Below, piece by piece: positions 1 through 64,000 of a stretch of 64,000 nucleotides of DNA; positions within the stretch are counted from its first letter, which is position 1; each line of letters starts with the position of its first letter. This DNA comes from Haloarchaeobius salinus. GTDB lineage: Archaea > Halobacteriota > Halobacteria > Halobacteriales > Natrialbaceae. Position numbers and translations under genes: made by a program. The notes beneath the pieces are model-generated. The model was not told the origin of the DNA. It searched no databases and saw only the letters and a list, made by a program, of their open reading frames with translations. The stretch is taken from positions 62,001 through 126,000 of the forward strand of contig NZ_JANHAU010000002.1 in assembly GCF_024464185.1 (NCBI RefSeq), in the 5' to 3' direction.

Positions 1-2930
1 GCACGGTCGAGGGCGAGGTCGAGAACCGCGGCCCCGACGACGCCGAGGAGGCGGTCATCCGAATCCGGAGCAGCGAGGCGGCGATCCAGCCCCGTCGGAC
101 GGAGTTCGTCCTCGGCGACCTCGACGACGGCGAGGCGGAGGGCTTCGAGTTCCCCGTCGCCGTCGCGCCCGACGCCGAGCCCGGCGAGTACCAGCTCGGT
201 TTCGTCGTGGTGTACCGCGACGAGGTGGGGAACCGGGTCGCCAGCCGCGGGCTCACGGGGACCGTCGAGGTCGACGACGAGGCGGCCGTCTTCGAGGTGA
301 CCGACGTGGAGACGAGCGTGCAGGTCGGCGAGCGCGGGACGCTCGCGGTGACCCTCGAGAACACCGGCGACGAGGACCTGACCGACGCCGTCGTCTCGGC
401 GTCGTCGCTGAACCGCGACCTCCTGTTCGGCCGGAGCGCGAACGCCACCCGGTTCGTCGGCGAGTGGGAGTCCGGCGAGGAGCGCACCGTCGAGTTCTCG
501 GTGGTGACGACGAACGACAGCATCACCGAGCCCTATCCGGTGGACCTCGCGGTCCGCTACGAGGACGAGGATGGACGGGCGAAGGTCGCCGACGACCTCC
601 GCATCGGCGTCCGGCCGCGGAGCGAGCAGCGCTTCCGGCTCGACGACACCTCCGGGACCCTCCGGGTCGGCGCGGACGGCACGGTCGAGGGCGAGGTGAC
701 AAACCGCGGCCCCCAGACCGCCGAGCGGGCAGTCGTCCGGCTCGTGAACCCGCCACCGGGGATCGAACCACAGCAGGCGTCGGTCGTCCTCGGCGATCTC
801 GGGTCGGGCGAGTCGGTCGGGTTCGAGCTGCCGGTCTCGGTCGCGCGGTCGGTGGAGCCCGGCGACCGACAGCTCCGGTTCGTCGTGGAGTTCCGCAATC
901 GGGACGACGACCCTCGGCGAAGCACGCCGCTGCTTGGCACGTACGAGGTACGTGAGTTCCGCGACGACTTCGAGCTGGTCGACGTCGACTCGGACCTCCA
1001 GGTCGGCGAGGCGGGGACGGTGACGCTCGAACTGCGGAACCGTCAGAACCGCACCCTCGACGACGCGACGGTGACCCTGCAGTCCGCCAGCGGCGAGGTC
1101 CTCGTCGGTCGCGCCCCGAACGGGAGCCGCTTCGTCGGCGCGTGGGAGCCGAACGAGACCCGCGAGGTCGAGTTCACCGTCACCCCGACGAACGCGACCG
1201 ACGAACAGCCGTACCCGTTCGTTGCGACGGTCTCGTCCGACGACGCGGACGGCGACAGACGGCGGAGCGACCCGTTCCGCTTCGGTGTGGAGCCGGACGA
1301 GGCACAGGCCTTCGAGCTCACCGACGCCGACGCGAACCTCCAGGTCGGCGACGACGGGACCGTCACCGCGACGGTGACCAACGAGGGGCCACGCGACGTC
1401 GAGAACGCGGTCGTCCGGCTGACCAGCGACGACCCGGGCGTCGTCCCGCAGGTGAGCCAGTACCCCGTCGGCGACCTCGACGAGGACGAGTCGGCGACCG
1501 TCGAGCTTCCGGTACGGGTCGCCCGCGACGCGAAGGCGGTGCCGCGACAGCTCTCGTTCGTCGTCTCCTACCAGACCGACGAGAACGAGCCACGGCGGAG
1601 CGACACGCTCGCCGAGCAGTTCGCCGTCGACGAGCGCGTCCCGGCGTTCGAGGTCGTCGACGTGGACTCGTCGGTGCAGGTCGGCGATGAGGGCACGCTC
1701 GAACTCACGCTGACGAACGCCGACGCCGAGGCCGCCAGCGACGCCGTCGTCACCCTCGCCACGAGAAGCGGCGAGCTGCTCGTCGGCCGTGCCGCGAACG
1801 GGAGCCGGTTCGTCGGCGACTGGGCTCCGAACGAGGAGCGCACCGTCGCGTTCACCGTCACGTCGACGAACGCGACCGACGTCCAGCAGTACCCGCTCTC
1901 GGTCTCGGTGAACTACGAGGACGAGGACGGCGACGAGCGCCGCTCGGAGGCCCGGACGCTCGGCGTCGAACCGCTCGACGAGCAGCGGTTCGCGCTGGCG
2001 GACGTGCGGAGCACGCTCCGCGTCGGCGAGGACGGCAACGTGACCGGGCTCGTGCGCAACGTCGGCCCGGGGACGGCCTTCGAGGCCGCCGTGCAGGTGT
2101 CGACGCGGAGCGAGACCGTCGTCCTCGACGAGGCCGAGATTTCGGTGGGGACGCTCGAGGCCGGCGAGAACGCGTCGTTCCGGGTTCCTGCGTCGGTCGT
2201 CTCCGACGCCGAGAGCACGCCGCGCCGGCTCACCGTCCGGGTGGTGTACCAGAACGCCGACGACGAGGCGAGACGGAGCGACCCGCTCGTCGCGGCCGTC
2301 CCCGTCGCCGGGCAGCGCGACGCGTTCCTCGTCAGACCGGGTAACGCGACCGTCCCGACCGGCGGCACCCGGGCGGTGACGCTGCTCGTGACGAACAACC
2401 GCGACCAGGTCGTCCGGAACGTGAACGCGAAGCTGTTCGCCAACGAGCCGCTGTCGGTACCCGACGACCAGGCGTTTGTCGACCGGCTCGCGCCGAACGA
2501 GACGGTCGAACTGCAGTTCCGCGTGTCCGCGGCGGGCGACGCCGTCACGAAGGACTACCCGCTCTCCATCGACTTCCAGTACGAGCAGCCCGACGGCGAG
2601 ACGGAGCTCTCGCGGAGCCTCACCGTGCCCGTCACCGTCGCACAGCCGCCGGGGGACGGCTTCCCGTGGTGGGCCGTCGTGCTGGTGGTCGTGCTCGTGC
2701 TGTTCCTCGTCGGGCTGTTCCTGTGGGGTCGCCGCGCCGCGGAGGAGTCCGACGGCGAGGACGACGAGGCGGAGACGAACGGTGGACGCGACGCCGCCGC
2801 CGATGACGATACGGACGGCGCAGGGCTCGGAGACGCGAGCGGGGAGGACGGAGCAGCCGACAGGGCAGACGGCACGGGCGACGGGGACGACGAGCCCGAC
2901 GGGGACGACGTACCCGACGGGGGCGACTGA
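1..2930 (+). CDS. Cell-surface repeat protein, COG1361-like, 5' end outside window
   Basis: The reading frame is already open at the left edge, so the N-terminus is missing. The visible part (over 900 residues) consists of a module of about 225 residues, repeated about three times, each built of two beta-sandwich (CARDB/COG1361-like) halves. Recurring strings are QVGExGT near the start of one half and NRGP or NEGP in the other. One membrane helix lies near the C-terminus (codons around position 2660-2730), followed by a short basic stretch and a long Asp/Glu/Gly tail. The layout predicts a large extracellular stalk anchored in the membrane with its acidic tail inside. Its stop lies 2 bases before the start of the MMPL exporter, so the two are probably co-transcribed and may work together at the surface. 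Exact function is unknown. Confidence 0.85.
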   Translation, partial: TVEGEVENRGPDDAEEAVIRIRSSEAAIQPRRTEFVLGDLDDGEAEGFEFPVAVAPDAEPGEYQLGFVVVYRDEVGNRVASRGLTGTVEVDDEAAVFEVTDVETSVQVGERGTLAVTLENTGDEDLTDAVVSASSLNRDLLFGRSANATRFVGEWESGEERTVEFSVVTTNDSITEPYPVDLAVRYEDEDGRAKVADDLRIGVRPRSEQRFRLDDTSGTLRVGADGTVEGEVTNRGPQTAERAVVRLVNPPPGIEPQQASVVLGDLGSGESVGFELPVSVARSVEPGDRQLRFVVEFRNRDDDPRRSTPLLGTYEVREFRDDFELVDVDSDLQVGEAGTVTLELRNRQNRTLDDATVTLQSASGEVLVGRAPNGSRFVGAWEPNETREVEFTVTPTNATDEQPYPFVATVSSDDADGDRRRSDPFRFGVEPDEAQAFELTDADANLQVGDDGTVTATVTNEGPRDVENAVVRLTSDDPGVVPQVSQYPVGDLDEDESATVELPVRVARDAKAVPRQLSFVVSYQTDENEPRRSDTLAEQFAVDERVPAFEVVDVDSSVQVGDEGTLELTLTNADAEAASDAVVTLATRSGELLVGRAANGSRFVGDWAPNEERTVAFTVTSTNATDVQQYPLSVSVNYEDEDGDERRSEARTLGVEPLDEQRFALADVRSTLRVGEDGNVTGLVRNVGPGTAFEAAVQVSTRSETVVLDEAEISVGTLEAGENASFRVPASVVSDAESTPRRLTVRVVYQNADDEARRSDPLVAAVPVAGQRDAFLVRPGNATVPTGGTRAVTLLVTNNRDQVVRNVNAKLFANEPLSVPDDQAFVDRLAPNETVELQFRVSAAGDAVTKDYPLSIDFQYEQPDGETELSRSLTVPVTVAQPPGDGFPWWAVVLVVVLVLFLVGLFLWGRRAAEESDGEDDEAETNGGRDAAADDDTDGAGLGDASGEDGAADRADGTGDGDDEPDGDDVPDGGD

Positions 2931-2932
2931 CG

Positions 2933-5437
2933 GTGTCGCGGGTCGACGCCGCCACGGACCGGGTCGCCGACCTCGTGGTCGACCGGCCTGGGGCCGTCGT
3001 CGCGGTCTTCCTGCTCGTGACCCTGCTGTTCGCGGCGGGGCTCGGGAACGTCTCGACGGAGGCCGGCACCGAGCAGTTCACCGAGGACAGCCCGGCGCAG
3101 GTCGCCCTCGACCGGGTGAACCGCGACTTCCAGCCGGTGTTCGAGCCCGACGAGGGGACGACCCAGCTCATCCACCGGTCGGGGAACGTGCTGGCCCGCG
3201 AGGAGCTGTTGCGGATGCTCCGAACGCTCGAACGCATCGAGGACCGCGAGTCGCTCCGCGTGTCGTCCATCGCCAGCCCCGCCCGGACCGTCGCACGGAC
3301 GCTCGACCCCGAGGCGAGCGGACTCGAGGCCGAGGTCCGCGCAGTCGAGGGGGCGACCGAGCGCGAGATCGACAGGGCGGTCCGGCGGGCGGCCGCGTCG
3401 CCGGGCTTTACGGCGTCGCTGAGCGAGGACTTCAACGCGCAGTCCGCCAGCGCGTCGGCGTCCATCACGGTCGTGCGCCACCGCATCCCGGCGGGGCTGG
3501 AGTCGACGGCGGGGGCCGGTGGCACCAGCCCGCTGACCGACATCCAGCTCCGCACCGAGCGCGTCGTCGAGGCGGGCGGCGGCGACATCGTCGTCTTCGG
3601 GGCCGGCATCCTCTCCGAGGAGTTCTCGACCATCATCGGCGACTCGCTGCTCATCGTCGTCCCGGCGGCGGTTCTGCTCATCCTCGTCTTCCTCGTCGTC
3701 GCCTACCGCGACCTGGTCGACCTGCTGCTCGGGCTGGTGTCGCTGGCGATGGCGCTCGTCTGGACCATCGGTTTTCTGGGATTGGCCGACATCGCCTTCT
3801 CGCAGCTCCTCATCGCCGTCCCGCCGCTGCTGCTCGCGGTCGGCATCGACTTCGGCATCCACACCATCAACCGCTACCGCGAGGAGCGCGTCACCGGCAC
3901 GGGCATCGAGGCGTCGATGCGGGTCGCGGCGCGCCAGCTGCTCGTCGCCTTCGGCATCGTCACCGCGACGACGGTCATCGGCTTCTCGTCGAACGTGACG
4001 AGCGGACTCGCACCCATCCGCGAGTTCGGCATCGTCGCCGCCGTCGGCATCACGTTCACGTTCTGCATCTTCGGCGTGTTCCTCCCGGCCGCGAAGGTGT
4101 TCGCGGACCGAATCGTCGCCCGGACGCCCATCCCGCAGTTCAGCCAGCGCCCGCTCGCACAGGAGGGCTCCGCGCTCGGAGCGATCCTTCCGGTCGGCAT
4201 CGAGGTCGCCCGACGCGCCCCCGTCGTCTTCCTCCTGCTCGTCGCCGCGCTGACGGCGGGCACCGGCTACTACGGCACCGGCGTCGACACCTCGTTCTCC
4301 GACGAGGACTTCCTCCCGCCCGAGGAGACGGCGGCGTTCCTCGACGACCTGCCGGAGCCGTTCGCACCCGGCGAGTACACCGTGACGGGGACGACGAACT
4401 TCCTCGAGGCGAACTTCGCCGCCGCCGAGGACGACACCGTCGTCGTCTACGTCGAGGGGCCGATGCGCCGGAACGACGCGCTGGAGGCCATCCAGCGCGC
4501 GAACCGCGACCCGCCCGACTCCTTCGTCACCGAGAACCGGGAGGCCCGCTCGGAGAGCATCCTCGGGGTCATTCGGACGCACCAGAACCGCTCGGAGTCG
4601 TTCCGCCGGCTCGTCGACCGGAACGACCCCGACGACGACGGCATCCCGGAGCGCAACCTCGAACGGGTGTACGAGGTGCTGCTCGACTCCGAGTCGGGCG
4701 ACCAGGCGCGACGCTTCCTCACCGAGGACTTCCGGAGCACCCGCATCGTCTACACCGTCGAGGCCGACGCCGAGCAGGCCGAGATCACGGCCGACGCCCG
4801 CGAGCAGGCCGACCGCTTCCGGTTCGAGGCGACCGCGACGGGCGCGACGGTCGTCTTCCAGGACATCGCCGACACCATCCTCGCGTCCGCCCTCCGGAGC
4901 CTCGTCATCGCCTTCGCGCTGACCGCCGTCTTCCTCGTCGTCGTCTACCAGCTGCTCGCCGGGCGGCCCTCCCTCGGGGTCGTCAACCTCGTCCCCATCG
5001 CGGTGACGCTCGGGCTCATCGCCGGGTCGATGCGCTTCTTCGGCGTGCCGTTCAACGCGCTCACCGCGACCATCCTCTCCATCACGCTCGGGCTCGGCAT
5101 CGACTACTCCGCCCACATCGTCCACCGGTTCGTCGACGAGTTCGAGGCACGCGCGGCGGTGCTGCCCGCCATCGACGCCACCGTCCGGGGCACCGGCGGC
5201 GCGCTCACCGGGAGCATGCTCACGACGACCGCCGGGACCGGCGTGCTCGTGCTCGCCATCACGCCCGTCCTCGGTCAGTTCGGCCTGCTCACCGCACTCA
5301 GCGTGTTCTACTCCTACCTCACCGCCATCGTCGTCACGCCCTCCGCACTGGTCGTCTGGGGTCGGCTCACCGGGGCCGACCTCCACGCCAGCCGGACGGG
5401 TTTCGTTCACACCGCTCGCCCCGATTCAACAGATTGA
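2933..5437 (+). CDS. MMPL/RND-family membrane exporter (HAE3-like)
   Basis: This 834-residue protein has the classic duplicated RND/MMPL layout. One membrane helix comes first, then a large outside loop (about residues 45-230), a block of five or six helices, a second outside loop (about 450-640) and a second block of helices. Helix motifs such as GIDFGIHTINRY in the first half and GLGIDYSAHIVHRF in the second are typical of MMPL and patched-like transporters. The family uses the proton or ion gradient to move lipids or hydrophobic compounds. It starts with GTG 2 bases after the surface repeat protein. The substrate cannot be told from sequence, but the surface-protein partner suggests an envelope role. 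Confidence 0.92.
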   Translation: MSRVDAATDRVADLVVDRPGAVVAVFLLVTLLFAAGLGNVSTEAGTEQFTEDSPAQVALDRVNRDFQPVFEPDEGTTQLIHRSGNVLAREELLRMLRTLERIEDRESLRVSSIASPARTVARTLDPEASGLEAEVRAVEGATEREIDRAVRRAAASPGFTASLSEDFNAQSASASASITVVRHRIPAGLESTAGAGGTSPLTDIQLRTERVVEAGGGDIVVFGAGILSEEFSTIIGDSLLIVVPAAVLLILVFLVVAYRDLVDLLLGLVSLAMALVWTIGFLGLADIAFSQLLIAVPPLLLAVGIDFGIHTINRYREERVTGTGIEASMRVAARQLLVAFGIVTATTVIGFSSNVTSGLAPIREFGIVAAVGITFTFCIFGVFLPAAKVFADRIVARTPIPQFSQRPLAQEGSALGAILPVGIEVARRAPVVFLLLVAALTAGTGYYGTGVDTSFSDEDFLPPEETAAFLDDLPEPFAPGEYTVTGTTNFLEANFAAAEDDTVVVYVEGPMRRNDALEAIQRANRDPPDSFVTENREARSESILGVIRTHQNRSESFRRLVDRNDPDDDGIPERNLERVYEVLLDSESGDQARRFLTEDFRSTRIVYTVEADAEQAEITADAREQADRFRFEATATGATVVFQDIADTILASALRSLVIAFALTAVFLVVVYQLLAGRPSLGVVNLVPIAVTLGLIAGSMRFFGVPFNALTATILSITLGLGIDYSAHIVHRFVDEFEARAAVLPAIDATVRGTGGALTGSMLTTTAGTGVLVLAITPVLGQFGLLTALSVFYSYLTAIVVTPSALVVWGRLTGADLHASRTGFVHTARPDSTD

Positions 5438-5449
5438 AATCGATCTGTT
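5428..5449. promoter_or_regulatory. Inverted repeat before the first MATE gene
   Basis: A perfect 7-base inverted repeat, AACAGAT and ATCTGTT, is separated by 8 bases. It overlaps the stop codon of the MMPL gene and lies 16 bases before the GTG of the MATE gene. It could be an operator or a weak hairpin. Nothing in the window identifies the regulator. Confidence 0.35.
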
Positions 5450-5464
5450 TCGTTTCGAAGGACA

Positions 5465-6937
5465 GTGAGCACTCAGCCGTCCGACAGCATCACGGAGGGC
5501 GGACTGGTGCGACCGATGTTCCGGCTCGCCTGGCCCATCGTCGCCCTCCAGCTCCTCCAGGTCACGTACAACATCGCCGACACGTTCTGGCTCGGCCAGT
5601 TCGACACCGACGCGCTGGCCGCCATCAGCCTCGCCTTCCCCCTCATCTTCCTGCTCATCTCGCTCGCCGGCGGGTTCACCGCAGCAGGGAGCATCCTCGT
5701 CGCGCAGTACACGGGGGCCGACAGCGACCACTCCGCCGGCCGCGTCGCGGGGCAGACCCTCTCGTTCGTCTCCGTGCTCGCCATCGGGCTCGGCATCGTC
5801 GGCTACCTCCTCACCGAGGACATGCTCGCCGCCCTGCCCAGCCAGCAGGAGACCAAGGAGGCCGTCATCCCGCTCGCAGCCGACTACATGGAGGTGTTCT
5901 TCCTCGGCATCGTCTTCATGTTCGGCTTCTTCGTCTTCTCGTCGGTCATGCGCGGCTACGGCGACACCAAGACCCCGATGCGGGTCATGCTCGCCAGCGT
6001 CGCGGTCAACGTCGTCATCGACCCCATCCTCATCTTCGGCGTCGGTCCCGTCCCCCAGCTCGGCATCCAGGGCGCGGCCATCGCCACCGTCGCCTCCCGC
6101 GGGCTCGGCTCCATCCTCGGCATCTACATCCTCTTCTTCACCGACGCCGGCCCCGACGTCGACGTCTCCCACCTCAGACCCGACCTCGACGTCGTCCGCG
6201 ACATCGTCCGCCTCGGCGTCCCCACCGCGCTCGAACAGTCCGCCAGCGCCTTCGCCATGGTCACGCTGACCGCGATGATCGTCCTGTTCGCGCCGCCCGT
6301 CGTCGCCGCCTACGGCCTCGGCAACCGCATCGCCTCGCTCATCTTCCTCCCCGCGATGGGACTCGGCCGCGCCACCAACACCATGGTCGGCCAGAACCTC
6401 GGGGCCGGCAACGCCGCCCGCGCCGAGCGCGCCGTCCACCTCGCCGCCACGGTCGCGGCCGGCATCCTCCTCGTCGTCGCCGTCGTCGTCTACCTCTTCC
6501 CCGAACCGCTCGTGAACGCCTTCGTCAACGAGAACATCGACAACGCCACCGCCACCATCGACTACAGCGCCGACTACATCCGCGTCCGCGCCTTCGAGTT
6601 CGCCTTCATCGGCGTCCTCCAGGTCGTCCTCGGGGCCTACCGCGGCGCGGGTAACACCAAGACCGCGCTCGCGTTCTCACTCGTCGCGCTCTGGATCGGC
6701 CGCGTCGCCACCGTCGGCGTCCTCGCGTTCGACCCCATCCCACTCATCGGGACCGTCCCGTTCACCGACTTCACCGGCTACGGCCTCGGCCCCGACGGCT
6801 TCTGGACCGGCATGGCCCTCGGCAACATCGTCGGGGGGATCGCCGCCGCACTCTGGTTCACCCGGGGCACCTGGAAGGAGGCGTACATCGAGAAGGGCGT
6901 CGGCGAGTCGCCGTCGCCCGCCGCCGGCGAGGAGTGA
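5465..6937 (+). CDS. MATE-family efflux transporter
   Basis: This 490-residue protein has about twelve membrane helices and the two-lobe symmetry of the MATE/NorM family, which exports organic cations and drugs against Na+ or H+. The opening matches the family start (a helix beginning MFRLAWPIVALQLLQ, then an IADTFWLGQ string). The second lobe repeats the pattern around GNRIASLIFLPAMGLG. The GTG start is 27 bases after the MMPL stop, so the surface protein, MMPL and MATE genes may form one export operon. A second MATE gene lies 1.4 kb downstream on the other strand. Confidence 0.93.
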   Translation: MSTQPSDSITEGGLVRPMFRLAWPIVALQLLQVTYNIADTFWLGQFDTDALAAISLAFPLIFLLISLAGGFTAAGSILVAQYTGADSDHSAGRVAGQTLSFVSVLAIGLGIVGYLLTEDMLAALPSQQETKEAVIPLAADYMEVFFLGIVFMFGFFVFSSVMRGYGDTKTPMRVMLASVAVNVVIDPILIFGVGPVPQLGIQGAAIATVASRGLGSILGIYILFFTDAGPDVDVSHLRPDLDVVRDIVRLGVPTALEQSASAFAMVTLTAMIVLFAPPVVAAYGLGNRIASLIFLPAMGLGRATNTMVGQNLGAGNAARAERAVHLAATVAAGILLVVAVVVYLFPEPLVNAFVNENIDNATATIDYSADYIRVRAFEFAFIGVLQVVLGAYRGAGNTKTALAFSLVALWIGRVATVGVLAFDPIPLIGTVPFTDFTGYGLGPDGFWTGMALGNIVGGIAAALWFTRGTWKEAYIEKGVGESPSPAAGEE

Positions 6938-6995
6938 GCGGTTCCGATACCCTCTGCTGAGCCCGTTCGAAGCGCTCCGAACCTGGGGGATTGCT

Positions 6996-7099
6996 CAGTT
7001 CATAACGGTTATCACAGCGGATGGGCTATGCGTAGGTGAGGGCCCGTAGCTCAGTGGACAGAGTGCTTGGTTCCGGACCAAGATGTCGCGGGTTCAAAT
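6996..7099 (+). repeat. Direct repeat, copy 1 (tRNA-Arg 5' part plus leader)
   Basis: These 104 bases recur at 7285-7388 with about two mismatches, an offset of 289 bases. The repeat covers about 44 bases before the tRNA, which should hold its promoter, and the tRNA up to the T loop. Similarity stops abruptly at 7100, inside the T arm. Confidence 0.85.
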
Positions 7100-7112
7100 T
7101 CTGTCAGAGCAA
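7040..7112 (+). pseudogene. Disrupted copy of tRNA-Arg(CCG)
   Basis: The first 60 bases match the intact tRNA at 7329-7401, including the D arm and the CCG anticodon loop. After the T loop the sequence changes. The T stem keeps only weak pairs, and the 3' acceptor strand no longer pairs with GGGCCCG at the 5' end. The missing 3' end (CCCGTCGGGTCCG) is found instead at 7159-7171, displaced by 59 bases. A normal cloverleaf cannot form from this copy, so it is read as a pseudogene or interrupted gene. Confidence 0.75.
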
Positions 7113-7157
7113 GCTCTGACAACCTCCCGTGAGCGAGCGCCAGCGAGCGAACGGGAG
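7103..7157. repeat. Inverted repeats inside the tRNA interruption
   Basis: The 59-base segment that splits the first tRNA copy holds two hairpins. GTCAGAGC and GCTCTGAC (7103-7110 and 7113-7120) are perfect 8-base arms around AA. CTCCCGT and ACGGGAG (7124-7130 and 7151-7157) are perfect 7-base arms. This could be a tiny insertion or an ectopic terminator-like element. Confidence 0.6.
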
Positions 7158-7284
7158 TCCCGTCGGGTCCGTTCCCTTGTTTCACTTCGGTCGGTCCCCC
7201 GACGACCCCCGCGAACGCTCCGCGTTCCCTCGGTCCCGTCGGGTTTATGTTGCTGTCTTATATCCCCGATACCGGCAGAATGTC

Positions 7285-7388
7285 CAGTTCACAACGGTTA
7301 TCACAGCGGGTGGGCTATGCGTAGGTGAGGGCCCGTAGCTCAGTGGACAGAGTGCTTGGTTCCGGACCAAGATGTCGCGGGTTCAAAT
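7285..7388 (+). repeat. Direct repeat, copy 2 (tRNA-Arg 5' part plus leader)
   Basis: This is the second copy of the 104-base repeat at 6996-7099. Here it runs into the intact tRNA, so this copy is the functional locus. The identical leader points to a recent duplication of promoter and gene together. Confidence 0.85.
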
Positions 7389-7401
7389 CCCGTCGGGTCC
7401 G
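7329..7401 (+). tRNA. tRNA-Arg, anticodon CCG
   Basis: A full 73-base cloverleaf can be drawn. The acceptor stem is GGGCCCG with CGGGTCC (one G-U pair) and the discriminator is G. The D stem is GCTC with GAGT. The anticodon stem CTTGG/CCAAG encloses the loop TTCCGGA, with CCG as anticodon. The T stem is GCGGG with CCCGT around TTCAAAT. No intron and no encoded CCA are seen. It reads CGG codons, which are common in this GC-rich genome. Confidence 0.95.
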
Positions 7402-7544
7402 TTCCCTCGTTTCACTTCGGTCGCTCTCCCGACGGGACTCCCACTCACTCGCTAACGCTCACTCGCGGGAGTCCCGTCGGGTCCGTTTTCCTGCATACCT
7501 ACCGCCAGCCAAACACCCTTCACACCTCTCTCCGAACGCCCGGC
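7402..7544. repeat. tRNA-proximal hairpin and third copy of the tRNA 3' end
   Basis: After the intact tRNA comes a perfect 12-base inverted repeat, GACGGGACTCCC at 7431-7442 and GGGAGTCCCGTC at 7467-7478, followed by TTTT at 7486-7489. This could end the tRNA transcript. The 13-base tRNA 3' end CCCGTCGGGTCCG occurs here again (7473-7485), after 7159-7171 and 7389-7401. Such repeats of a tRNA end are what integrases leave behind, but no integrase gene is present. Confidence 0.6.
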
Positions 7545-8330
7545 ATGGAACGCCTCCAGCGATTCGACCGACTGAAGGACCAGTTCAGGAGCGGCGAGCA
7601 GGTAACTGGCGGCTGGGTCTCCATCCCGCACGGCGAGGTCGCCGAGCTCACGGCCAGGCACGACTACGACTTCGTCTGCGTGGACATGGAGCACGCCCCC
7701 ACCGACGTCTCCGACCTGGGCGACCTCGTCAGGGGCATCGACGCCGCGCCGGGCGAGACCGTCCCGCTGGTCCGGGTGCCGGGCAACGACGAGGTGGTGA
7801 TCAAGCGGGCACTCGACGCCGGCGTCGGCGGGCTGATGGTGCCCAGAATCGACACCGCCGCGGACGCCGAGGCGGTGGTCGCGGCGTCGACGTACCCGCC
7901 CGAGGGCATCCGCGGTACCGCGGGAACTAGGGCCTCCGGGTTCGGCGCGGACCTGCCCGCGTACCTCGACGGGGCGGACGACGCGCTCACGAGGATCGTC
8001 CAGATAGAGACCCTGCCGGCGCTCGAGAACGCCGCGGAGATCGCCGCCGTCGAGGGCATCGACGCGCTGTTCGTCGGGCCGGCGGACCTCTCGGTGGCGC
8101 TCGACGTACCGCTCGAGTACGGGGCCGACGCGTTCGAGGACGCCGTCGAGACGGTCGTCGAGGCCGCCGAGGAGGCTGGGATTCCGGTCGGCGTGTTCGC
8201 GACGGACCCGGGCCGGTTCGGGACGTGGGCCGAGCTGGGCTTCGACTTCGGCGTCATGGGCTACGACGCCGGCTTCCTGCGGGCGGGGAACGAGCGGCTG
8301 CTGTCGGCGTACGACGAGGAGTGGGGCTGA
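7545..8330 (+). CDS. HpcH/HpaI-family aldolase
   Basis: This 261-residue TIM-barrel protein belongs to the HpcH/HpaI (2-keto-3-deoxy acid, class II) aldolase family, which splits or joins a pyruvate unit and an aldehyde with a divalent metal. Signatures include VDMEHAP near residue 45, RVP, GVGGLMVPRIDT, the metal-binding Glu in VQIET and the Asp in GPADLS. The frame is open further upstream, but those codons come from the tRNA region. The ATG at 7545 gives the normal family N-terminus. The substrate is not clear. The family includes enzymes for aromatic breakdown and sugar acids. Confidence 0.88.
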   Translation: MERLQRFDRLKDQFRSGEQVTGGWVSIPHGEVAELTARHDYDFVCVDMEHAPTDVSDLGDLVRGIDAAPGETVPLVRVPGNDEVVIKRALDAGVGGLMVPRIDTAADAEAVVAASTYPPEGIRGTAGTRASGFGADLPAYLDGADDALTRIVQIETLPALENAAEIAAVEGIDALFVGPADLSVALDVPLEYGADAFEDAVETVVEAAEEAGIPVGVFATDPGRFGTWAELGFDFGVMGYDAGFLRAGNERLLSAYDEEWG

Positions 8331-8335
8331 GGAGG

Positions 8336-9829
8336 TCAGTCGTCGGCGACGGGCTGGTCGGGGCGGTACTCGCGGCTGATGGCCTTCCACTTGCCCGTGG
8401 AGAACCGCCAGTAGTTGATGGCGGCGGGGACGATCGTCTCCGCGAGGAAGGAGAGGTAGAGTCCCCAGATGCCGAGCGGCGTCACCGCCCCGAGGTACGC
8501 GAGCGGGATGGCGACGCCGAACATCCCGATCGCCTGGCTGTAGAACGGCCAGCGGGTGTCGCCGCTGGCGTCGAGCGGGCCGGCGGTCGCGGCCTTGACG
8601 CCGCCGGCGATGACGGCGACGCAGGCGGCGTAGACGAGCCCCCGTGCGACGGGGATGGCGGTGTCGCTCGGGCTGTCGACGAACAGCCCGACGATGGGCT
8701 CGGCGAAGACGGCGACGATGACGGCCGCGACGGCGTAGGTGGCGACGGAGAACGCGACGATGTCGCGGGCGTAGGACTCCGCGGCGGCCTCGTCGCCCGC
8801 GCCGAGTTCCTGCCCGACGAGGCTGCTGGCGGCGAGCCCGAAGCCCCAGCCCGGCGTGTTCATCAGGCCCCAGATGCGCCGGCTGATGACGTACGCGGCC
8901 ACGACCGTCGAGCCGAACAGCCCGACGATGGCGAGCATGGGGAACTTGGCGACGGTCCAGACGAGGTTGCGCCCGACGACGGGCAGGCCGATGCGGACGA
9001 GGTCGCGGAGGTCCCCGAGGACGGCGTAGGAGCCGGTGGGCGAGACCTGCACCGGAAGGTCGCCGAGCAGGGGGAGCCGGCCGGCGGCCAGCGCGACGGC
9101 GAAGACGCCGGTGATGAGTGCGTTCGAGAGCACGGTGCCCCACGCCGCGCCCTCGACCCCGAGACCGAGCCCGAAGATGAGCACGGCGTTGAGGGCGATG
9201 TTGGTGACGGCTCCACCGGCCCGGAGCACCATCGGCGTCCAGGCGTCGTCGAGGCCGATGTAGATGCGGCTCCCGACGAGGTTCAGCCCGGCGAAGGGGA
9301 CCCCGAGGGCGAGGATCTTGAGGTACGCTCCGCCGAGCTCGGTCGGTCGGGCCTCGCTCGACAGCAGGTCGACGAGTTCGAACGGGATCGACCAGAACAG
9401 CACGGTGACGGGGAGGGTGACGGCGACGACGAGGAGCGCACTCGCCCGGATTGCGTCGCCGAGTTCGTCGTAGGCCTCGCCGCCGAAGCGCTGTGAGACG
9501 AGGGCGATGGTCCCCGCGGCGAAGCCGCCGCCGAGCGAGAAGGCGACACCCCAGTACGGGGAGGCGAAGCCGACGCCGGCGATGGCGGTGCGGCCGACGG
9601 CGACGCCGACCATCGCCACGTCGACGGCGCTCTTCGACATCCGCGCGAGACCCGTGACGATGCGCGGCCACGCGAGGTCCGTCGTCCGGCGCACGTGCTC
9701 ACGGGAGACGAGGCCGAGGCGGGCCAGCGCGAGCCCGATCCAGAGGATGCAAAGGCGCACGGGGTTCGGCGGACGGTACACACGGTACCTATTTCGAACC
9801 GAAACAAATGAGTTGCGTCTCACCGGCAA
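8336..9829 (-). CDS. MATE-family efflux transporter (second copy)
   Basis: This 497-residue protein has about twelve membrane helices and the MATE motif set (AWPRIVTGLARMSKSAVDVAM at the first helix, GLMNTPGWGFGLAASSLVGQ in the second lobe). It differs clearly from the MATE gene at 5465 and looks like a separate subfamily rather than a recent duplicate. The first 20 or so residues are poorly conserved in character, so the true start may be slightly downstream of 9829. It converges on the aldolase gene with only 5 bases between stops. The ligand is unknown. Confidence 0.9.
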   Translation of the reverse strand: MPVRRNSFVSVRNRYRVYRPPNPVRLCILWIGLALARLGLVSREHVRRTTDLAWPRIVTGLARMSKSAVDVAMVGVAVGRTAIAGVGFASPYWGVAFSLGGGFAAGTIALVSQRFGGEAYDELGDAIRASALLVVAVTLPVTVLFWSIPFELVDLLSSEARPTELGGAYLKILALGVPFAGLNLVGSRIYIGLDDAWTPMVLRAGGAVTNIALNAVLIFGLGLGVEGAAWGTVLSNALITGVFAVALAAGRLPLLGDLPVQVSPTGSYAVLGDLRDLVRIGLPVVGRNLVWTVAKFPMLAIVGLFGSTVVAAYVISRRIWGLMNTPGWGFGLAASSLVGQELGAGDEAAAESYARDIVAFSVATYAVAAVIVAVFAEPIVGLFVDSPSDTAIPVARGLVYAACVAVIAGGVKAATAGPLDASGDTRWPFYSQAIGMFGVAIPLAYLGAVTPLGIWGLYLSFLAETIVPAAINYWRFSTGKWKAISREYRPDQPVADD

Positions 9830-10076
9830 TCGGGTTCTGTGTTCTATCCAAGGACACGCCTCGAAAGTTCAACTATTGGTGTTTTGATACACTGCCCCGG
9901 GTTCAGCACTCCCGGCGGAAACCAACGAAAAACCTGTATATTCAGGCACCATTGATATATGGGTATGACCTCCAGCGAGTAGTAGTGGTCACACCTACGT
10001 CATGTCCTTCCGACTACGGAACCGTGGTCCGACTGCAGCGCGCATCCACTGCTGACTCCCGCCGGTAGCCACGCTA
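9830..10076. other. AT-richer divergent intergenic region
   Basis: These 247 bases separate the second MATE gene (minus) from the bat-type regulator (plus) and are clearly richer in A and T than their surroundings. They contain the imperfect palindrome CCTGTATATTCAGG near 9934-9947 and a TATA-like GATATATGG near 9954-9962. Both genes could be driven from here. No coding region is convincing. Confidence 0.5.
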
Positions 10077-10727
10077 ATGTTCGTCCAATTCACTCTCGAC
10101 TCCCCACTCCTCGACCGGGCCCTCTCTGCCGTCCCCGACCTCAGTCTCGACATCGAGAAGCTCGACTCCTCGCCGACCGTCCCGCTGCGCGTCGTCTTCT
10201 GGGCGCGCGGCGAGTCGCTCGACGAGTTCGAAGACGCGCTGGCGCTCGACCCGACCGTCGAGACGTTCACCGTCCTCGCGAACGAGCGCTCGCAGCGACT
10301 CTACTGCGTCGTCGTCCCCGAGAACGTCCCCTGTGTCGACCTGTACGCCCGCTTGATAGACCTCCACGGCGTCCTCGTCGACGCGACCTGTGACGACTCC
10401 GGCTGGACGATGGAGATGCTGTTCCCCGACCGCGACGCGTTCGGCTCGTTCCGTCGCGCCTGCGAGGCGGCGGAGCTGTCGGTGACCGTCGAATCCATCC
10501 ACAGCGGGCAGGTCGGCCGGACGACGGCGGACGCCGACCTCACGCCCGCCCAGCGCGAGATCCTCTCCCGGGCCGTCGATGTCGGCTACTTCGACATCCC
10601 CCGGGAGACCACGCTCCGGGGCCTCGGCGACGAGGTCGGCGTCTCCGGACAGGCCGCCTCCGAACGTCTGCGGCGCGGCATGGAGACGCTTGTCCGCGAG
10701 ACGCTCTCCGACCACATCGAGGAGTAG
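10077..10727 (+). CDS. Bat-type HTH transcriptional regulator
   Basis: This 216-residue protein ends in the bacterio-opsin-activator (HTH_10) DNA-binding domain common in haloarchaea. The stretch LTPAQREILSRAVDVGYFDI (about residues 150-170) is followed by the recognition helix region with VSGQAASERLRRG. The N-terminal 145 residues look like the small sensing domain usually paired with this HTH and have no clear ligand site. It probably regulates a local gene, perhaps the divergent MATE exporter. That target is inference from position only. Confidence 0.88.
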   Translation: MFVQFTLDSPLLDRALSAVPDLSLDIEKLDSSPTVPLRVVFWARGESLDEFEDALALDPTVETFTVLANERSQRLYCVVVPENVPCVDLYARLIDLHGVLVDATCDDSGWTMEMLFPDRDAFGSFRRACEAAELSVTVESIHSGQVGRTTADADLTPAQREILSRAVDVGYFDIPRETTLRGLGDEVGVSGQAASERLRRGMETLVRETLSDHIEE

Positions 10728-10872
10728 CAGCTCGTTCGTCGGCGGGTCCGTTATCGGTCCCCGCCGCACTCGACCGAGTGTCGGGCTGCTCGTCTGGAAC
10801 GCCCCGATTCGCGCCGTCACGGAGACGCCACGAACCGCAAGAGAGGTGTCGTCGCCGCCCCACGTTCTCCCC

Positions 10873-11208
10873 GTGCGACGAATCGCCGAGCACCACGTCT
10901 TCGGCGTCTCGGTCGACGCCGAGACGCGCTGTGTACACTACGACGAGGAGTACGACGTGCTGGCGCTGCGCTTTGGCTGTTGCGGACGCTTCTTCCCCTG
11001 TTTCGAGTGCCACGACGCCGTCACCGACCACGCCCGCGAGCCGTGGCCACGCGACCGGTTCGACGAGGTCGCGGCGCTCTGTGGCCGCTGCGGTGCGACT
11101 CTCACCGCGAACGAGTACCTCGCCGCGCCCGGAACGTGTGCGGACTGCGGTGGCGCGTTCAACCCGGGCTGTGCGGCCCACCACCACCTGTACTTCGAGG
11201 GGCAGTAG
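10873..11208 (+). CDS. CHY-type zinc finger protein
   Basis: This 111-residue protein is packed with Cys and His pairs in the CHY zinc finger order: CVHY, a CCGRFFPCFECHD block, CGRCGATL, CADCGGAFNPGC and a final HHHLYF. That is enough ligands for two or three zinc ions. The GTG at 10873 is chosen because the match to the family begins there (VRRIAEHHVFGVSV). Codons upstream are low-complexity and out of character. In other organisms CHY fingers occur in ubiquitin ligases and Tim10-like chaperones. In haloarchaea the role is unknown. Confidence 0.87.
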   Translation: MRRIAEHHVFGVSVDAETRCVHYDEEYDVLALRFGCCGRFFPCFECHDAVTDHAREPWPRDRFDEVAALCGRCGATLTANEYLAAPGTCADCGGAFNPGCAAHHHLYFEGQ

Positions 11209-11302
11209 TCCCCCATCCGCCGGTGATCGCCCCGACGGCGAGGTCGGACCAAAAAGGTTGTAGCGACGTGGCCGCAACCCTCGCCGCAACGACCGACCCG
11301 CA

Positions 11303-12103
11303 ATGTCCACACGAACCCACGTCCTCGTCCCGCTCGCGCTCGCCCTCCTCGTCGCGCTCGCCGGCTGCACCGCCATCGGCGGCGGTCCCGGCGACCAGGA
11401 CGGCGACGGCCCCGGCGAGGGACAGGAGATCCGGAGCGAGGTCGCCAACGAGATGGCGTCCATCGACTCGTACAACTACTCGATGGTGACGGCCGTCGAG
11501 TTCCAGGACAACGAGCAGGTGACCGAGTCCAGCGGGACCGTCGACGTCGCCGCCCAGCGGATGGTCTCCGAGAGCGTGACGACCGTCCGGACGAACTCCT
11601 CGCGGACCAGACAGGGCTCGACCGCCTACGTCTTCGGCGAACAGCAGTGCCTCGAACTCGGCGGTAGCTGGGAGCAGTCCACCGTCGACCGTAGCCCGTG
11701 GCGCTCGGGGACGAACGTCAGCGTGCTCACCGAGCTCCTCAACAGCTCGAGCGCGCGTCTCTCCAACGACACGTACCGCGGACAGGACGTCCACGTCATC
11801 GTCGTCGAGCCGAGCGACGATGCCGTACAGACGCTGCTCGGGGACACCGGGTCCGACGTCGAGTTCACCGGCGTGACCTACACGCAGTACGTCGACACGG
11901 AGTCCAAACGGCTCCTCCGGTCTGACATGAACGCGACCTACTTCGCCAGCGGGCGGGAGGTCGATCTCACCGTCTCGATGCGCTTCTCCGACTTCAACAC
12001 GAGCCACCCCATCGAGCTACCACGGGCCGCCGTCGGCAGCAACGGTAACGGGCCGTGTGCGGGGATGGCGGGCAACGGCTCCGACGCGAACCTCGCGCTG
12101 TAA
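11303..12103 (+). CDS. Secreted lipoprotein, haloarchaeal DUF7537/LolA-like
   Basis: This 266-residue protein starts with a Sec-type signal helix ending in the lipobox LAGC (Cys near residue 25), followed by a Gly/Asp-rich linker. The rest looks like a LolA/LppX-style half-barrel, with strands such as STAYVFGEQQC and a Thr/Ser/Asn-rich surface typical of halophilic exported proteins. Haloarchaea carry many such lipoproteins. They are thought to bind lipids or hydrophobic ligands outside the cell, but their role is not established. DUF assignment is from memory and less sure than the lipoprotein call. Confidence 0.8.
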   Translation: MSTRTHVLVPLALALLVALAGCTAIGGGPGDQDGDGPGEGQEIRSEVANEMASIDSYNYSMVTAVEFQDNEQVTESSGTVDVAAQRMVSESVTTVRTNSSRTRQGSTAYVFGEQQCLELGGSWEQSTVDRSPWRSGTNVSVLTELLNSSSARLSNDTYRGQDVHVIVVEPSDDAVQTLLGDTGSDVEFTGVTYTQYVDTESKRLLRSDMNATYFASGREVDLTVSMRFSDFNTSHPIELPRAAVGSNGNGPCAGMAGNGSDANLAL

Positions 12104-12127
12104 CCGCAGCGGTCGCGCTCCGCCGCG

Positions 12128-12607
12128 CTACAGGTTCTCGCCCTGGTAACTGCCGTCGTACTCCTCGACGTGTTCGGCCTCGGCGAGCACCAGCTGGGCG
12201 ATGCGCGCCCCCTCGGCGATCTCGACGTCGTGGTGGACCTGTAGCAGGCCCTCGCCGCGTCCCTCGTAGCCGGCGTCCCAGACCGCCGTGTTCAGCATGC
12301 AGGAGTTGCGCATCAGCGACGAGCGCGGGTAGACGAAGCCGACGTGGCCGGACGGGATGGCGATCTGCTCGCCGTAGCGGGCGACGTAGGTGCCGGCCTC
12401 GAGGTAGTACGTCGGCGTCCCCTCGTCGGTGTACTGCTCGGACTCGATCTCCTGCCGTTCGCCGATCTCCTTGCCCTCGTGCCGGATGCGCCCCGGCTCG
12501 CGCTGCTCGAACACGGTCTCGACGGTGAGGTCGACGCCGTTGGGCTGGACCTGGTCGTCGGTCGTCGGCGACACGTGCTCCGCGACGAACTGCCCGGAAC
12601 GGTACAT
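12128..12607 (-). CDS. dUTPase / dCTP deaminase-family protein
   Basis: This 159-residue protein belongs to the Dcd/Dut fold that removes dUTP or deaminates dCTP, keeping uracil out of DNA. Visible family motifs are QPNGVDLTV near residue 21, GFVYPRSSLMRN near 88 and the WDAGYEGRGEG string near 109, which lines the nucleotide site. The ATG at 12607 is preferred, since the 38 codons before it are unlike the family. It diverges from aconitase, 154 bases away. Whether it acts as dUTPase, deaminase or both is not decided by sequence reading. Confidence 0.88.
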   Translation of the reverse strand: MYRSGQFVAEHVSPTTDDQVQPNGVDLTVETVFEQREPGRIRHEGKEIGERQEIESEQYTDEGTPTYYLEAGTYVARYGEQIAIPSGHVGFVYPRSSLMRNSCMLNTAVWDAGYEGRGEGLLQVHHDVEIAEGARIAQLVLAEAEHVEEYDGSYQGENL

Positions 12608-12726
12608 ACTCCGACGCCCGTCCGATACCGGCAAAGGTGTTGCCGTTTCTCCGCGCCGGCAAGGATTGCGCGAATCGACAGCCACGGCCCCGAAAACCGC
12701 ACGGTCGTCCATCCAAAACACGCGGG

Positions 12727-12734
12727 ATTTATGG
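12727..12734 (+). promoter_or_regulatory. TATA-like box of aconitase gene
   Basis: ATTTATGG lies 28-35 bases before the aconitase ATG at 12762. That spacing fits an archaeal TATA box giving a leaderless or nearly leaderless mRNA. Confidence 0.55.
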
Positions 12735-12761
12735 TCGCGGGCGGCCGAACTTCACCTTGCT

Positions 12762-14735
12762 ATGGGACAGACGCTTACAGAGAAGATTCTCGATGACCAC
12801 CTCGTCGAGGGGGAACTCGAAACCGGCGAGGAGATTGGTATCGAGATCGATCAGGTCCTCACACAGGACACGACGGGAACGATGGTCTGGCTGCAGTTCG
12901 AGGCGATGGGGCTGGACGAGGTCCAGACCGAGATCGCCGCGCAGTACTGCGACCACCAGACATACCAGTTCGACTTCAAGAACACGGACGACCACCGCTT
13001 CCTCCGGTCGGCCGCCGGCACCTACGGGGCACACTTCTCTCGCCCCGGCAACGGTATCTGCCACAACGTCCACAAGGAGAACTTCGCCGCGCCCGGCAAG
13101 ACGATGCTCGGGTCGGACTCGCACACGCCGACCCCGGGCGGACTCGGTGAGCTCGCTATCGGCGCGGGCGGTATCGACGTCACCGTCGCGATGGGCGGTG
13201 CGCCGTACTACATCGAGATGCCCGAGGTCGTCAACGTCCGACTCGAGGGCGAGCTCCCCGCGTGGGCGACCGCGAAGGACGTCATCCTCGAGATGCTGCG
13301 TCGCCTCTCCGTAAAAGGCGGCGTCGGCAAGGTGCTCGAGTACACCGGGCCGGGCGTCGAGACGCTCTCCGTGCCCGAGCGGACCACCATCACCAACATG
13401 GGCACCGAGCTCGGCGCGACCTCCTCCATCTTCCCGACCGACGAGAAGACGAAGGACTACCTCGCCCGCCAGGACCGCGAGGGCGACTTCGTCGAGATCG
13501 GTCCCGACGAGGACGCCGAGTACGACGACGAGATCGTCGTCGACCTCTCCGACCTCGAACCGCTCATCGCCGAGCCGTCCATGCCCGACAACGTCGTCCC
13601 CGTCCGCGAGGTCGAGGGCGTCGAGGTCAGCCAGGTCATGATCGGCTCCTGTACGAACGGCGGCTACGAGGACATCCTCCCGGCCGCGAAGATGGTCGAG
13701 GGCCGCGAGATCAACAAGAAGACCGAGATGATCGTCGCGCCCGGCAGCAAGCAGGCAAGCGAGATGCTCGCCCGCGACGGCTGGGTCGCCGAGATGATGG
13801 CCGCCGGCGTCAACTTCTCCGAGGCGACGTGTGGTGCCTGTATCGGCATCGGCCACGTCCCCGCCAGCGACTCCGTCTCGCTGCGCACCTTCAACCGCAA
13901 CTTCGAGGGCCGCTCCGGCATCGACGACGACTCCGTCTACCTCTGCTCCCCGGAGGTCGCCGCCGCCGCCGCGCTCAAGGGCGAGATCATCGACCCGCGC
14001 GACCTCGCCGACGAGCTCGGCGACCTCGAGGACCCCGGCTTCGAGCTCCCCGACGAGTACGACGGCTCCAAGGCCGACCTCATCACGCCCGACGAGGCCG
14101 TCGACGACGAGCTCGTCAAGGGCCCGAACATCAAGGACGTCCCGCTGAAGGACGCACTCGACGCCGAGCTCTCCGGTGAGAACCTCCTCAAGATGGAGGA
14201 CAACATCACGACCGACCACATCACGCCCGCGAACGCGGACGCCCTGATGTACCGGTCGAACATCCCGGAGTACGCGAAGTTCACCCTGACCCGCATCGAC
14301 GAGACGTTCCCCGAGCGCGCCGAGGCCGCCGACGGTGGCGTCCTCGTCGCCGGCGAGAACTACGGCCAGGGCTCCTCGCGCGAGCACGCCGCGATGTGTC
14401 CGATGTACCTCGGCATCGACGCCGTCTTCGCACAGAGCTTCGCCCGCATCCACAAGGCGAACCTGTTCAACTTCGGCATCGTCCCGTTCATCATCGACGA
14501 GGACGCCTACGCGAAGATCGACCAGGGCGACGAGCTCACCGTCGTCGACGACATCCGCGAGGGCGTCGAGTCCGGCCAGGAGGAGTTCACGGTCAGCGTG
14601 AACGACGACTGGGAGTTCACCGCGACGCTCGACGCCTCCGAGCGCGAGCGCGACATGCTCGCGGTCGGCGGCAAGCTCCCGTGGACGAAGCAGCGCGCCC
14701 AGGGCGGCGACGGCGCGGCCCCCGCGGACGACTGA
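12762..14735 (+). CDS. acn: Aconitate hydratase
   Basis: This 657-residue enzyme interconverts citrate and isocitrate through aconitate in the citric acid cycle. The three Cys ligands of the 4Fe-4S cluster are visible in GSCTNGGYED (about residue 295) and CGACIGIG (about 358). The C-terminal swivel domain carries the QGSSREHAA active-site string (about 530). Length and order match the single-chain archaeal/mitochondrial-like aconitases. The ATG at 12762 follows a TATA-like box at the right distance, while the open frame upstream has no family similarity. Confidence 0.96.
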   Translation: MGQTLTEKILDDHLVEGELETGEEIGIEIDQVLTQDTTGTMVWLQFEAMGLDEVQTEIAAQYCDHQTYQFDFKNTDDHRFLRSAAGTYGAHFSRPGNGICHNVHKENFAAPGKTMLGSDSHTPTPGGLGELAIGAGGIDVTVAMGGAPYYIEMPEVVNVRLEGELPAWATAKDVILEMLRRLSVKGGVGKVLEYTGPGVETLSVPERTTITNMGTELGATSSIFPTDEKTKDYLARQDREGDFVEIGPDEDAEYDDEIVVDLSDLEPLIAEPSMPDNVVPVREVEGVEVSQVMIGSCTNGGYEDILPAAKMVEGREINKKTEMIVAPGSKQASEMLARDGWVAEMMAAGVNFSEATCGACIGIGHVPASDSVSLRTFNRNFEGRSGIDDDSVYLCSPEVAAAAALKGEIIDPRDLADELGDLEDPGFELPDEYDGSKADLITPDEAVDDELVKGPNIKDVPLKDALDAELSGENLLKMEDNITTDHITPANADALMYRSNIPEYAKFTLTRIDETFPERAEAADGGVLVAGENYGQGSSREHAAMCPMYLGIDAVFAQSFARIHKANLFNFGIVPFIIDEDAYAKIDQGDELTVVDDIREGVESGQEEFTVSVNDDWEFTATLDASERERDMLAVGGKLPWTKQRAQGGDGAAPADD

Positions 14736-14810
14736 GCTCGCACTCGCGACTGCAGCACCGACCTCGTTCTTTCGACGCGCTCAACACGGGCGAGTGACAA
14801 CACCGGTTCG

Positions 14811-15299
14811 ATGGACTCCCCGAAGCACGCACTGGCCGGGCTGTTGCTCGCGATCCCGGCCGCCGTCGCCTGGGCTTCGGGTGCGGCGTTCGTCTTCCCG
14901 AGTCTCGGACCGACGGCGTTCGTGCTCACGAACGGGCAGGACCCCGGCCCCCGGCGCGTCGTCGGTGGCCACGTCGTCGGCGCGCTCGCGGGGCTGCTCG
15001 CCCACCGTGCCGTCGCCGTCGGTCTCGTCGTCCAGACCGAGGCCGCGGCGTTCGCCCCCGCGCAGGGTCGTGTCGCACTCGCGGGCGTGCTCGCCCTCGC
15101 GGCCACCGCGGTCGGAATGCGTGCGACCGGGACGGTCCACCCGCCGGCGTGTGCGACCACGCTCATCGTCGCGCTGGGGCTGCTCGCGACCGTCGTCGAC
15201 GTGGCCGTCATCGTCCTCGGCGTCTGTCTCCTCTACGCCGCCTTCCGGGCGGGCACCCACGTGATTGATAATCGCGCCGGCCGTACCGTCGGGTCGTGA
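14811..15299 (+). CDS. HPP-family membrane protein
   Basis: This 162-residue protein has four membrane helices. It carries the family-defining small motifs of HPP proteins: FPSLGPTAF in the first half and VHPPACATTL in the second. Some plant and cyanobacterial HPP proteins carry nitrite into chloroplasts or cells, but the family is broad and the cargo here is unknown. It overlaps the RimI gene by 4 bases (GTGA), so the two are co-translated. Confidence 0.88.
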   Translation: MDSPKHALAGLLLAIPAAVAWASGAAFVFPSLGPTAFVLTNGQDPGPRRVVGGHVVGALAGLLAHRAVAVGLVVQTEAAAFAPAQGRVALAGVLALAATAVGMRATGTVHPPACATTLIVALGLLATVVDVAVIVLGVCLLYAAFRAGTHVIDNRAGRTVGS

Positions 15300-15769
15300 C
15301 GACCGTCACACGGGACGCCGAGGACGACGACCTCCACATCCGGCGGGCCGAGCACGCGGACCTGCTCGCCGTCTTCCGCATCGAGAAGGCCGTCTTCCCG
15401 CAGCCGTGGCCGTTCGACGCCTTCCAGCGGTTCCTCGACGAGCCTGGGTTCCTCGTCGCGACGGAAGGGGGGAAGGTCACCGGCTACGTCGTCGCCGACA
15501 CCATCCCGAACCACGGGCGTTCGCTCGGCCACGTCAAGGACCTCGCGGTCCACGAGTCGCGCCGCGGCGAGGGCATCGGTCGCCGGCTGCTCGCGCGGGC
15601 ACTCGCGACGCTCGCGACCCTGAACGCCACCTCGGTCAAGCTGGAGGTCCGCGTCGGCAACAAGCCCGCCCGCTCGCTGTACGAGGACTTCGGGTTCGAG
15701 GCGCTCCGGCGCGTCCCCCGGTACTACGACGACGGCGAGGACGCGCTCGTGATGGTCAGAGACCTGTGA
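15296..15769 (+). CDS. rimI: Ribosomal-protein-alanine N-acetyltransferase (GNAT)
   Basis: This 157-residue GNAT enzyme transfers acetyl from acetyl-CoA to protein N-termini. The acetyl-CoA loop is seen as SRRGEGIGRRLL (about residues 87-98), preceded by VKDLAVH. The C-terminal NKPARSLYEDFGFE string is typical of RimI/Ard1-type archaeal acetyltransferases. Most haloarchaeal proteins are N-acetylated after Met removal, so this may be the general Nat. It starts with GTG inside the HPP stop region. Other GNAT substrates cannot be excluded. Confidence 0.88.
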   Translation: MTTVTRDAEDDDLHIRRAEHADLLAVFRIEKAVFPQPWPFDAFQRFLDEPGFLVATEGGKVTGYVVADTIPNHGRSLGHVKDLAVHESRRGEGIGRRLLARALATLATLNATSVKLEVRVGNKPARSLYEDFGFEALRRVPRYYDDGEDALVMVRDL

Positions 15770-15810
15770 GAAGCGCAAAGGGCTTTCCTCCCGAACACTT
15801 GCCCACGCAC

Positions 15811-16233
15811 ATGGGATACGAGTGTCCGGTCTGTTCGGTGCCACACGCTGACGCCGAGCATCTGGCGAACCACCTCGCGTTCACCGCGATGCTCCACGGG
15901 GACGCACACGAGGACTGGCTCGCGGAGCACGCACCGGAGTGGGAGTCCTCGAGCCCCGAGGCGCTCGGGCCGGTCGTCGCCGAGGCGGTGCCGGAGACCG
16001 AGTTCGAGCAGGTGTTCGAGGACACGACCGACGGCCACGACCACCAGCACGGCAGCTTCGAGGACGCGGTCGCCGAGGGCGTCCGTGACAGCCACCCTGG
16101 GCCGGCCACGGCGGACCACGAGGAGGTTCTGCAGGAGGCCAGAGAGCTGACCCGGCAGATGCACGAGGACGGCGAGGACGCCACAACCGAACGCGAGGAC
16201 GCGGCGGGCGAGACCGACACCGAAAGCGAGTAA
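15811..16233 (+). CDS. Haloarchaeal DUF5810-like protein with N-terminal zinc motif
   Basis: This 140-residue, strongly acidic protein opens with MGYECPVCSVPHADAEHL, a Cys-x2-Cys followed by spaced His residues, which looks like a C2H2-type zinc site. The rest is charged and probably helical, ending in a Glu/Asp/Thr tail. The ATG at 15811 begins this motif and is therefore preferred to earlier in-frame starts. I recall it as a haloarchaea-specific family (DUF5810) that travels with the next gene (DUF5809-like). No function is known to me. Confidence 0.8.
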   Translation: MGYECPVCSVPHADAEHLANHLAFTAMLHGDAHEDWLAEHAPEWESSSPEALGPVVAEAVPETEFEQVFEDTTDGHDHQHGSFEDAVAEGVRDSHPGPATADHEEVLQEARELTRQMHEDGEDATTEREDAAGETDTESE

Positions 16234-16257
16234 CCGTTCCCGGTCCCCTGTTCAGGT

Positions 16258-16671
16258 ATGCACACCGTCGGAGAGCTGCGCCCCGAGACCGAGGAGACCG
16301 CTCGCGAGGTGTACGAGGGGGTCGGGCCGACCGCACAGCTCGTCGTCAAGGAGGTCGCGAAGTCGATGCGCTTCGACCGCGAGGAGTACCGCGAGCGCGT
16401 CGACGCGGACGTGGTGGAGACGGCCCGCGACGTGCTCTTTGCGGCCGAGCTCGCCGTCCACGTCGGCACCCGCGAGGAGTACGAGGACTGGGCCGACGAG
16501 TTCGACGGCGAGGTCCACGAGACGGGAAGCGAACACGTCGGGAACGTCGCCTGGCACGTGGCACCCTTTGCCGACGAGGCGGTCGCCGCGACGTTCGCCG
16601 CGGAGGAGGACGCCGCGGTGGACACGCTCCGCCGGCAGGCGCTCGGGCGGATCTACCACGAGCGGCTGTGA
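16258..16671 (+). CDS. Haloarchaeal DUF5809-like protein
   Basis: This is a 137-residue acidic, mostly helical protein with no membrane helix and no metal motif. Notable strings are RPETEETAREVYEGVGPTAQ near the N-terminus and GNVAWHVAPFADEAVAATFA in the second half. It lies 24 bases after the DUF5810-like gene on the same strand, so both are likely co-expressed and may form a complex. The DUF number is from memory. Function unknown. Confidence 0.78.
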   Translation: MHTVGELRPETEETAREVYEGVGPTAQLVVKEVAKSMRFDREEYRERVDADVVETARDVLFAAELAVHVGTREEYEDWADEFDGEVHETGSEHVGNVAWHVAPFADEAVAATFAAEEDAAVDTLRRQALGRIYHERL

Positions 16672-16708
16672 CGAAACCCCCTTACTCGTCCCGTCCCAAC
16701 CGCCGCGT

Positions 16709-17086
16709 ATGCGACAGCGCTACCTGCTGCTCCTGGTCGGGCTGGTCCTCGCGCTGCTGGCGCTCGGTGCGCTGCCCTCCCTCCTCGCGAGCGGCGACCC
16801 GTACTACGTGACGGCGACCGAGGTCGACAGCGACCACGCCACGGTCGACGTGACGAACTTCTCCGAGCGACAGTACCCGTACCTGTCCGCCGCGCTCGAG
16901 GACGGCCGGTCGGGGAGCTACTACGAGGGTCCGGTCGGCATCAAGGGGGCGTTCACCCACTCGCCGTTCGACGAGTTCGGCGCGCTCCGGACGCGCTCGC
17001 CCGACGCCGTCGACGACGACGTGGCCTTCGTCCAGCACAACGGCACGGTTTACCGCCTGGAACTCACACGGGAGACCGATGAGTGA
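16709..17086 (+). CDS. Small membrane-anchored protein, unknown
   Basis: This 125-residue protein has one N-terminal membrane helix (about residues 5-26, rich in Leu) and then an outside domain of about 95 residues with beta character (VTATEVDSDHATVDVTNFSE). No lipobox is present, so the helix probably stays as an anchor. The ATG at 16709 starts exactly at the helix. The gene overlaps the following Nudix gene by 8 bases, suggesting joint expression. I do not recognise a family. Confidence 0.75.
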   Translation: MRQRYLLLLVGLVLALLALGALPSLLASGDPYYVTATEVDSDHATVDVTNFSERQYPYLSAALEDGRSGSYYEGPVGIKGAFTHSPFDEFGALRTRSPDAVDDDVAFVQHNGTVYRLELTRETDE

Positions 17087-17615
17087 TCCCGACGAGTGGA
17101 CGCTGCAGGAGTCGGTCGCCGAGTACGAGACCGGCTGGTACACCGGCGGCTACGACCTCCTGACACAGCCCGACGGTAGCGAGAAGCGGTACTACTGGGC
17201 GGAGCTGCCGGACGCGGTCGTCGTCGTCGCCGTGGTCGACGACCAGGTGCTGTTCGTCGAGCAGTACCGCCCGGCCATCCGCGAGACACAGCTGGAGCTA
17301 CCGGCGGGCATCGTGGAGGACGGCGAGTCGTACACGACCGCGGGAGCGCGCGAGCTGCGGGAGGAGACGGGCTTCGACCCCGCGGGGGTGTCGCTGCTCC
17401 AGGAGTTCTGGTGCTCGACCGGCGTGCTCCGGCACCGTCGCGGCATCGTCTTCGCGGAGGGGCTGGAGCCGGCCGAGCGCGAGCTCGACAGCAACGAGTT
17501 CCTGACGGTGCGGACCGTGCCGGTCGACGAGGCACTCGACCGGGCGCGTGCACCGCCGACGAACGACGCGACCGTCGAGGGCGTGCTGCTCGCGAAGGAG
17601 GAGGGCCTGCTGTAG
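17079..17615 (+). CDS. Nudix hydrolase, ADP-ribose pyrophosphatase-like
   Basis: This 178-residue protein carries a complete Nudix box from Gly77 to Phe99 (GIVEDGE then RELREETGF), including the metal-binding Glu residues. A Pro-Ala-Gly (PAG) stretch just before the box and the EQYRPAIRETQLELPAG region are typical of the ADP-ribose/sugar-nucleotide branch. It would split ADP-ribose or a related compound into AMP and a sugar phosphate with Mg2+. It overlaps the end of the preceding membrane-protein gene by 8 bases. Confidence 0.88.
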   Translation: MSDPDEWTLQESVAEYETGWYTGGYDLLTQPDGSEKRYYWAELPDAVVVVAVVDDQVLFVEQYRPAIRETQLELPAGIVEDGESYTTAGARELREETGFDPAGVSLLQEFWCSTGVLRHRRGIVFAEGLEPAERELDSNEFLTVRTVPVDEALDRARAPPTNDATVEGVLLAKEEGLL

Positions 17616-17799
17616 GGCACTCCTGGCGCTGGTCTGGGGGGCGGACAGGCGGCGCTCGCTACTCCCGCGCCGGTGCGCTGCACACCCGCCGTGGCCGACG
17701 CGGGCCGTCGTCACTGCATCGCCGCGTCTGGCCGCCCCTTCTGTCTTGAACCCTCGCAGTCCAGCAGGCTTACCTCCGTCCGGGCGTACACTCGTGACG

Positions 17800-18138
17800 A
17801 TGGACGGCGAGATCCGACCCGACGAGGTAAAGGAGCGACTGGACGACGGCGACGACCCGCTCGTCGTCGACATCCGGAACGAGCTGGCGTTCAAGCGCGG
17901 GCACATCCCCGGCTCGACGAACCTGCCGTTCCAGCGGCTCCCGACCGAGGTCGAGCTCGTCGCGGGCCACGACCACGTCGTGACGGTGTGCCCGCACGGC
18001 AAGTCGAGCGTGCAGGCCGCCCGGCTCATCGCCTCCTACGAGGGGTTCGACGGCACCGTCGAGAGCATGGCCGGCGGGCTCACCGCCTGGGAGTGGGAGC
18101 TGGAGCGCGCCGAGGAGGCGGGCGACACGCCGTTCTAG
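17800..18138 (+). CDS. Rhodanese-like sulfurtransferase
   Basis: This is a 112-residue single rhodanese domain. The active-site loop reads VCPHGKSSVQAA, with the catalytic Cys in a CPHGKSS loop of the short single-domain type. VVDIRNELAFKRGHIPGSTN earlier is the standard rhodanese core. The family carries sulfur as a persulfide on this Cys, for example in thiosulfate metabolism or thiolation of tRNA and cofactors. No neighbour points to a specific pathway. The ATG at 17800 matches the usual compact start. Confidence 0.9.
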   Translation: MDGEIRPDEVKERLDDGDDPLVVDIRNELAFKRGHIPGSTNLPFQRLPTEVELVAGHDHVVTVCPHGKSSVQAARLIASYEGFDGTVESMAGGLTAWEWELERAEEAGDTPF

Positions 18139-18184
18139 CGCGGCCGCTCGACGCCGAGAGAGCCGGAAAAGCGAAGCCGTTGGG

Positions 18185-18478
18185 TCAGGCGACGTTGAAC
18201 CCGCGCTCGCGGAGGAAGTCCTCGATGCGGCCCGAGTGATTCCCCTGGAGTTCGATGTGGTTGTCCTCGACGGTGCCCCCACAGGCGAACTTCGACTTGA
18301 GGTCCGACGAGAGGCTGTCGAGGTCGACGTCCTTCGCGTCGAACCCTTCTATCACCGTTACTTCTTTACCGTATCTTCGCTCGTCAATGCGGATGGTTAT
18401 CTCAGTGTCGCCCTTGGCAACGTCTTCGCAGACGCAGAGTTCCTCGGGCAGTCCGCACGTCGAGCAGACTTCCGACAT
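18185..18478 (-). CDS. Translation initiation factor aIF1 (SUI1 family)
   Basis: This 97-residue protein is the archaeal SUI1/eIF1 homologue. It binds the small ribosomal subunit near the P site and checks start-codon pairing. The SUI1 core is seen in [31 protein letters not shown] and a final FLRERGFNV. The N-terminus adds a Cys cluster ([15 protein letters not shown]) with four Cys that could bind zinc. The mRNA is probably leaderless, as the TATA-like box is only about 26 bases upstream. Confidence 0.93.
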
Positions 18479-18503
18479 TACAGGTTGGACCTACGAATTC
18501 GCC

Positions 18504-18511
18504 ATATTAAA
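18504..18511 (-). promoter_or_regulatory. TATA-like box of aIF1 gene
   Basis: Reading the minus strand, TTTAATAT ends 26 bases before the aIF1 ATG at 18478. The position fits an archaeal TATA box with transcription starting at or next to the start codon. Confidence 0.6.
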
Positions 18512-18561
18512 CACTATCGGGTGGGTGCGCAACAAATCGGGCGTCGCGGCGGTGGTGCCGG

Positions 18562-20841
18562 TCACCCGGCGAACCGACGGAGGATGGGTGTGTTCGAGCG
18601 GACCATCTCGTCGACGAGTTCGATGGCCTCGTTCGCCTCCTCCCGGCTCACGCCGGGGCCGTACACCGCTTTCTCGTGGAGTTCGACCACGCGGTCGGCA
18701 CGTCTGTCGACGCCGGCGACGGACAGCCGCTCGACGTACTGCGACGGCGACTCGCTCGGTTTCCGCGGGCTGTAGCGACGTTCGAGCATCAGCTCGAGCC
18801 GTTCGACGGCACGCTCGATGTCGGTCTCGGGCTCGCGCCTCGTCCCCTGCCAGCGCAGCTTCGCGGCGCGGTGGACCGCCCGGGTCGCGCCCGCACGGTG
18901 GGCACCGGCGGCGAGGCCGACCATCGCGACGAGCCCGAAGGCGGCGTAGCGCTGCTGTTCGGGGGTGAAGCCGTCCGGACCGTCGCCGCCCTCCGTCTCA
19001 CCGACGGTCGCGCCCGGCGTCGCGCCGGTGCCGTTGACGGGGCCACCGAGGTTGTCGGAGCCGACGCCCGGCAGGTCGGGGTCGCGGAACGTCTCGTTCC
19101 CGTCGGTACCGTTGTCGGTCGGCCGGTTGGTCGGGATGGCGGTCGTCGTCGTCAGCGGGGCGTCCTCGCTCCCGCCGACGTCTATCTGGCCGTCGCCACC
19201 GTCTCTGGCCTCCTCGATGGTCGCGACCTCGGCGTCACTCCGGGGGCCGCCGGGGGTGGGGTCGAACCTGACCCAGCCCACGTCGGGGAAGTACGCCTCG
19301 ACCCAGGCGTGCGAGTCGAGCCCGCGGACGACCCACTGGTTCTCGTCGACCTGCTGGCCTGGCGTGTAGCCGACGACGTACCGGGCCGGGATGTCCTGTG
19401 CGCGGAGCATCATCGTCATCGTGGTCGCGTAGTAGACGCAGTAGCCCTGCTCCATCTCGAACAGGAACGACTCGGCGACGTTGCCGCTCGGCCGGTTCAC
19501 GTCGAGCGAGTACTCCTTGTTCTCCTCCAGCCAGTCCTCGATGGCGACGGCGGTCTCGTAGGGGTTCTCCGCGCCGGCCTCGTCGACGATATCCTGGGTG
19601 CGCGACTCGAACTCGTTCGAGAAGTCCGGCTGTTTGTCGTCGGTGAGGTACACCTGCCGCACCGCAGCAGGGTAGTCGGTGCCGGCGTTCCGGAGCGTCG
19701 ACTCCTCGGCGTCGGGTACCTCGCTGACGACGCGGTAGGTGTCGTTGGGCTGGAACGTGACGGTGGACTGGAGGCTGCCGTGGCCGGTCACCTGGGTGTA
19801 CTCGCGGACCTGTCCCTCGACCCGGACGGGCTGGTTCGCCGCGGGCATCACGTTCGTCCGGGAGTGCATCCGGACGAGCTGTGAGACCGTCTCCGTCTCA
19901 CCCGGTGGTGATTCCAGCTGTCCGCTGTACGCCTGGGACTGTCCGGTTCTGAGCCACGAACCGCCGGTGAAGCGGTCGTAGACACCGACGCGCCAGTACT
20001 CGGGGTCGTCCGCGGTGACGGTGAACCGGACCTCGGGGGAGAGCTCGATGTCGCCCTGGATGACCGTCTCGCCGGGCGAGCTCGTCAGGCTGCCTTCGAC
20101 GGTCGTCGGTCCGCCGTCGACGAGCCGGAGTGCCGTGCCGGTGAACGGGAGCTGGATGGCGGACCCGATGAGCATGAGCGTGAAGAGGATGACGAGCACG
20201 TCCGCCTGCAGGACCGAGCCGCCGTGGCGTTCGAGCTCGCCGAAGCCGACCATCGCGATGCCGCCGAGCGTCGCGCCGAACAGCATCCCGCGCTGGAGCC
20301 AGCCGCCGTTGAACGCGGTGGCGGCGTCGCCGGTCAGCACCAGCACGAGGAACGCCAGCCCGCCGACGACGGCCGAGAGGACGTACCGCCGCCGGAACGC
20401 CAGGTACCACGAGAAAAAGGCCGGGGCGGGCGCGAACCCGAGCACCCAGAGCTGTGCCTCGCGCAGGCGAAGGATGGTCAGCCCGGTCAGCAGCGAGATG
20501 GAGTCGGCGATGATCTTGTCCCACGCCTGGACGAGCAGCTCCAGGCCGTTCGGCGTCGAGAGGATGTACGAGCCGTAGGAGACGACGAGCAGACCTACCG
20601 TGAGGAGGGCGGCGACCCGTTCGCCGATGAGCCGCGAGAGCACCGCGGCGAGCGCGATGGAGCCGGTCACCAGCAGCAGCAGCGGTATCGAGCCGCCGAG
20701 CGTGATGGTGAGGTCGTACAGCACCGCGACCCAGGTCGCGGTCATCACGGCGAGGCCACCGAGGGCACAGAGCCGGAACCAGTCGACCGAGTCGTCGATC
20801 TCGCTCTCGTTCCGGGCGCGGTAGGCGGTCGGTGCGCTCAT
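18562..20841 (-). CDS. Membrane transglutaminase-like protein (TgpA-type)
   Basis: In this 759-residue protein, about six N-terminal membrane helices (residues 20-200) are followed by an outside region and a transglutaminase-like core. The catalytic triad is visible: Cys in EQGYCVYYATT (about 465), His in DSHAWVEAYFPD (about 511) and Asp in VRFDPTPGG (about 525). A further helix near residue 640 leads to a C-terminal DUF4129-like tail (PSQYVERL). It overlaps DUF58 by 4 bases as the last gene of the MoxR operon. In bacteria TgpA-like proteins act at the envelope. The archaeal substrate is unknown. Confidence 0.9.
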   Translation of the reverse strand: MSAPTAYRARNESEIDDSVDWFRLCALGGLAVMTATWVAVLYDLTITLGGSIPLLLLVTGSIALAAVLSRLIGERVAALLTVGLLVVSYGSYILSTPNGLELLVQAWDKIIADSISLLTGLTILRLREAQLWVLGFAPAPAFFSWYLAFRRRYVLSAVVGGLAFLVLVLTGDAATAFNGGWLQRGMLFGATLGGIAMVGFGELERHGGSVLQADVLVILFTLMLIGSAIQLPFTGTALRLVDGGPTTVEGSLTSSPGETVIQGDIELSPEVRFTVTADDPEYWRVGVYDRFTGGSWLRTGQSQAYSGQLESPPGETETVSQLVRMHSRTNVMPAANQPVRVEGQVREYTQVTGHGSLQSTVTFQPNDTYRVVSEVPDAEESTLRNAGTDYPAAVRQVYLTDDKQPDFSNEFESRTQDIVDEAGAENPYETAVAIEDWLEENKEYSLDVNRPSGNVAESFLFEMEQGYCVYYATTMTMMLRAQDIPARYVVGYTPGQQVDENQWVVRGLDSHAWVEAYFPDVGWVRFDPTPGGPRSDAEVATIEEARDGGDGQIDVGGSEDAPLTTTTAIPTNRPTDNGTDGNETFRDPDLPGVGSDNLGGPVNGTGATPGATVGETEGGDGPDGFTPEQQRYAAFGLVAMVGLAAGAHRAGATRAVHRAAKLRWQGTRREPETDIERAVERLELMLERRYSPRKPSESPSQYVERLSVAGVDRRADRVVELHEKAVYGPGVSREEANEAIELVDEMVRSNTPILRRFAG

Positions 20842-21845
20842 GCCGCCACCTCGCGGCTCGAGGGCACGTCGTCGCTCACGAACTGCTCGAACGGCACCTC
20901 GCTGTCCTGCATCCGGACGCTGACGGCGGTGCCCTCGCTCGCGGTGATGCGGATGTCGGCCTCCTCGCGGTAGTGCTCGGGAACCTGTCCGGGGCCGACG
21001 GTCGCGAGCAGGCTGAGCAGGCGTTCGCGCTGGTCCGCGCCGGCGGCGACCTCGAGCTCGCCGTTCGGGGTCGCGATGCCGACGGCGATGCCGTTGTCCA
21101 GCAGGTAGAGCGCGATGCTCGCGGCCGCCTCTGCCATGTCGTCGTCCCAGCCGTCGGCGGCCTCCGCGGCGATGCGAACGTCACCGAGGTCGGTCTCGGC
21201 CAGGAACTCCTTGACGACGAGGTCGTCGGTGGGGCGCTTCGCGCTCGACTTCCAGTGCACGTCGCGCAGCGAGTCGCCGCGGTCGTACTCCCGGAGCCGG
21301 TCGAACTCCTCGCGGTTGTGGTCGAAGCCGCCTTCGGGCAGGAGGTTCAGGTCGTGTCTGGTCGACCCGGTGAGGGTGTACACGCGGGGGTAGACGAGGA
21401 CGGAGTCGTACATGCTGTAGCTGTAGGTGCGTTTCGCGAGCGCGAGCACGTCGGTCACCGTGACGGTGAGCGGGCCGAGCTCGTGCTCGCCGCGGGCGAG
21501 GTACTCGACGTCGTACTCGAGGACGGTGTCGCCGACGGTCGTATCGAACACGTTCCCAGTCGCGCCGAGGGCGGACGGGGTCTCGTCGACGACGCGTGCG
21601 GCGACCGGCGATGAGACGTCGAAGCGGAGCCGGACGGGTCTGGTCTCGCCGATGTGGCCGGCGTCGGGGACGACGCGCTCGACCTCTGGACGGCCGGTGA
21701 GGGCGATCTGGATGACCGCGCCGAGACAGGCGACGACGACCGGGATGACGATGGCACCGAGCTGACGCGACCCGAACTGCACCGCCATCGCTACGGTGAC
21801 GACGAGGAGGACGACCGCGCCGATGCCGCGTCTGGTGAGTCTCAT
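20838..21845 (-). CDS. DUF58 domain membrane protein
   Basis: This is a 335-residue protein with two N-terminal membrane helices (about residues 5-50), a beta-rich middle and the DUF58 signature DSLRDVHWKSSAKRP near residue 200, followed by LVVKEF. DUF58 proteins are related to von Willebrand A domains and almost always sit beside MoxR ATPases, which are thought to remodel them. It overlaps both the MoxR gene upstream and the transglutaminase gene downstream by 4 bases, so all three are surely co-translated. Confidence 0.92.
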   Translation of the reverse strand: MRLTRRGIGAVVLLVVTVAMAVQFGSRQLGAIVIPVVVACLGAVIQIALTGRPEVERVVPDAGHIGETRPVRLRFDVSSPVAARVVDETPSALGATGNVFDTTVGDTVLEYDVEYLARGEHELGPLTVTVTDVLALAKRTYSYSMYDSVLVYPRVYTLTGSTRHDLNLLPEGGFDHNREEFDRLREYDRGDSLRDVHWKSSAKRPTDDLVVKEFLAETDLGDVRIAAEAADGWDDDMAEAAASIALYLLDNGIAVGIATPNGELEVAAGADQRERLLSLLATVGPGQVPEHYREEADIRITASEGTAVSVRMQDSEVPFEQFVSDDVPSSREVAA

Positions 21846-22834
21846 TCGACGGGGACGGTCTCGATGGCCTCCTCGACGACCTGGACGCCCTGGTCACGGG
21901 GGCCGCTCGCGGCGAGCCTGATGCGGTGGGAGAGCACGCGCGGTGCCTCGGCCTGGATGTCGTCGGGGATGACGTAGCCACGACCGCGCAGGACCGCACG
22001 TGCCTGTGCCGCACGCAGGAGCGCGATGGTCCCACGCGGGGAGACACCGAGCTTCGCGTGCTCTCTGGTGAACTCGGAGATGCGTGTCGCGTAGTTCCGC
22101 ACGGGCTCCTTCACCGTCACCTCGGCGACGGTCCGACGGGCGCGCCTGACGGTCTCGATGTCGGTGACGGGGGCGAGCGAGTCGATGGGGTGGTCGCCGA
22201 CGACGCGGGCGAGCATCTCGGACTCCTCGGCCTGCGAGGGGTAGCCGAGGTTGAGCTTCTTCATGAAGCGGTCGACCTCGGCGAGCGGGAGCTCGTAGGT
22301 GCGGTTCGGCTCGACCGCGTTCTGGGTCGCGATGACGGTGAAGGGCTGTGGGAGCTTCCGGGTCGTCCCGTCGACGGTGACCTGCTCCTCCTCCATCGCC
22401 TCGAGGAGTGCGGACTGGGTCTTCGGCGGCGCACGGTTGATCTCGTCACCGAGGACGATGTTCGCGAACACCGGTCCCTTCTGGAACTCGAACTCCCGGG
22501 TCTTCTGGTTGAACACGTTGACCCCGGTGATGTCCGAGGGGAGCAGGTCCGGCGTGAACTGGACGCGCTTGAACGAACAGTCGATGGACGCCGCGATGGC
22601 GCGAGCGAGCATCGTCTTCCCGACGCCGGGGACGTCCTCGAGGAGGACGTGGCCACGGGCGAGGATCGCGGTGAAGACGTGCTCGATCTCCTCCGGGTGG
22701 CCGACGATGACGTCCTCGACGTTGGCGAGGACGTCGCGACTGACCTGTGCGGCCTCGTCCACGGGGAGTGCGTCCGTGGTGGTCTCTGGTCGACTCGGCT
22801 GGTGTGAAGCGTCTGGAGTGTTGGCGTCCGTCAT
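21842..22834 (-). CDS. MoxR-family AAA+ ATPase
   Basis: This 330-residue AAA+ ATPase is of the MoxR branch. Walker A is GVGKTMLAR (about residue 68), Walker B LGDEINRAPPKTQSALLEAM (about 128), and the sensor region ATQNAVEPNRTYELP follows. MoxR proteins act as chaperones that load metals or activate partner proteins, usually the DUF58 protein next door. It is the first gene of the three-gene operon. About 70 bases upstream an A-rich run (near 22905-22917) may be the promoter. Confidence 0.93.
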   Translation of the reverse strand: MTDANTPDASHQPSRPETTTDALPVDEAAQVSRDVLANVEDVIVGHPEEIEHVFTAILARGHVLLEDVPGVGKTMLARAIAASIDCSFKRVQFTPDLLPSDITGVNVFNQKTREFEFQKGPVFANIVLGDEINRAPPKTQSALLEAMEEEQVTVDGTTRKLPQPFTVIATQNAVEPNRTYELPLAEVDRFMKKLNLGYPSQAEESEMLARVVGDHPIDSLAPVTDIETVRRARRTVAEVTVKEPVRNYATRISEFTREHAKLGVSPRGTIALLRAAQARAVLRGRGYVIPDDIQAEAPRVLSHRIRLAASGPRDQGVQVVEEAIETVPVE

Positions 22835-23035
22835 GGTGGTGCTTCCGACCGCTCGTGTCCGTCTGGAGGGCTGCTACCTCGGTCTGGGTGGGGTAACGGG
22901 ATAGTTTTTTTGTTGCCCATAGTCGCGGTTTTAGTGTCCGGTCGCTGGTGACCTCGCCGGGTATGTGTGTGCACGTGTAGCATTCCCGGACTTGTAACGT
23001 TGCCGTGCTACTCTCTGCCAAAGGTTACCGGCTGG
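22835..23035. other. Intergenic region upstream of MoxR operon
   Basis: These 201 bases lie between the MoxR operon start and the small zinc-ribbon gene on the same strand. A T run at 22905-22912 (A run on the minus strand) is a likely MoxR promoter element. GGTTACC occurs twice near 23023 and 23034, partly inside the next gene's end. Nothing else stands out. Confidence 0.4.
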
Positions 23036-23299
23036 TTACCAGTCCTTGCAGTCGCTACAGAGCAGCCGGCCGTCCTCGGTCCACGCACGCTGGATTTGGG
23101 AGCCACAGTCGGTACACGGCCGGGGGTCGACGCTCCAGCGCGATGTCGGCCGGACCGGATCCGGAGCGTCGCGACCGCCGATGGTTCCGGACTCCGCTGT
23201 CGCTTCGCCGTCGGGGCTCTCCGAACCTGTGGTGCCGTCCGCTGGCTCCTCGTCGTCCCCGCCGACCCCGAACTCCGTCAGCGAGGCGTCTCGTGTCAT
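23036..23299 (-). CDS. Small protein with C-terminal zinc ribbon (DUF7573-like)
   Basis: This 87-residue protein has an acidic, disordered front half rich in Glu, Gly and Ser and a C-terminal zinc ribbon made of CTDCG and CSDCKDW. The pattern of low-complexity front and C4 ribbon ending in an aromatic residue is frequent in haloarchaea. I recall it as DUF7573. It starts with ATG at 23299 and is divergent from the small membrane protein gene 72 bases away. No function is known. Confidence 0.75.
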   Translation of the reverse strand: MTRDASLTEFGVGGDDEEPADGTTGSESPDGEATAESGTIGGRDAPDPVRPTSRWSVDPRPCTDCGSQIQRAWTEDGRLLCSDCKDW

Positions 23300-23371
23300 G
23301 GTCTCTCGTACGGGTGGAACACCCTTGAGGGCAACGGACAGAACCAAGTACTCCCGCTCGAACCGTCGCGT

Positions 23372-23605
23372 ATGCTCAGTATCGAGACGGTCGCACTCCA
23401 GACCGACCCGGTCGCGAACGTCGAGCAGCTCGTCGAAGGCTTCGGGCAGGTCGCCGCCAACGGCGACCCGCTCTCCATCGCGCTGATGGCCGTCGGTGCC
23501 GTGCTGACCGGCCTTGCAGCCGGTGCGTTCGGCCTGCTGGCCGCCGGTGGCCTCCTCAGCGGTCTCGCCCGCTCGCTCTCCCGAGAGCCCCCGCGAGGAG
23601 CGTAG
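23372..23605 (+). CDS. Small membrane protein, unknown
   Basis: This 77-residue protein has a short polar N-terminus and one or two membrane helices rich in Gly, Ala and Leu (about residues 35-68), ending in a basic tail. The ATG at 23372 follows a divergent promoter region. Its last 50 bases overlap the end of the convergent LLM oxidoreductase gene. That is unusual, and either the gene is real with overlapping ends or it is shorter than read. No family recognised. Confidence 0.55.
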   Translation: MLSIETVALQTDPVANVEQLVEGFGQVAANGDPLSIALMAVGAVLTGLAAGAFGLLAAGGLLSGLARSLSREPPRGA

Positions 23606-24545
23606 GCGCGACCGACCGGTCGGGCCCCAGCGGGCTCCCGGCAACGAAGCTGTCCGCGTAGGTCGACACTTCCGCTATCCGCGCGCCGACCTGCTCCGGC
23701 GTCCCCGCGATACAGAACGCATCGAGCATCCGCTCTGTCACTGCAGCGAACGCGTCGTCGAACGAGCCCGCCGAGAGGTGCTCGCCGACCCTGGCGGCGA
23801 CCTCGTGGTCGACGTCGTGGCGGTCCAGCACCGGCTCCGCGGCACCCGCCGCGATGAACGCGACCGGCGGTCGAGCCGCTGCACGTGCCGCCGCCTCGTC
23901 CTCGGCGACGCTGACGCTCGCGAAGGCCGCGAAGTCGAACTCGCCGCGGGAGTCGGGGCGCTCGTCCAGCCCCTCCGCGACACGATCGGCCGCCCACTCG
24001 AAGTCCCGCGGATGCGAGGCGTTGAGCAGGACTCCGTCGGCGTGCTTCGCCGCCATCCGGATCATGTGCGGCCCCTGCGCGCCGACGTACACCGGCACCT
24101 CGCCCACGTCGAAGTTCAGCTCGGCGCTCCGGGCGGTGAACGTGCCGTCGTGGTCGACCTGCTCGCCGTTCCAGAGCCGCTGTGCCACCTTGAACGTCTC
24201 CAGCACGCGCCGGAGCGGCCGGTCGTGCTCGTAGCCGAGGTTCGACAGCGCCGAGCGGTCGCCCGCACCGATACCGAACACGGCCCGCCCGTCCGTCGTC
24301 TCGTCGAGCGTCCCCATCCGGGTCGCCAGCGAGACCGGATGCGTCTCGTACGGGTTCGCCACCCCCGGCCCGACGTCGAGGTCGGTCGCCCGCCCGACCC
24401 GGTCGGCGACGACGAACGGGTCGCGGTTGAAGTGATGCGAGGAGACGAACGCCGTGTCGAAGCCCGCGTCCTCGGCGGCCTTGGCCGTCTCGACGATCTC
24501 CGCGGTCGGGTGCTCGGGCGTGAGTTCGATGCCGAGTCTACGCAT
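23556..24545 (-). CDS. F420-dependent LLM-class oxidoreductase, mer-like
   Basis: This 329-residue TIM-barrel protein of the luciferase-like family resembles methylene-tetrahydromethanopterin reductase (Mer). Characteristic strings are AEDAGFDTAFVSSHHFNRD, GPGVANPYETHPVSLA, FGIGAGDR and VPVYVGAQGPHM. In haloarchaea such enzymes use reduced F420, probably for a folate or other one-carbon step rather than methanogenesis. It overlaps the end of cofE by 8 bases, so the enzyme and the maker of its cofactor are expressed together. The exact substrate is uncertain. Confidence 0.87.
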   Translation of the reverse strand: MRRLGIELTPEHPTAEIVETAKAAEDAGFDTAFVSSHHFNRDPFVVADRVGRATDLDVGPGVANPYETHPVSLATRMGTLDETTDGRAVFGIGAGDRSALSNLGYEHDRPLRRVLETFKVAQRLWNGEQVDHDGTFTARSAELNFDVGEVPVYVGAQGPHMIRMAAKHADGVLLNASHPRDFEWAADRVAEGLDERPDSRGEFDFAAFASVSVAEDEAAARAAARPPVAFIAAGAAEPVLDRHDVDHEVAARVGEHLSAGSFDDAFAAVTERMLDAFCIAGTPEQVGARIAEVSTYADSFVAGSPLGPDRSVAPTLLAGALGRASGRDR

Positions 24546-25299
24546 CGTCGAACTCCCACCCCCGCAGCGCCTGCCTGACGAAGTCGCTGTCCACGTCCCG
24601 GAACACCGAGTCGTGCCCGTCGTGGTCGCCGAACGCCCAGTCACGGACGACGACGATAGGCTTGCCGCCGTCGCCCTCGCCCGCGACGAGGTTCGCCGCG
24701 CCGGCGAGCTCGTCGACGACGCACTGGACGGTGACTCCCAGCTCGCGGCCGTCGCGGTCGTGCTCGCCGCGCCAGTCCCGGTTGCCCGGCATCCCGTCCC
24801 AGCCGACGGCGACGGCGGCCTGTCCGTGCCGGAACGGCCGCCCCGACGTGTCAGTAACCACGACCGGGTTCCCGTGCGGGAGCCCCTCCCGGATGCGGGC
24901 GGCGCTCTCGCTCGGCCGCTCCGGCAGCAACAGCAGGTCGTGGCCCGGCACGTTCGACCGGTCGATGCCCGCGTTGACGCCGACGTGGCCGAACTTCGTC
25001 TCCGTGAGCAGGAACGGGGCCTCCATCAGCAGCTCCGTCGACTCCTCCAGGACGGCCTGTGCGAACCGCGGGTCCTTCTCGTCGCCCGTGATGTCCTCCA
25101 GCCGTCCGGCAATCTCGCGGGCCCGGGGGCCGTCGGGGAAGTCCGCGAGCTCTGCGAACCGTCCTTCCGCCTTCGAGACGACCGTCGACGCGACCACCAC
25201 CACGTCGTCCGGACGCAGGTCGAACCGCTCCGGTATCACGGCCGCGAGGTCGTCGCCCTCGCGTATCTCCGGCACGTCCGGGACCGCCAGTAGCTCCAT
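24538..25299 (-). CDS. cofE: Coenzyme F420-0:L-glutamate ligase
   Basis: This 253-residue enzyme adds glutamate to coenzyme F420-0 using GTP. Family strings are visible in order: VVVASTVVSKAEGR (about 39-52), ETKFGHVGVNAGIDRSNV (about 99-116), a DTSGRPFRHGQAAVAVGWDG region (about 148) and DELAGAANLVAG near residue 208. The length matches archaeal CofE. The start at 25299 is chosen because nine upstream in-frame codons are unlike the family. It forms an operon with the mer-like gene. Confidence 0.94.
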   Translation of the reverse strand: MELLAVPDVPEIREGDDLAAVIPERFDLRPDDVVVVASTVVSKAEGRFAELADFPDGPRAREIAGRLEDITGDEKDPRFAQAVLEESTELLMEAPFLLTETKFGHVGVNAGIDRSNVPGHDLLLLPERPSESAARIREGLPHGNPVVVTDTSGRPFRHGQAAVAVGWDGMPGNRDWRGEHDRDGRELGVTVQCVVDELAGAANLVAGEGDGGKPIVVVRDWAFGDHDGHDSVFRDVDSDFVRQALRGWEFDDA

Positions 25300-25430
25300 A
25301 CCAGTCCGTTCCGGAGGCCCGGACAAAAGCGCCCCGGTGGTGGAAAGCCCCGCCCGTGTCGGCTGTCACCGCCCTCCCCGAATCGAACGCGATGACAACA
25401 CTCACACCGTTGGCTTGCGTTCATCGACGC

Positions 25431-26690
25431 ATGAGCGAGGAGACGCACGTCGTGACGGCGTTCCTGCGGCACGACGGCGAGGTGCTGTTGCTGCGGCGGA
25501 GCGACGCCGTCGGGACGTACCGGGGACGCTGGGGCGGCGTCTCCGGCTACGCCGAGGGCGACCCGGAGACACAGGTCGAGACCGAGATCGACGAGGAGAC
25601 GGGCATCGACGGGACGGAGCGGACGCTCGCCAGGGCCGGGAACCCCGTCCGGGTCGACGACGACGACCTCGACCGCACGTGGGTGGTCCACCCGTTCCTC
25701 TTCGACGTGACGACGCGCGAGGTGACGACGAGCGAGGAGCACGACGCCTTCGAGTGGGTCCCGCCGACGGCGATGTTCGAGCGCGACGTGGTGCCCGAAC
25801 TGTGGCCCACCTACGAACGCGTCGCCCCCTCCGTCCGGAGCGTCACCGCCGACGACGAGCACGGCGCGTCGTATCTCTCCATCCGGGCGCTCGAGGTGCT
25901 GCGCGACCGGGCCGCGACGCTCGTCGCCGAGGACGGGTCCGACGCCGACGCGTGGGACGAGCTCGCCGACCTCGGCCGGCGGCTCTCCCGCTCGCGACCG
26001 AGCATGGCGGTCCTGCACAACAGGGTGAACCGCGCCCTCGCCGAATCGGACCGGACCGTCGCGTCAGTGCGTGAGGCGGCGACCGACGGCATCCACCGCG
26101 CCGTCACCGCCGACACCGACGCGGCCGTGCGGGCCGGGGCGCTCGTCAGCGACCGCACCGTCCTCACGCTGTCGCGGTCGGGGACCGTCCGCCGTGCCTT
26201 CGCGGAGGGCGATCCCGAAGAGGTCCTCGTCGCGACGTCCGAGCCCGGCGGCGAAGGCGTCGGCGTCGCGGAAGAACTCGTCGGCGACTGCCCCGTCACG
26301 CTGCTGCCCGACGCCGCCGTCGCGCAGGCCATCGTCGACGGCGAGGTGGACGCGGTGCTCGTCGGTGCCGACACCATCCTCCCCGATGGCGTCGTCGTCA
26401 ACAAGGTCGGTACGCGCACGACCGCCGTCGCGGCCGCTCACGAGGAGGTGCCCTGCTACGTCGTCGCGTCGACCGACAAGATCCACACCGAGCCGTCGGT
26501 CAACGTCGAGAGTGGCCGTCGCTCGGCGGTGTACGACGGTGACGCCCCCGTCTCGGTGTTCAACCCGGTCTTCGACGAGACCCCTGCTCACCTCGTCGAC
26601 GCGTTCGTCACCGAGCGCGGCGAACTCTCTCCCGGTGACGTCGACGCCGTAGCCGACGAACTGTCGGCACTCTCCGAGTGGCGTGATTGA
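25431..26690 (+). CDS. Nudix - eIF2B/R15P isomerase-like fusion protein
   Basis: This is a 419-residue two-domain protein. Residues 1-140 form a Nudix domain with a slightly off-pattern box (SGYAEGDPETQV, then TEIDEETGI, with Thr where Arg is usual). Residues 150-419 are an eIF2B-alpha/ribose-1,5-bisphosphate isomerase-like domain with VLVGADTILPDGVVVNKVGT and YVVASTDKIH. The Asp of GAD is kept, but the usual Cys of sugar-phosphate isomerases is replaced (VLTLSRSGTV). It may bind or trim a nucleotide-sugar compound. A role in AMP/ribose recycling is only inference. Confidence 0.85.
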   Translation: MSEETHVVTAFLRHDGEVLLLRRSDAVGTYRGRWGGVSGYAEGDPETQVETEIDEETGIDGTERTLARAGNPVRVDDDDLDRTWVVHPFLFDVTTREVTTSEEHDAFEWVPPTAMFERDVVPELWPTYERVAPSVRSVTADDEHGASYLSIRALEVLRDRAATLVAEDGSDADAWDELADLGRRLSRSRPSMAVLHNRVNRALAESDRTVASVREAATDGIHRAVTADTDAAVRAGALVSDRTVLTLSRSGTVRRAFAEGDPEEVLVATSEPGGEGVGVAEELVGDCPVTLLPDAAVAQAIVDGEVDAVLVGADTILPDGVVVNKVGTRTTAVAAAHEEVPCYVVASTDKIHTEPSVNVESGRRSAVYDGDAPVSVFNPVFDETPAHLVDAFVTERGELSPGDVDAVADELSALSEWRD

Positions 26691-26923
26691 CAGGCGACTC
26701 GGCTACACACGACGGCTCGTCGCACACCCGCCTCGACCGTCGTGGGCTGTTCGTCAGGTGATGCCGGTGCTGGTCGCGTTCTCGTACTTCAACCGTCGGC
26801 CGGAGTCGCAAGTGAGAAACCGTCGGTCCGACTAGTTCCGGGCGGGCGGCGGTGACGAGGGTTACCCCCACCGAGCCCCGTGTGACGAGGCACTCAATCC
26901 GAGCCGCCCCATTCTGCGAGACG
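26691..26923. other. Convergent intergenic region
   Basis: These 233 bases lie between two converging genes. I see no clear hairpin, open frame or repeat. It presumably holds the two 3' untranslated ends. Confidence 0.4.
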
Positions 26924-27370
26924 CTACCAGCCCAGTGACTGCCGTCGCTCCTCGGCGAGGGAGACGAACGCGGCGGTCCACTCCGGGCAGTCGGGGTGGC
27001 TCTCGACGGCTCCGGGCGCGAGCCAGTGGACGGCGGCGACCTCCTCGGGGGCGGCGACGACCGGCTCGTCCTCGTCGTGTCGTGCGAGGAAGACGACGTT
27101 CAGGCACTCCGCGCCGGTGTCGGCGACGAACGCGTTGCTCTGGACGTAGGTGAGGTCGGTGACGCCCACGTCGACCTCCTCGCGGACCTCGCGGTGGATG
27201 GTGCTCTCGAAGGTGCCGGTCTCGTGTGCGGTCCCCTCGACCTTGCCCCCGACGAGGGCGAGCTGGCCGCTCGCGTGGTCTTCGTCGGCAGCGCGCTCGA
27301 CGAGGAGGTAGTCGCCGTCGCGGTAAATCGCAGCTTCGACGTTGACGACGTAGTGTGGCACGTCTGTCAT
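26924..27370 (-). CDS. Nudix hydrolase, degenerate box
   Basis: This 148-residue Nudix-fold protein starts with the usual strand (YVVNVEAAIYRDGDYLLVER). The box is present as GGKVEGTAHETG then HREVREEVDV, so the key Glu pair is kept. The first part is longer than the consensus and the final Gly is replaced by Asp. It could still hydrolyse nucleoside diphosphate derivatives, but the target is unknown. The ATG at 27370 gives a standard Nudix length. It follows engB on the same strand after about 40 bases. Confidence 0.83.
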   Translation of the reverse strand: MTDVPHYVVNVEAAIYRDGDYLLVERAADEDHASGQLALVGGKVEGTAHETGTFESTIHREVREEVDVGVTDLTYVQSNAFVADTGAECLNVVFLARHDEDEPVVAAPEEVAAVHWLAPGAVESHPDCPEWTAAFVSLAEERRQSLGW

Positions 27371-27410
27371 CACTGCCTCGTTTCCGACGGGGGTAGTTAG
27401 CCCCGTCGGC

Positions 27411-28028
27411 TCAGAAGTACTGGAAGAGCTCGTCGTGGTTCTGTGCGTGGAGGTGGTCGCGGAGGGCCTCGTTGAGGGCGTTGATGCGGCCCTGTTTCGC
27501 CGTGATGGGGGCGACGATGTCCTGCCACTGCTGCCACGGGGGGTGGAGGCCGAGGCGGTCACAGAGGTCGTCGAGGCGTTCGTCGCGGTCGTCGACCTTG
27601 TCCATCTTGTTGACGGCGACGACCGTGGGGACGCCGAGTTCGCGGAGGAAGTGGAACATCTCGACGTCGTAGGGGACCTCGTCCTCGGTGGTGTGACGGT
27701 CGATGATGTCGACCGCGCTCTTGCCGTCGACGACGAGGACGGCGGCGAGGAAGTTGTCGGCGTACTCCTCGAGGTAGGCGACGATGTCGTCCTTGATGGC
27801 CTCGCGGCGGTCGGCCTCGACGCCGGACATGAAGCCGAAGCCGGGCAGGTCCGTGACGACGAAGTCGTGGGCCGACCAGTCGTAGTGGTTGGGCTCGCGG
27901 GTGACGCCGGGTTTCCCGCCGGTGTCGAAGGAGTGGCCGGTGATCTCGCGCATGAGCGTCGACTTGCCGACGTTTGACCGCCCGACGAAGACGACCTCGT
28001 GGGCACAGTTCGGACGGTTCTCGAACAT
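27411..28028 (-). CDS. engB: GTP-binding protein EngB
   Basis: This 205-residue GTPase is of the EngB/YsxC branch of the TrmE-Era family. G1 is GRSNVGKST (about residue 16), G3 is DLPGFG (about 60) and G4 is NKMD (about 145). In bacteria EngB helps large-subunit ribosome assembly, and the archaeal members are assumed to do likewise. The ATG at 28028 fits the typical very short N-terminus ([19 protein letters not shown]). It is divergent from a small membrane protein gene. Confidence 0.92.
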
Positions 28029-28119
28029 GGACGTCCGTATCCGCCCGAGGGGCAAAAGGGTGTCTCGTCGGCCGCGTCGGTCCCACAGAGTGACGTGTCC
28101 CGCGTTCGACAGCGCGAGC

Positions 28120-28392
28120 ATGGCCTCCGCAGCGGACCACGTCGCCGCACTCGCGTTCGGGTTCCTCGATGGTCTCTCCTTCGGCATCGCGTTCGGTGTT
28201 CTCTCGTTGCTCTCCCTCGGCGTCGTCCCGTGGTCCGTCCGCGTGGCGCTGCTCGGCTTCGGTGTCGGTGCCGTCGTCGGTCTCCTCGTCACGGCGTACA
28301 GCACGTACCGGTTCCACCGCGACGGACAGGCGTTCGCCGCGGTTCGCGTGCTGTTCCGGTTCTGGAAGCGGTACGTCGCGTCGTGGGCCTGA
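28120..28392 (+). CDS. Small two-helix membrane protein, unknown
   Basis: This is a 90-residue protein with two membrane helices (about residues 8-37 and 42-63) and a basic, aromatic C-terminus ([12 protein letters not shown]). The ATG at 28120 directly precedes the first helix. It is divergent from engB with 91 bases between. No family is recognised. The hydropathy and codon use look like a real gene. Confidence 0.65.
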
Positions 28393-28587
28393 TGGGCGAG
28401 GGTTTATCCGGGAACGCGGGGCCAAAAGCGGCGTGCTCTGACCTGCCGCCACCGGACGCCGAGCGGGTGTGCGACGCGTCGTCCGGTGGGCGGTCGTGCG
28501 TCGCCTGCTCGCCATCCACATCACGTGACGTAGCTCCGACTCCCCTGACCCACGGGATTTTTCTGCTCGTTCTGCGTCGAAGGTGAC

Positions 28588-29964
28588 GTGCGACTCGTCC
28601 AGGTCATGATTCCGGCGGGCAAGCGCCGGGCCGTCCTCGACGCGCTCGACGACGCGGGCGTCGAGTACGCGCTCACGGACGAGGTGAGCGGTCGGGAGTA
28701 CACCGCGGTCGTCTCGTTCCCGCTCCCGACGGAGGCGGTCGAACCCATCCTCGAACGGCTCAGGGAGGCGGGTATCGAGCGGGAGTCCTACACGGTCGTC
28801 CTCGACGCCGAGACGGTCGTCTCGCAGAAGTTCGAGCGGCTCAGCGATGAGTACGCCGAGGACGAGGAGACGAGCGGCCGCATCTCGCGCGAGGAGCTGA
28901 AGGCCCAGGCGCAGCAGATGGCACCGGATATCTCGACGTACGTCCTGCTGACCGTCGTGAGCGCCGTCATCGCCACCGCCGGGATATTGCTGGACTCGGC
29001 GGCCGTCGTCGTCGGTTCGATGGTCATCGCGCCGCTCATCGGCCCGGCGATGGCGGCCAGCGTCGGCACCGTTCTCGACGACCGTGACCTGTTCACGCGG
29101 GGGGCACGGCTCCAGCTCCTCGGGGTCGTCGTGGCCATCCTCGCCGCCGCCGTCTTCGCGGTGGTGCTCAAGGAGGTACACCTCATCCCGCCGATGGACG
29201 TGACCGGAATCGGGCAGGTCCGCGAGCGACTGCTCCCGGATTTCCTCTCGCTCGCGGTCGCCATCGGGGCCGGTGTCGCGGGGGCGACCTCGCTCCGGTC
29301 CGGCGTCTCGGCGTCGCTCGTCGGCGTCATGATCGCGGTGGCGCTCATCCCGCCGACGGCCGTCATCGGCATCGGAATCGCCTACGGCCTCCCACTTGTG
29401 GTGCTCGGCGCGAGCGTCCTGGTGCTCGTCAACGTCCTCTCTATCAACCTCGCCGGCACCGCGACGCTCTGGTACGCGGGCTACCGCCCCGACCAGTGGT
29501 TCCGGACGGACGAGGCCCGGACCGTGACGCTCCAGCGCATCGCGGTGCTCGTCGCCTCCATCGCGGTGCTCTCGGTGTTCCTCGGCGGCGTGACCTACAT
29601 GTCCTACACGACGGCGGCCATCGAGGACGACATGAGAGCCGGCATCGAGGAGACCGTCGACGAGTACCCGGAGGCGACGCTGGTCGACGTCGAACTCGTC
29701 CACGAGGAGAACGTCTACGAGCGTGCGTTCGACCCACGGCCGGAACGTATCGTCGTCACGGTCGCGAGGCCGCCCGGACAGGCGTACCCGCAGCTTCCGG
29801 ACCGGCTTGCGGCGATGCTCCAGAACGGTGACGGGCTCGTCGTCGAAGTGCGGTACATCGACGCGGTGACGGTGTCGGAGCGTGGGCACGGGTCGACGGA
29901 GCCGCGCCGTTCGTCGCTCCCTGCGGCCCCGGTGCAGAACCAGATTCTCGCGCGGCTGGCCTAG
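28588..29964 (+). CDS. TIGR00341/DUF389-family membrane protein
   Basis: This 458-residue protein has a soluble N-terminal ferredoxin-like domain (VRLVQVMIPAGKRRAVLDAL), then about six membrane helices, the first containing LDSAAVVVGSMVIAPLIGPAMA, the hallmark of the DUF389 family. A soluble C-terminal part follows (about residues 345-440). The start is GTG, close behind a GGTGA ribosome-binding match and about 30 bases after a TATA-like GGATTTTT. Function is not known for the family. It ends 4 bases into the convergent NOG1-like gene. Confidence 0.9.
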   Translation: MRLVQVMIPAGKRRAVLDALDDAGVEYALTDEVSGREYTAVVSFPLPTEAVEPILERLREAGIERESYTVVLDAETVVSQKFERLSDEYAEDEETSGRISREELKAQAQQMAPDISTYVLLTVVSAVIATAGILLDSAAVVVGSMVIAPLIGPAMAASVGTVLDDRDLFTRGARLQLLGVVVAILAAAVFAVVLKEVHLIPPMDVTGIGQVRERLLPDFLSLAVAIGAGVAGATSLRSGVSASLVGVMIAVALIPPTAVIGIGIAYGLPLVVLGASVLVLVNVLSINLAGTATLWYAGYRPDQWFRTDEARTVTLQRIAVLVASIAVLSVFLGGVTYMSYTTAAIEDDMRAGIEETVDEYPEATLVDVELVHEENVYERAFDPRPERIVVTVARPPGQAYPQLPDRLAAMLQNGDGLVVEVRYIDAVTVSERGHGSTEPRRSSLPAAPVQNQILARLA

Positions 29965-30929
29965 TTCGACTCCTCGAACGGCAGCTCCAGCTCGTAGTCG
30001 ACGGCCTCGACGGCGGCGTCGAGGACCCCCTGGACGTTCTCGTCCTCGGTGATGCTCATGTACAGGTCGGCGTCGACGTCGCGCGAGCGGTCGGACTTGT
30101 TGCAGACGGTGAGCAGCGGGACGTCCTCGAAGTCGTCGGCGACGGCGTCGCGGAGCGCCAGCTGTGCGTCGAGCGGGTAGCCGCAGTCGCCGCTGGCGTC
30201 GACCATGAACAGGAGGCAGTCACCGAGGTGTGTGAGCGCGGAGATGGCCTGCTGTTCGATGTCGTTGCGTTCGTCGGCGGGCCGGTCGAGGAGCCCCGGA
30301 GTGTCGACGACCTGGTAGCGGATGCGGTCGCGCTCGAAGTGACCGACGCCGATGCCCTTCGTCGTGAAGGGGTAGGACGCCGTCTCGCCACGTGCCCGGG
30401 TGACGGTGTTGACGAACGAGGACTTGCCGACGTTCGGGTAGCCGGCGACGACGATGGTCGGCGCGTCGGGGTCGATGTCGGGAAGGGTCTTCAGGTCGTC
30501 GCGTGCCTCGCCGATGCGGAGCAGGTCGTCCTCGACCTCCTCGACGACGTCGGCGAGCCGAGCAAAGGCCTGCTTGCGGAGCTTGCGCGCGGTGTCGACG
30601 TCGTTGCGTCGCATCCGGCCCTCGTACTCCGAGCGGATCTCGGCGGTCTTGCGTGCCGCCCAGCTCACCTCGCTGAGCGACTGCCGCAGTTCGTCGACGT
30701 CGACGATGGCGTCGGCGAGCTCGTAGTAGAACGGGTCGACCGTGTCGAAGTCGGGCCAGGCCGTGACGACGTTCTCCATGTTGTCGGAGAGGATGTTCGA
30801 CGCCGTCTGGAGCATCGAGGTCTGGGCCTCGTGCCCGGACTTGGCTCGCCCCGAGCGGGCCGCCCGCGAGAACGCCTTGTCGATGAGCTCCTCCGACCGG
30901 GGGGTCGTCGGGAGGTTCTCGAAAATCAT
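29961..30929 (-). CDS. NOG1/Obg-like GTP-binding protein
   Basis: This 322-residue GTPase has a helical N-terminal bundle (about residues 1-155) and a G domain. G1 is GYPNVGKSSF (about 163), the switch region includes YPFTTKGIGVGHF, G3 is DTPGLLD and G4 is NKSD. The domain order matches archaeal NOG1 homologues, which act in large ribosomal subunit assembly. An in-frame GTG lies two codons upstream, but the ATG at 30929 is the likelier start (MIFENLPTTPRSEELID). Confidence 0.92.
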   Translation of the reverse strand: MIFENLPTTPRSEELIDKAFSRAARSGRAKSGHEAQTSMLQTASNILSDNMENVVTAWPDFDTVDPFYYELADAIVDVDELRQSLSEVSWAARKTAEIRSEYEGRMRRNDVDTARKLRKQAFARLADVVEEVEDDLLRIGEARDDLKTLPDIDPDAPTIVVAGYPNVGKSSFVNTVTRARGETASYPFTTKGIGVGHFERDRIRYQVVDTPGLLDRPADERNDIEQQAISALTHLGDCLLFMVDASGDCGYPLDAQLALRDAVADDFEDVPLLTVCNKSDRSRDVDADLYMSITEDENVQGVLDAAVEAVDYELELPFEESN

Positions 30930-31026
30930 GGTCACACGTTGTCTGCGCGGACGTATAAGGCGTTCCTTGTGGGTTCGCTCGCGGAGAGCGTCGGTGGGCG
31001 GGTGCGCGCCGCTCCGGGGGCGCGCT

Positions 31027-32139
31027 CTACACCGCGGCCAGCCACTCCTCGGGGCACCACGCCCAGACGTTGGTCCCGTCGTCGAAGTGGACGCCCCACC
31101 AGGTGTAGCCGTCCTCGTCGACCGGCCCGTTGACGATGTTGCCGCCGGTGTACGCGGGCATCACCTGGACCTTCGGCGCGTCGAGTCCGGGCTGCTCGCG
31201 GACCCACACGTCGGCGGTCGTCTGGACGTCCTGTTCGTCGTGGAACGTCGCGCCTCCTCCGGCTTCGAGGTAGGTCTCGACGGACCAGCCCCACACGTCG
31301 GCGTCGAGCCAGTGCAGCCCCCACCAGGTGTAGCCGTCCGCCTCGACGGGGCCGTTGACGACCTCGGCGGTGGTGTCGGCGGGGAACGTGTCGACGAGCG
31401 TCGCGCTCGTGGCGGGCTGTTCCCGGGTGTTCAGGTCGGTCGTGTTGTGGACGATGTCGCCGTCGGCGAAGGTCGGGTCGCCGCCGCCACCGCCACCGCC
31501 GCCGCTCCCGTCGGTCACGAGCGACATGAAGTAGTCCCAGTCCCACGTGTCGCCGGGGTCGACCTTCCCGTCGGTGACCTGCGAGCAGTCGTACGGCGAG
31601 GGGATCTGCTCGTGGCCGATGACGCCGCCCTGCCCGTCGTACGCGGAGCAGGGCGCGATGTCGTACGTCGGGTGCTGCATCGGCACGTCGTACGTCTCGC
31701 AGACGTGCCGGACCACGTCGGCGGTCTGCTGGTAGATGTTGTCGTTGAAGTCGGTCTGGTTGGCGAAGCCCTCCATCTCGATGGAGACGCCGGTGTCGTT
31801 GTAGGGCCCGTTGCCCTGCGTCCACGCCACGTCCTCGACGTTCACCATCTTCGTGATCTGGTTCGCCTGGTTGCCGACCACGTAGTGCGAGGAGACGTTC
31901 GCGTCGGGGTTCTGGAACCAGCTGATGCAGCCCTCGTAGCTCCCCTCGATGGTGTGCAGTACCACCCAGCGGACGTCCGAGGCGCTCCGACTCGCGTTCG
32001 AGTAGTTGCTCGGGTCGGCTGGCTGCCAGTCGTCGGCCGGGTCGGCTGCCGTCGCGGTCGTCGCCGCCATGCCCGAGAGCGCGAGTGCGCCGAGGGACGC
32101 AGCCGTCGCCCGCAGGAACTGTCGCCTGTTGCCTGTCAT
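31027..32139 (-). CDS. Tat-exported N-acetylmuramoyl-L-alanine amidase with SH3 repeats
   Basis: This is a 370-residue exported protein. A twin-arginine signal comes first (NRRQFLRATAAS, cleavage likely after the ATTATA string near residue 31). An amidase_2 domain (about 50-210) follows with likely zinc ligands His62, His176 and Asp194 (VLHTIEG, GHEQIP, KVDPGD) and Glu121. After a run of eight Gly residues come two SH3-like repeats (about 225-293 and 305-370), each with the string NGPV, DGYTWWG and a Trp-rich end. The family cuts the bond between the glycan and the peptide of bacterial murein. Archaea have no murein, so an outward, anti-bacterial or scavenging role is likely. Confidence 0.93.
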   Translation of the reverse strand: MTGNRRQFLRATAASLGALALSGMAATTATAADPADDWQPADPSNYSNASRSASDVRWVVLHTIEGSYEGCISWFQNPDANVSSHYVVGNQANQITKMVNVEDVAWTQGNGPYNDTGVSIEMEGFANQTDFNDNIYQQTADVVRHVCETYDVPMQHPTYDIAPCSAYDGQGGVIGHEQIPSPYDCSQVTDGKVDPGDTWDWDYFMSLVTDGSGGGGGGGGDPTFADGDIVHNTTDLNTREQPATSATLVDTFPADTTAEVVNGPVEADGYTWWGLHWLDADVWGWSVETYLEAGGGATFHDEQDVQTTADVWVREQPGLDAPKVQVMPAYTGGNIVNGPVDEDGYTWWGVHFDDGTNVWAWCPEEWLAAV

Positions 32140-32170
32140 GACACGTCATGCCGTGCCAGGGGAGGGGGCA

Positions 32171-32210
32171 AGAAACTTTTTGAACACCAGTTCGGTTGAC
32201 GAAAGTTTCT
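32171..32210. promoter_or_regulatory. Long inverted repeat upstream of the amidase gene
   Basis: AGAAACTTT at 32171-32179 and AAAGTTTCT at 32202-32210 are perfect 9-base arms around a 22-base loop that itself contains GAAC and GTTC. It lies 30-70 bases before the amidase start and just after the hisE stop. It could be an operator for the amidase or the end signal of the hisE transcript. Confidence 0.5.
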
Positions 32211-32239
32211 AGTGGAAATCTCTTATGGTTACCAAACCA

Positions 32240-32563
32240 TCAGCGTCGCTCCGCGAGCTCGGCCCGCAGGTCGTCGACGTCCAGGTCCTTCATCGAGAGC
32301 AGGACGAGCAGGTGGTAGACGATGTCCGCGCTCTCGTGGACCAGCTCGTCGTGGTCGTCGTCCTTCGCCGCCAGGACGAGTTCGGTGGCCTCCTCACCGA
32401 GCTTCTCCAGCACGGCGTTCTCGCCCTTCTCGTGGGTGAACAGGCTGGTCGTGTACGAGCCCTCGGGGAGGTTCTCCTTGCGGTCCTCGACGACGGCGAA
32501 CAGCTCGTCGAGCACGTCGTCCATCGAGCCGTCGTCGGGCGTCTCCGTGGCGTCACCGCTCAT
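32240..32563 (-). CDS. hisE: Phosphoribosyl-ATP pyrophosphatase
   Basis: This 107-residue all-helical enzyme catalyses the second step of histidine synthesis, cleaving phosphoribosyl-ATP to phosphoribosyl-AMP and pyrophosphate. The MazG-like metal motif is complete: GEEATELVLAAK (about residues 56-67) and HESADIVYHLLVLL (about 76-89). The start overlaps the stop of the DUF151 gene by 4 bases, and the chain is of normal HisE length with an extra acidic N-terminus. Other his genes are not in the window. Confidence 0.94.
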   Translation of the reverse strand: MSGDATETPDDGSMDDVLDELFAVVEDRKENLPEGSYTTSLFTHEKGENAVLEKLGEEATELVLAAKDDDHDELVHESADIVYHLLVLLSMKDLDVDDLRAELAERR

Positions 32564-33009
32564 GCGAACTCCGTCACCTCGCGGATGTCGTCGAGCTCGG
32601 CGAACTCGTCGGCGTCGCGGCGGCTGTCCCGGAACACTGGCTCGGAGATCTCGATGGGGGCGTTCGTGCGGGCGGCGAGTGCGAGCGAGTCGCTCGGGCG
32701 GGCGTCGACGACAACGTCGTCCCGCGGGGTGGCGACGTGGAGGTCCGCGATGTAGGTGCCGTCCTCGACCGCGCTGACGACGACCTGGGTGACCCGGCCA
32801 CCCAGCTCCTCGACGACGTCGAGCAGGAGGTCGTGGGTCAGCGGGCGGCCGATGTCCTCGGCGTCGAGGCCGCGCGCGATGGCGATGGCCTCCTCGAAGC
32901 CGATGAAGATGGGGACCACGTCCTCGGCGTCCTCGACGCTCAGGACGACCACGGGGACGGGCCCGTCGCGGGTTCCGGCGACGCGGACCGCGTCGATGGC
33001 TGCGTTCAT
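32560..33009 (-). CDS. DUF151 / bifunctional nuclease-family protein
   Basis: This 149-residue protein belongs to the DUF151 (BFN) family. The core is PVVVLSVEDAEDVVPIFIGF, EEAIAIARGL, RPLTHDLLLDVVEELGG and the SDSLALAARTNAPI string. Plant members cut DNA and RNA and bacterial ones are linked to redox stress, but activity in archaea is not shown. It sits between pdxT and hisE and overlaps hisE, so translation is coupled. Confidence 0.88.
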   Translation of the reverse strand: MNAAIDAVRVAGTRDGPVPVVVLSVEDAEDVVPIFIGFEEAIAIARGLDAEDIGRPLTHDLLLDVVEELGGRVTQVVVSAVEDGTYIADLHVATPRDDVVVDARPSDSLALAARTNAPIEISEPVFRDSRRDADEFAELDDIREVTEFA

Positions 33010-33048
33010 GGCGGGACGGAGGGGACCGAGGTAGAAAAGTCCCCGCTC

Positions 33049-33657
33049 TCAGCGGGTGATGGGCTCGGCCTCGGCGTCGGCGAAGAACGCGAGCCGGTGG
33101 ACACGGACGTCGGGGGTCAGCTCGGGGTGGAACGAGGTCGCCACGACGGGGCCGTCGCGCACCGCGACCGGGCGGTCGTCCCACGTCGCCAGCACCTCGA
33201 CATCGTCGCCCACCTCGTCGATGACCGGCGCGCGGATGAAGACGGCCGGGAACGGTTCGTCGAGGCCCTCGACGTCGAGCGGAGCCTCGAAGCTGTCCTT
33301 CTGCCGGCCGAACGCGTTCCGGTCGACGCTCACGTCGACGAGGTCGAGCGTCTCGACGCGGTCGTCCTTGGCGTCGCGCGAGGCGACGATGAGTCCGGCA
33401 CACGTCGCCAGCATCGGCTTGCCGGCCCCGACGTGGGCGACGATTTCCGGGGCGATTCCCTCCTCGTGGAGCAGCCGCGAGATGGTGGTGGATTCGCCGC
33501 CCGGGACGAGCAGCAGGTCGCAGTCCGGGACGATACCCGACTCGCGTATCTCGCGCACCGTGACGTCCTCACCGTGGGCCTCCCCGGCCCGGCGGATGGC
33601 GTCGGCGTGCTCCGAGACGTCGCCCTGGACGGCGACGACGCCAGCGACGAGTGTCAT
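33049..33657 (-). CDS. pdxT: Pyridoxal 5'-phosphate synthase glutaminase subunit
   Basis: This 202-residue class I glutaminase supplies ammonia to PdxS for vitamin B6 synthesis. GGESTT (about 52) forms the oxyanion region, the nucleophile Cys lies in KPMLATCAGL (about 85), and the His-Glu pair is in SFHPELTPD near the C-terminus. The partner pdxS is not in this window. It lies 81 bases behind the Sec61-beta gene on the same strand and 39 bases ahead of DUF151. Confidence 0.95.
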   Translation of the reverse strand: MTLVAGVVAVQGDVSEHADAIRRAGEAHGEDVTVREIRESGIVPDCDLLLVPGGESTTISRLLHEEGIAPEIVAHVGAGKPMLATCAGLIVASRDAKDDRVETLDLVDVSVDRNAFGRQKDSFEAPLDVEGLDEPFPAVFIRAPVIDEVGDDVEVLATWDDRPVAVRDGPVVATSFHPELTPDVRVHRLAFFADAEAEPITR

Positions 33658-33737
33658 ATCCCGCTCTAGCGGGTGCCGAAGGAAAAGCCTCGCGAGTCAG
33701 GGTCACGCTGCCGGCGTTCGAGACGGCGGTGTCCGAC

Positions 33738-33899
33738 CTACAGCGCGACGCGCAGGACCATCACGAGCGCGCCGAAGAAGACGCCGAACGCGACGACCGT
33801 CTTGGGGTCGATCTGGATGGCGTTGCGGTCCTCGGCGTCGAAGTAGCGGACGAGCCCGGCGCTGGACATCAGCCCACCGGTGTTCTCTCCCTTGCTCAT
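33738..33899 (-). CDS. Preprotein translocase subunit Sec61-beta (SecG)
   Basis: This 53-residue tail-anchored protein has a soluble N-terminus with the family string [13 protein letters not shown] and one C-terminal membrane helix (about 31-52). It is a small accessory subunit of the SecYE channel. The ATG at 33899 ([13 protein letters not shown]) matches the archaeal Sec61-beta start. A TATA-like GGTTTAGAC on the minus strand lies about 25 bases upstream (33922-33930). Confidence 0.93.
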
Positions 33900-33990
33900 A
33901 CGAGCCGTTCGTCGCCGTGCCCGTCTAAACCTTTCGACACCGTCCTCGCATCGCCACCGCGGTCGTGTACGCACCTCGCCGAACCAAACC

Positions 33991-33997
33991 CTTATGC
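33991..33997 (+). promoter_or_regulatory. TATA-like box of thioredoxin gene
   Basis: CTTATGC lies 28-34 bases before the thioredoxin ATG at 34025, right for a leaderless archaeal promoter. Confidence 0.5.
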
Positions 33998-34024
33998 GCG
34001 CAGCGAGGGAACACTCGTGCGATT

Positions 34025-34294
34025 ATGGCAGTCACGCTCAAGGACTTCTACGCCGACTGGTGTGGCCCCTGCAAGACGCAGGACCCCATCCTCGACGAGC
34101 TCGAGGAGGACTGGGCCGATCGGTTCGAGGTCGAGAAGATCAACGTCGACGAGGAGCAGGACGTCGCGAACGAGTACCAGGTCCGCTCGCTTCCCACGCT
34201 CATCGTCGAGAACGACGACGGCGTCGTCGAGCGCTTCGTCGGCGTCACCCAGCGCGAAGATCTCGAGGACGCCCTCGAGAAGGCCGGCGCATAA
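34025..34294 (+). CDS. Thioredoxin
   Basis: This 89-residue thioredoxin is slightly shorter than the usual 105-110 residues because the first strand and helix are trimmed. The active site is WCGPC at residues 12-16, and the cis-Pro is in RSLPTL (about 58). It reduces disulfides in the cytoplasm. The ATG at 34025 directly gives MAVTLKDFYADWCGPCK and is preceded by a TATA-like box at 33991, so no longer N-terminus is likely. Confidence 0.94.
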   Translation: MAVTLKDFYADWCGPCKTQDPILDELEEDWADRFEVEKINVDEEQDVANEYQVRSLPTLIVENDDGVVERFVGVTQREDLEDALEKAGA

Positions 34295-34369
34295 CCGCGC
34301 CGACGGTGGTGGTCGGGGCACCGTGCCCCTTTTCGACGTCTCGATTCCCGCGAGCAACAGCAGCCCCCG

Positions 34370-35038
34370 CTACTCGAACTTCACGCCGACGTCGTGCATG
34401 CCGTCGTTGTAGCGCGCGATGTTGATGACCAGCGGCGTGACGCTCTCGACCTCCGCCGCGTTGGCGAGCGGGCCGGCGTCGAGCGAGCGCAGCCCCTCTA
34501 ACTCGTCGGCGAGCTGGCGCACGATGTCCTTCGCGTCCGGGTCGTCCCCGACGACCAGCGTGTCGAGGTCCAGCTCCACGTCGAGGTTGGCCAGCCGGTC
34601 CGCCGACAGGTTGTGGAACGCGCCGACCACGGAGATCTCGTCCGGCGCTGCCTCCGCCGCGATGGCGGTGACACTGCCCGCACCGGGACGGTGGTAGTGC
34701 ATCCCGTCCTCGTCGCCCTTCATCCCCACCGCTGGCGAGACGAGGATGGTGTCCTCGTCCAGCTTCTCCGCGACCGAATCGACGGTGTCACCGACGTGGT
34801 ACGGCGGAACGGCCAGTACCACGACGTCCGCACGGTCGGCCGCCATCTCGTTCGCGAAGCCCTTCACCGTCCGGTCGACACCCCGGCTGTCGAGCTCCGT
34901 CTCGTACGACTCCGCGGCGGTGCGTGCCTTCTCGGCGTCGCGCGAGCCGATCAGTACCTCGTGGTCCGTATCGTAGGCCCAGCGGAGCGCGAGCCCCTGG
35001 CCGATATCGCCCGTGCCACCGAGCAGTGCGATTCGCAT
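34370..35038 (-). CDS. npdG: NADPH-dependent F420 reductase
   Basis: This 222-residue Rossmann enzyme moves hydride between NADP(H) and F420. The dinucleotide loop is LLGGTGDIGQGLA at the N-terminus, the NADP phosphate site GSRDAEKA lies near residue 31, and later NpdG strings are VLAVPPYHV, GSVTAIAAEAAP and VVGAFHNLSA. With CofE and the mer-like enzyme it supports an active F420 system. The promoter is a TATA-like CTTATTCA about 24 bases upstream. Confidence 0.95.
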   Translation of the reverse strand: MRIALLGGTGDIGQGLALRWAYDTDHEVLIGSRDAEKARTAAESYETELDSRGVDRTVKGFANEMAADRADVVVLAVPPYHVGDTVDSVAEKLDEDTILVSPAVGMKGDEDGMHYHRPGAGSVTAIAAEAAPDEISVVGAFHNLSADRLANLDVELDLDTLVVGDDPDAKDIVRQLADELEGLRSLDAGPLANAAEVESVTPLVINIARYNDGMHDVGVKFE

Positions 35039-35061
35039 ACCCGTGTCGTGGACCCGGACCG

Positions 35062-35069
35062 TGAATAAG
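35062..35069 (-). promoter_or_regulatory. TATA-like box of npdG
   Basis: On the minus strand CTTATTCA lies 24-31 bases before the npdG ATG at 35038, consistent with a leaderless transcript. Confidence 0.55.
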
Positions 35070-35176
35070 GGTTCGGAGTCGGCAGGTGAACGTGTGAAAC
35101 GGGGAGGTGGTCGCCGGTGACGGGGCGTCCGCGAGAAACACTGGCGAGAACAGTTCGAAAAACTTCGTCTCGCCGC

Positions 35177-35584
35177 CTACTCCCCGTCCCGCGCGGGCGT
35201 CTCGTTGTACTCGCTGGCACGCCAGAGGAAGGTGAAGAACGCGGCGAAGTAGCCGAGTCCGGCACCGGCCCAGCCCGCGACGCTCGGGATCACGCCTTCG
35301 AGGGCGGTGGCGGTGGCGAGCGCGCCGATGACGGCGGCGAGTTCGACGAAGACGAGGTCGCCGAACTTGCCGGCCCAGGAGCGCTCCGCGAGGTAGCCGT
35401 CGGTGTCGAACGTGCTCGCGACGAGTGCGAAGACGGCGATGCCGACGGGGGTCGAGAACGCGATGCCGAGGGCGGTGCGCTGTGCCTCGGACATGCCGGC
35501 GATGGTGGTCGACTGGAGCGTGCCGGCGATGACGCTCCCGATGACGAGGAAGACGATGACGACGGCGATGCGCTTGACGTTCAT
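35177..35584 (-). CDS. Four-helix membrane protein, unknown
   Basis: This is a 135-residue protein with about four membrane helices and a short charged C-terminus (WRASEYNETPARDGE). The ATG at 35584 begins MNVKRIAVVIVFLVIG. Eight earlier in-frame codons lack membrane or family character. Halophile-typical acidic loops separate the helices. I do not recognise the family. It lies about 90 bases behind the pilin-like gene on the same strand. Confidence 0.72.
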   Translation of the reverse strand: MNVKRIAVVIVFLVIGSVIAGTLQSTTIAGMSEAQRTALGIAFSTPVGIAVFALVASTFDTDGYLAERSWAGKFGDLVFVELAAVIGALATATALEGVIPSVAGWAGAGLGYFAAFFTFLWRASEYNETPARDGE

Positions 35585-35674
35585 GGGCAGGCTACCGTCC
35601 CCGAGCACGAAAGGCGGTTCGACTCCGGCCGGTGGCCGGGCCGGGACGACGGCCGGTCACGGCGGCAGCCCCGT

Positions 35675-36196
35675 TCACGCTGCGGTGACGGTGGCGTTCG
35701 CGAGCGGGACCTCCTGCCCGTCCTCGACGTAGTACACGGTGACGGTCTGGCTGGACTCGACGCCGACGAGGGTGACAGAGTCGCCCGCCGTGACGCGGTC
35801 GTCGGGGCCGGTGTCGAACCGCAGGTCGGCCCACGTCGCCCGGTCGCCGTCGACCGCCACGACGAGGCTCCCCGCGCGGGGCGAGCCACCGCCGGCGTGC
35901 GCGAGCGTCGCCGAGCCGTCGGCCTGGACCGAGAGATCGAACGCCACGTCGGGTGCCTCGACCGGCCCGTCCGGGCTCTGCGTGAGTGCCCAGGCGACGC
36001 CGCCGATGCTCGCCGCGAGCATGAGGACGACGACGCCGACGACCACCAGCCGGCGTCGTGGGTTCGCCAGCTCCGGTGCCCGGGGGTCCGTCGCCGGCGA
36101 CCGGGCGTCCCCGACTGGCTCCTCGTCTCCGTGCTCGGCTGGCCCGCCGACGTGCCCGTCCTCGCCCGACGGCGGTCCACCGTCACCATCGCTCAT
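35675..36196 (-). CDS. Membrane-anchored protein with pilin-like C-terminal domain
   Basis: This 173-residue protein has an acidic disordered N-terminus of about 48 residues, then one membrane helix (about 49-70), then an outside beta domain resembling the C-terminal half of archaeal type IV pilins (DUF1628-like), with LVVAVDGDRATWADLRFD and DDRVTAGDSVTLVG. The long charged front and lack of a class III signal peptide mean it cannot be a normal pilin. It may be a pilin-like receptor or a decoy anchor. Function unknown. Confidence 0.68.
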   Translation of the reverse strand: MSDGDGGPPSGEDGHVGGPAEHGDEEPVGDARSPATDPRAPELANPRRRLVVVGVVVLMLAASIGGVAWALTQSPDGPVEAPDVAFDLSVQADGSATLAHAGGGSPRAGSLVVAVDGDRATWADLRFDTGPDDRVTAGDSVTLVGVESSQTVTVYYVEDGQEVPLANATVTAA

Positions 36197-36316
36197 AGCC
36201 GGACCGTCGCTCGCCTCCGATAAAGTCGGTGTGGCCGGACGGCGACGCGACGGCCGACGCTGGCGGCGGCGCTGGAACTGACGGGTCGGTGCTTCGAGAA
36301 CGAGCGTCGAAGAACG

Positions 36317-36610
36317 TTACTCCGCGCAGCAGGGCTCGGCTTCGTTGCAGTCGGCCTCGCCGCCGTCGGCCGCCACCTTCTCCTCCTCGATCTCGTAGAG
36401 GCTCTGTCGAGCGTCGGCGAAGTAGACGTCCTGGTTGACGAGGTCGATCTCCTGTAGCCGTTCCAGTGCGTACCGGACCGTCCGGGCCGAGAGCATCGAC
36501 TCCTGGACGATCTGCTTCTGGGTGAGCGGCCCGTCGTATTCGAGCACCTTGTACACGAGCTTGGCGCTGGGCGGTAGCTCCTCGAGTTCCTCCCCGGTTG
36601 TGCTCATCAT
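36317..36610 (-). CDS. Winged-helix transcriptional regulator with Cys-rich tail
   Basis: This 97-residue winged-helix protein has its DNA-binding part near residues 13-60 (PPSAKLVYKVLEYDGPLTQ, SMLSARTVRYALERL), similar to small MarR/ArsR-type regulators of haloarchaea. The last dozen residues (DCNEAEPCCAE) hold three Cys, which could bind metal or sense redox. Two adjacent ATG codons (36610, 36607) may start translation. It is divergent from the EMC6-like gene with promoters back to back. Confidence 0.85.
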   Translation of the reverse strand: MMSTTGEELEELPPSAKLVYKVLEYDGPLTQKQIVQESMLSARTVRYALERLQEIDLVNQDVYFADARQSLYEIEEEKVAADGGEADCNEAEPCCAE

Positions 36611-36632
36611 TACGAATCGAAAACCGCCACGA

Positions 36633-36698
36633 CCTTAAAGTTCACCCCAACGACTCCGCCGGACACCTGCCAGGACGGGAGACAAGCGAACGCCTTTT
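36633..36698. promoter_or_regulatory. Divergent promoter pair, HTH gene and EMC6-like gene
   Basis: On the minus strand CTTTAAGG (36633-36640) lies about 24-30 bases before the HTH start. On the plus strand CCTTTTTACCGG (36687-36698) lies about 27-37 bases before the EMC6-like ATG. Both fit TATA positions, so the two genes face away from a shared 113-base region. Confidence 0.55.
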
Positions 36699-36723
36699 TA
36701 CCGGCGCTCACACACCCACGAAC

Positions 36724-37062
36724 ATGGCTACCGATACGGCTGGCTCCGATACGGCAGACTCGGAGGACCAGCACTTTCATACGGTCACGCGGACCGCCCT
36801 GTCGGCGGGGGCGGGGGTCGCCGGTGCCTTCGTCTCGGCCTCGCTCACCGCGGGGGCCGAGACGGCGGCGATCGCGGCCCAGAACCAGACGGCACAGCTC
36901 GTCGTCATCCTCGCCATCGCGGTCCAGCCGCTCCTCCAGCGGCTGCTCGGCGTCTACAAGGACGACTTCGGGGCGAAGGACTTCCTGTTCATCGCGTTCA
37001 TGACCTTCTCCTTCTGGTTCGTGACGTGGGGAATCATGCTCAGCGCGCAGCAGCCGGGGTGA
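36724..37062 (+). CDS. EMC6-like membrane protein
   Basis: This 112-residue protein has three membrane helices and is related to the EMC6/archaeal homologue that helps insert membrane proteins together with an Oxa1-like protein. Landmarks are LSAGAGVAGAFVSASLTAG and a conserved QPLLQRLLGVYKDDFGAKD loop before the last helix (FLFIAFMTFSFWFVTWGI). The stop lies 3 bases before the RLI start, and a GGGGTGA ribosome-binding match overlaps it. Family role in archaea is inferred. Confidence 0.82.
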   Translation: MATDTAGSDTADSEDQHFHTVTRTALSAGAGVAGAFVSASLTAGAETAAIAAQNQTAQLVVILAIAVQPLLQRLLGVYKDDFGAKDFLFIAFMTFSFWFVTWGIMLSAQQPG

Positions 37063-37065
37063 ACC

Positions 37066-38880
37066 ATGGCCGACGACAGCATCGCGGTGGTCGACCTGGA
37101 GCGCTGCCAGCCCGACCGCTGCAACTACGAGTGCAAGAACTTCTGTCCGCCGAACCGCACCGGCAAGGAGTGCATCACCCTCCGCGGCGAGGACGCCATG
37201 GAGGGGAAACCCGACCAGGTGCGGATCTCCGAGGAGATCTGTCTGGGCGAGACCTGCGGTATCTGCGTCGAGAAGTGCCCGTTCGACGCCATCGAGATCA
37301 TCAACCTCCCCCAGGAGCTCGACGACGAGCCGGCACACCGCTACGGCGAGAACGCCTTCTCGCTGTACGGGCTCCCGGCCCCACAGGAGGGACAGGTCAC
37401 CGGTATCCTCGGCCCGAACGGCATCGGGAAGACCACCGCGGTGCGCATCCTCGCGGGCGAGATGCGGGCGAACCTCGGCAACTACGGCACCGAGCCGGCG
37501 TGGGACGACGTGCTCGACCGCTACCGCGGCACCGAGCTGCAGGCGTACCTGCGCGAGCTCCGCGACGGCGACGTCAGCGTCGCCCGCAAGCCCCAGTACG
37601 TCGACCAGATCCCGAACCAGTTCGACGGCACCACCCGCGAGCTGCTCGCCTCGACCGACGAACGGGGCGACCTCGACGCCATCATCGACCGGCTGAGCAT
37701 CCGGCCCGTGATGGACCAGCACATCGGCGACCTCTCCGGCGGGGAGCTCCAGCGCGTCGCGCTGGCCGCGACGCTCGCCCGGGACGCCGACTTCTACTTC
37801 CTCGACGAGATCACGCCGTACCTCGACATCGGCCAGCGGGTCACCGCCGCGCGGCTCATCCGCGACCTCGCGGCCGACGGCGACCGGTCGATGCTCGTCG
37901 TCGAGCACGACCTGGCCATCCTCGACCTGCTCGCGGACAACCTCCACGTCGCCTACGGTGAGCCCGGCGCGTACGGTGTCGTCACGGACCCGAAATCCGT
38001 CAGGAACGGCATCAACGAGTACCTGAAGGGCTACCTCGACAACGAGAACATGCGCATCCGGCCGAACGCCATCCAGTTCGAGGAGCACGCCCCGCGCACC
38101 GTCGCGAAGGGCGAGGTGCTCGTCGAGTACCCCGACCTCGAGATGAGCTACGGCGAGGGCGAGTTCTCGCTGACCGTCGACGGCGGCACCGTCCACGAGA
38201 ACGAGGTGCTCGGCATCGTCGGCCCGAACGGCATCGGGAAGTCCACGCTCGCGAAGCTGCTCAACGGCAGCCTCGAACCGGACGAGGGCGAGCTCGACTT
38301 CCGGCTCGACATCTCCTACAAGCCGCAGTACGTCGAGATCGACCAGCCGATGCGCGTCGACACGTTCCTCATGTCCATCACGGACCAGTTCGGTTCCTCG
38401 TACTGGAACACCGAGATCGCCCAGCCGCTCCAGCTCGAACGCATCATGGAGCAGAACCTGGAGGACCTCTCCGGCGGCGAGCGCCAGCGCGTCGCCATCG
38501 CGGCGTGTCTCTCCGAGGAGGCCGACCTCTACCTGCTCGACGAGCCATCCGCGCACCTCGACGTCGAACAGCGCGTCCAGGCGACCAGCGCCATCCGGCG
38601 CTACGCCGAGAGCCAGGACGCGACCGTCATGGTCATCGACCACGACATCTACATGATCGACCTGCTCGCCGACCGGCTGATGGTGTTCGACGGCGAGCCC
38701 GCCGAGCACGGTCACGCCGGCACGCCCCAGCCGATGCGCTCGGGGATGAACGAGTTCCTCGCGAACCTCGACGTGACGTTTCGTCGGGACGAGCGCACGA
38801 AACGACCACGCGTCAACAAGCCCGACTCGCAGCTCGACAAGCAGCAGAAGGAGGAGGGCGAGTACTACTACTCGGCCTGA
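37066..38880 (+). CDS. Ribosome recycling ATPase RLI/ABCE1
   Basis: This 604-residue protein splits ribosomes after termination and couples that to initiation. The N-terminal domain holds eight Cys for two 4Fe-4S clusters (CQPDRCNYECKNFCP and CLGETCGICVEKCP). Two ABC domains follow, with Walker A GPNGIGKTT and GPNGIGKST, signatures LSGGELQRV and LSGGERQRV, and Walker B ending in LDE. Length and order match archaeal ABCE1 exactly. It is probably co-transcribed with the EMC6-like gene just upstream. Confidence 0.97.
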   Translation: MADDSIAVVDLERCQPDRCNYECKNFCPPNRTGKECITLRGEDAMEGKPDQVRISEEICLGETCGICVEKCPFDAIEIINLPQELDDEPAHRYGENAFSLYGLPAPQEGQVTGILGPNGIGKTTAVRILAGEMRANLGNYGTEPAWDDVLDRYRGTELQAYLRELRDGDVSVARKPQYVDQIPNQFDGTTRELLASTDERGDLDAIIDRLSIRPVMDQHIGDLSGGELQRVALAATLARDADFYFLDEITPYLDIGQRVTAARLIRDLAADGDRSMLVVEHDLAILDLLADNLHVAYGEPGAYGVVTDPKSVRNGINEYLKGYLDNENMRIRPNAIQFEEHAPRTVAKGEVLVEYPDLEMSYGEGEFSLTVDGGTVHENEVLGIVGPNGIGKSTLAKLLNGSLEPDEGELDFRLDISYKPQYVEIDQPMRVDTFLMSITDQFGSSYWNTEIAQPLQLERIMEQNLEDLSGGERQRVAIAACLSEEADLYLLDEPSAHLDVEQRVQATSAIRRYAESQDATVMVIDHDIYMIDLLADRLMVFDGEPAEHGHAGTPQPMRSGMNEFLANLDVTFRRDERTKRPRVNKPDSQLDKQQKEEGEYYYSA

Positions 38881-38914
38881 GCCGGGACCGGTCCGCTGCG
38901 TCGTCGGTCTCCGT

Positions 38915-39517
38915 TCAGTCGTCGGCCGCCTCGACGGGCGTCTCGAGGCTCACCTCGACGTCCTGTGCGAGGGAGACGAGCGTGTAGACGGGGGCCCGCC
39001 GGGCCCACTCGTCGACCATGTCCGGGTCGAGGTCCGGCCCCTCGATCTCGACCTCCGCCGTCAGGTTCTGGAACACCGAGTCGGCCTCGGCGAGCTCCGC
39101 GAGACTGAACAGGACCGCGGGGTCGAAGTCGGTCCGGACGTCCGTCCGGAGGTGGTCGATCTCGACGCCGTTGGCGGCGGCGTTGATGGTGATACCGACG
39201 TTGATGCAGGCTGCCAGCGCCGACAGTGCCGCCTCGACCGGTTCGATCCGGTCGGTCGCCCCGACCCACCCGCCTGCGTCGAGCACCTCCTTCCAGCCGC
39301 CGTACGGGACGGTGTACTCGCGGGTCTCGCGGGCGATGGTGTCGCCGCCGAGCTCGTACGAATCTATCTTCGCCAGGCTGTGGGCCGCCGTCCCCTCGTA
39401 GGTCGCCGACGCGCCGAGTCCGAGCTGGACCGCCTCGGGCTCGGTGGCCGCGTGCTCGGCGAACTCGCCGAGTGTCTCCAGGTCGATTCCGTGCATGAGC
39501 TGCTGGTCGTCGGTCAT
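38915..39517 (-). CDS. OsmC-family protein
   Basis: This 200-residue protein is of the OsmC/Ohr fold. The family heart is seen in VEAALSALAACINVGITINAA, carrying the conserved Cys (about residue 106), with a second half of alternating strands. Catalytic OsmC proteins reduce organic peroxides using a pair of Cys. Only one clear Cys is visible here, so peroxidase activity is doubtful and it may belong to a subgroup of other function. The ATG at 39517 is the compact start. Confidence 0.85.
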   Translation of the reverse strand: MTDDQQLMHGIDLETLGEFAEHAATEPEAVQLGLGASATYEGTAAHSLAKIDSYELGGDTIARETREYTVPYGGWKEVLDAGGWVGATDRIEPVEAALSALAACINVGITINAAANGVEIDHLRTDVRTDFDPAVLFSLAELAEADSVFQNLTAEVEIEGPDLDPDMVDEWARRAPVYTLVSLAQDVEVSLETPVEAADD

Positions 39518-39677
39518 GTGTTGTCGCCTCCCGGCAAGCGGAGCTACGGCCCTCGAGCGGTTGTAGTTAGCTCGCGCGATCTCGGCGGGGGGTCCCGGCC
39601 CTGCGGTCACTGCGAACGTGCTACGGACTGCCGGCGAGTCGGGGACTGCCGGGACGGCACGCCCTATCGTTCCGGCA

Positions 39678-40502
39678 TCAGCCGGCGAGCGGTGCGGGTT
39701 CGAACGGTCTGGCCTCGCTGCTGTGGCGCTCGTAGACCTCCCGTGCCCATTTCCGGACGGTCGGGTTCGCGGTGTCGACGAGCGCCTGGACCGTCCCGCT
39801 CTCCCGTTCGTAACAGCTGATGGCGATGCGGTCGTCGAGCAGCGCGGTTCCGTACGGTGGGAGGCCGTCGTGTTCGAGGACGGTGAAGTTCTCCCGCTCC
39901 AACAGCTCGGTACAGCGCTCGGGATACGTCGAGCAGAAGTACGTGTGGCAGTTCAGTCGGTCGACGATGGTCGTGTCCAGCCCGTCGTCGACCCGTCGGC
40001 AGAGCACGTCGAAACAGGGCTCCATCAGGGCGACCTCGGGGCGGATACAGCGCAGCGTCTCCGTCCCCCGGAGGAGCGACTCGAACCGGTTCACCGGTCG
40101 GTACGGGAAGTCGGGGGTCGCGACCGTCACGGTCAGCTCGGCCCAGCTCTCGACCGGGAGCCCGGCGACAACGTCGGGGAGCCAGTGCCAGACGTCCCGC
40201 AGCTTCCGTTCCGTCTCTAGCCGTTCGAGCAGTTCCGCGACGCCGTCGGCGACGGCCTCGCCCAGCCGCGTCGCCACGTACCGGTAGCCGTCCTTGCGGA
40301 CCCAGAGCCGGTCCTCGAACTCGCCCAGCGTCCGTCGCATGGTGGACGAGGACACGTTCGCCAGCTCGCAGAGCTCGGAGCGGCTGCGCGGTCGGTCGGT
40401 CAGCACGATGAGTGTGGGGATGCGGTGCGCCGACCGTGCGAGGTAGGCGACGTCCGCGATCGACCTATCGCCAATGCCATGTGGGTTGGTACCTATCTCC
40501 AT
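39678..40502 (-). CDS. HTH regulator with FilR1/DUF1724-like domain
   Basis: This 274-residue protein begins with a winged helix (about 15-90: SAHRIPTLIVLTDRPRSRSE, SSSTMRRTLGEFEDRLWV). It continues with a domain of about 160 residues resembling the FilR1/DUF1724 ligand-binding part of haloarchaeal and methanogen regulators (DRLNCHTYFCSTYPERCTEL, ISCYERESGTVQALVDT). The signal is unknown. It diverges from a lipoprotein gene 149 bases away, which may be its target. Confidence 0.85.
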   Translation of the reverse strand: MEIGTNPHGIGDRSIADVAYLARSAHRIPTLIVLTDRPRSRSELCELANVSSSTMRRTLGEFEDRLWVRKDGYRYVATRLGEAVADGVAELLERLETERKLRDVWHWLPDVVAGLPVESWAELTVTVATPDFPYRPVNRFESLLRGTETLRCIRPEVALMEPCFDVLCRRVDDGLDTTIVDRLNCHTYFCSTYPERCTELLERENFTVLEHDGLPPYGTALLDDRIAISCYERESGTVQALVDTANPTVRKWAREVYERHSSEARPFEPAPLAG

Positions 40503-40651
40503 ACTCTGGCTACGCCCAGCGCGTCAAAAACTGTTGGGTAACCGTCTGTGGAGCTGGGTGCGGGCGTGTGTGGCTGACCGGTCACCCCGAACGGGGCGCG
40601 GTTGCACCCCTCCCCTCAAGACACTTACCGGGCGAGACTGACGGTTCGACC

Positions 40652-41197
40652 ATGCGACGCCGCGCCCTCCTCGCAGCGACCGCGACCGCGCTCGGAAGCG
40701 CCACCCTCACCGGCTGTCTCGGCGACGGCGAATCGGGCGGTGACGGGACGAACAGCCCGGACCCGGCGACGAACCGGACCGCGACGCCGACCGACACGGC
40801 CACTGCGACCAGCGCGGATTCGTTCACCGAGAACTGCCCGACGGAACCGGACATCGACGGGCTCCCGGCCCGACCGGCGGCCCTCACCGAGTCGTCCGTC
40901 GTCGACTACCTCCGCGAGTTCGAGGAGGTGTACGTGGTGGCGACGGACGACAGCTACGCGGCCATCGCCTCCATCAGTGTCACCGAGACCACGGCGGCGG
41001 ACGACGGCTACGAGGTCGACATGGCCGTCGAGGGCGTCGAGCCCACGCGGACCGGAACCGCGACCGAGCAGCCCGCCGACGCGACCGCCCACCGCGTCAC
41101 CTACCGGCTTCGGGGGGACACGCTGGTCCGCGAACTGCGTGGCTACCCCGCTGGCCGAGCGCTCTCGGAGGACTGCTGGACGGTCTCGACGGCGTGA
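40652..41197 (+). CDS. Tat-exported lipoprotein, unknown
   Basis: This 181-residue protein begins MRRRALLAATATALGS and reaches a lipobox LTGC (Cys near residue 22), a typical haloarchaeal twin-arginine lipoprotein signal. After a Thr/Pro-rich linker comes a small acidic domain with strands (EEVYVVATDDSYAAIASISV). Two further Cys occur near the ends of that domain and might form a disulfide. No family recognised. The neighbouring divergent regulator could control it. Confidence 0.8.
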   Translation: MRRRALLAATATALGSATLTGCLGDGESGGDGTNSPDPATNRTATPTDTATATSADSFTENCPTEPDIDGLPARPAALTESSVVDYLREFEEVYVVATDDSYAAIASISVTETTAADDGYEVDMAVEGVEPTRTGTATEQPADATAHRVTYRLRGDTLVRELRGYPAGRALSEDCWTVSTA

Positions 41198-41355
41198 GTA
41201 CCGCGACCGGCTTTCGAAGCCCTTAACCCCCTCAGTGGAGAATTTCGGGTAACTCGCTGGCGGACGGGCTCCAGCGGGCACCTGCGCACAACAGGTCATC
41301 GGAATGTGGTTCGCCGACGCGAACTGAACCGGACAACGCCCGTGGTGATACACAC
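41198..41355. other. Leader region of the L15e gene
   Basis: A TATA-like CCCTTAACCCC sits at 41219-41229, yet the L15e ATG is at 41356. If that box is used, the mRNA would carry a leader of about 100 bases, unusual for this genome. No known riboswitch shape or ribosomal leader motif was recognised. Confidence 0.35.
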
Positions 41356-41946
41356 ATGGCACGAAGCTTCTACTCCCACATCAAGGAAGCCTGGCGGGAC
41401 CCGGACGACGGGAAGCTCGCCGAGCTGCAGTGGCAACGAAAACAGGACTGGCGACAGGAGGGCGCGATCGAACGCGTCGACCGCCCGACCCGGCTGGACA
41501 AGGCCCGCGAGCTGGGCTACAAGGCCAAGCAGGGCGTCGTCGTCGCCCGCGTCTCGGTCCGCAAGGGGAACGCCCGCAAGCAGCGCCACAAGGCCGGCCG
41601 CCGGTCCAAGCGCCAGGGCGTCAACCGCATCGGCCGCCGGAAGAACATCCAGCGCATCGCCGAGGAGCGCTGCGCCCGCAAGTACCCGAACCTGCGCGTG
41701 CTCAACTCCTACTGGGTCGGTGAGGACGGCTCCCAGAAGTGGCACGAAGTGATCATGGTCGACCCCGAGCACCCGGCCATCGAGAACGACGACGACCTCG
41801 GCTGGATCTGCGACGACAGCCACACGGGTCGCGCCTTCCGCGGCCTCACCAGCGCCGGCAAGCAGAACCGTGGCCTGACGTTCAAGGGCAAGGGTACCGA
41901 GCACACCCGTCCCTCGAACACCTCCGGTCGCGGCCGCGGCAAGTAA
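41356..41946 (+). CDS. rpl15e: 50S ribosomal protein L15e
   Basis: This 196-residue protein of the large ribosomal subunit is found in archaea and eukaryotes. Conserved stretches are MARSFYSHIKEAWRDPDDGK, a basic core with GRRSKRQGVNRIGRRKNIQR and the LNSYWVGEDGSQKWHEVIMV strand. The C-terminus reads GLTFKGKGTEHTRPSNTSGR. The basic patches stand out in a proteome that is otherwise very acidic, as expected for an RNA-binding protein. Confidence 0.97.
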   Translation: MARSFYSHIKEAWRDPDDGKLAELQWQRKQDWRQEGAIERVDRPTRLDKARELGYKAKQGVVVARVSVRKGNARKQRHKAGRRSKRQGVNRIGRRKNIQRIAEERCARKYPNLRVLNSYWVGEDGSQKWHEVIMVDPEHPAIENDDDLGWICDDSHTGRAFRGLTSAGKQNRGLTFKGKGTEHTRPSNTSGRGRGK

Positions 41947-42087
41947 CCACGCCACCTTCTTTCGGTTTCGCGGACCGACCAGCGACGCGTGCGCCGGTCG
42001 CCGTGGCAGCACGTCCGTGCCCGCAGCCACCCACGACCGACTGCCGGAACCGGTCGGTTCATCCCGGCCCGGGCGAGAGGCCTGAGC

Positions 42088-42954
42088 GTGAACGGTATCG
42101 CCCTCGCGCTGTTCGCGGCGGTCCTCTTGGGTGCCTACATGTTCGGCGTGAAGCGCTACTTCGCCGCGTACCCGGCGTCGGTGTACATGTTCGGCGTGTA
42201 CGCCGCCGCCGTGGTCTGGTACCTCCCGGTCGCCGTGGCGACGACGGACGGCCCGCCCGTGCCGACGACCGTGCCCGGGTTCGTGGCGTCGCTGGCGGTT
42301 TCGGTCGGCGTCGTGGTCGCGCTGCTCGCGTTCTTCCGGGCGCTCTCGACCGGTGACGTGAGCTACGTCGCGCCGATCAGCAAGGTCGTCCCCGCGTTCG
42401 TCCTGCCCATCGAGGTGCTGGTCCTGCACGAACGCCTCTCGACGGTGCAGATCACGGGTATCGTCGTCGTCACGCTCGGGCTCTACCTCGTGAACTACGA
42501 GCCCGGCACGCTGCTGGAGCCGCTCGAGCGGGCCGTGCGAGCCCGTCCCGCCCAGCTCGCGCTGCTCAGCGCGGCGACGTTCGGGGTCGTCGACGTGGGG
42601 AAACGCGTCGTGCTGCAGGAGCTTGGCGTCGACCCCGCCGCGTTCGTCGTCGTCATGCTCGTCACCACGTTCGTCGGGGTCGTCCCGCTCGCGCTCCCGA
42701 AGCTCGACCGGGCGGCGATGGCCGCCGACTGGTGGAAGTTCGTCGCCTTCGGGGCCGTCGTCGCGGTCGGCCAGCACGTCATCTCGCTCTCCTTCACGAC
42801 GCTGCCCGCGAGCGTCGCCTCGCCCATCGTCAACGCGCAGGCGGTCGTCGCGGTGCTCCTCGGCGGGGTCGTGCTGGAGGAGCCGAACTTCCGGCTCCGG
42901 CTGGCCGCCGCCAGCGTCGCCATCGCGGGCGTCGCGCTCATCACGCTCGGGTGA
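42088..42954 (+). CDS. EamA/DMT-family transporter
   Basis: This 288-residue protein has about ten membrane helices in two repeated five-helix halves. Family strings include YVAPISKVVPAFVLPIEVLV in the first half and LPASVASPIVNAQAVVAVLL in the second. DMT proteins export or import metabolites, and the substrate here is unknown. The GTG at 42088 begins VNGIALALFAAVLLGAY. The in-frame ATG at 41989 would add an Arg-rich tail without helix character. Confidence 0.87.
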   Translation: MNGIALALFAAVLLGAYMFGVKRYFAAYPASVYMFGVYAAAVVWYLPVAVATTDGPPVPTTVPGFVASLAVSVGVVVALLAFFRALSTGDVSYVAPISKVVPAFVLPIEVLVLHERLSTVQITGIVVVTLGLYLVNYEPGTLLEPLERAVRARPAQLALLSAATFGVVDVGKRVVLQELGVDPAAFVVVMLVTTFVGVVPLALPKLDRAAMAADWWKFVAFGAVVAVGQHVISLSFTTLPASVASPIVNAQAVVAVLLGGVVLEEPNFRLRLAAASVAIAGVALITLG

Positions 42955-43002
42955 GCCAGCGGCGCGCCACTCCCGGCACAGAACCAGTCCGTGGGTCACC
43001 AC

Positions 43003-43443
43003 TCACGACGGGCCGTCGGCCGACTCGCCGTGTTCGTCGATGGTCGGGAGGTCGACGCGGTCGGCGTACACGCGGACGTACGCGGTGGCGAGGCCAAACA
43101 GCCACGCGAGCAGGAACGGCTCGCGGCTCCCGGCCGGTGCCTCGACGCCGAGGAGCGACATCATCGTGCCGACGCCGAGGAGCCAGAACGGCATGCTGAC
43201 GACGGTGAGACCGATGAACCGGGCGAAGCTGCGGTGTGACCACCCGCGGTCGACGAACAGGGCGGCACCGAGGACGCCGACCGCGGCCGTGAGGGCGAGC
43301 ACGCCTGGGCCGAGCGGGTCCCCGAGTATCCCGTCCGCGAGCGCGGCGGTCGGGAACGCGACGACGACGATGCCGAGGAACGCGAGCGTAAGGTCCGTGG
43401 CCGTGTCGAGTGTACCGCGAACGTCGTGTTCGGTTCGTTCCAT
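43003..43443 (-). CDS. Four-helix membrane protein, unknown
   Basis: This is a 146-residue protein with about four membrane helices and polar acidic ends. Starting at 43443 gives MERTEHDVRGTLDTATDLTL before the first helix. A start nine codons earlier is possible but less likely. Adjacent genes give no clue to role. I do not recognise a family. Confidence 0.68.
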   Translation of the reverse strand: MERTEHDVRGTLDTATDLTLAFLGIVVVAFPTAALADGILGDPLGPGVLALTAAVGVLGAALFVDRGWSHRSFARFIGLTVVSMPFWLLGVGTMMSLLGVEAPAGSREPFLLAWLFGLATAYVRVYADRVDLPTIDEHGESADGPS

Positions 43444-43604
43444 GGTGGACCGAACGCCGCTCGCGCTCATTCAACGTGCAGCCAAGCATCTTACCGTGGG
43501 GTGGCCCTATCCAGCTTGGCTAGGGATTTAACCGAAGGTCCGCTCGTGGCAGCGTCGCTGCTGGGGTCGGGCGACTCGAAGAAGACGCGGGACGGCTCGT
43601 CGAC
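43444..43604. other. Intergenic region upstream of membrane protein
   Basis: These 161 bases include, on the minus strand, a GGTTAAATCCC stretch (43523-43533) that could serve as a promoter element for the membrane protein gene, though it lies about 80 bases upstream. CCTATCCAGCTTGGCTAGG at 43507-43525 is an imperfect palindrome. No gene is supported. Confidence 0.35.
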
Positions 43605-44294
43605 TTACAGCTCGTCTTCGTCCGGGAAGCCGTCGTACTCGGTGATGTCGACGCCGTCCGCCGTGACCTCACAGAGGACGAGCCCGTTGCCGGAGCCGGT
43701 GTCGCGCTCCGCGGCGCTGTGGACGGCGCGGGCGGCGAGGCGGCGGGCCTCGTCCATCTCGATGTCCTCGTGCCACTCGCCCTCGAGCAGGCCGTAGGCG
43801 ACCATCATCCCGGAGCCGGTGACGGTGTAGTCGTCCTTCATGACGCCGCCGGCGGGGTCGATGGAGTAGACGTGGCTGCCCTCGTCGTCGACGCCACCGA
43901 GGATGGGGTTGATGGCGAAGAACGGACCGCCGCGGGCGAAGTTGCCCGCGAGCGTGGCGAGCGCCTCGATGCTCATGTCGTCGCCGCGGCGGGTCTCGTA
44001 GAGGTTGACCTCGGCGCGGAGGGACTTGATGAACGACTGTGCGCCGCCGACGCTGCCGACGAGCGTCATCGCCGCGGTCGGGTGGATCTCCTCGACCTTC
44101 ACGACCTGCTTGTTCGAGACGAAGCGGCCGCCGAGGCTGGCCCGGCGGTCGGTCGCGATGAGGACGCCCCCGTCGGTCGCGATACCGATGGTGGTCGTCC
44201 CGGTCTTGTTGACGTTCTGTTCGTCGCCGGCCTGTTCTCGCCACTCGGACGCGCCGAGTTCGGGTTCGTAGGGGTCGGTGTTGTCGAGCTTCAT
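43605..44294 (-). CDS. psmB: 20S proteasome beta subunit
   Basis: This 229-residue precursor of the catalytic proteasome subunit has a propeptide of about 32 residues ending in NKTG. The active Thr is at position 33, opening TTTIGIATDGGVLIATDRR. The catalytic Asp and Lys partners are present (ATDRRAS and VVKVEEI, with one extra residue between them compared with the best-known haloarchaeal beta). It overlaps the alpha gene by 4 bases (ATGA), so both subunits come from one mRNA. Confidence 0.95.
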   Translation of the reverse strand: MKLDNTDPYEPELGASEWREQAGDEQNVNKTGTTTIGIATDGGVLIATDRRASLGGRFVSNKQVVKVEEIHPTAAMTLVGSVGGAQSFIKSLRAEVNLYETRRGDDMSIEALATLAGNFARGGPFFAINPILGGVDDEGSHVYSIDPAGGVMKDDYTVTGSGMMVAYGLLEGEWHEDIEMDEARRLAARAVHSAAERDTGSGNGLVLCEVTADGVDITEYDGFPDEDEL

Positions 44295-45037
44295 TCGTCG
44301 TCACCCTCCGTGAGGAGGTCGAGTTCCGCGAGACGGTTCTCTATCTCGTCCAGTTCGAGGGTCCGGTACTCACCGCTTTCGGTCGCTATCGTGGAGATGG
44401 CCAGTCCCTCCGGCGGGAAGCCGTCCTCCTCGCCGACGGCCATGGCCTCGATGGCGAGGTCGATACCCTCCTGGAGCGTGAGGTCGTCGTCGTACTCCTT
44501 CTCGAGGTAGCCCTGGATCTCCTCGCGGTTGCCGCCGATGGCGATGGCCTTCCACTCGTACGGGGTGCCGGACGGGTCCGTCTCGAAGAGGCGGGGTTCG
44601 CCGTCGTCGATGCCGCCGACGAGCAGCGCGACGCCGAACGGTCGCGCGCCGCCGGTCTGGGTGTACTGCTGGATGTGGTCCGTGACGGTCTTCGTCAGCG
44701 TCTCGACCCCGATGGTCTCGCCGTAGCGGAGCTGGTTGACCTGCGCCTGCCGGCGGGCCACGTCGATGAGCTGGCGGGCGTCGGCGACGTGCCCGGCGCT
44801 CGCGATGCCGACGTGGTCGTCTATCTTGTGGAGCTTCTCGACGGAGTCGCGCTCCATCAGCGGCGAGCGACTGCGACGCTCGGCCACGAGGACGACGCCC
44901 TCCGGCGTTCGAATCCCGACGCTCGCGCTGCCGCGCTTGACGGCCTCGCGTGCGTACTCGACCTGGTAGAGACGTCCGTCCGGCGAGAAGATAGTGATCC
45001 CTCGGTCGTACGCCTGCTGCTGGTTCTGACCTTGCAT
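44291..45037 (-). CDS. psmA: 20S proteasome alpha subunit
   Basis: This 248-residue alpha subunit forms the outer rings and gate of the 20S proteasome. The N-terminal gate sequence AYDRGITIFSPDGRLYQVEY is the family fingerprint, followed by GSASVGIRTPEGVVLVAERR. The acidic C-terminus (LLTEGDDE) lies where regulatory ATPases would dock on partner subunits. Promoter signals sit within 40 bases upstream. The beta gene follows with a 4-base overlap. Confidence 0.96.
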   Translation of the reverse strand: MQGQNQQQAYDRGITIFSPDGRLYQVEYAREAVKRGSASVGIRTPEGVVLVAERRSRSPLMERDSVEKLHKIDDHVGIASAGHVADARQLIDVARRQAQVNQLRYGETIGVETLTKTVTDHIQQYTQTGGARPFGVALLVGGIDDGEPRLFETDPSGTPYEWKAIAIGGNREEIQGYLEKEYDDDLTLQEGIDLAIEAMAVGEEDGFPPEGLAISTIATESGEYRTLELDEIENRLAELDLLTEGDDE

Positions 45038-45067
45038 TGTCTGCGTTAACCTGAAGTTAGCGACGTG

Positions 45068-45089
45068 TTTTTAAGTACTTTTTTGTACT
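45068..45089 (-). promoter_or_regulatory. psmA promoter: TATA-like box and short inverted repeat
   Basis: On the minus strand CTTAAAAA (45068-45075) lies about 31-38 bases before the psmA ATG. It overlaps AGTAC and GTACT (45074-45078, 45085-45089), a small inverted repeat around six T. That overlap could let a repressor compete with TBP. Confidence 0.55.
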
Positions 45090-45215
45090 CCCCGGCGGCG
45101 GGGTGGGGACAACTGCGTATCTCCACCCAGGTCTCCCAGCCCCATAACGACGTTGCACTCGGCAAGGGCGAGTGCGTCGCGACACCGGGAGGTCGACACC
45201 GACCCGAACACTCAT

Positions 45216-45231
45216 ATGAACAGCTGTTCAT
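45216..45231. promoter_or_regulatory. ArsR/SmtB-type operator, perfect 16-base palindrome
   Basis: ATGAACAGCTGTTCAT is a perfect palindrome and contains the TGAACA/TGTTCA half sites known for ArsR/SmtB-family repressors. It begins 24 bases before the arsR-like ATG at 45240 and overlaps a TATA-like CATATGA. A bound repressor would block the promoter of its own gene. Confidence 0.75.
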
Positions 45232-45239
45232 CTGTGAAT

Positions 45240-45662
45240 ATGGCAACGACGGAGCGGCTGGAACGACTCATCACCGACGAACGCGGGAGCTGCTGCGACG
45301 GCGACGTCGACGCCCGGATCCGGGAACTGGACGCGGTCCGCGAGCGGGCGACCCTCGACCGGACACCGACCGACACCGCCGTCTTCGACGCGCTCTCGAC
45401 GGAGACGCGGCTCGACATCGTGCGGCTGCTCGACGCCGCCGAGGACGAACTCTGCGTCTGCGAGCTCGAACCGCTCGTCGACGTCAGCGACAGCGCGGTG
45501 AGCCACGCGCTATCGACGCTGACCGACGCCGGGCTCGTCGCCCGCCGGAAGGAGGGGCGCTGGCGCTACTACCGGACGACCGACCGCGCCGAGGCGCTGC
45601 TCGCGGCGGTCGTTCCCGGGTCCGACGACACAACCACCGGGGCTGGGGGTGGCTCCGAATGA
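45240..45662 (+). CDS. ArsR-family transcriptional repressor
   Basis: This 140-residue winged-helix regulator has FDALSTETRLDIVRLLDAAE (about 48), the metal-box-like ELCVCELE (about 70), and the recognition helix SDSAVSHALSTLTDAGLV. The CVC in ELCVCE is the classic ArsR arsenite site. A further pair of adjacent Cys lies near residue 19. It starts just after the palindromic operator and overlaps the phosphatase/ArsC-like gene by 4 bases, so the pair is an operon that likely answers arsenite or a related metalloid. Confidence 0.92.
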   Translation: MATTERLERLITDERGSCCDGDVDARIRELDAVRERATLDRTPTDTAVFDALSTETRLDIVRLLDAAEDELCVCELEPLVDVSDSAVSHALSTLTDAGLVARRKEGRWRYYRTTDRAEALLAAVVPGSDDTTTGAGGGSE

Positions 45663-46060
45663 CGACCCTCGGCTTCGTCTGCGTGCAGAACGCCGGCCGC
45701 AGCCAGATGGCGACCGCGTTCGCAGAGCGCGAGCGGGACCGTCGCGGCCTCGACTGGGAGATCGTCACCGGCGGCACGCTCCCCGCCGACCACGTCCACG
45801 ACGAGGTCGTCGACGCGATGGCCGACGTGGGCATCGACCTCTCGGACCGCACGCCCCGCGAGGTGGACGACGACGAGCTCGAATCCTGCGACGTGGTCGC
45901 GACGATGGGCTGTTCGACGCTCTCGCTCGACACCACGGTCGACGTGCGCGACTGGGACCTCACCGACCCCGACGGGAGGTCCCCCGACGAGGTCGCCGAC
46001 ATCCGGGACGAGGTCGAGCGACGGGTCGTGGCGCTGTTCGACGAACTCGAGGGGAGCTGA
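45659..46060 (+). CDS. Low-molecular-weight phosphatase / arsenate reductase-type protein
   Basis: This 133-residue protein has the CX5RS loop at residues 8-15 (CVQNAGRS). The family covers arsenate reductases of the ArsC type and protein tyrosine phosphatases. The late DWDLTDPDGRS string carries the conserved Asp-Pro. Co-translation with an ArsR repressor favours reduction of arsenate to arsenite. A second or third Cys typical for the thioredoxin-linked ArsC is seen only as SCDVVATMGCS, so the exact mechanism is open. No arsenite exporter is adjacent. Confidence 0.87.
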   Translation: MTTLGFVCVQNAGRSQMATAFAERERDRRGLDWEIVTGGTLPADHVHDEVVDAMADVGIDLSDRTPREVDDDELESCDVVATMGCSTLSLDTTVDVRDWDLTDPDGRSPDEVADIRDEVERRVVALFDELEGS

Positions 46061-46109
46061 CGGCGGCCGAACGGTACGCCTTTCCACCCCCGCCCGGTAG
46101 TTCCGGGCG

Positions 46110-47120
46110 ATGACAGACCGCGGGAAGATAGACCGCTCGTTCTTCGACGAGGTGATCTACCCGAACCTCGGGGCCGACCGGGAGGACGTGGCGCTCGGCC
46201 CCCGACACGGCGTCGACTTCGGCGTCCTCGACGTGGGCGGGCAGGCCGTCGTCGCGGCGACCGACCCCGTCTCCCTTCTGCCGGGTCTCGGCTGGGAACG
46301 CGCCGCGGAGTTCGCGCTCGGCGTCGTCCTCGCCGACGTGGCCGTCTCCGGGGTTCCACCGAGCCACCTCGCCGTCTCGTTCTCGCTCCCGCCCGAGCTG
46401 CGCGACGACGAGTTCGCGACCGTCTGGGGGACGATGGCGGACGAACTCGACGACCTCGGGACCACGGTGCTGACGGGACACACCGCCAGGTACGCCGGCT
46501 GCTCGTTCCCCTGGGTCGGCGGCGCGACGGTCCTCGGCGTCGGCGACCACGACGACGTGATCCGCCCGGACGGCGCACGACCCGGCGACCACCTGCTCGT
46601 CACCCACGGGCCCGCGGTGGAGGCGACGGCGCTGTTCGCCGCGCTGTTCCCCGAGGCGATCGACCTCCCGGACGACCTGCTCGCCCGGCAGGCCGAGCGC
46701 CTGCCCTCGACCGAGCACGTCCGCGACGCGCTCCTGGCGGCGGCGAGCGGCCCCGTCACCGCGATGCACGACGCGACCGAGTGCGGGCTGGCCGGCGCGC
46801 TCGTCGAACTCGCCGGGGGCGCGGGCGTCCGCATCGACGTGGAGTCGGCGGCGACGCCCGTCACGGACGAGGCCGCTGCCATCTGCGAGTACTTCGACAT
46901 GGAGCCGTGGGCGGCGACGACCAGCGGGAGCCTGCTCGTCGCGGTCCGGCCCGAGGGTGTCGACGCCGTCGTCGAGGCGCTCGGATCACGCGGCACGCCC
47001 GTCGCCGACGCCGGCCGCATCAGCGCGGGCGAGGGCGTCTACGTCGACGGCGAGCGGATCGAACATCCAGCGGAGGACCCCGCCTGGCGCGTCTGGGCCG
47101 AGCTGTCCGGCCCGGAGTGA
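46110..47120 (+). CDS. AIR synthase/HypE-like ATP-binding protein
   Basis: This 336-residue protein is of the PurM/HypE fold. Strings such as ATDPVSLLPGLGWE, VLADVAVSGVPPSHLAVSFS, GHTARYAGC and the MHDATECGLAGALVELA stretch match the HypE/AIR synthase family. Hydrogenase maturation genes are absent from the window, and no C-terminal Cys as in true HypE is seen. It more likely belongs to the haloarchaeal AIR synthase-related group of unknown reaction. It is 49 bases behind the ArsC-like gene. Confidence 0.83.
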   Translation: MTDRGKIDRSFFDEVIYPNLGADREDVALGPRHGVDFGVLDVGGQAVVAATDPVSLLPGLGWERAAEFALGVVLADVAVSGVPPSHLAVSFSLPPELRDDEFATVWGTMADELDDLGTTVLTGHTARYAGCSFPWVGGATVLGVGDHDDVIRPDGARPGDHLLVTHGPAVEATALFAALFPEAIDLPDDLLARQAERLPSTEHVRDALLAAASGPVTAMHDATECGLAGALVELAGGAGVRIDVESAATPVTDEAAAICEYFDMEPWAATTSGSLLVAVRPEGVDAVVEALGSRGTPVADAGRISAGEGVYVDGERIEHPAEDPAWRVWAELSGPE

Positions 47121-47147
47121 CCCGAGCGCGCCGCCGCGGCGCGCCGT

Positions 47148-48185
47148 TCACCGCACACCGTCGTCGAGGGGGAGCAGTATCCGGACGACGTTCCCGCGCG
47201 GCTCGTTCCCCTCGAAGACCAGCTCGCCGCCGAGCGAGTCGATGCACCACTGCATCACCCAGAGCCCCAGTCCCGAGCCGTGGTACGTGTCCGTCTTCGT
47301 CTCCGAGGCGTCGAGGACCTCGATCTCGATCTCGGGGATGGGCGGCCCGTCGTCGATGACCCGTATCTCCCCACGGTCGCTCTCGGGGTCCTTCCGCACG
47401 GTCACCTCGACCGACGGGTGCTCGTGGTCGTTGTGCACGATGGCGTTCTCGATGGCGTGGTCGACGGCGTAGTCGATGCCGTCGTCCGCCAGCACCCAGA
47501 CGGCGTCGCGTTCGTCGAGCCGGACGTCGGCGGCCGGGTGCTCCTCCTGCTTCGCGACGACGTGCTCGCGGACGACCTCGTTCATCGACGTGCGCGAGCG
47601 GGTCGTCCCGTTGGGGTCGGCGATCTCCTCGAACTCCTGGATGGAGCTACTCAGCGAGCCGATCTCCTCCGCGATATCGAGGACGGTCTGTATCTCCTCC
47701 TCGAGTCGCTCCGACTCGATGGCGTCCTTGAGCCGGTCGGCGTAGCCCATGAGGACCGTCGTCTCGTTCCGGAGGTTGTGCCGGACGACGCGGTTGAGCA
47801 GCCGGAGCCGCCGCTCCCGTGTCTTGTACTCGGTGATGTCGCGGATCTCGGCGAGGACGCACTGGACGCCGTCGATCTCGATGTCGGTGAGCTCGACTGC
47901 CACCCAGATGATCGTGTTGTTCGCCCGTTCGACCTGCCAGTCGAACGACTGCGGGTCGCCGCCGGCCGCTGCACGGATCCGTCGGAGCGCCTCGGACTGG
48001 GTGAACTTCGTCGACGGGGCCGTGTAGTCCGAGATCTCCATCTCCCGGAGCTCGGACACGGAGTACCCGTACAGCCGCTCCAGTGCGTCGTTGCCGTCGA
48101 GGACCGTTCCCGTCTCGGCGTCGTGGAGGGTCACGCCGGTCGTCAGTGCACTGAACTCCTCGGGAAGACGAACTGCCCCGCTCAT
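47148..48185 (-). CDS. PAS-domain sensor histidine kinase
   Basis: This is a 345-residue soluble kinase. A PAS domain (about 12-120: GTVLDGNDALERLYGYSVSE) is followed by a histidine phosphorylation helix with VVRHNLRNETTVLMGYADRL (about 134-153). The ATPase domain has N box AIENAIVHND, G1 IDDGPPIP and G2 GSGLGLW. No membrane helix is present, so it senses an internal signal. The pattern RHNLRN is the usual haloarchaeal H-box. No cognate receiver gene is adjacent. Confidence 0.9.
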   Translation of the reverse strand: MSGAVRLPEEFSALTTGVTLHDAETGTVLDGNDALERLYGYSVSELREMEISDYTAPSTKFTQSEALRRIRAAAGGDPQSFDWQVERANNTIIWVAVELTDIEIDGVQCVLAEIRDITEYKTRERRLRLLNRVVRHNLRNETTVLMGYADRLKDAIESERLEEEIQTVLDIAEEIGSLSSSIQEFEEIADPNGTTRSRTSMNEVVREHVVAKQEEHPAADVRLDERDAVWVLADDGIDYAVDHAIENAIVHNDHEHPSVEVTVRKDPESDRGEIRVIDDGPPIPEIEIEVLDASETKTDTYHGSGLGLWVMQWCIDSLGGELVFEGNEPRGNVVRILLPLDDGVR

Positions 48186-48262
48186 CGAACGGGTGCCGGT
48201 CCTCTCGCCCGTTCCCCATCTCTACCGGTCACTCCACACATACCAGTTCGAAGGCGGTTCGA

Positions 48263-49174
48263 CTACGAATAACTATCGGCAGCGTCAGCGCCCTCCGGCG
48301 ATTCGACGTCGATACGCCCCAGCAGCTCCCGCTTCGACGGCGGCGCGATGGTGATGTCCGCCCCGTCGAGTTGCTGTTTCACCCGCCGGGCGTAGTTCGA
48401 CCGGATGCGAAAGAGGGTCCGCCGCTCCGGTGTGGTCACCCAGAACTCGCTCCGCAGGACGACCGCGTCGCCCGAGAACTCGTCGACGTACGCCGTCGGG
48501 CTCGGCCCCTCGACCACCCCGTCGACGTTGCGCGCGGCCTCCTCCAGCAGTGCCAGCGCGTCGTCCACGTCGTCCTCGTAGGCGATGCCGACGTGTTCGA
48601 CGATCCGGATCCGGTTGTAGCCGTACGGCCGGGTGACCGGCTGGCTCGTCAGCTTCGTGTTCGGCAGCGTCACCAGCCCGCCGTCGGGCGTCTGCACCCG
48701 CGTCACCCGGAGCGTGATCGAGCGCACCGTCCCCTCGCCACCCTCCCACTCGATGTAGTCGCCGACGTTGAACTCGGGGTCCAGCACGAGCACCATCCCG
48801 CTGACCAGCGAGCCGATGACCGTCTGGCCCGCCACGCCGAGCGCCAGCGTCGCGGCGGCGACGATGAGCGCCGACGACTGCAGGAACGCGCCGTAGCCCG
48901 TGATGAGTGCGCCGACGAGGAAGCCGACGACGACGACCGACAGCCGGAGGTACCGCGACACGGCCTCCTCGAGCGTCGGGTTGTTGCGGTTCCGTGCCGT
49001 GACGATGCGGCTCACCGCCGGGTCGAGGAGGTACCAGCCGAAGAGAGTCACGAGCGCAAAGGCCAGCACGCCCCAGCCGAGCCGCACCACGAACGCCCAG
49101 TCGTTCGCGAGCTGCGACGGCCAGAACTCCGGCGGTGCGCCCTGGAGCAGTAGCGATATCGCGTCCGGAAGCAT
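48263..49174 (-). CDS. Small-conductance mechanosensitive channel (MscS family)
   Basis: This 303-residue protein has three or four membrane helices (about 30-130), the third with the Gly/Ala pattern of MscS (LALGVAGQTVIGSLVSGMVL). The beta domain follows with VGDYIEWEGGEGTVRSITLR, an MscS fingerprint. Such channels open under membrane tension to release solutes, important in changing salinity. It ends in a cytoplasmic mixed domain. It diverges from the ThiR-type gene. Confidence 0.93.
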   Translation of the reverse strand: MLPDAISLLLQGAPPEFWPSQLANDWAFVVRLGWGVLAFALVTLFGWYLLDPAVSRIVTARNRNNPTLEEAVSRYLRLSVVVVGFLVGALITGYGAFLQSSALIVAAATLALGVAGQTVIGSLVSGMVLVLDPEFNVGDYIEWEGGEGTVRSITLRVTRVQTPDGGLVTLPNTKLTSQPVTRPYGYNRIRIVEHVGIAYEDDVDDALALLEEAARNVDGVVEGPSPTAYVDEFSGDAVVLRSEFWVTTPERRTLFRIRSNYARRVKQQLDGADITIAPPSKRELLGRIDVESPEGADAADSYS

Positions 49175-49354
49175 GGCCGGGACAACGCGGGTCAGGCACT
49201 AAAGTCCGGGCTAGCATCCGCCCCGGCCTCCGCCCGGTTCTCGTGTTCGCGGGAACCGCTGCTCGCCTGCTGTGCGCCGCTGGTGACCGTTTCGACGGCT
49301 CCGTCGGTAGCGGGACGGGCACAACTTAACACGGCGGGGGTCGAACCGGGGTCC

Positions 49355-50275
49355 ATGCCAGTGGTGCTGCCGAGCGAGATCGTCGTCGAGCGGTTCCTGC
49401 CGACGGCGCGGGCGATGCTCGTCGACGACCTCGCCGACAGGGGGCTGACACAGCGGGAGATCGCCGACCACCTGGGGGTCACGCAGGCAGCGGTGAGCAA
49501 GTACCGGAGCGGCGAGGTGGCCGTCGAGGAGCGGTTCAGCGGGGACGCCCGCATGGTCGCGACCGTCGAGCGCATCGGCGCGGGACTCGCTGCGGGGGAG
49601 ATGGACCACTACGAGGCGCTCTCCGAACTCCTGGCGCTCGTCGAGGAGTTCGAGGACCGGGGGCCGATCTGTGCGGTCCACGAGGACGTGATGCCGGCAC
49701 TCCGCGGGATGGGCTGTGACCTCTGCGTGCGGGGGCCGGACAGCGACGTGCTCGACGAGCGGGCGGTGCTCGACAACGTGCGCGAGGCGGTCCGGCGACT
49801 GGGGGGTGCGCCGGCCGTCGTCGACCACGTACCGAACGTCGGGACGAACGTCGCGATGGCGCTGCCCGACGCCGACGAGGTGGGTGACGTGGCCGCGATA
49901 CCGGGGCGACTCCACGCCATCCAGGGCCGGCTCAACGTCCCCGGGAACCCGGAGTTCGGGGCGTCCCAGCACGTCGCCGGGCTGGTGCTCGCGGCGACCG
50001 CGGTCGACAGCGAACTGCGCGGTGCGGTGAACCTGCGGACCTCCGAGGAACTGCTCGCGGCGGCGCGAGCGGCGGGCTACGAGCCACTCGAGTTCGACGC
50101 GGGGTACGAGGACCGCGGCGAACGGCTCCGCGAGCGGTTCGCCGAGGACGGTGTTCCGAGGGTCGCCTACCACGACGGCGACTACGGCGTCGAACCCATC
50201 CTGTACGTGCTCGGTGCGGACGCGGCCGATGCCGTCTCGCTCGCCGTCTCGCTCTGCGAGGCTGCCGGCGAGTAG
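49355..50275 (+). CDS. ThiR-type thiamine regulator (HTH plus ThiN domain)
   Basis: This is a 306-residue protein with an HTH (about 22-55: LTQREIADHLGVTQAAVSKY) and a C-terminal ThiN-like domain (about 130-306: VVDHVPNVGTNVAMALPDAD, EFGASQHVAGLVLAATAVD). Archaeal regulators of this build, described as ThiR, control thiamine genes and sense a thiamine precursor or phosphate through the ThiN part. The ATG at 49355 is the compact start. ThiDN lies 2.5 kb downstream, so regulator and likely target are close. Confidence 0.87.
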   Translation: MPVVLPSEIVVERFLPTARAMLVDDLADRGLTQREIADHLGVTQAAVSKYRSGEVAVEERFSGDARMVATVERIGAGLAAGEMDHYEALSELLALVEEFEDRGPICAVHEDVMPALRGMGCDLCVRGPDSDVLDERAVLDNVREAVRRLGGAPAVVDHVPNVGTNVAMALPDADEVGDVAAIPGRLHAIQGRLNVPGNPEFGASQHVAGLVLAATAVDSELRGAVNLRTSEELLAAARAAGYEPLEFDAGYEDRGERLRERFAEDGVPRVAYHDGDYGVEPILYVLGADAADAVSLAVSLCEAAGE

Positions 50276-50295
50276 TCAGCGTCCGGGGCGAGTAG

Positions 50296-50868
50296 TCAGC
50301 GTCCGAGCCGGTGACGCCCGTCGGCCCACGCCGCCAGCGCGTCGAGTGCCGCGCGTTCGTTCTTCGACACCTCGTCGTCGGTCCCGAGCTCGTCGCTCTC
50401 GAAGGCGTTGCAGACGGCGAGTTCGGCCCCCGAGCAGGCCGCCAGCAGCGGCGTCGGGTCGCCGTCGGCCTGCGCCGGGATGGTCGCGTCGTTGACGAAG
50501 ACGGCCCGCGGCGACGGCGCGGCGTCGAGCAGCCGGCGAGCGCGCTCGGCGTTCGACCGGGCGAGTTCGAGGGCGTCCTCGTCGTCCCTGCCGTCGCTCC
50601 GCGGTGCGTGCGCGTCGAGGACTCCGTACCAGCAGCCGTCGGGTGGACGGTAGAAGCGGTCGATGCGACCGCCGAGCAGGTCACCGTCACGCTCGACCTC
50701 GGGCGCGAAGTCGAGGACGACGACGCCGTCGGTGCCGCGGGATTCGACCCACCGCGCGAGCGTCGCGGCGGTCGTCCGGGTCTTGCCGACGTTGGACGGC
50801 CCGACGACGAGGTGCCGCCCGGCGTCGACGGGGAGGGCGTCCGTGGCGGCGAAGGGGTCGGGCGGCAT
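50296..50868 (-). CDS. P-loop protein of unknown function
   Basis: This is a 190-residue soluble protein with Walker A GPSNVGKTRTT (about residue 23) and a Walker B-like VVVLDFAPE (about 48). The middle has DRFYRPPDGCWYGVLDAHAP and the end is helical (SKNERAALDALAAWADGRH). It overlaps the NRAMP-like transporter gene by one base (ATGA context), so the two are coupled. I do not recognise a family. It might energise or regulate the transporter, or be a small nucleotide-binding enzyme. Confidence 0.72.
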   Translation of the reverse strand: MPPDPFAATDALPVDAGRHLVVGPSNVGKTRTTAATLARWVESRGTDGVVVLDFAPEVERDGDLLGGRIDRFYRPPDGCWYGVLDAHAPRSDGRDDEDALELARSNAERARRLLDAAPSPRAVFVNDATIPAQADGDPTPLLAACSGAELAVCNAFESDELGTDDEVSKNERAALDALAAWADGRHRLGR

Positions 50869-52211
50869 CACGCGTCGCTCGCCGGCGTCCGGTCGGTCGC
50901 GCGCTCGTGGACGAACCGGCCCCCGAGCGCGAGCGTCGCCACGGCCAGCACCGACGCGAAGACGGCGGCGAGCAGCGTCCCGGGGTCGCCGAGCAGCCCG
51001 ACCGGGTCGCTCGCGTACGGCGAGAGCTCCGAGCGCAGCCACGAGCCGGCGGTGACGCTCGTCACCGCGAGGAGGACGAGACCGCCGAGGCTCGCCAGGA
51101 CCGGCGGTCGCTCCGGGACGGTGCCGGGGTCGTGCAGCAGGTAGAGCACGAGCGCGATGGCGAACGGCGTGCCGACGAGGCCGAACGCGAGCACGAGCAC
51201 GAGCAGTTCGAGGACGTTCCCGCCCAGTACCGGACCGAGCGCGGCCGCCAGCGCGGTGACGGCGAGTGCGGCCCGGTAGCGGTCGTCGTCGCGGTCCCAG
51301 CCCAGCCTGTCGGCGAGGGCGTACGGTGGAACCGTGGTGTTCCCGCCGAGGGTCGACACGGCCGCCCCGAGCAGGCCGGCGAGGAACAGCGATTCGGCGA
51401 GCCCGCCGACGGCCGGGCCGAGCGCGGTCGCGGCCCGGGTCGTCGTCAGCTCTGCGAGCGGGACCGGCCCCTCGTGGAAGACACTGGCTGCGACGAGGAA
51501 GATTGCCAGCGAGTAGCCGCCGAAGGCGACGCCCATCGAGGCGACCACGTCGAAGCGGGCGAGCCCCCAGTCCTCGCGGGTCCAGTCCCGCTCGCGCATC
51601 GTGTAGCTCTGCATCGTGACGAGCGTGACGTGGACCGCGCCGCCGAGGATGCCCGCGGCGACGAGGGCGGCGTCGGCGGTCGGCAACGAGGGGACCGTGC
51701 CAGCCGCCGCCGCGCCGAGGTCGACCGGCACGACGGCCAGGGAGCCGAGGAAGGCGAGCACGACCAGCGAGACGACGAGCTTCGCGCCGAACTCGGCGAC
51801 GCGGTAGCCCCCACCGACGAGGCCGACCGCGAGGACGACCGCCCAGACGACGCCCCAGACCGCCGCGTCGATGCCGGTCGCCAGCTCGGTCACGTCGGCG
51901 ACGGTCTTCATGATGACCAGCTGTGCCAGTCCCGCCGCGGCGACCACGTCGACGACGAGCAGCCACGCCCACCAGCTCCCGAGGTTCGCCTCGACCGTCG
52001 AGACGAGGCCGTCGCCGGTCAGTACGCCCAGTCGCGCAGCGAGGTACTGCGCGGTCGCGCCGAGCACCGCCGAGAGCACGACCACCCACAGCAGCTCGTA
52101 GCCGTAGCCCGCGCCCGCCCCGAGCAGGCTCGCCATCGTGGCCGGCCCGGCGGCGATCGCCCCGGCCAGCCACGTCGGTCCCATCGAACGAATCCGCGCC
52201 CCGAGTTCCAT
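50868..52211 (-). CDS. NRAMP-like (APC superfamily) transporter lacking the metal motifs
   Basis: This 447-residue protein has about eleven membrane helices and an NRAMP-like profile: GPATMASLLGAGAGYGYELL in the first helix and GGAVHVTLVTMQSYTMRERD in the sixth. NRAMP proteins normally carry DPGN in helix 1 and MPH in helix 6, both of which hold Mn2+ or Fe2+. Here these positions read differently (GPAT, VHV), so the substrate may not be a plain divalent metal. It lies between the ThiR and ThiDN genes and heads a pair with the P-loop gene. Confidence 0.78.
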   Translation of the reverse strand: MELGARIRSMGPTWLAGAIAAGPATMASLLGAGAGYGYELLWVVVLSAVLGATAQYLAARLGVLTGDGLVSTVEANLGSWWAWLLVVDVVAAAGLAQLVIMKTVADVTELATGIDAAVWGVVWAVVLAVGLVGGGYRVAEFGAKLVVSLVVLAFLGSLAVVPVDLGAAAAGTVPSLPTADAALVAAGILGGAVHVTLVTMQSYTMRERDWTREDWGLARFDVVASMGVAFGGYSLAIFLVAASVFHEGPVPLAELTTTRAATALGPAVGGLAESLFLAGLLGAAVSTLGGNTTVPPYALADRLGWDRDDDRYRAALAVTALAAALGPVLGGNVLELLVLVLAFGLVGTPFAIALVLYLLHDPGTVPERPPVLASLGGLVLLAVTSVTAGSWLRSELSPYASDPVGLLGDPGTLLAAVFASVLAVATLALGGRFVHERATDRTPASDA

Positions 52212-52295
52212 GTGCTCGAAGTCGCTACCGCACGGGCAAGAGTGTTTCTACCCGGTGGTACCACTCGGATATAGCCGCCACGGCCCGGGAAAAAC

Positions 52296-52302
52296 CTATA
52301 AC
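52296..52302 (+). promoter_or_regulatory. TATA-like box of the 52325 gene
   Basis: CTATAAC lies 23-29 bases before the ATG at 52325, close to the usual spacing for a leaderless archaeal promoter. Confidence 0.5.
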
Positions 52303-52324
52303 AGAACGTATCGAACCGGCGCGC

Positions 52325-52708
52325 ATGAACGAGCGTCGCATCGTCGTCGCGAGCCTCGCGGCCGCTGTCGCCATCGCCGCCGGCACGACGCTCGCGACGG
52401 GCCAGCCGACGGTGTTCGCCCGGACACCGCTCGGCGTCGCCATCTACGCCTTCGTCGGCGTCGCGGTCCCCCAGCACGTCGTCGCGATGCAGACCGGGTC
52501 GGAGGTCCGACTCGGCTTCGCCGGACTCGCCGGCATGGGTGCACTGACCGCCATCATGGCTGGCTACGCCCGCGGCGGCATCAACGACCCCTGGTCGGTC
52601 GGCTTCGCGAGCCTGCTCATGGCCATCGTCTTCGGGAGCATCATCGGCAGCGTCGTCCGCGAGTTCCGTGCGGGCTACCGCGCCGGAACCGCCGAAGGGT
52701 CGCGCTGA
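52325..52708 (+). CDS. Four-helix membrane protein, unknown
   Basis: This is a 127-residue protein with about four membrane helices, a short N-terminal polar stretch (MNERRIVVAS) and an acidic or basic C-terminal tail. The ATG at 52325 follows a TATA-like box. It sits between the divergent NRAMP-like gene and thiDN. Nothing in the sequence links it to thiamine. Possibly a small transporter component. No family recognised. Confidence 0.7.
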   Translation: MNERRIVVASLAAAVAIAAGTTLATGQPTVFARTPLGVAIYAFVGVAVPQHVVAMQTGSEVRLGFAGLAGMGALTAIMAGYARGGINDPWSVGFASLLMAIVFGSIIGSVVREFRAGYRAGTAEGSR

Positions 52709-52783
52709 GACCGTTCTCGCGTCCTCGTCCGTCGGGTGACGAGCGACAGCGGCGTCCCGCGGCCGTCCATCACCGATTTGTAC

Positions 52784-52805
52784 TACCGGATAATACTTCC
52801 CGGTA
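52784..52805. promoter_or_regulatory. Inverted repeat at the thiDN start
   Basis: TACCGG at 52784-52789 and CCGGTA at 52800-52805 flank ten A/T-rich bases and reach into the ATG of thiDN. It would be a sensible site for a repressor such as the nearby ThiR-type protein. This link is inference. Confidence 0.4.
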
Positions 52806-54169
52806 TGGACCACGACACGACACACGAGCGACGACCGGCACCCGACACGCGACCCGTCGCGCTGACCGTCGCCGGCAGCGACTCGGGCGGCGGTGCGGGC
52901 ATCCAGGCCGACCTGGCGACGATGGGCGCACACGGAGCCTGGGGCACCAGCGCGGTGACGAGCGTCACGGCCCAGCACACCCGCGGCGTCGAATCCACGC
53001 ACGTCCTCCCACCGGACGAGGTCGCCGCACAGGTCGACGCGGTCTTCGACGACTTCGACGTGCGGGCGGTCAAGACCGGGATGCTCGCCACCGCCCCGGT
53101 CGTCGAGACCGTCCACGAGCGACTCGCCGCGCGGGACGTCCCGGTCGTCGTCGACCCCGTGATGGTCGCCACCTCCGGCGACCGATTGCTCGACCGCGAG
53201 GCCGAATCGGCCTACGAGGACCTCGTCGCCGACGCGACGCTGGTCACGCCGAACGCCGACGAGGCGGCCGTCCTCACCGGGGTCGAACCGACCGACGTCG
53301 AGAGCGCCCGGGACGCCGCCGCCGGCCTGCTCGCGCGGGGTGCCGACGCCGCACTCGTGACGGGCGGCCACCTCGACACCGACGGCGTCGTCGACGTGCT
53401 CGCGACAGCGGACGGCGTGACCGTCTTCGAACGGCCCCGTGTCGGCGACGCCGCGACCCACGGCTCCGGCTGTACGCTCTCGGCCGCCATCGCCGCGAAC
53501 CTCGCCCGCGGTGACGAACTCACCGAGGCCGTCGAGTCGGCCGTCGACTTCGTCACGCGGGCCATCCGCTACCACGCCGACGTGGGCGAGAACGGCGCGG
53601 TGAACCACCACGTCGCGGTCCGGAACGAGGCCGCCGCCCGGGAGACCATCGCCGGCGTCGAATCGGTCGTCGACGACCTCGTCGCCGCCGACGCCAGCCC
53701 CCTGATTCCGGAGGTCGGCACGAACGTCGTCGGCGCGCTCCCCGCCGCCGAATCCGTCGCCGAGACCGTCGCCGTGGACGGCCGCCTCGCCAGCGTCCAC
53801 GACGGCGTCCGCGCGACCGGCGGCGTGCGCTTCGGCGCGTCCAGCCACGTCGCCCGGTTCCTGCTCTCCGCCCGCGAGTACGACCCGACCCTCCGCTTCG
53901 CCTGCAACTGCCGGTTCGACGAGTCTGTCGCCGATGCGGTGGCGGACCTCGGCTGGCCCAGCGCCACCTACGACCGCGCGGAGGAACCAGCCGACGCGAG
54001 CACGATGGACTGGGCCGGCCGGTCGACGTTCGGCGCGGCCGACGAGACCCCCGTCGCCGTCCTCGACCACGGGGCCCACGGGAAGGAGCCGATGTGCAAG
54101 CTGGTGGCGCCGGATGCCGGGGCGCTCTCGGAGCGCGTGCTCGAACTGCTGGACGCCGTCGAGGGGTGA
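52805..54169 (+). CDS. thiDN: Bifunctional HMP(-P) kinase / thiamine-phosphate synthase ThiDN
   Basis: This is a 454-residue fusion. Residues 1-260 are ThiD ([18 protein letters not shown], then [20 protein letters not shown]), which phosphorylates hydroxymethylpyrimidine twice. Residues 275-454 are ThiN ([33 protein letters not shown]), which joins HMP-PP with the thiazole phosphate to give thiamine phosphate. The ThiN residues around GASSHVA agree with known catalytic forms. The ATG at 52805 follows the inverted repeat. This replaces the bacterial ThiE step. Confidence 0.95.
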
Positions 54170-54367
54170 GTTTCGGGTCGAACCGACGACTGGATTTTTA
54201 GCTGGCGCGCGTCTCGCCGCACTCGAGCGAATCGGCTGGGGAGGCGTGAGGTGCTGTGCGGGGCGGGACTGAAAGGGGCGTTCACGGGCGCTCCGCGCCC
54301 GCCGGGGCTTTCTGGCTGTTCCAGTCACCGGCGGATCACGAGCCAACAGCGATAAAAACGACCGATC
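54170..54367. terminator. Convergent 3' region with strong hairpin
   Basis: Between the ends of thiDN and the PIN-ATPase gene lies the hairpin CGGGCG-CTCCG-CGCCCG (54285-54301). It sits inside a longer element with the string GACTGAAAGGGGC before and GGGGCTTTC after it. I have seen elements of this build at 3' ends in other haloarchaeal genomes, so it may be a bidirectional terminator or a dispersed short repeat. That wider occurrence is from memory. Confidence 0.5.
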
Positions 54368-56248
54368 TCAGGCCGTGTGAACGGTGATGGTCCGCTTCCG
54401 GTCGATGGCCTGCTCCAACTCCTCGGCGATAGCAGACCCACGCGAGACCTGCACCTCGCCGCCACGGCCGACGGTCGCGGTGAACAGGTACTCGCCGCCG
54501 GCACGCACTTCCACGGTCTCGCCGGTATGTCCGTCGACCGGCACGATGACGTGCCGCGACGTGATTTCCGGCGTGACGAGCTGGCCCTTCTCATCTGTAC
54601 CGGACGCACCGGCTCCACCCGACCCACCGGACCCACTCGAACCGGTCCGGTAGTTCGGGTTCTCGTCGTGGGTGCGCACGTCGATGTCGATGCCGAGGCG
54701 GTCCTCGACGTCGGTGATGCGGCCGCCGCCCTTGCCGATGACGGCGGAGATGTCGTCGTCCTCGACGTAGACGACGGCGGTGTTCTGTCCCTTCAGCTCG
54801 ACCGAGACGTGGCCGCGGGCGATGGAGCGGATCTCCCGTTCGATCTCCTGTTTGGCGATGCGGTCGACGCCGGAGTCGCTGCCGCCCTCGTCGTCGGTGA
54901 GGGGGACGGTGACGACCTGCCGGTTGAACGTGTAGATCTCGTACTCCGGCTTGCCCGTCTCGAAGTCGGTGATCTGGATGACCGGGCGGGCGAGGTCCTC
55001 GGCGGTGAGGCCGGAGGGCACCTTCACCTCGGTCCGGACGTCGTACACCTTCGCGATCTGGCCGGCCTCGATGTAGACGACGGTGTCGACGACCTGCGGG
55101 ATCATGCCGAGCTCGACACGGCCGACGAGGCGCTGGAGTGCGTCGATGGCGCGGGTGGCGTGGACGACGCCGATCATGCCGACGCCGGCGAGGCGCATGT
55201 CCGCGAACACCTCGAAGTCGTTCGTCTTCCGGACCTCGTCGTAGATGGTGTAGTCGGGCCGGACCATCAGCAGGGCGTCGGCGGTGTTGGCCATCTCGCC
55301 GTCGAGCTCGGTGTACTGTGTGATCTCCGGGCCGACCTGGAGGTCGCGCGGTTTCTCCATCGTCTTGACGGAGTAGTCGTGGTCGGCGATGAACCGGGCG
55401 ACGGCCTGCGCGAACGTGGACTTCCCCGCGCCGGGTGCGCCGGAGATGAGGACGCCGCGCTGGCGTTCGAGCAGTCGCTCCTTGAGCTCGTCGGCGTGCT
55501 CGTAGTCCTCCATGTCCGTCTGGGCGATGGGTCGGACGGCGGTGATCTCGATGCCGTCGGAAAAGGGCGGGCGGGCGACCGCGATGCGGTAGTCGCGGAA
55601 CTGGACGATGTCCATGCCGTTCCGGGAGAGCTCGAGGAAGCCGTCGCGGGACTCCTTGGCGGCGTTGACGACCTCGGTGGCGTACTCGTCCATCGTCTCG
55701 TCGGAGAGCGGCTCGTCGGCGACCTCCACGTAGTGCATCTCGCCGAGCGCGCCGCGTTTCGCCATCGGGACCGCGCCCGCCTTCAGGTGGACGCTCATCG
55801 TCTCGTCGTCGAAGTAGTTCTGCACCTGCAGGCGGTCGATCTCCGTCTTCCCGCGCACCTCCGCGGAGACGAACGCCACGTCGAGGCCCTTCGCCTTCGC
55901 GACCTCGGCCTGGACGACGTCGCTGGTGAGGAACGTGGCCCCCAGTTCGGCGGCGAGGTCGCGGATGAGCGCGTCGATCTCGCCCTCGGCGGCGTGGCCG
56001 CGCTCGACCGCGTCCGGGCGCTCGCCGACGTATTCGAGTTCGATGCGCCCCTCGTCGGCGAGGTCGGCGAGGCGCTGGAGCTCCTCGAGCCCGTCCCAGC
56101 CCGTGTCGAACCCCTCGTTGGCCTGCGATTCCAGCTCCGCGACGACGGCTTCGGGGACCTGAATGGTGGCCCCCTCGTACTCGCCGTCGTCGACCTTGGC
56201 GGACACGCGGCCGTCGATGACCACGCTCGTGTCCGGTACGACGTTCAT
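54368..56248 (-). CDS. PIN-domain / AAA-type ATPase / KH-domain protein
   Basis: This is a 626-residue multi-domain protein. An N-terminal PIN nuclease domain (about 1-140: NVVPDTSVVIDGR, TFLTSDVVQ) comes first, then a VirB11/PilT-like ATPase (Walker A GAPGAGKST near 269, then YDEVRKTNDFEVFADMRLAG and the GVVHATRAIDALQR motif), then a KH domain (IGKGGGRITDVE near 501) and a C-terminal TRAM-like domain. It probably binds and cuts RNA in an ATP-dependent way. In archaea it is commonly called PINc/VapC family ATPase. Confidence 0.92.
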   Translation of the reverse strand: MNVVPDTSVVIDGRVSAKVDDGEYEGATIQVPEAVVAELESQANEGFDTGWDGLEELQRLADLADEGRIELEYVGERPDAVERGHAAEGEIDALIRDLAAELGATFLTSDVVQAEVAKAKGLDVAFVSAEVRGKTEIDRLQVQNYFDDETMSVHLKAGAVPMAKRGALGEMHYVEVADEPLSDETMDEYATEVVNAAKESRDGFLELSRNGMDIVQFRDYRIAVARPPFSDGIEITAVRPIAQTDMEDYEHADELKERLLERQRGVLISGAPGAGKSTFAQAVARFIADHDYSVKTMEKPRDLQVGPEITQYTELDGEMANTADALLMVRPDYTIYDEVRKTNDFEVFADMRLAGVGMIGVVHATRAIDALQRLVGRVELGMIPQVVDTVVYIEAGQIAKVYDVRTEVKVPSGLTAEDLARPVIQITDFETGKPEYEIYTFNRQVVTVPLTDDEGGSDSGVDRIAKQEIEREIRSIARGHVSVELKGQNTAVVYVEDDDISAVIGKGGGRITDVEDRLGIDIDVRTHDENPNYRTGSSGSGGSGGAGASGTDEKGQLVTPEITSRHVIVPVDGHTGETVEVRAGGEYLFTATVGRGGEVQVSRGSAIAEELEQAIDRKRTITVHTA

Positions 56249-56270
56249 ACGTGCAGTAGGGCCGTCGCGG

Positions 56271-56279
56271 TTGATAAGG
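56271..56279 (-). promoter_or_regulatory. TATA-like box of PIN-ATPase gene
   Basis: On the minus strand CCTTATCAA lies about 23-31 bases before the ATG at 56248, matching a leaderless promoter. Confidence 0.5.
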
Positions 56280-56403
56280 GGCCGGGTCCGTGGCTGCACG
56301 ACGACGGTCACCGCCGGCGACCCGGCCCGCACGAGGGGGCCGATTCCAGCGCGCTGGGAACGACCCCCTCCTGATTCTTCCCCCGAACCCGTTCGGCCAC
56401 GAC

Positions 56404-58032
56404 ATGGACCCCTCGAAGGAGTTCGGGTTGGGTGGACTGAACCGGTTCGTGGAGGCGGCCTCGCTCACCGGCGAGATCGGACTCGACGACGACGAGATCG
56501 CGTGGCGGAAGGAGTTCGTCGGCTTCGACGCCGAGGACGAACGCCGCCTCGACGACCTCGAACCGTTGCTCCGGGCGAACCAGGACGCCATCGCCGACGC
56601 GTTCTACGACAACCTCACGCAGTACGAGCAGACGACCCGGGTCATCGAGCGCTCGCCGAAGGGTGTCGACCAGCTCAAGCGCACGCAGAAGGCGTACCTC
56701 GTCTCGCTCGCGACCGGCGACTACGACGAGGACTACTTCACGAACCGGGCACGCATCGGGAAGCTGCACGAGATACTCGACATGCCGCTGAAGCAGTACG
56801 TGGGTCAGTACGGGCTCTACTACGACCTCATCCTCTCGCGGGTCGACGAGCGAGTCCAGACCCAGGTGGTCGACGCCATCGAGGACTGGGTCGAGGAACG
56901 CGAGGCGACCGACGGCGGCCTCGACCGCGTCGTCGGCGCGCTCCGGGGGCTCGGGGGCGACGACGGGGACGACGGGCTGGACGAGTCGCTGGAGGCCACC
57001 GTCCGGGACGCCATCCACGACGGGATGCAGGACGTGCTCGCGGTACTGCGCATCCTCAACCTCGACCTGCAGGTCGCCAGCGACACGTACGTCGACTCCT
57101 ACAGCCAGCGCCTGGAGCGCGCCATCGACGCCCAGCGCGAGCTCGCGACGGAGGTCGAACGGGACGTCCAACCCCCCGTCGTCCAGCTGAAGCAGTCCTC
57201 CGCCGCCGTCGCCGAGAGCGCGACGACGATTCGGGACCACGCCGAGGGGCAGGCCGAGGGTGCGGCTGCAGCGGCCGCCGACGTCGAGGAGGTCAGCGCG
57301 GCCGCCCAGGAGGTCGCCTCGGTCGCCGACGACGTCCGGGAGACGAGCGAGCGCGCGGCCGCCGAGGCGAGCGAGGGGGTCGACGCGGGCGAACGCGCCC
57401 TCGACGCGCTCGAATCCGTCGAGGGGACGACCGAGGACCTGCTCGCCGCCGCCGAGACGGTCGAGGCCCGCGCCGACGACATCGAGGACGTCGTCGACCG
57501 CGTCGAGAACCTGGTCGACCGGACCGCCGTGCTGGCGACGAACGCGAAGGTCGAGGCGAAGCGGGGCGGCGGCGGTGGCCCGGCCGAGACCATCGCGTCC
57601 GAGCTGGAGACGTTCGTGCGCCGGACCCGCGACGACATCGAGGAGGTCGCGGCGGCCGCCGACGCCCTCCAGCACGAGGCGGCGACGACCCGCGAGGCGG
57701 TCGCCGACGCGAACGACAGCGTCCGGGCGGGCCGGGCCGAGGTCGCCGCGGCGGTCGACACCCTCGACGACCTGGAGGGCGTCGTCGACGACGCGGCGCA
57801 CGGGATGGAGGAGGTGGCGGCCGCCGCCGACCAGCAGGCCCGGAGCGTCGTCGAGATCTCGGAGACCGTGGAGTCGCTCGCGAACGCGGCCGAGTCGGTG
57901 GCCTCGGAGGCGCAGTCGGTCGCGAGCGCGAGCGAGGAGCAGGCCGCCAGCGCGAGACACGTCGCCGAGTCGGTCGAGCGGCTCTCGACCGACCCCATCG
58001 AGGAACAGGTGCCCGTGTACGAGCGGGTCTGA
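56404..58032 (+). CDS. HemAT-like globin-coupled transducer
   Basis: This is a 542-residue soluble protein. Residues 25-190 are a protoglobin-type sensor with proximal His122 in ARIGKLHEILDMPLKQYVGQ, aligning with HemAT His123. Residues 200-542 are a long coiled coil with heptads as in methyl-accepting transducers. The hairpin tip (about residues 380-405: TNAKVEAKRGGGGGPAET) has lost the usual AARAGE-x-GRGFAVVA pattern. HemAT binds oxygen through haem and steers swimming. Here oxygen sensing seems intact but coupling to CheA is doubtful. Confidence 0.88.
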   Translation: MDPSKEFGLGGLNRFVEAASLTGEIGLDDDEIAWRKEFVGFDAEDERRLDDLEPLLRANQDAIADAFYDNLTQYEQTTRVIERSPKGVDQLKRTQKAYLVSLATGDYDEDYFTNRARIGKLHEILDMPLKQYVGQYGLYYDLILSRVDERVQTQVVDAIEDWVEEREATDGGLDRVVGALRGLGGDDGDDGLDESLEATVRDAIHDGMQDVLAVLRILNLDLQVASDTYVDSYSQRLERAIDAQRELATEVERDVQPPVVQLKQSSAAVAESATTIRDHAEGQAEGAAAAAADVEEVSAAAQEVASVADDVRETSERAAAEASEGVDAGERALDALESVEGTTEDLLAAAETVEARADDIEDVVDRVENLVDRTAVLATNAKVEAKRGGGGGPAETIASELETFVRRTRDDIEEVAAAADALQHEAATTREAVADANDSVRAGRAEVAAAVDTLDDLEGVVDDAAHGMEEVAAAADQQARSVVEISETVESLANAAESVASEAQSVASASEEQAASARHVAESVERLSTDPIEEQVPVYERV

Positions 58033-58109
58033 GTCGTCGTCCGGTCGGGTCCGTCGGCGCGTCGTCCCGCCGCGACAACGCTCTTGTCCCGGGCGACCAC
58101 AGGTGAGCC

Positions 58110-59231
58110 ATGGACGAACTCACCGCACTCACCCGCGACCTCGTCGCCATCCCGAGCCACGACGGCGAGGCCGCGGCGGGCGACTTCGTCGAGGAGTGGC
58201 TCCGGACGGAGACCGACGCCGAGGTGACCCGCGACGACGCCGGCGACGCGGACCGCGGCGGGAACGTGCTCGCCCGGCGCGGCGCGACCGACGACCCCGA
58301 CGCACCCACGCTCGCGCTCGTCGGCCACCACGACGTGGTGCCGCCGGACGAGACCCAGGTCGACACCGACGGCAGCTACGTCGTCAGGGAGCGCGACGGC
58401 CGGCTCTACGGACGCGGCACCGCCGACATGAAGGGGGCCGACGCGGCGATGCTGCTCGCGTTCCGCGACGCCGAGCTGGGGCCGGAGCCCGACCACGAGC
58501 TCGTCTTCGCCTCCTTCGTCGGCGAGGAGGTCGGCGGCATCGGTGCCCGACACGCCATCGACGCCGGATTCGCCCCCGACTGGGCGCTCGTCGCCGAGGG
58601 CTCGACGGGCTACTCCGACCCCGGCGTCCTCGACGTGGCGGTCGCGCACAAGGGTCGGCGGGGGAGCACCGTGACGGCGCGGGGGGAGGCCGCCCACGCC
58701 AGCGTCCCCGAGTCGGGCGAGAACGCGGTGTACCGGGCCTGCGACGCGGTGGACGTCGTCCGCGAGCTCGACTGGCCGACGGTCACCGTCGCCGGCGAGG
58801 AGCTCTCGGGTAGCGTCGTCGTCACCGGCATCGACGGGGGATCGGCGTGGAACGTCGTCCCCGAGTCCTGCGAGGTGACCGTCGACGAGCGCACCGTGCC
58901 CGGCGAGCGTGCCGACCTCGGCCGGGTCGAGGAGCTGGCGGGCGTCGAGTGGACCGTCGACCAGGACCTCCCGCCGATGCGCTGCTCGGACGACGCCTTC
59001 GCCGACGCCGTGCTCGATTCGGTCCGAGAGGTGCAGGACGGCGCGGGCGAACTCGTCACGAAACCGCACGCGACCGACGCCGGCTGGCTCGCCCAGGAAG
59101 GGACCGCCTGCGTCGTCTGTGGCCCCGCCGAACCCGGCGAGGCCCACACCGCCGAGGAGAGCGTCTCCCTCGACATGCTCGAACGCTGCTACGAGAGCTA
59201 CCGGCGGCTCGCGGCTGACTGGACCGGGTAG
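58110..59231 (+). CDS. M20-family metallopeptidase (ArgE/DapE-like)
   Basis: This 373-residue zinc hydrolase has His in VGHHDVVPP (about 72), Asp in GRGTADMKG (about 104), and the Glu pair in VGEEVGG (about 138). The central dimerisation domain is recognisable (TVTARGEAAHASVPESGEN). It removes acyl or amino-acid groups, as in desuccinylation of diaminopimelate or deacylation of acetylornithine, or acts as a dipeptidase. A GGTGAG ribosome-binding match sits just before the ATG. Confidence 0.9.
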   Translation: MDELTALTRDLVAIPSHDGEAAAGDFVEEWLRTETDAEVTRDDAGDADRGGNVLARRGATDDPDAPTLALVGHHDVVPPDETQVDTDGSYVVRERDGRLYGRGTADMKGADAAMLLAFRDAELGPEPDHELVFASFVGEEVGGIGARHAIDAGFAPDWALVAEGSTGYSDPGVLDVAVAHKGRRGSTVTARGEAAHASVPESGENAVYRACDAVDVVRELDWPTVTVAGEELSGSVVVTGIDGGSAWNVVPESCEVTVDERTVPGERADLGRVEELAGVEWTVDQDLPPMRCSDDAFADAVLDSVREVQDGAGELVTKPHATDAGWLAQEGTACVVCGPAEPGEAHTAEESVSLDMLERCYESYRRLAADWTG

Positions 59232-59252
59232 GCGACGAGGTCGGTCGTCGAC

Positions 59253-60206
59253 TCAGTCGTCGGTCGCGGCGGCCTCCTCGACCGGCACCGCCGCCGAGTC
59301 GGTGCCCGCCGGGAGTTCGTCGACGAGCACGACCGACTCGCCCTCGACTGCGGCCTCGCCGTCCTCGTCGTACACCGCCACGTCCAGCCGGTACTTCGCG
59401 CCCGCCATGTCCTCGGTCACCCGGCCGACCGCCGTCGCCACGTCGCCGACGCCGATGGGGCCCATGAACCGGAGGTCCTGCGAGAGGTAGATGACCAGCC
59501 CCGGCAGTCGCGCCAGCGCCGCCGAGACGACTCCGGTCGTGAGTACCCCGTGGACGATGCGCTCGCCGAAGCGCGTCTGCGCCGCGAACTCGCCGTCGAG
59601 ATGGAGCCGGTTCGTGTCGCCGCTGGCCGCCGCGAACGACTGCACGTCCTCGTCCGTCAGCCGCTTGCGGAACCGCACCACGTCGCCGACGTCCAGCCCG
59701 TCCGCGGTGCCCTCGCCCGCGAACTCCCAGTCCGGGTGGTCGTACGCCATCTCCGGGCTGTCGGCGGGCAGATGCGGGTGTGGGTCGAACTCGAACGCCG
59801 CGTCCACCCGCCGTCGCCGCTCGGTCAGGTGCGGCAGGTAGTCCGCGAGATCGCTCACCGCGACGATCCCGACCAGCTCGCCGTCGTCGACGACCGGGAA
59901 CCGCTCCACGTCGTGCTGCTCGAACAGCGCCGCCGCCCGTTCGAGCGTCGCATCGGGGTGGATGGTGATCAGGTCGGCAGCCATGACGGTGCCCACCGTC
60001 ACCTCGTCCGGGTCCAGCGCGTCCGCGAGCACGTCGACCAGATCCGTCTCCGTGACGATCCCGACGGGTTCGTCGGCTTCGATAACGACGAGCGAGCCCA
60101 CGTCCGCGGCCGACAGCTCGCGGGCGGCCGCCCGGACCGTCGTCTCGGGTCTCGTCGTCAAGACCTCGCGGGTCATGCAGTCCGCGACCGAGAGTGGAAC
60201 GAGCAT
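59253..60206 (-). CDS. CBS-domain pair fused to a MaoC-like hydratase
   Basis: This is a 317-residue protein. Two CBS domains (about 1-125: SVADCMTREVLTTRPETTV, GIVTETDLVDVL, then MAADLITIHPDATLERAA and GIVAVSDLADYL) are followed, after a linker, by a MaoC hot-dog domain (about 175-300). Its active-site motif, FAAASGDTNRLHLDGEFA, keeps the Asp and His for hydration. CBS pairs bind AMP, ATP or S-adenosyl compounds, so the acyl-CoA hydratase could be gated by energy status. The start at 60206 is chosen because the frame before it is noise. Confidence 0.88.
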   Translation of the reverse strand: MLVPLSVADCMTREVLTTRPETTVRAAARELSAADVGSLVVIEADEPVGIVTETDLVDVLADALDPDEVTVGTVMAADLITIHPDATLERAAALFEQHDVERFPVVDDGELVGIVAVSDLADYLPHLTERRRRVDAAFEFDPHPHLPADSPEMAYDHPDWEFAGEGTADGLDVGDVVRFRKRLTDEDVQSFAAASGDTNRLHLDGEFAAQTRFGERIVHGVLTTGVVSAALARLPGLVIYLSQDLRFMGPIGVGDVATAVGRVTEDMAGAKYRLDVAVYDEDGEAAVEGESVVLVDELPAGTDSAAVPVEEAAATDD

Positions 60207-60290
60207 GGTTGGACGTATCGTGGCGTCGTTGTATGTACCCACCGCCGCGGAATGAGGAAGTTCATAGGTTCCGAATCGAAACAGCCACCC

Positions 60291-61802
60291 ATGGCAACGG
60301 AAGCCGCCCAGCACTCCGATACCTACGAGGAGTTCATCACGCTCGTCCAGCGGATCTCGAACGTCGGTGGCGCACAGTCGGTGCTCAACTGGGACCAGGA
60401 GGTCATGATGCCCGAGGAGGGCACACCGGCCCGGTCGAAGCAGCTCTCGGCGCTCTCGGCGGTGAGCCACGAGCTGCTCACCGGCGCGGAGATGGCGGGC
60501 TACCTCGACGAACTGGCGGAGGCAGATCTCGACGCCGAACAGCAGGCCGTCGTCCGCGAAGTGCGCCGGAAGTACGAGCGCGCCGCCCGCGTGCCGACGG
60601 ACCTCGTCGAGACGATCTCCCAGACCGCCGCCGAGGCCCACCCGCTCTGGAAGGAGGCCAAGGAGGAGGACGACTTCTCCATCTTCGCGCCGAAGCTGGA
60701 GGAGCTGGTCGAGCTGAAACGGGAGTACGCCGCACACATCGACCCCGACCGCGACCCGTACGCGGTGCTGTTCGAGGACTACGAGCCGTACCTCGGCCTC
60801 GACACCGCCGAGGAGACGCTGACCGAGCTCCGCGACGAGCTCGTCCCGCTCGTCGAGGACATCCGCGCGTCCGACGCCGACCTCGCGACGCCGTTCGAGG
60901 GCGAGTTCGACGCCGACACGCAGGAAGAGCTGGCCCGCGACGTACTCGACACGCTCGGCTACGACTGGGACCGCGGCCGCCTCGACGTCGCGCCGCACCC
61001 GTTCTCGACGGGCAACCAGTTCGACGCCCGCGTGACGACCCGGTTCGACGAGTCGGACCCGCTCGGCGCGCTCACCTCGACCATCCACGAGTTCGGCCAC
61101 GCGACGTACACCCTCGGCCTGCCCGACGAACACTACGGCACGCCGCTGGGCGAGTCCCGCGACCTGACCGTCCACGAGAGCCAGAGCCGCCTCTGGGAGA
61201 ACCACGTCGGCCGCTCCGAGCCGTTCTGGGACCGGTTCCTCCCCGCCATGCAGGAGCGCTTCCCGGGGGTCGACGACGCCACGCCGCGTGACGTGTACGA
61301 GGCCGCCAACACCGTCAAGGAGGACAACCTCGTCCGCGTCGAGGCCGACGAGCTGACCTACCACATGCACATCGTCGTCCGCTTCGAGATCGAGCGCGAG
61401 CTCATCTCGGGCGAACTCGACGTCGAGGACGTCCCCGAGGTCTGGAACGACAAGTACGAGCAGTACCTCGGCATCCGGCCCGACACCGACGCCGAGGGCT
61501 GCCTGCAGGACATCCACTGGAGCCACGGCTCCTTCGGCTACTTCCCGACGTACTCCCTCGGCTCGGTGCTCGCCGCACAGCTCTACGAGGCCGCCGAGGA
61601 CGACCTCGGCAATCTGGACGAGCGCACCCGCGACGGCGAGTTCGAGGACCTCCACGGGTGGCTCACCGAACAGGTCCACCAGCACGGCTGCCTGTACACC
61701 ACTGACGACCTCGTCCGCGAGGCGACGGGTGAGGGATTCACCGCCGACTACTTCCTCGACTACGTCACGGAGAAGTACGGCGCGCTCTACGACCTGAACT
61801 GA
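60291..61802 (+). CDS. M32-family carboxypeptidase
   Basis: This 503-residue zinc metallocarboxypeptidase has HEFGH near residue 266, with a third ligand Glu in DLTVHESQSRLWENHVGRS. Helical throughout, length and order match thermostable carboxypeptidase 1 (M32), which trims amino acids from peptide C-termini. The ATG at 60291 follows CGAATCGAAACA, a string similar to those near both MATE genes but reversed. It is divergent from the CBS-MaoC gene. Confidence 0.94.
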   Translation: MATEAAQHSDTYEEFITLVQRISNVGGAQSVLNWDQEVMMPEEGTPARSKQLSALSAVSHELLTGAEMAGYLDELAEADLDAEQQAVVREVRRKYERAARVPTDLVETISQTAAEAHPLWKEAKEEDDFSIFAPKLEELVELKREYAAHIDPDRDPYAVLFEDYEPYLGLDTAEETLTELRDELVPLVEDIRASDADLATPFEGEFDADTQEELARDVLDTLGYDWDRGRLDVAPHPFSTGNQFDARVTTRFDESDPLGALTSTIHEFGHATYTLGLPDEHYGTPLGESRDLTVHESQSRLWENHVGRSEPFWDRFLPAMQERFPGVDDATPRDVYEAANTVKEDNLVRVEADELTYHMHIVVRFEIERELISGELDVEDVPEVWNDKYEQYLGIRPDTDAEGCLQDIHWSHGSFGYFPTYSLGSVLAAQLYEAAEDDLGNLDERTRDGEFEDLHGWLTEQVHQHGCLYTTDDLVREATGEGFTADYFLDYVTEKYGALYDLN

Positions 61803-61847
61803 CACCGAACCGAAGCGCTAACGTCCCCTGCCTCCCACCCCGCGAGC

Positions 61848-63170
61848 GTGCAACGACTCCGTTCCGCGGCCGCCGAGCTCAGGACGCCCGGCGGACGCGC
61901 TCGTCTGTTCGCCGTGCTGTCGCTCGTCTTTCTCGCGGTCGCCGTCGCCGGCTACGTGACGACGCCGACACAGCCAGTGCTGACCGTCGACGAGGAGCCG
62001 CCCGAGAACAACACGCTCGTCGCCGTCCAGGGCTACCAGGACGGCGGGAAGGCCCTGGAGGTCACGCCCGACGGCGAGGTGGCGTGGGAGTACACCGAGC
62101 CCGACGACGTGTTCGACCTCGAGCTGGTGAACGAGTCGACGGTGCAGGTGTCGACGGCGTCCACGGTCCCCGACTCGGAATGTCCCGAGCCGTACGCCAG
62201 TGACGGCTACGACGGCTGCGTGCGGAACGCGCTCCAGCACGTCGACCGCGGCACGAACGACGTGGTCTGGGAGTACGCCTGGTACGACGTGGAGAAGCAC
62301 GAGCACGAGCTGCACGACGCCGACCGGTACGTCGTCGATGGCGAGGCGCGCTACGTGATGGCCGACATGGGCAACGACCGCGTGTTCGCCGTCGACCACG
62401 ACGGGAACGTGCTCTGGGAGTGGTACGCCACGGACGACTACGAGATGCCCGACGGGATGGGCCCGGAGGGCGACTGGACGCACGTGAACGACGTGGACCG
62501 GGTCGAGCCGGGCGTGTTCCAGATCAGCCTGCGGAACTTCGACACGGTCGCCAACCTGCACGTCGACGACAACGGCTCCGTCTCTGTCGAGCCCGTGGTC
62601 GGCCCGAACGACTTCCACGCCGACGACGAGGGGCCGCTGTACGAGCAGCACAACCCCGACCGGCTCGCGGACGGCTCGCTCATCGTCGCCGACAGCGAGC
62701 ACGACCGCATCGTCGAGTTCGGCCCCGACGGCGAGATCGTCTGGGAGGTCGGCGGCAGCGCCAAGTTCGACTGGCCGCGCGACGGCGACCGGCTCCCGGA
62801 CGGCGACACGCTCGTCACCGACTCCTACAACGACCGCGTCGTGGAGGTGACCCCCGACGGTGAGGTCGTCTGGGCGGTGCACGTCGGCAACCTGGTCTAC
62901 GAGGCCGACCGCGTCACCACGCCGGCGACCGCGAGCGACGGGAGCAACCCGCGGCCGTCGGCCACCCAGGGCGACTTCGAGTCCTCGATGAACGACGCGA
63001 ACGTCGTCTCGGAGTACCTCGCGTTCGGCATCGCCGTCTCGAAGTACGTCCTGCCCTACGCCGTCGCCGAACAGCTGTACTGGCTGCTCGGCGCTGTCTT
63101 CTCGCTGCTGCTCGCGGGCGTCGAGCGCTACCGGGCGTCGTCGCGCTCGCTGTCGCTGCCGTCGCGCTGA
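61848..63170 (+). CDS. Arylsulfotransferase-like beta-propeller membrane protein
   Basis: This is a 440-residue protein with an N-terminal membrane helix (about 18-40), a beta-propeller of repeated strands (VAWEYTEPDD, NVLWEWYAT, EIVWEVGGS, EVVWAVHVG) and one or two C-terminal helices. Two His positions match those of the ASST (aryl-sulfate sulfotransferase) fold: WTHVNDVDR and YEQHNPDRLADG. The blades lie outside the cell. It starts with GTG. The reaction in halophiles is not known. It may move a sulfate group, or the propeller may simply bind ligand. Confidence 0.82.
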   Translation: MQRLRSAAAELRTPGGRARLFAVLSLVFLAVAVAGYVTTPTQPVLTVDEEPPENNTLVAVQGYQDGGKALEVTPDGEVAWEYTEPDDVFDLELVNESTVQVSTASTVPDSECPEPYASDGYDGCVRNALQHVDRGTNDVVWEYAWYDVEKHEHELHDADRYVVDGEARYVMADMGNDRVFAVDHDGNVLWEWYATDDYEMPDGMGPEGDWTHVNDVDRVEPGVFQISLRNFDTVANLHVDDNGSVSVEPVVGPNDFHADDEGPLYEQHNPDRLADGSLIVADSEHDRIVEFGPDGEIVWEVGGSAKFDWPRDGDRLPDGDTLVTDSYNDRVVEVTPDGEVVWAVHVGNLVYEADRVTTPATASDGSNPRPSATQGDFESSMNDANVVSEYLAFGIAVSKYVLPYAVAEQLYWLLGAVFSLLLAGVERYRASSRSLSLPSR

Positions 63171-63856
63171 CCGTCCCCGTCGCGCTCCCGACGGACGAGC
63201 AGCGCCTCGAGGTCGTCCAGCAGGTCCGGCAGCACCAGCCGTGCGTCGGGGTCGAACGCGAACAGCGTCCCGTCCGCCGGGTCACCACCGGGGGCGACGT
63301 AGACGAGCGTCTCGTCGTCGGTCGCGACGACCACGCTCGCCGGCTCCGTGCCGTCCACGTCGAGCGCACGGCCGAGCCGCCGACACCGGGCTCGTGCGTC
63401 GCCCGCCGACGGCTCGTCCGACCCGTCCCGCTCGTAGACCACGGTCACCGCGTCGTCCACGCGGTGGGCGACGGTCCGGAGGCCGAACTCGCTCCGGGTG
63501 CGGACGAGCCGGACGAGCAGGTCGTCCGTGTACGGGGCGACGCCCGCGATAGCGGCAAGCTCCTCGGTGCGGGTACCGCCCTGGCGGTGGAGGCGCTGCA
63601 TGTACGCCAGCGCGAGGTCCTTGGCCTCCGCGAGGGTCTCCGTGCGGCCCAGCGTCAGCGGCGTCCAGTAGTCGTCGCCGAACAGCCGGTGGACGCGGAC
63701 GAGGTAGCCACTCGCGGTCATCTCGCTGGCGCGGCCGCTGTGGGAGTCGTACCGCGGGAGGATGCTCAGTGCCAGCTCGCGTGGCTCGTGGAAGTACTCG
63801 GCACCGTTCCGCCCCTCGTACTCGCGGACCCAGCCCGGCGGCAGGTCCGCGTCCAT
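63128..63856 (-). CDS. Soluble protein of unknown function, behind archaemetzincin gene
   Basis: This is a 242-residue soluble, mixed alpha/beta protein with WW-like aromatic strings near the front (GWVREYEGRNGAEYFHEPRE) and no metal motif. It starts directly after the archaemetzincin stop (ATG at 63856, stop ends at 63857), so both are one transcript. Its final 43 bases overlap the convergent propeller gene. Tail residues are highly charged. I do not recognise a family, and the operon link is the only clue. Confidence 0.72.
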   Translation of the reverse strand: MDADLPPGWVREYEGRNGAEYFHEPRELALSILPRYDSHSGRASEMTASGYLVRVHRLFGDDYWTPLTLGRTETLAEAKDLALAYMQRLHRQGGTRTEELAAIAGVAPYTDDLLVRLVRTRSEFGLRTVAHRVDDAVTVVYERDGSDEPSAGDARARCRRLGRALDVDGTEPASVVVATDDETLVYVAPGGDPADGTLFAFDPDARLVLPDLLDDLEALLVRRERDGDGQRDGSDSERDDAR

Positions 63857-64000
63857 CTACAGGACCTTCCGCTGGCAGGTCCCACAGAGGTTCTCCTCCT
63901 TCACGTCGACCTCGCGGACCGTCGGGGAGAAGTTCATCACACAGCGCTTGTTGTCGCAGTGTTCGAGGCCCATCGTGTGGCCGATCTCGTGGACGATCTC
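63857..64000 (-). CDS. amzA: Archaemetzincin (AmzA) metallopeptidase, 5' end outside window
   Basis: Only the last 47 residues are inside the window. They contain the whole family signature: HEIGHTMGLEHC, then CVMNF and the final CGTC. That is the zinc-binding HExxHxxGxxH plus Met-turn and Cys4 site unique to archaemetzincins. The enzyme cleaves peptides with an extra structural zinc site. The gene continues to the right of position 64000 on the minus strand. Confidence 0.93.
   Translation of the reverse strand, partial: EIVHEIGHTMGLEHCDNKRCVMNFSPTVREVDVKEENLCGTCQRKVL

Follow-up and report, generated by a model that had tools for sequence, protein, structure and literature searches.

Haloarchaeobius salinus is a salt-loving archaeon without a murein wall of its own, and one of the genes in a 64,000-nucleotide stretch of its genome (contig NZ_JANHAU010000002.1, positions 62,001 to 126,000; hereafter the window) raises the question of what such an organism does with an enzyme of the kind that cuts bacterial walls. 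The product is very probably an extracellular zinc-dependent N-acetylmuramoyl-L-alanine amidase that targets the walls of bacteria in the same brine. In the mechanism we propose, the amidase would fold inside the cell and then be exported as a folded protein by Tat, and its two SH3-like repeats would hold it on bacterial peptidoglycan. With one zinc ion liganded by His62, His176 and Asp194, and with Glu121 as the general base, it would cleave the amide that links L-alanine to muramic acid (MurNAc-L-Ala). The outcome would be lysis of bacterial neighbours or the release of nutrients from them.

The gene is complete, as an earlier note on this DNA had claimed: its frame runs on the minus strand, as do all features of the window described below, from an ATG at position 32139 to position 31027, and comprises 370 codons with no internal stops (protein P0002, 370 aa). 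Its third-position GC is 0.957, similar to that of its neighbours, and relatives 94-71% identical occupy the same locus in four other genomes; these features show that it is a real gene rather than a chance reading frame. It is the only gene with the Amidase_2 domain (PF01510) in the source genome. The earlier note presented it as a striking single case, and here its account has to be corrected, since a search for homologues recovered PF01510 in 50 of the 391 sampled haloarchaeal genomes, representing 20 of the 86 genera of the class, and the phenomenon has been published. An inverted repeat, AGAAACTTT ... AAAGTTTCT, lies at 32165-32211, upstream of the start codon, is nearly kept in a sister species (G002), and is possibly an operator or promoter element. 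A scan with a consensus that does not cover archaeal promoters gave no promoter match.

The N-terminus of the protein, MTGNRRQFLRATAASLGALALSGMAATTATA, judged by sight, combines the twin arginines of an RRQFLR motif with a hydrophobic stretch and an end of small residues. These features recur in homologues, and the twin arginines are invariant in 12 aligned haloarchaeal proteins. This agrees with the Tat-type signal proposed before, which would span residues 1-31 (MTGNRRQFLR...TATA; 32047..32139) up to a putative cleavage point, and suggests that the amidase is probably exported via Tat. The mature protein is acidic (pI 4.05, with Lys and Arg making up 3% of its residues), as expected of a protein that works in brine. 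Such a composition does not fit the mode of action of LysC, which kills without its active site through a cationic tail (PMC7404271).

The catalytic domain occupies residues 54-196 (31552..31980), where Pfam detects Amidase_2 with 78.8 bits against a cut-off of 26 (E 6.1e-22), an assignment that the AmpD-type profile match and the fold match share. The residues named as zinc ligands in the earlier note were numbered correctly and are kept in homologues. Among 45 homologues, His62 (31954..31956) is present in 44, that is, in all that cover the position, the remaining row being truncated; His176 (31612..31614) is invariant in 45/45; and position 194 (Asp194, 31558..31560) holds Asp in 30 and Cys in 15. 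The predicted third ligand lies in a KVDPG motif that aligns with KTDPG of AmpD. Both His/His/Cys and His/His/Asp zinc ligand sets are known from solved type-2 amidases (PMC7404271). Glu121 (31777..31779), aligned with the catalytic-type Glu of AmpD, is likewise invariant in 45/45.

A search of the PDB with the single amidase sequence gave no match; a profile built from the haloarchaeal set placed AmpD first among solved structures (5.5e-12), in an alignment that spans the ktDPG third-ligand motif. The catalytic domain, modelled from 13 sequences with moderate confidence (pLDDT 70.9, pTM 0.76), matches PlyL, AmpD, AmiD, AmpDh2, LytA and AmiA in Foldseek with probability 1.00. The proposed modelling check thus recovers the Amidase_2 fold for the catalytic domain; the full-length model is poor (pLDDT 53) and leaves the SH3 part without a usable model, so the structural reading is that of the catalytic-domain model alone. 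The fold matches also include PGRPs, some of which, in animals, are non-catalytic, and the haloarchaeal protein might by analogy bind or sense murein without cutting it. Non-catalytic PGRPs have lost one zinc ligand, whereas here all the predicted ligands and Glu121 are conserved, which makes a non-cutting binder highly improbable. The amidase shares with AmpD, AmiD and AmpDh2 the catalytic fold, the predicted His-His-Asp ligands and the conserved Glu, and differs from them in its Tat-type signal, its SH3-like repeats and its archaeal host. It is not an AmpD recycling enzyme: its score with the AmpD equivalog model (NCBIfam PRK11789) is 36.4 bits, against a cut-off of 143.

A Gly-rich linker (residues 211-222, 31474..31509) connects the catalytic domain to the C-terminal half, for which two SH3-like repeats had been claimed. 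The two-copy internal repeat is real: its copies span residues 223-293 (31261..31473) and residues 296-370 (31030..31254), and residues 223-293 align end to end with residues 297-370 at a BLOSUM62 score of 158. The SH3 assignment is less firm, as Pfam SH3_3 reaches 23.9 bits (E 4.9e-5), below its cut-off of 27; the second repeat is below the cut-off, and the module of the first exceeds it in several homologues. The SH3 half gave no matches in the PDB or among plasmids. The number of repeats varies within the genus, with one in the orthologues of two sister species (L067 and L068, in G001 and G003) and two in the amidase of the window.

The domains that accompany related amidases give the best evidence on the substrate. 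Two haloarchaeal proteins, L055 (same genus) and L041, carry SH3 repeats and then a glucosaminidase after the amidase, L051 and L035 carry two PG_binding_1 domains there, and in L167 and L169 similar SH3 modules precede M23 peptidases. These fusions to glucosaminidase, M23 endopeptidase and PG_binding_1 point to peptidoglycan as the substrate. PF01510 occurs in 8 of the 11 sampled haloarchaeal genomes with an above-cut-off glucosaminidase, compared with 50/391 overall (p 5e-6), and in 5/8 once three single-protein fusions are set aside (p 9e-4), both p-values ignoring kinship among the genomes. The source genome lacks the murein glycosyltransferase PF00912, so that no self target is evident. 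Taken together, the murein-cutting partners and the absence of PF00912 suggest that the wall the enzyme would cut is most likely bacterial. The earlier reading of a murein-type amidase stands as regards its completeness, its full set of active-site residues and a host without PF00912, with export as a probable feature.

A target in the archaeal envelope, whether a polymer or a glycoprotein of the cell itself or of rival archaea, is very unlikely. Some archaeal walls do contain amide-linked glycans. As Strock et al. point out, the ligands of binding domains can also be of other kinds (PMC12352652). Against such a target stand the murein-typical fusions and SH3-M23 proteins, the AmpD-like active-site motifs, and the presence of the family in 13% of sampled haloarchaeal genomes, an ill fit for envelope housekeeping.

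Several further proteins with related domains were observed in the compared genomes. One sister species carries a second, dispersed copy (L055/L069, G003 contig 1), in which amidase, SH3 repeats and glucosaminidase form a single protein with two murein-cutting domains. In two other genomes (L119 in G352, L113 in G234) a glucosaminidase domain lies about 2 kb or less from the amidase, as if the pair were perhaps encoded together. Two proteins (L166, L170) combine a Tat-like N-terminus and SH3 repeats with a conserved C-terminal part to which Pfam gave no assignment; they possibly represent another class of wall hydrolase, and a SleB-like appearance noted by eye is not claimed. The only M23 domain of the source genome (L070, contig 2, 426807-427094) belongs to a frame of 397 residues that contains hydrophobic segments like those of membrane proteins and in which no Tat signal was seen by eye. 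To judge from its sequence, this protein is probably not a secreted murein hydrolase.

The amidase lies within a conserved block of genes, NpdG-Trx-PdxT-BFN-HisE / amidase / Nog1-DUF389, all named from sequence. Its immediate neighbours are a HisE-like gene of the phosphoribosyl-ATP pyrophosphatase type upstream (32240..32558) and a Nog1-like GTPase gene downstream (29961..30935), identified from sequence and synteny. We compared the loci corresponding to this junction (30935-32240) across genomes (L065-L068, L078-L086, L104, L156). The junction holds the amidase in four species of the genus, the source species included (G000-G003), as well as in Halorubellus salinus (G011). Two other species of the genus (G004, G005) keep the whole block with nothing at the junction, and PF01510 is absent from their genomes, which shows that the amidase is dispensable. 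Where present, it is under purifying selection: its dN/dS against the 94% identical orthologue is 0.15, and its neighbours range from 0.07 to 0.19.

This setting bears on whether the gene might be a lysis gene (endolysin) left behind by a virus of haloarchaea or by some phage in passing. Endolysins of Streptomyces phages do share the domain at 30-39% identity, and endolysins of the PlyL/PlyG type resemble the amidase, as does the autolysin LytA, in the catalytic fold and in joining a catalytic domain to a region for wall binding, which in the amidase is putative. Those proteins, however, belong to phages or to murein-bearing bacteria, whereas the amidase is acidic, has a signal sequence of its own and lies outside any viral context. 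The Tat-type signal, a housekeeping neighbourhood that is kept from genus to genus, a locus shared by five genomes, and the lack of close relatives on viral contigs, where distant ones reach 23-31% identity, make this origin extremely unlikely. With no virus or provirus context and no close viral relative, we reject it.

In a tree that included a small bacterial sample (10 bacterial and viral sequences), all haloarchaeal amidases lay to the same side of a weakly supported branch (46/96). The nearest bacterial relatives in the plasmid set are actinobacterial. Two Streptomyces phage rows that a first tree had placed inside the archaeal clade, with a branch length of 2.5, were dropped as an artefact.

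The same chromosomal neighbourhood is occupied by amidases of a second lineage. In one other genus of the family (g6) and one genus of another family (g49, family f7) the amidase adjoins Nog1, BFN or HisE. These proteins form a separate clade with Cys at the third ligand position; those of the window genus and Halorubellus form a clade with Asp, and a single clade of all junction amidases was rejected (p-AU 2e-58). The Cys-type clade mixes members of two taxonomic families, a pattern that suggests transfer from one family to another into one and the same chromosomal place. In other genera a small membrane protein and a helical protein rich in Cys are encoded between HisE and Nog1, so the site may be open to inserts of any kind. 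The double occupancy can be read in two ways: amidases may have arrived twice at a site prone to insertion, or the position may be old and other copies may have left it.

The dN/dS of the amidase lies within the range of its neighbours, its third-position GC matches theirs and its pI is 4.05. This is a settled gene, old and stable in position, which has been lost repeatedly and is no recent arrival. A fuller history, to which we give slightly less than an even chance, is that of an archaea-specific amidase family that has long resided at or beside the HisE / Nog1 junction and has undergone many clean losses. Its Asp-type and Cys-type lineages would have occupied the place independently or by replacement, and its binding or second catalytic parts would have been swapped (one SH3, two SH3, or SH3 with glucosaminidase). 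Halorubellus salinus also has a second copy that is truncated (L024), and a copy in Halorussus litoreus is frameshifted (L020); both suggest that amidase genes are decaying in places.

Archaeal murein hydrolases with antibacterial action have been published, as the earlier note stated, so that its general idea was right in kind and already in print. The GH25 lysozyme of Aciduliprofundum boonei, an antibacterial murein hydrolase viewed as horizontally acquired (eLife 2014, PMC4241558), is like the amidase an archaeal hydrolase of murein type, although it belongs to an unrelated glycosidase family. In a 2025 survey of 3,706 archaeal genomes, Strock et al. report modular peptidoglycan hydrolases in nearly 5%, with a patchy spread within Halobacteriales and a Sec or Tat signal in 32% of the archaeal hydrolases (PMC12352652). 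Their definition of a modular hydrolase asks for at least one Pfam wall-binding domain; at a share of 32%, an export signal counts as supportive rather than defining. Two such enzymes of Halogranum salarium B-1, Woldo (M23) and Danwoldo (glucosaminidase), both exported by Tat, kill the halophilic bacterium Halalkalibacterium halodurans according to the same survey. The amidase is of the same general kind: haloarchaeal and modular, with a Tat-type signal, a catalytic domain followed by C-terminal repeats that would bind the wall, and a patchy spread. It differs in catalytic class, Woldo and Danwoldo joining M23 or glucosaminidase to two PG_binding_1 domains, and the amidase joining Amidase_2 to two SH3-like repeats, and also in its conserved chromosomal junction. 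Their killing has been shown experimentally, whereas the amidase is known from sequence. The source genome has no counterpart of either enzyme, as it encodes no PF01832 or PF01471 protein and its sole M23 protein is membrane-like. A haloarchaeal protease-precursor system described in 2026 (PMC12893001) concerns a different protein.

The use to which the enzyme is put could be less aggressive than these parallels suggest. It might serve scavenging, digesting the walls of dead bacteria for amino sugars and peptides with no part in killing. Long retention at one site and purifying selection fit a nutritional role as well as they fit an arms race, and no toxin, transporter or immunity partner adjoins the gene. 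On the other hand, the two haloarchaeal murein hydrolases tested by Strock et al. kill live bacteria (PMC12352652). Enzymes whose targets are intact walls typically have a module that binds the wall. We regard a purely scavenging role as a substantial possibility, if a rather doubtful one.

The main text of Strock et al. names neither Halorubellus nor Amidase_2, and its supplement may list the gene or its relatives (PMC12352652). As far as could be checked, three things are new: the occurrence of the amidase + SH3 type in this lineage, a chromosomal place that stays fixed where the gene has not been cleanly lost, and the use of the neighbourhood of the junction genes by two amidase lineages. 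To the archaeal murein hydrolases with experimental support the gene adds a candidate from a further catalytic class, a zinc amidase with SH3-like repeats, and the sister species with and without the gene offer a natural case that can be tested. Salt-stable amidases may also serve as antibacterial enzymes in brine. If the family has indeed been held stably at this junction, some haloarchaeal lineages would have kept action on bacteria as a stable trait for long periods, as opposed to the transient gain and loss described for M23 enzymes.
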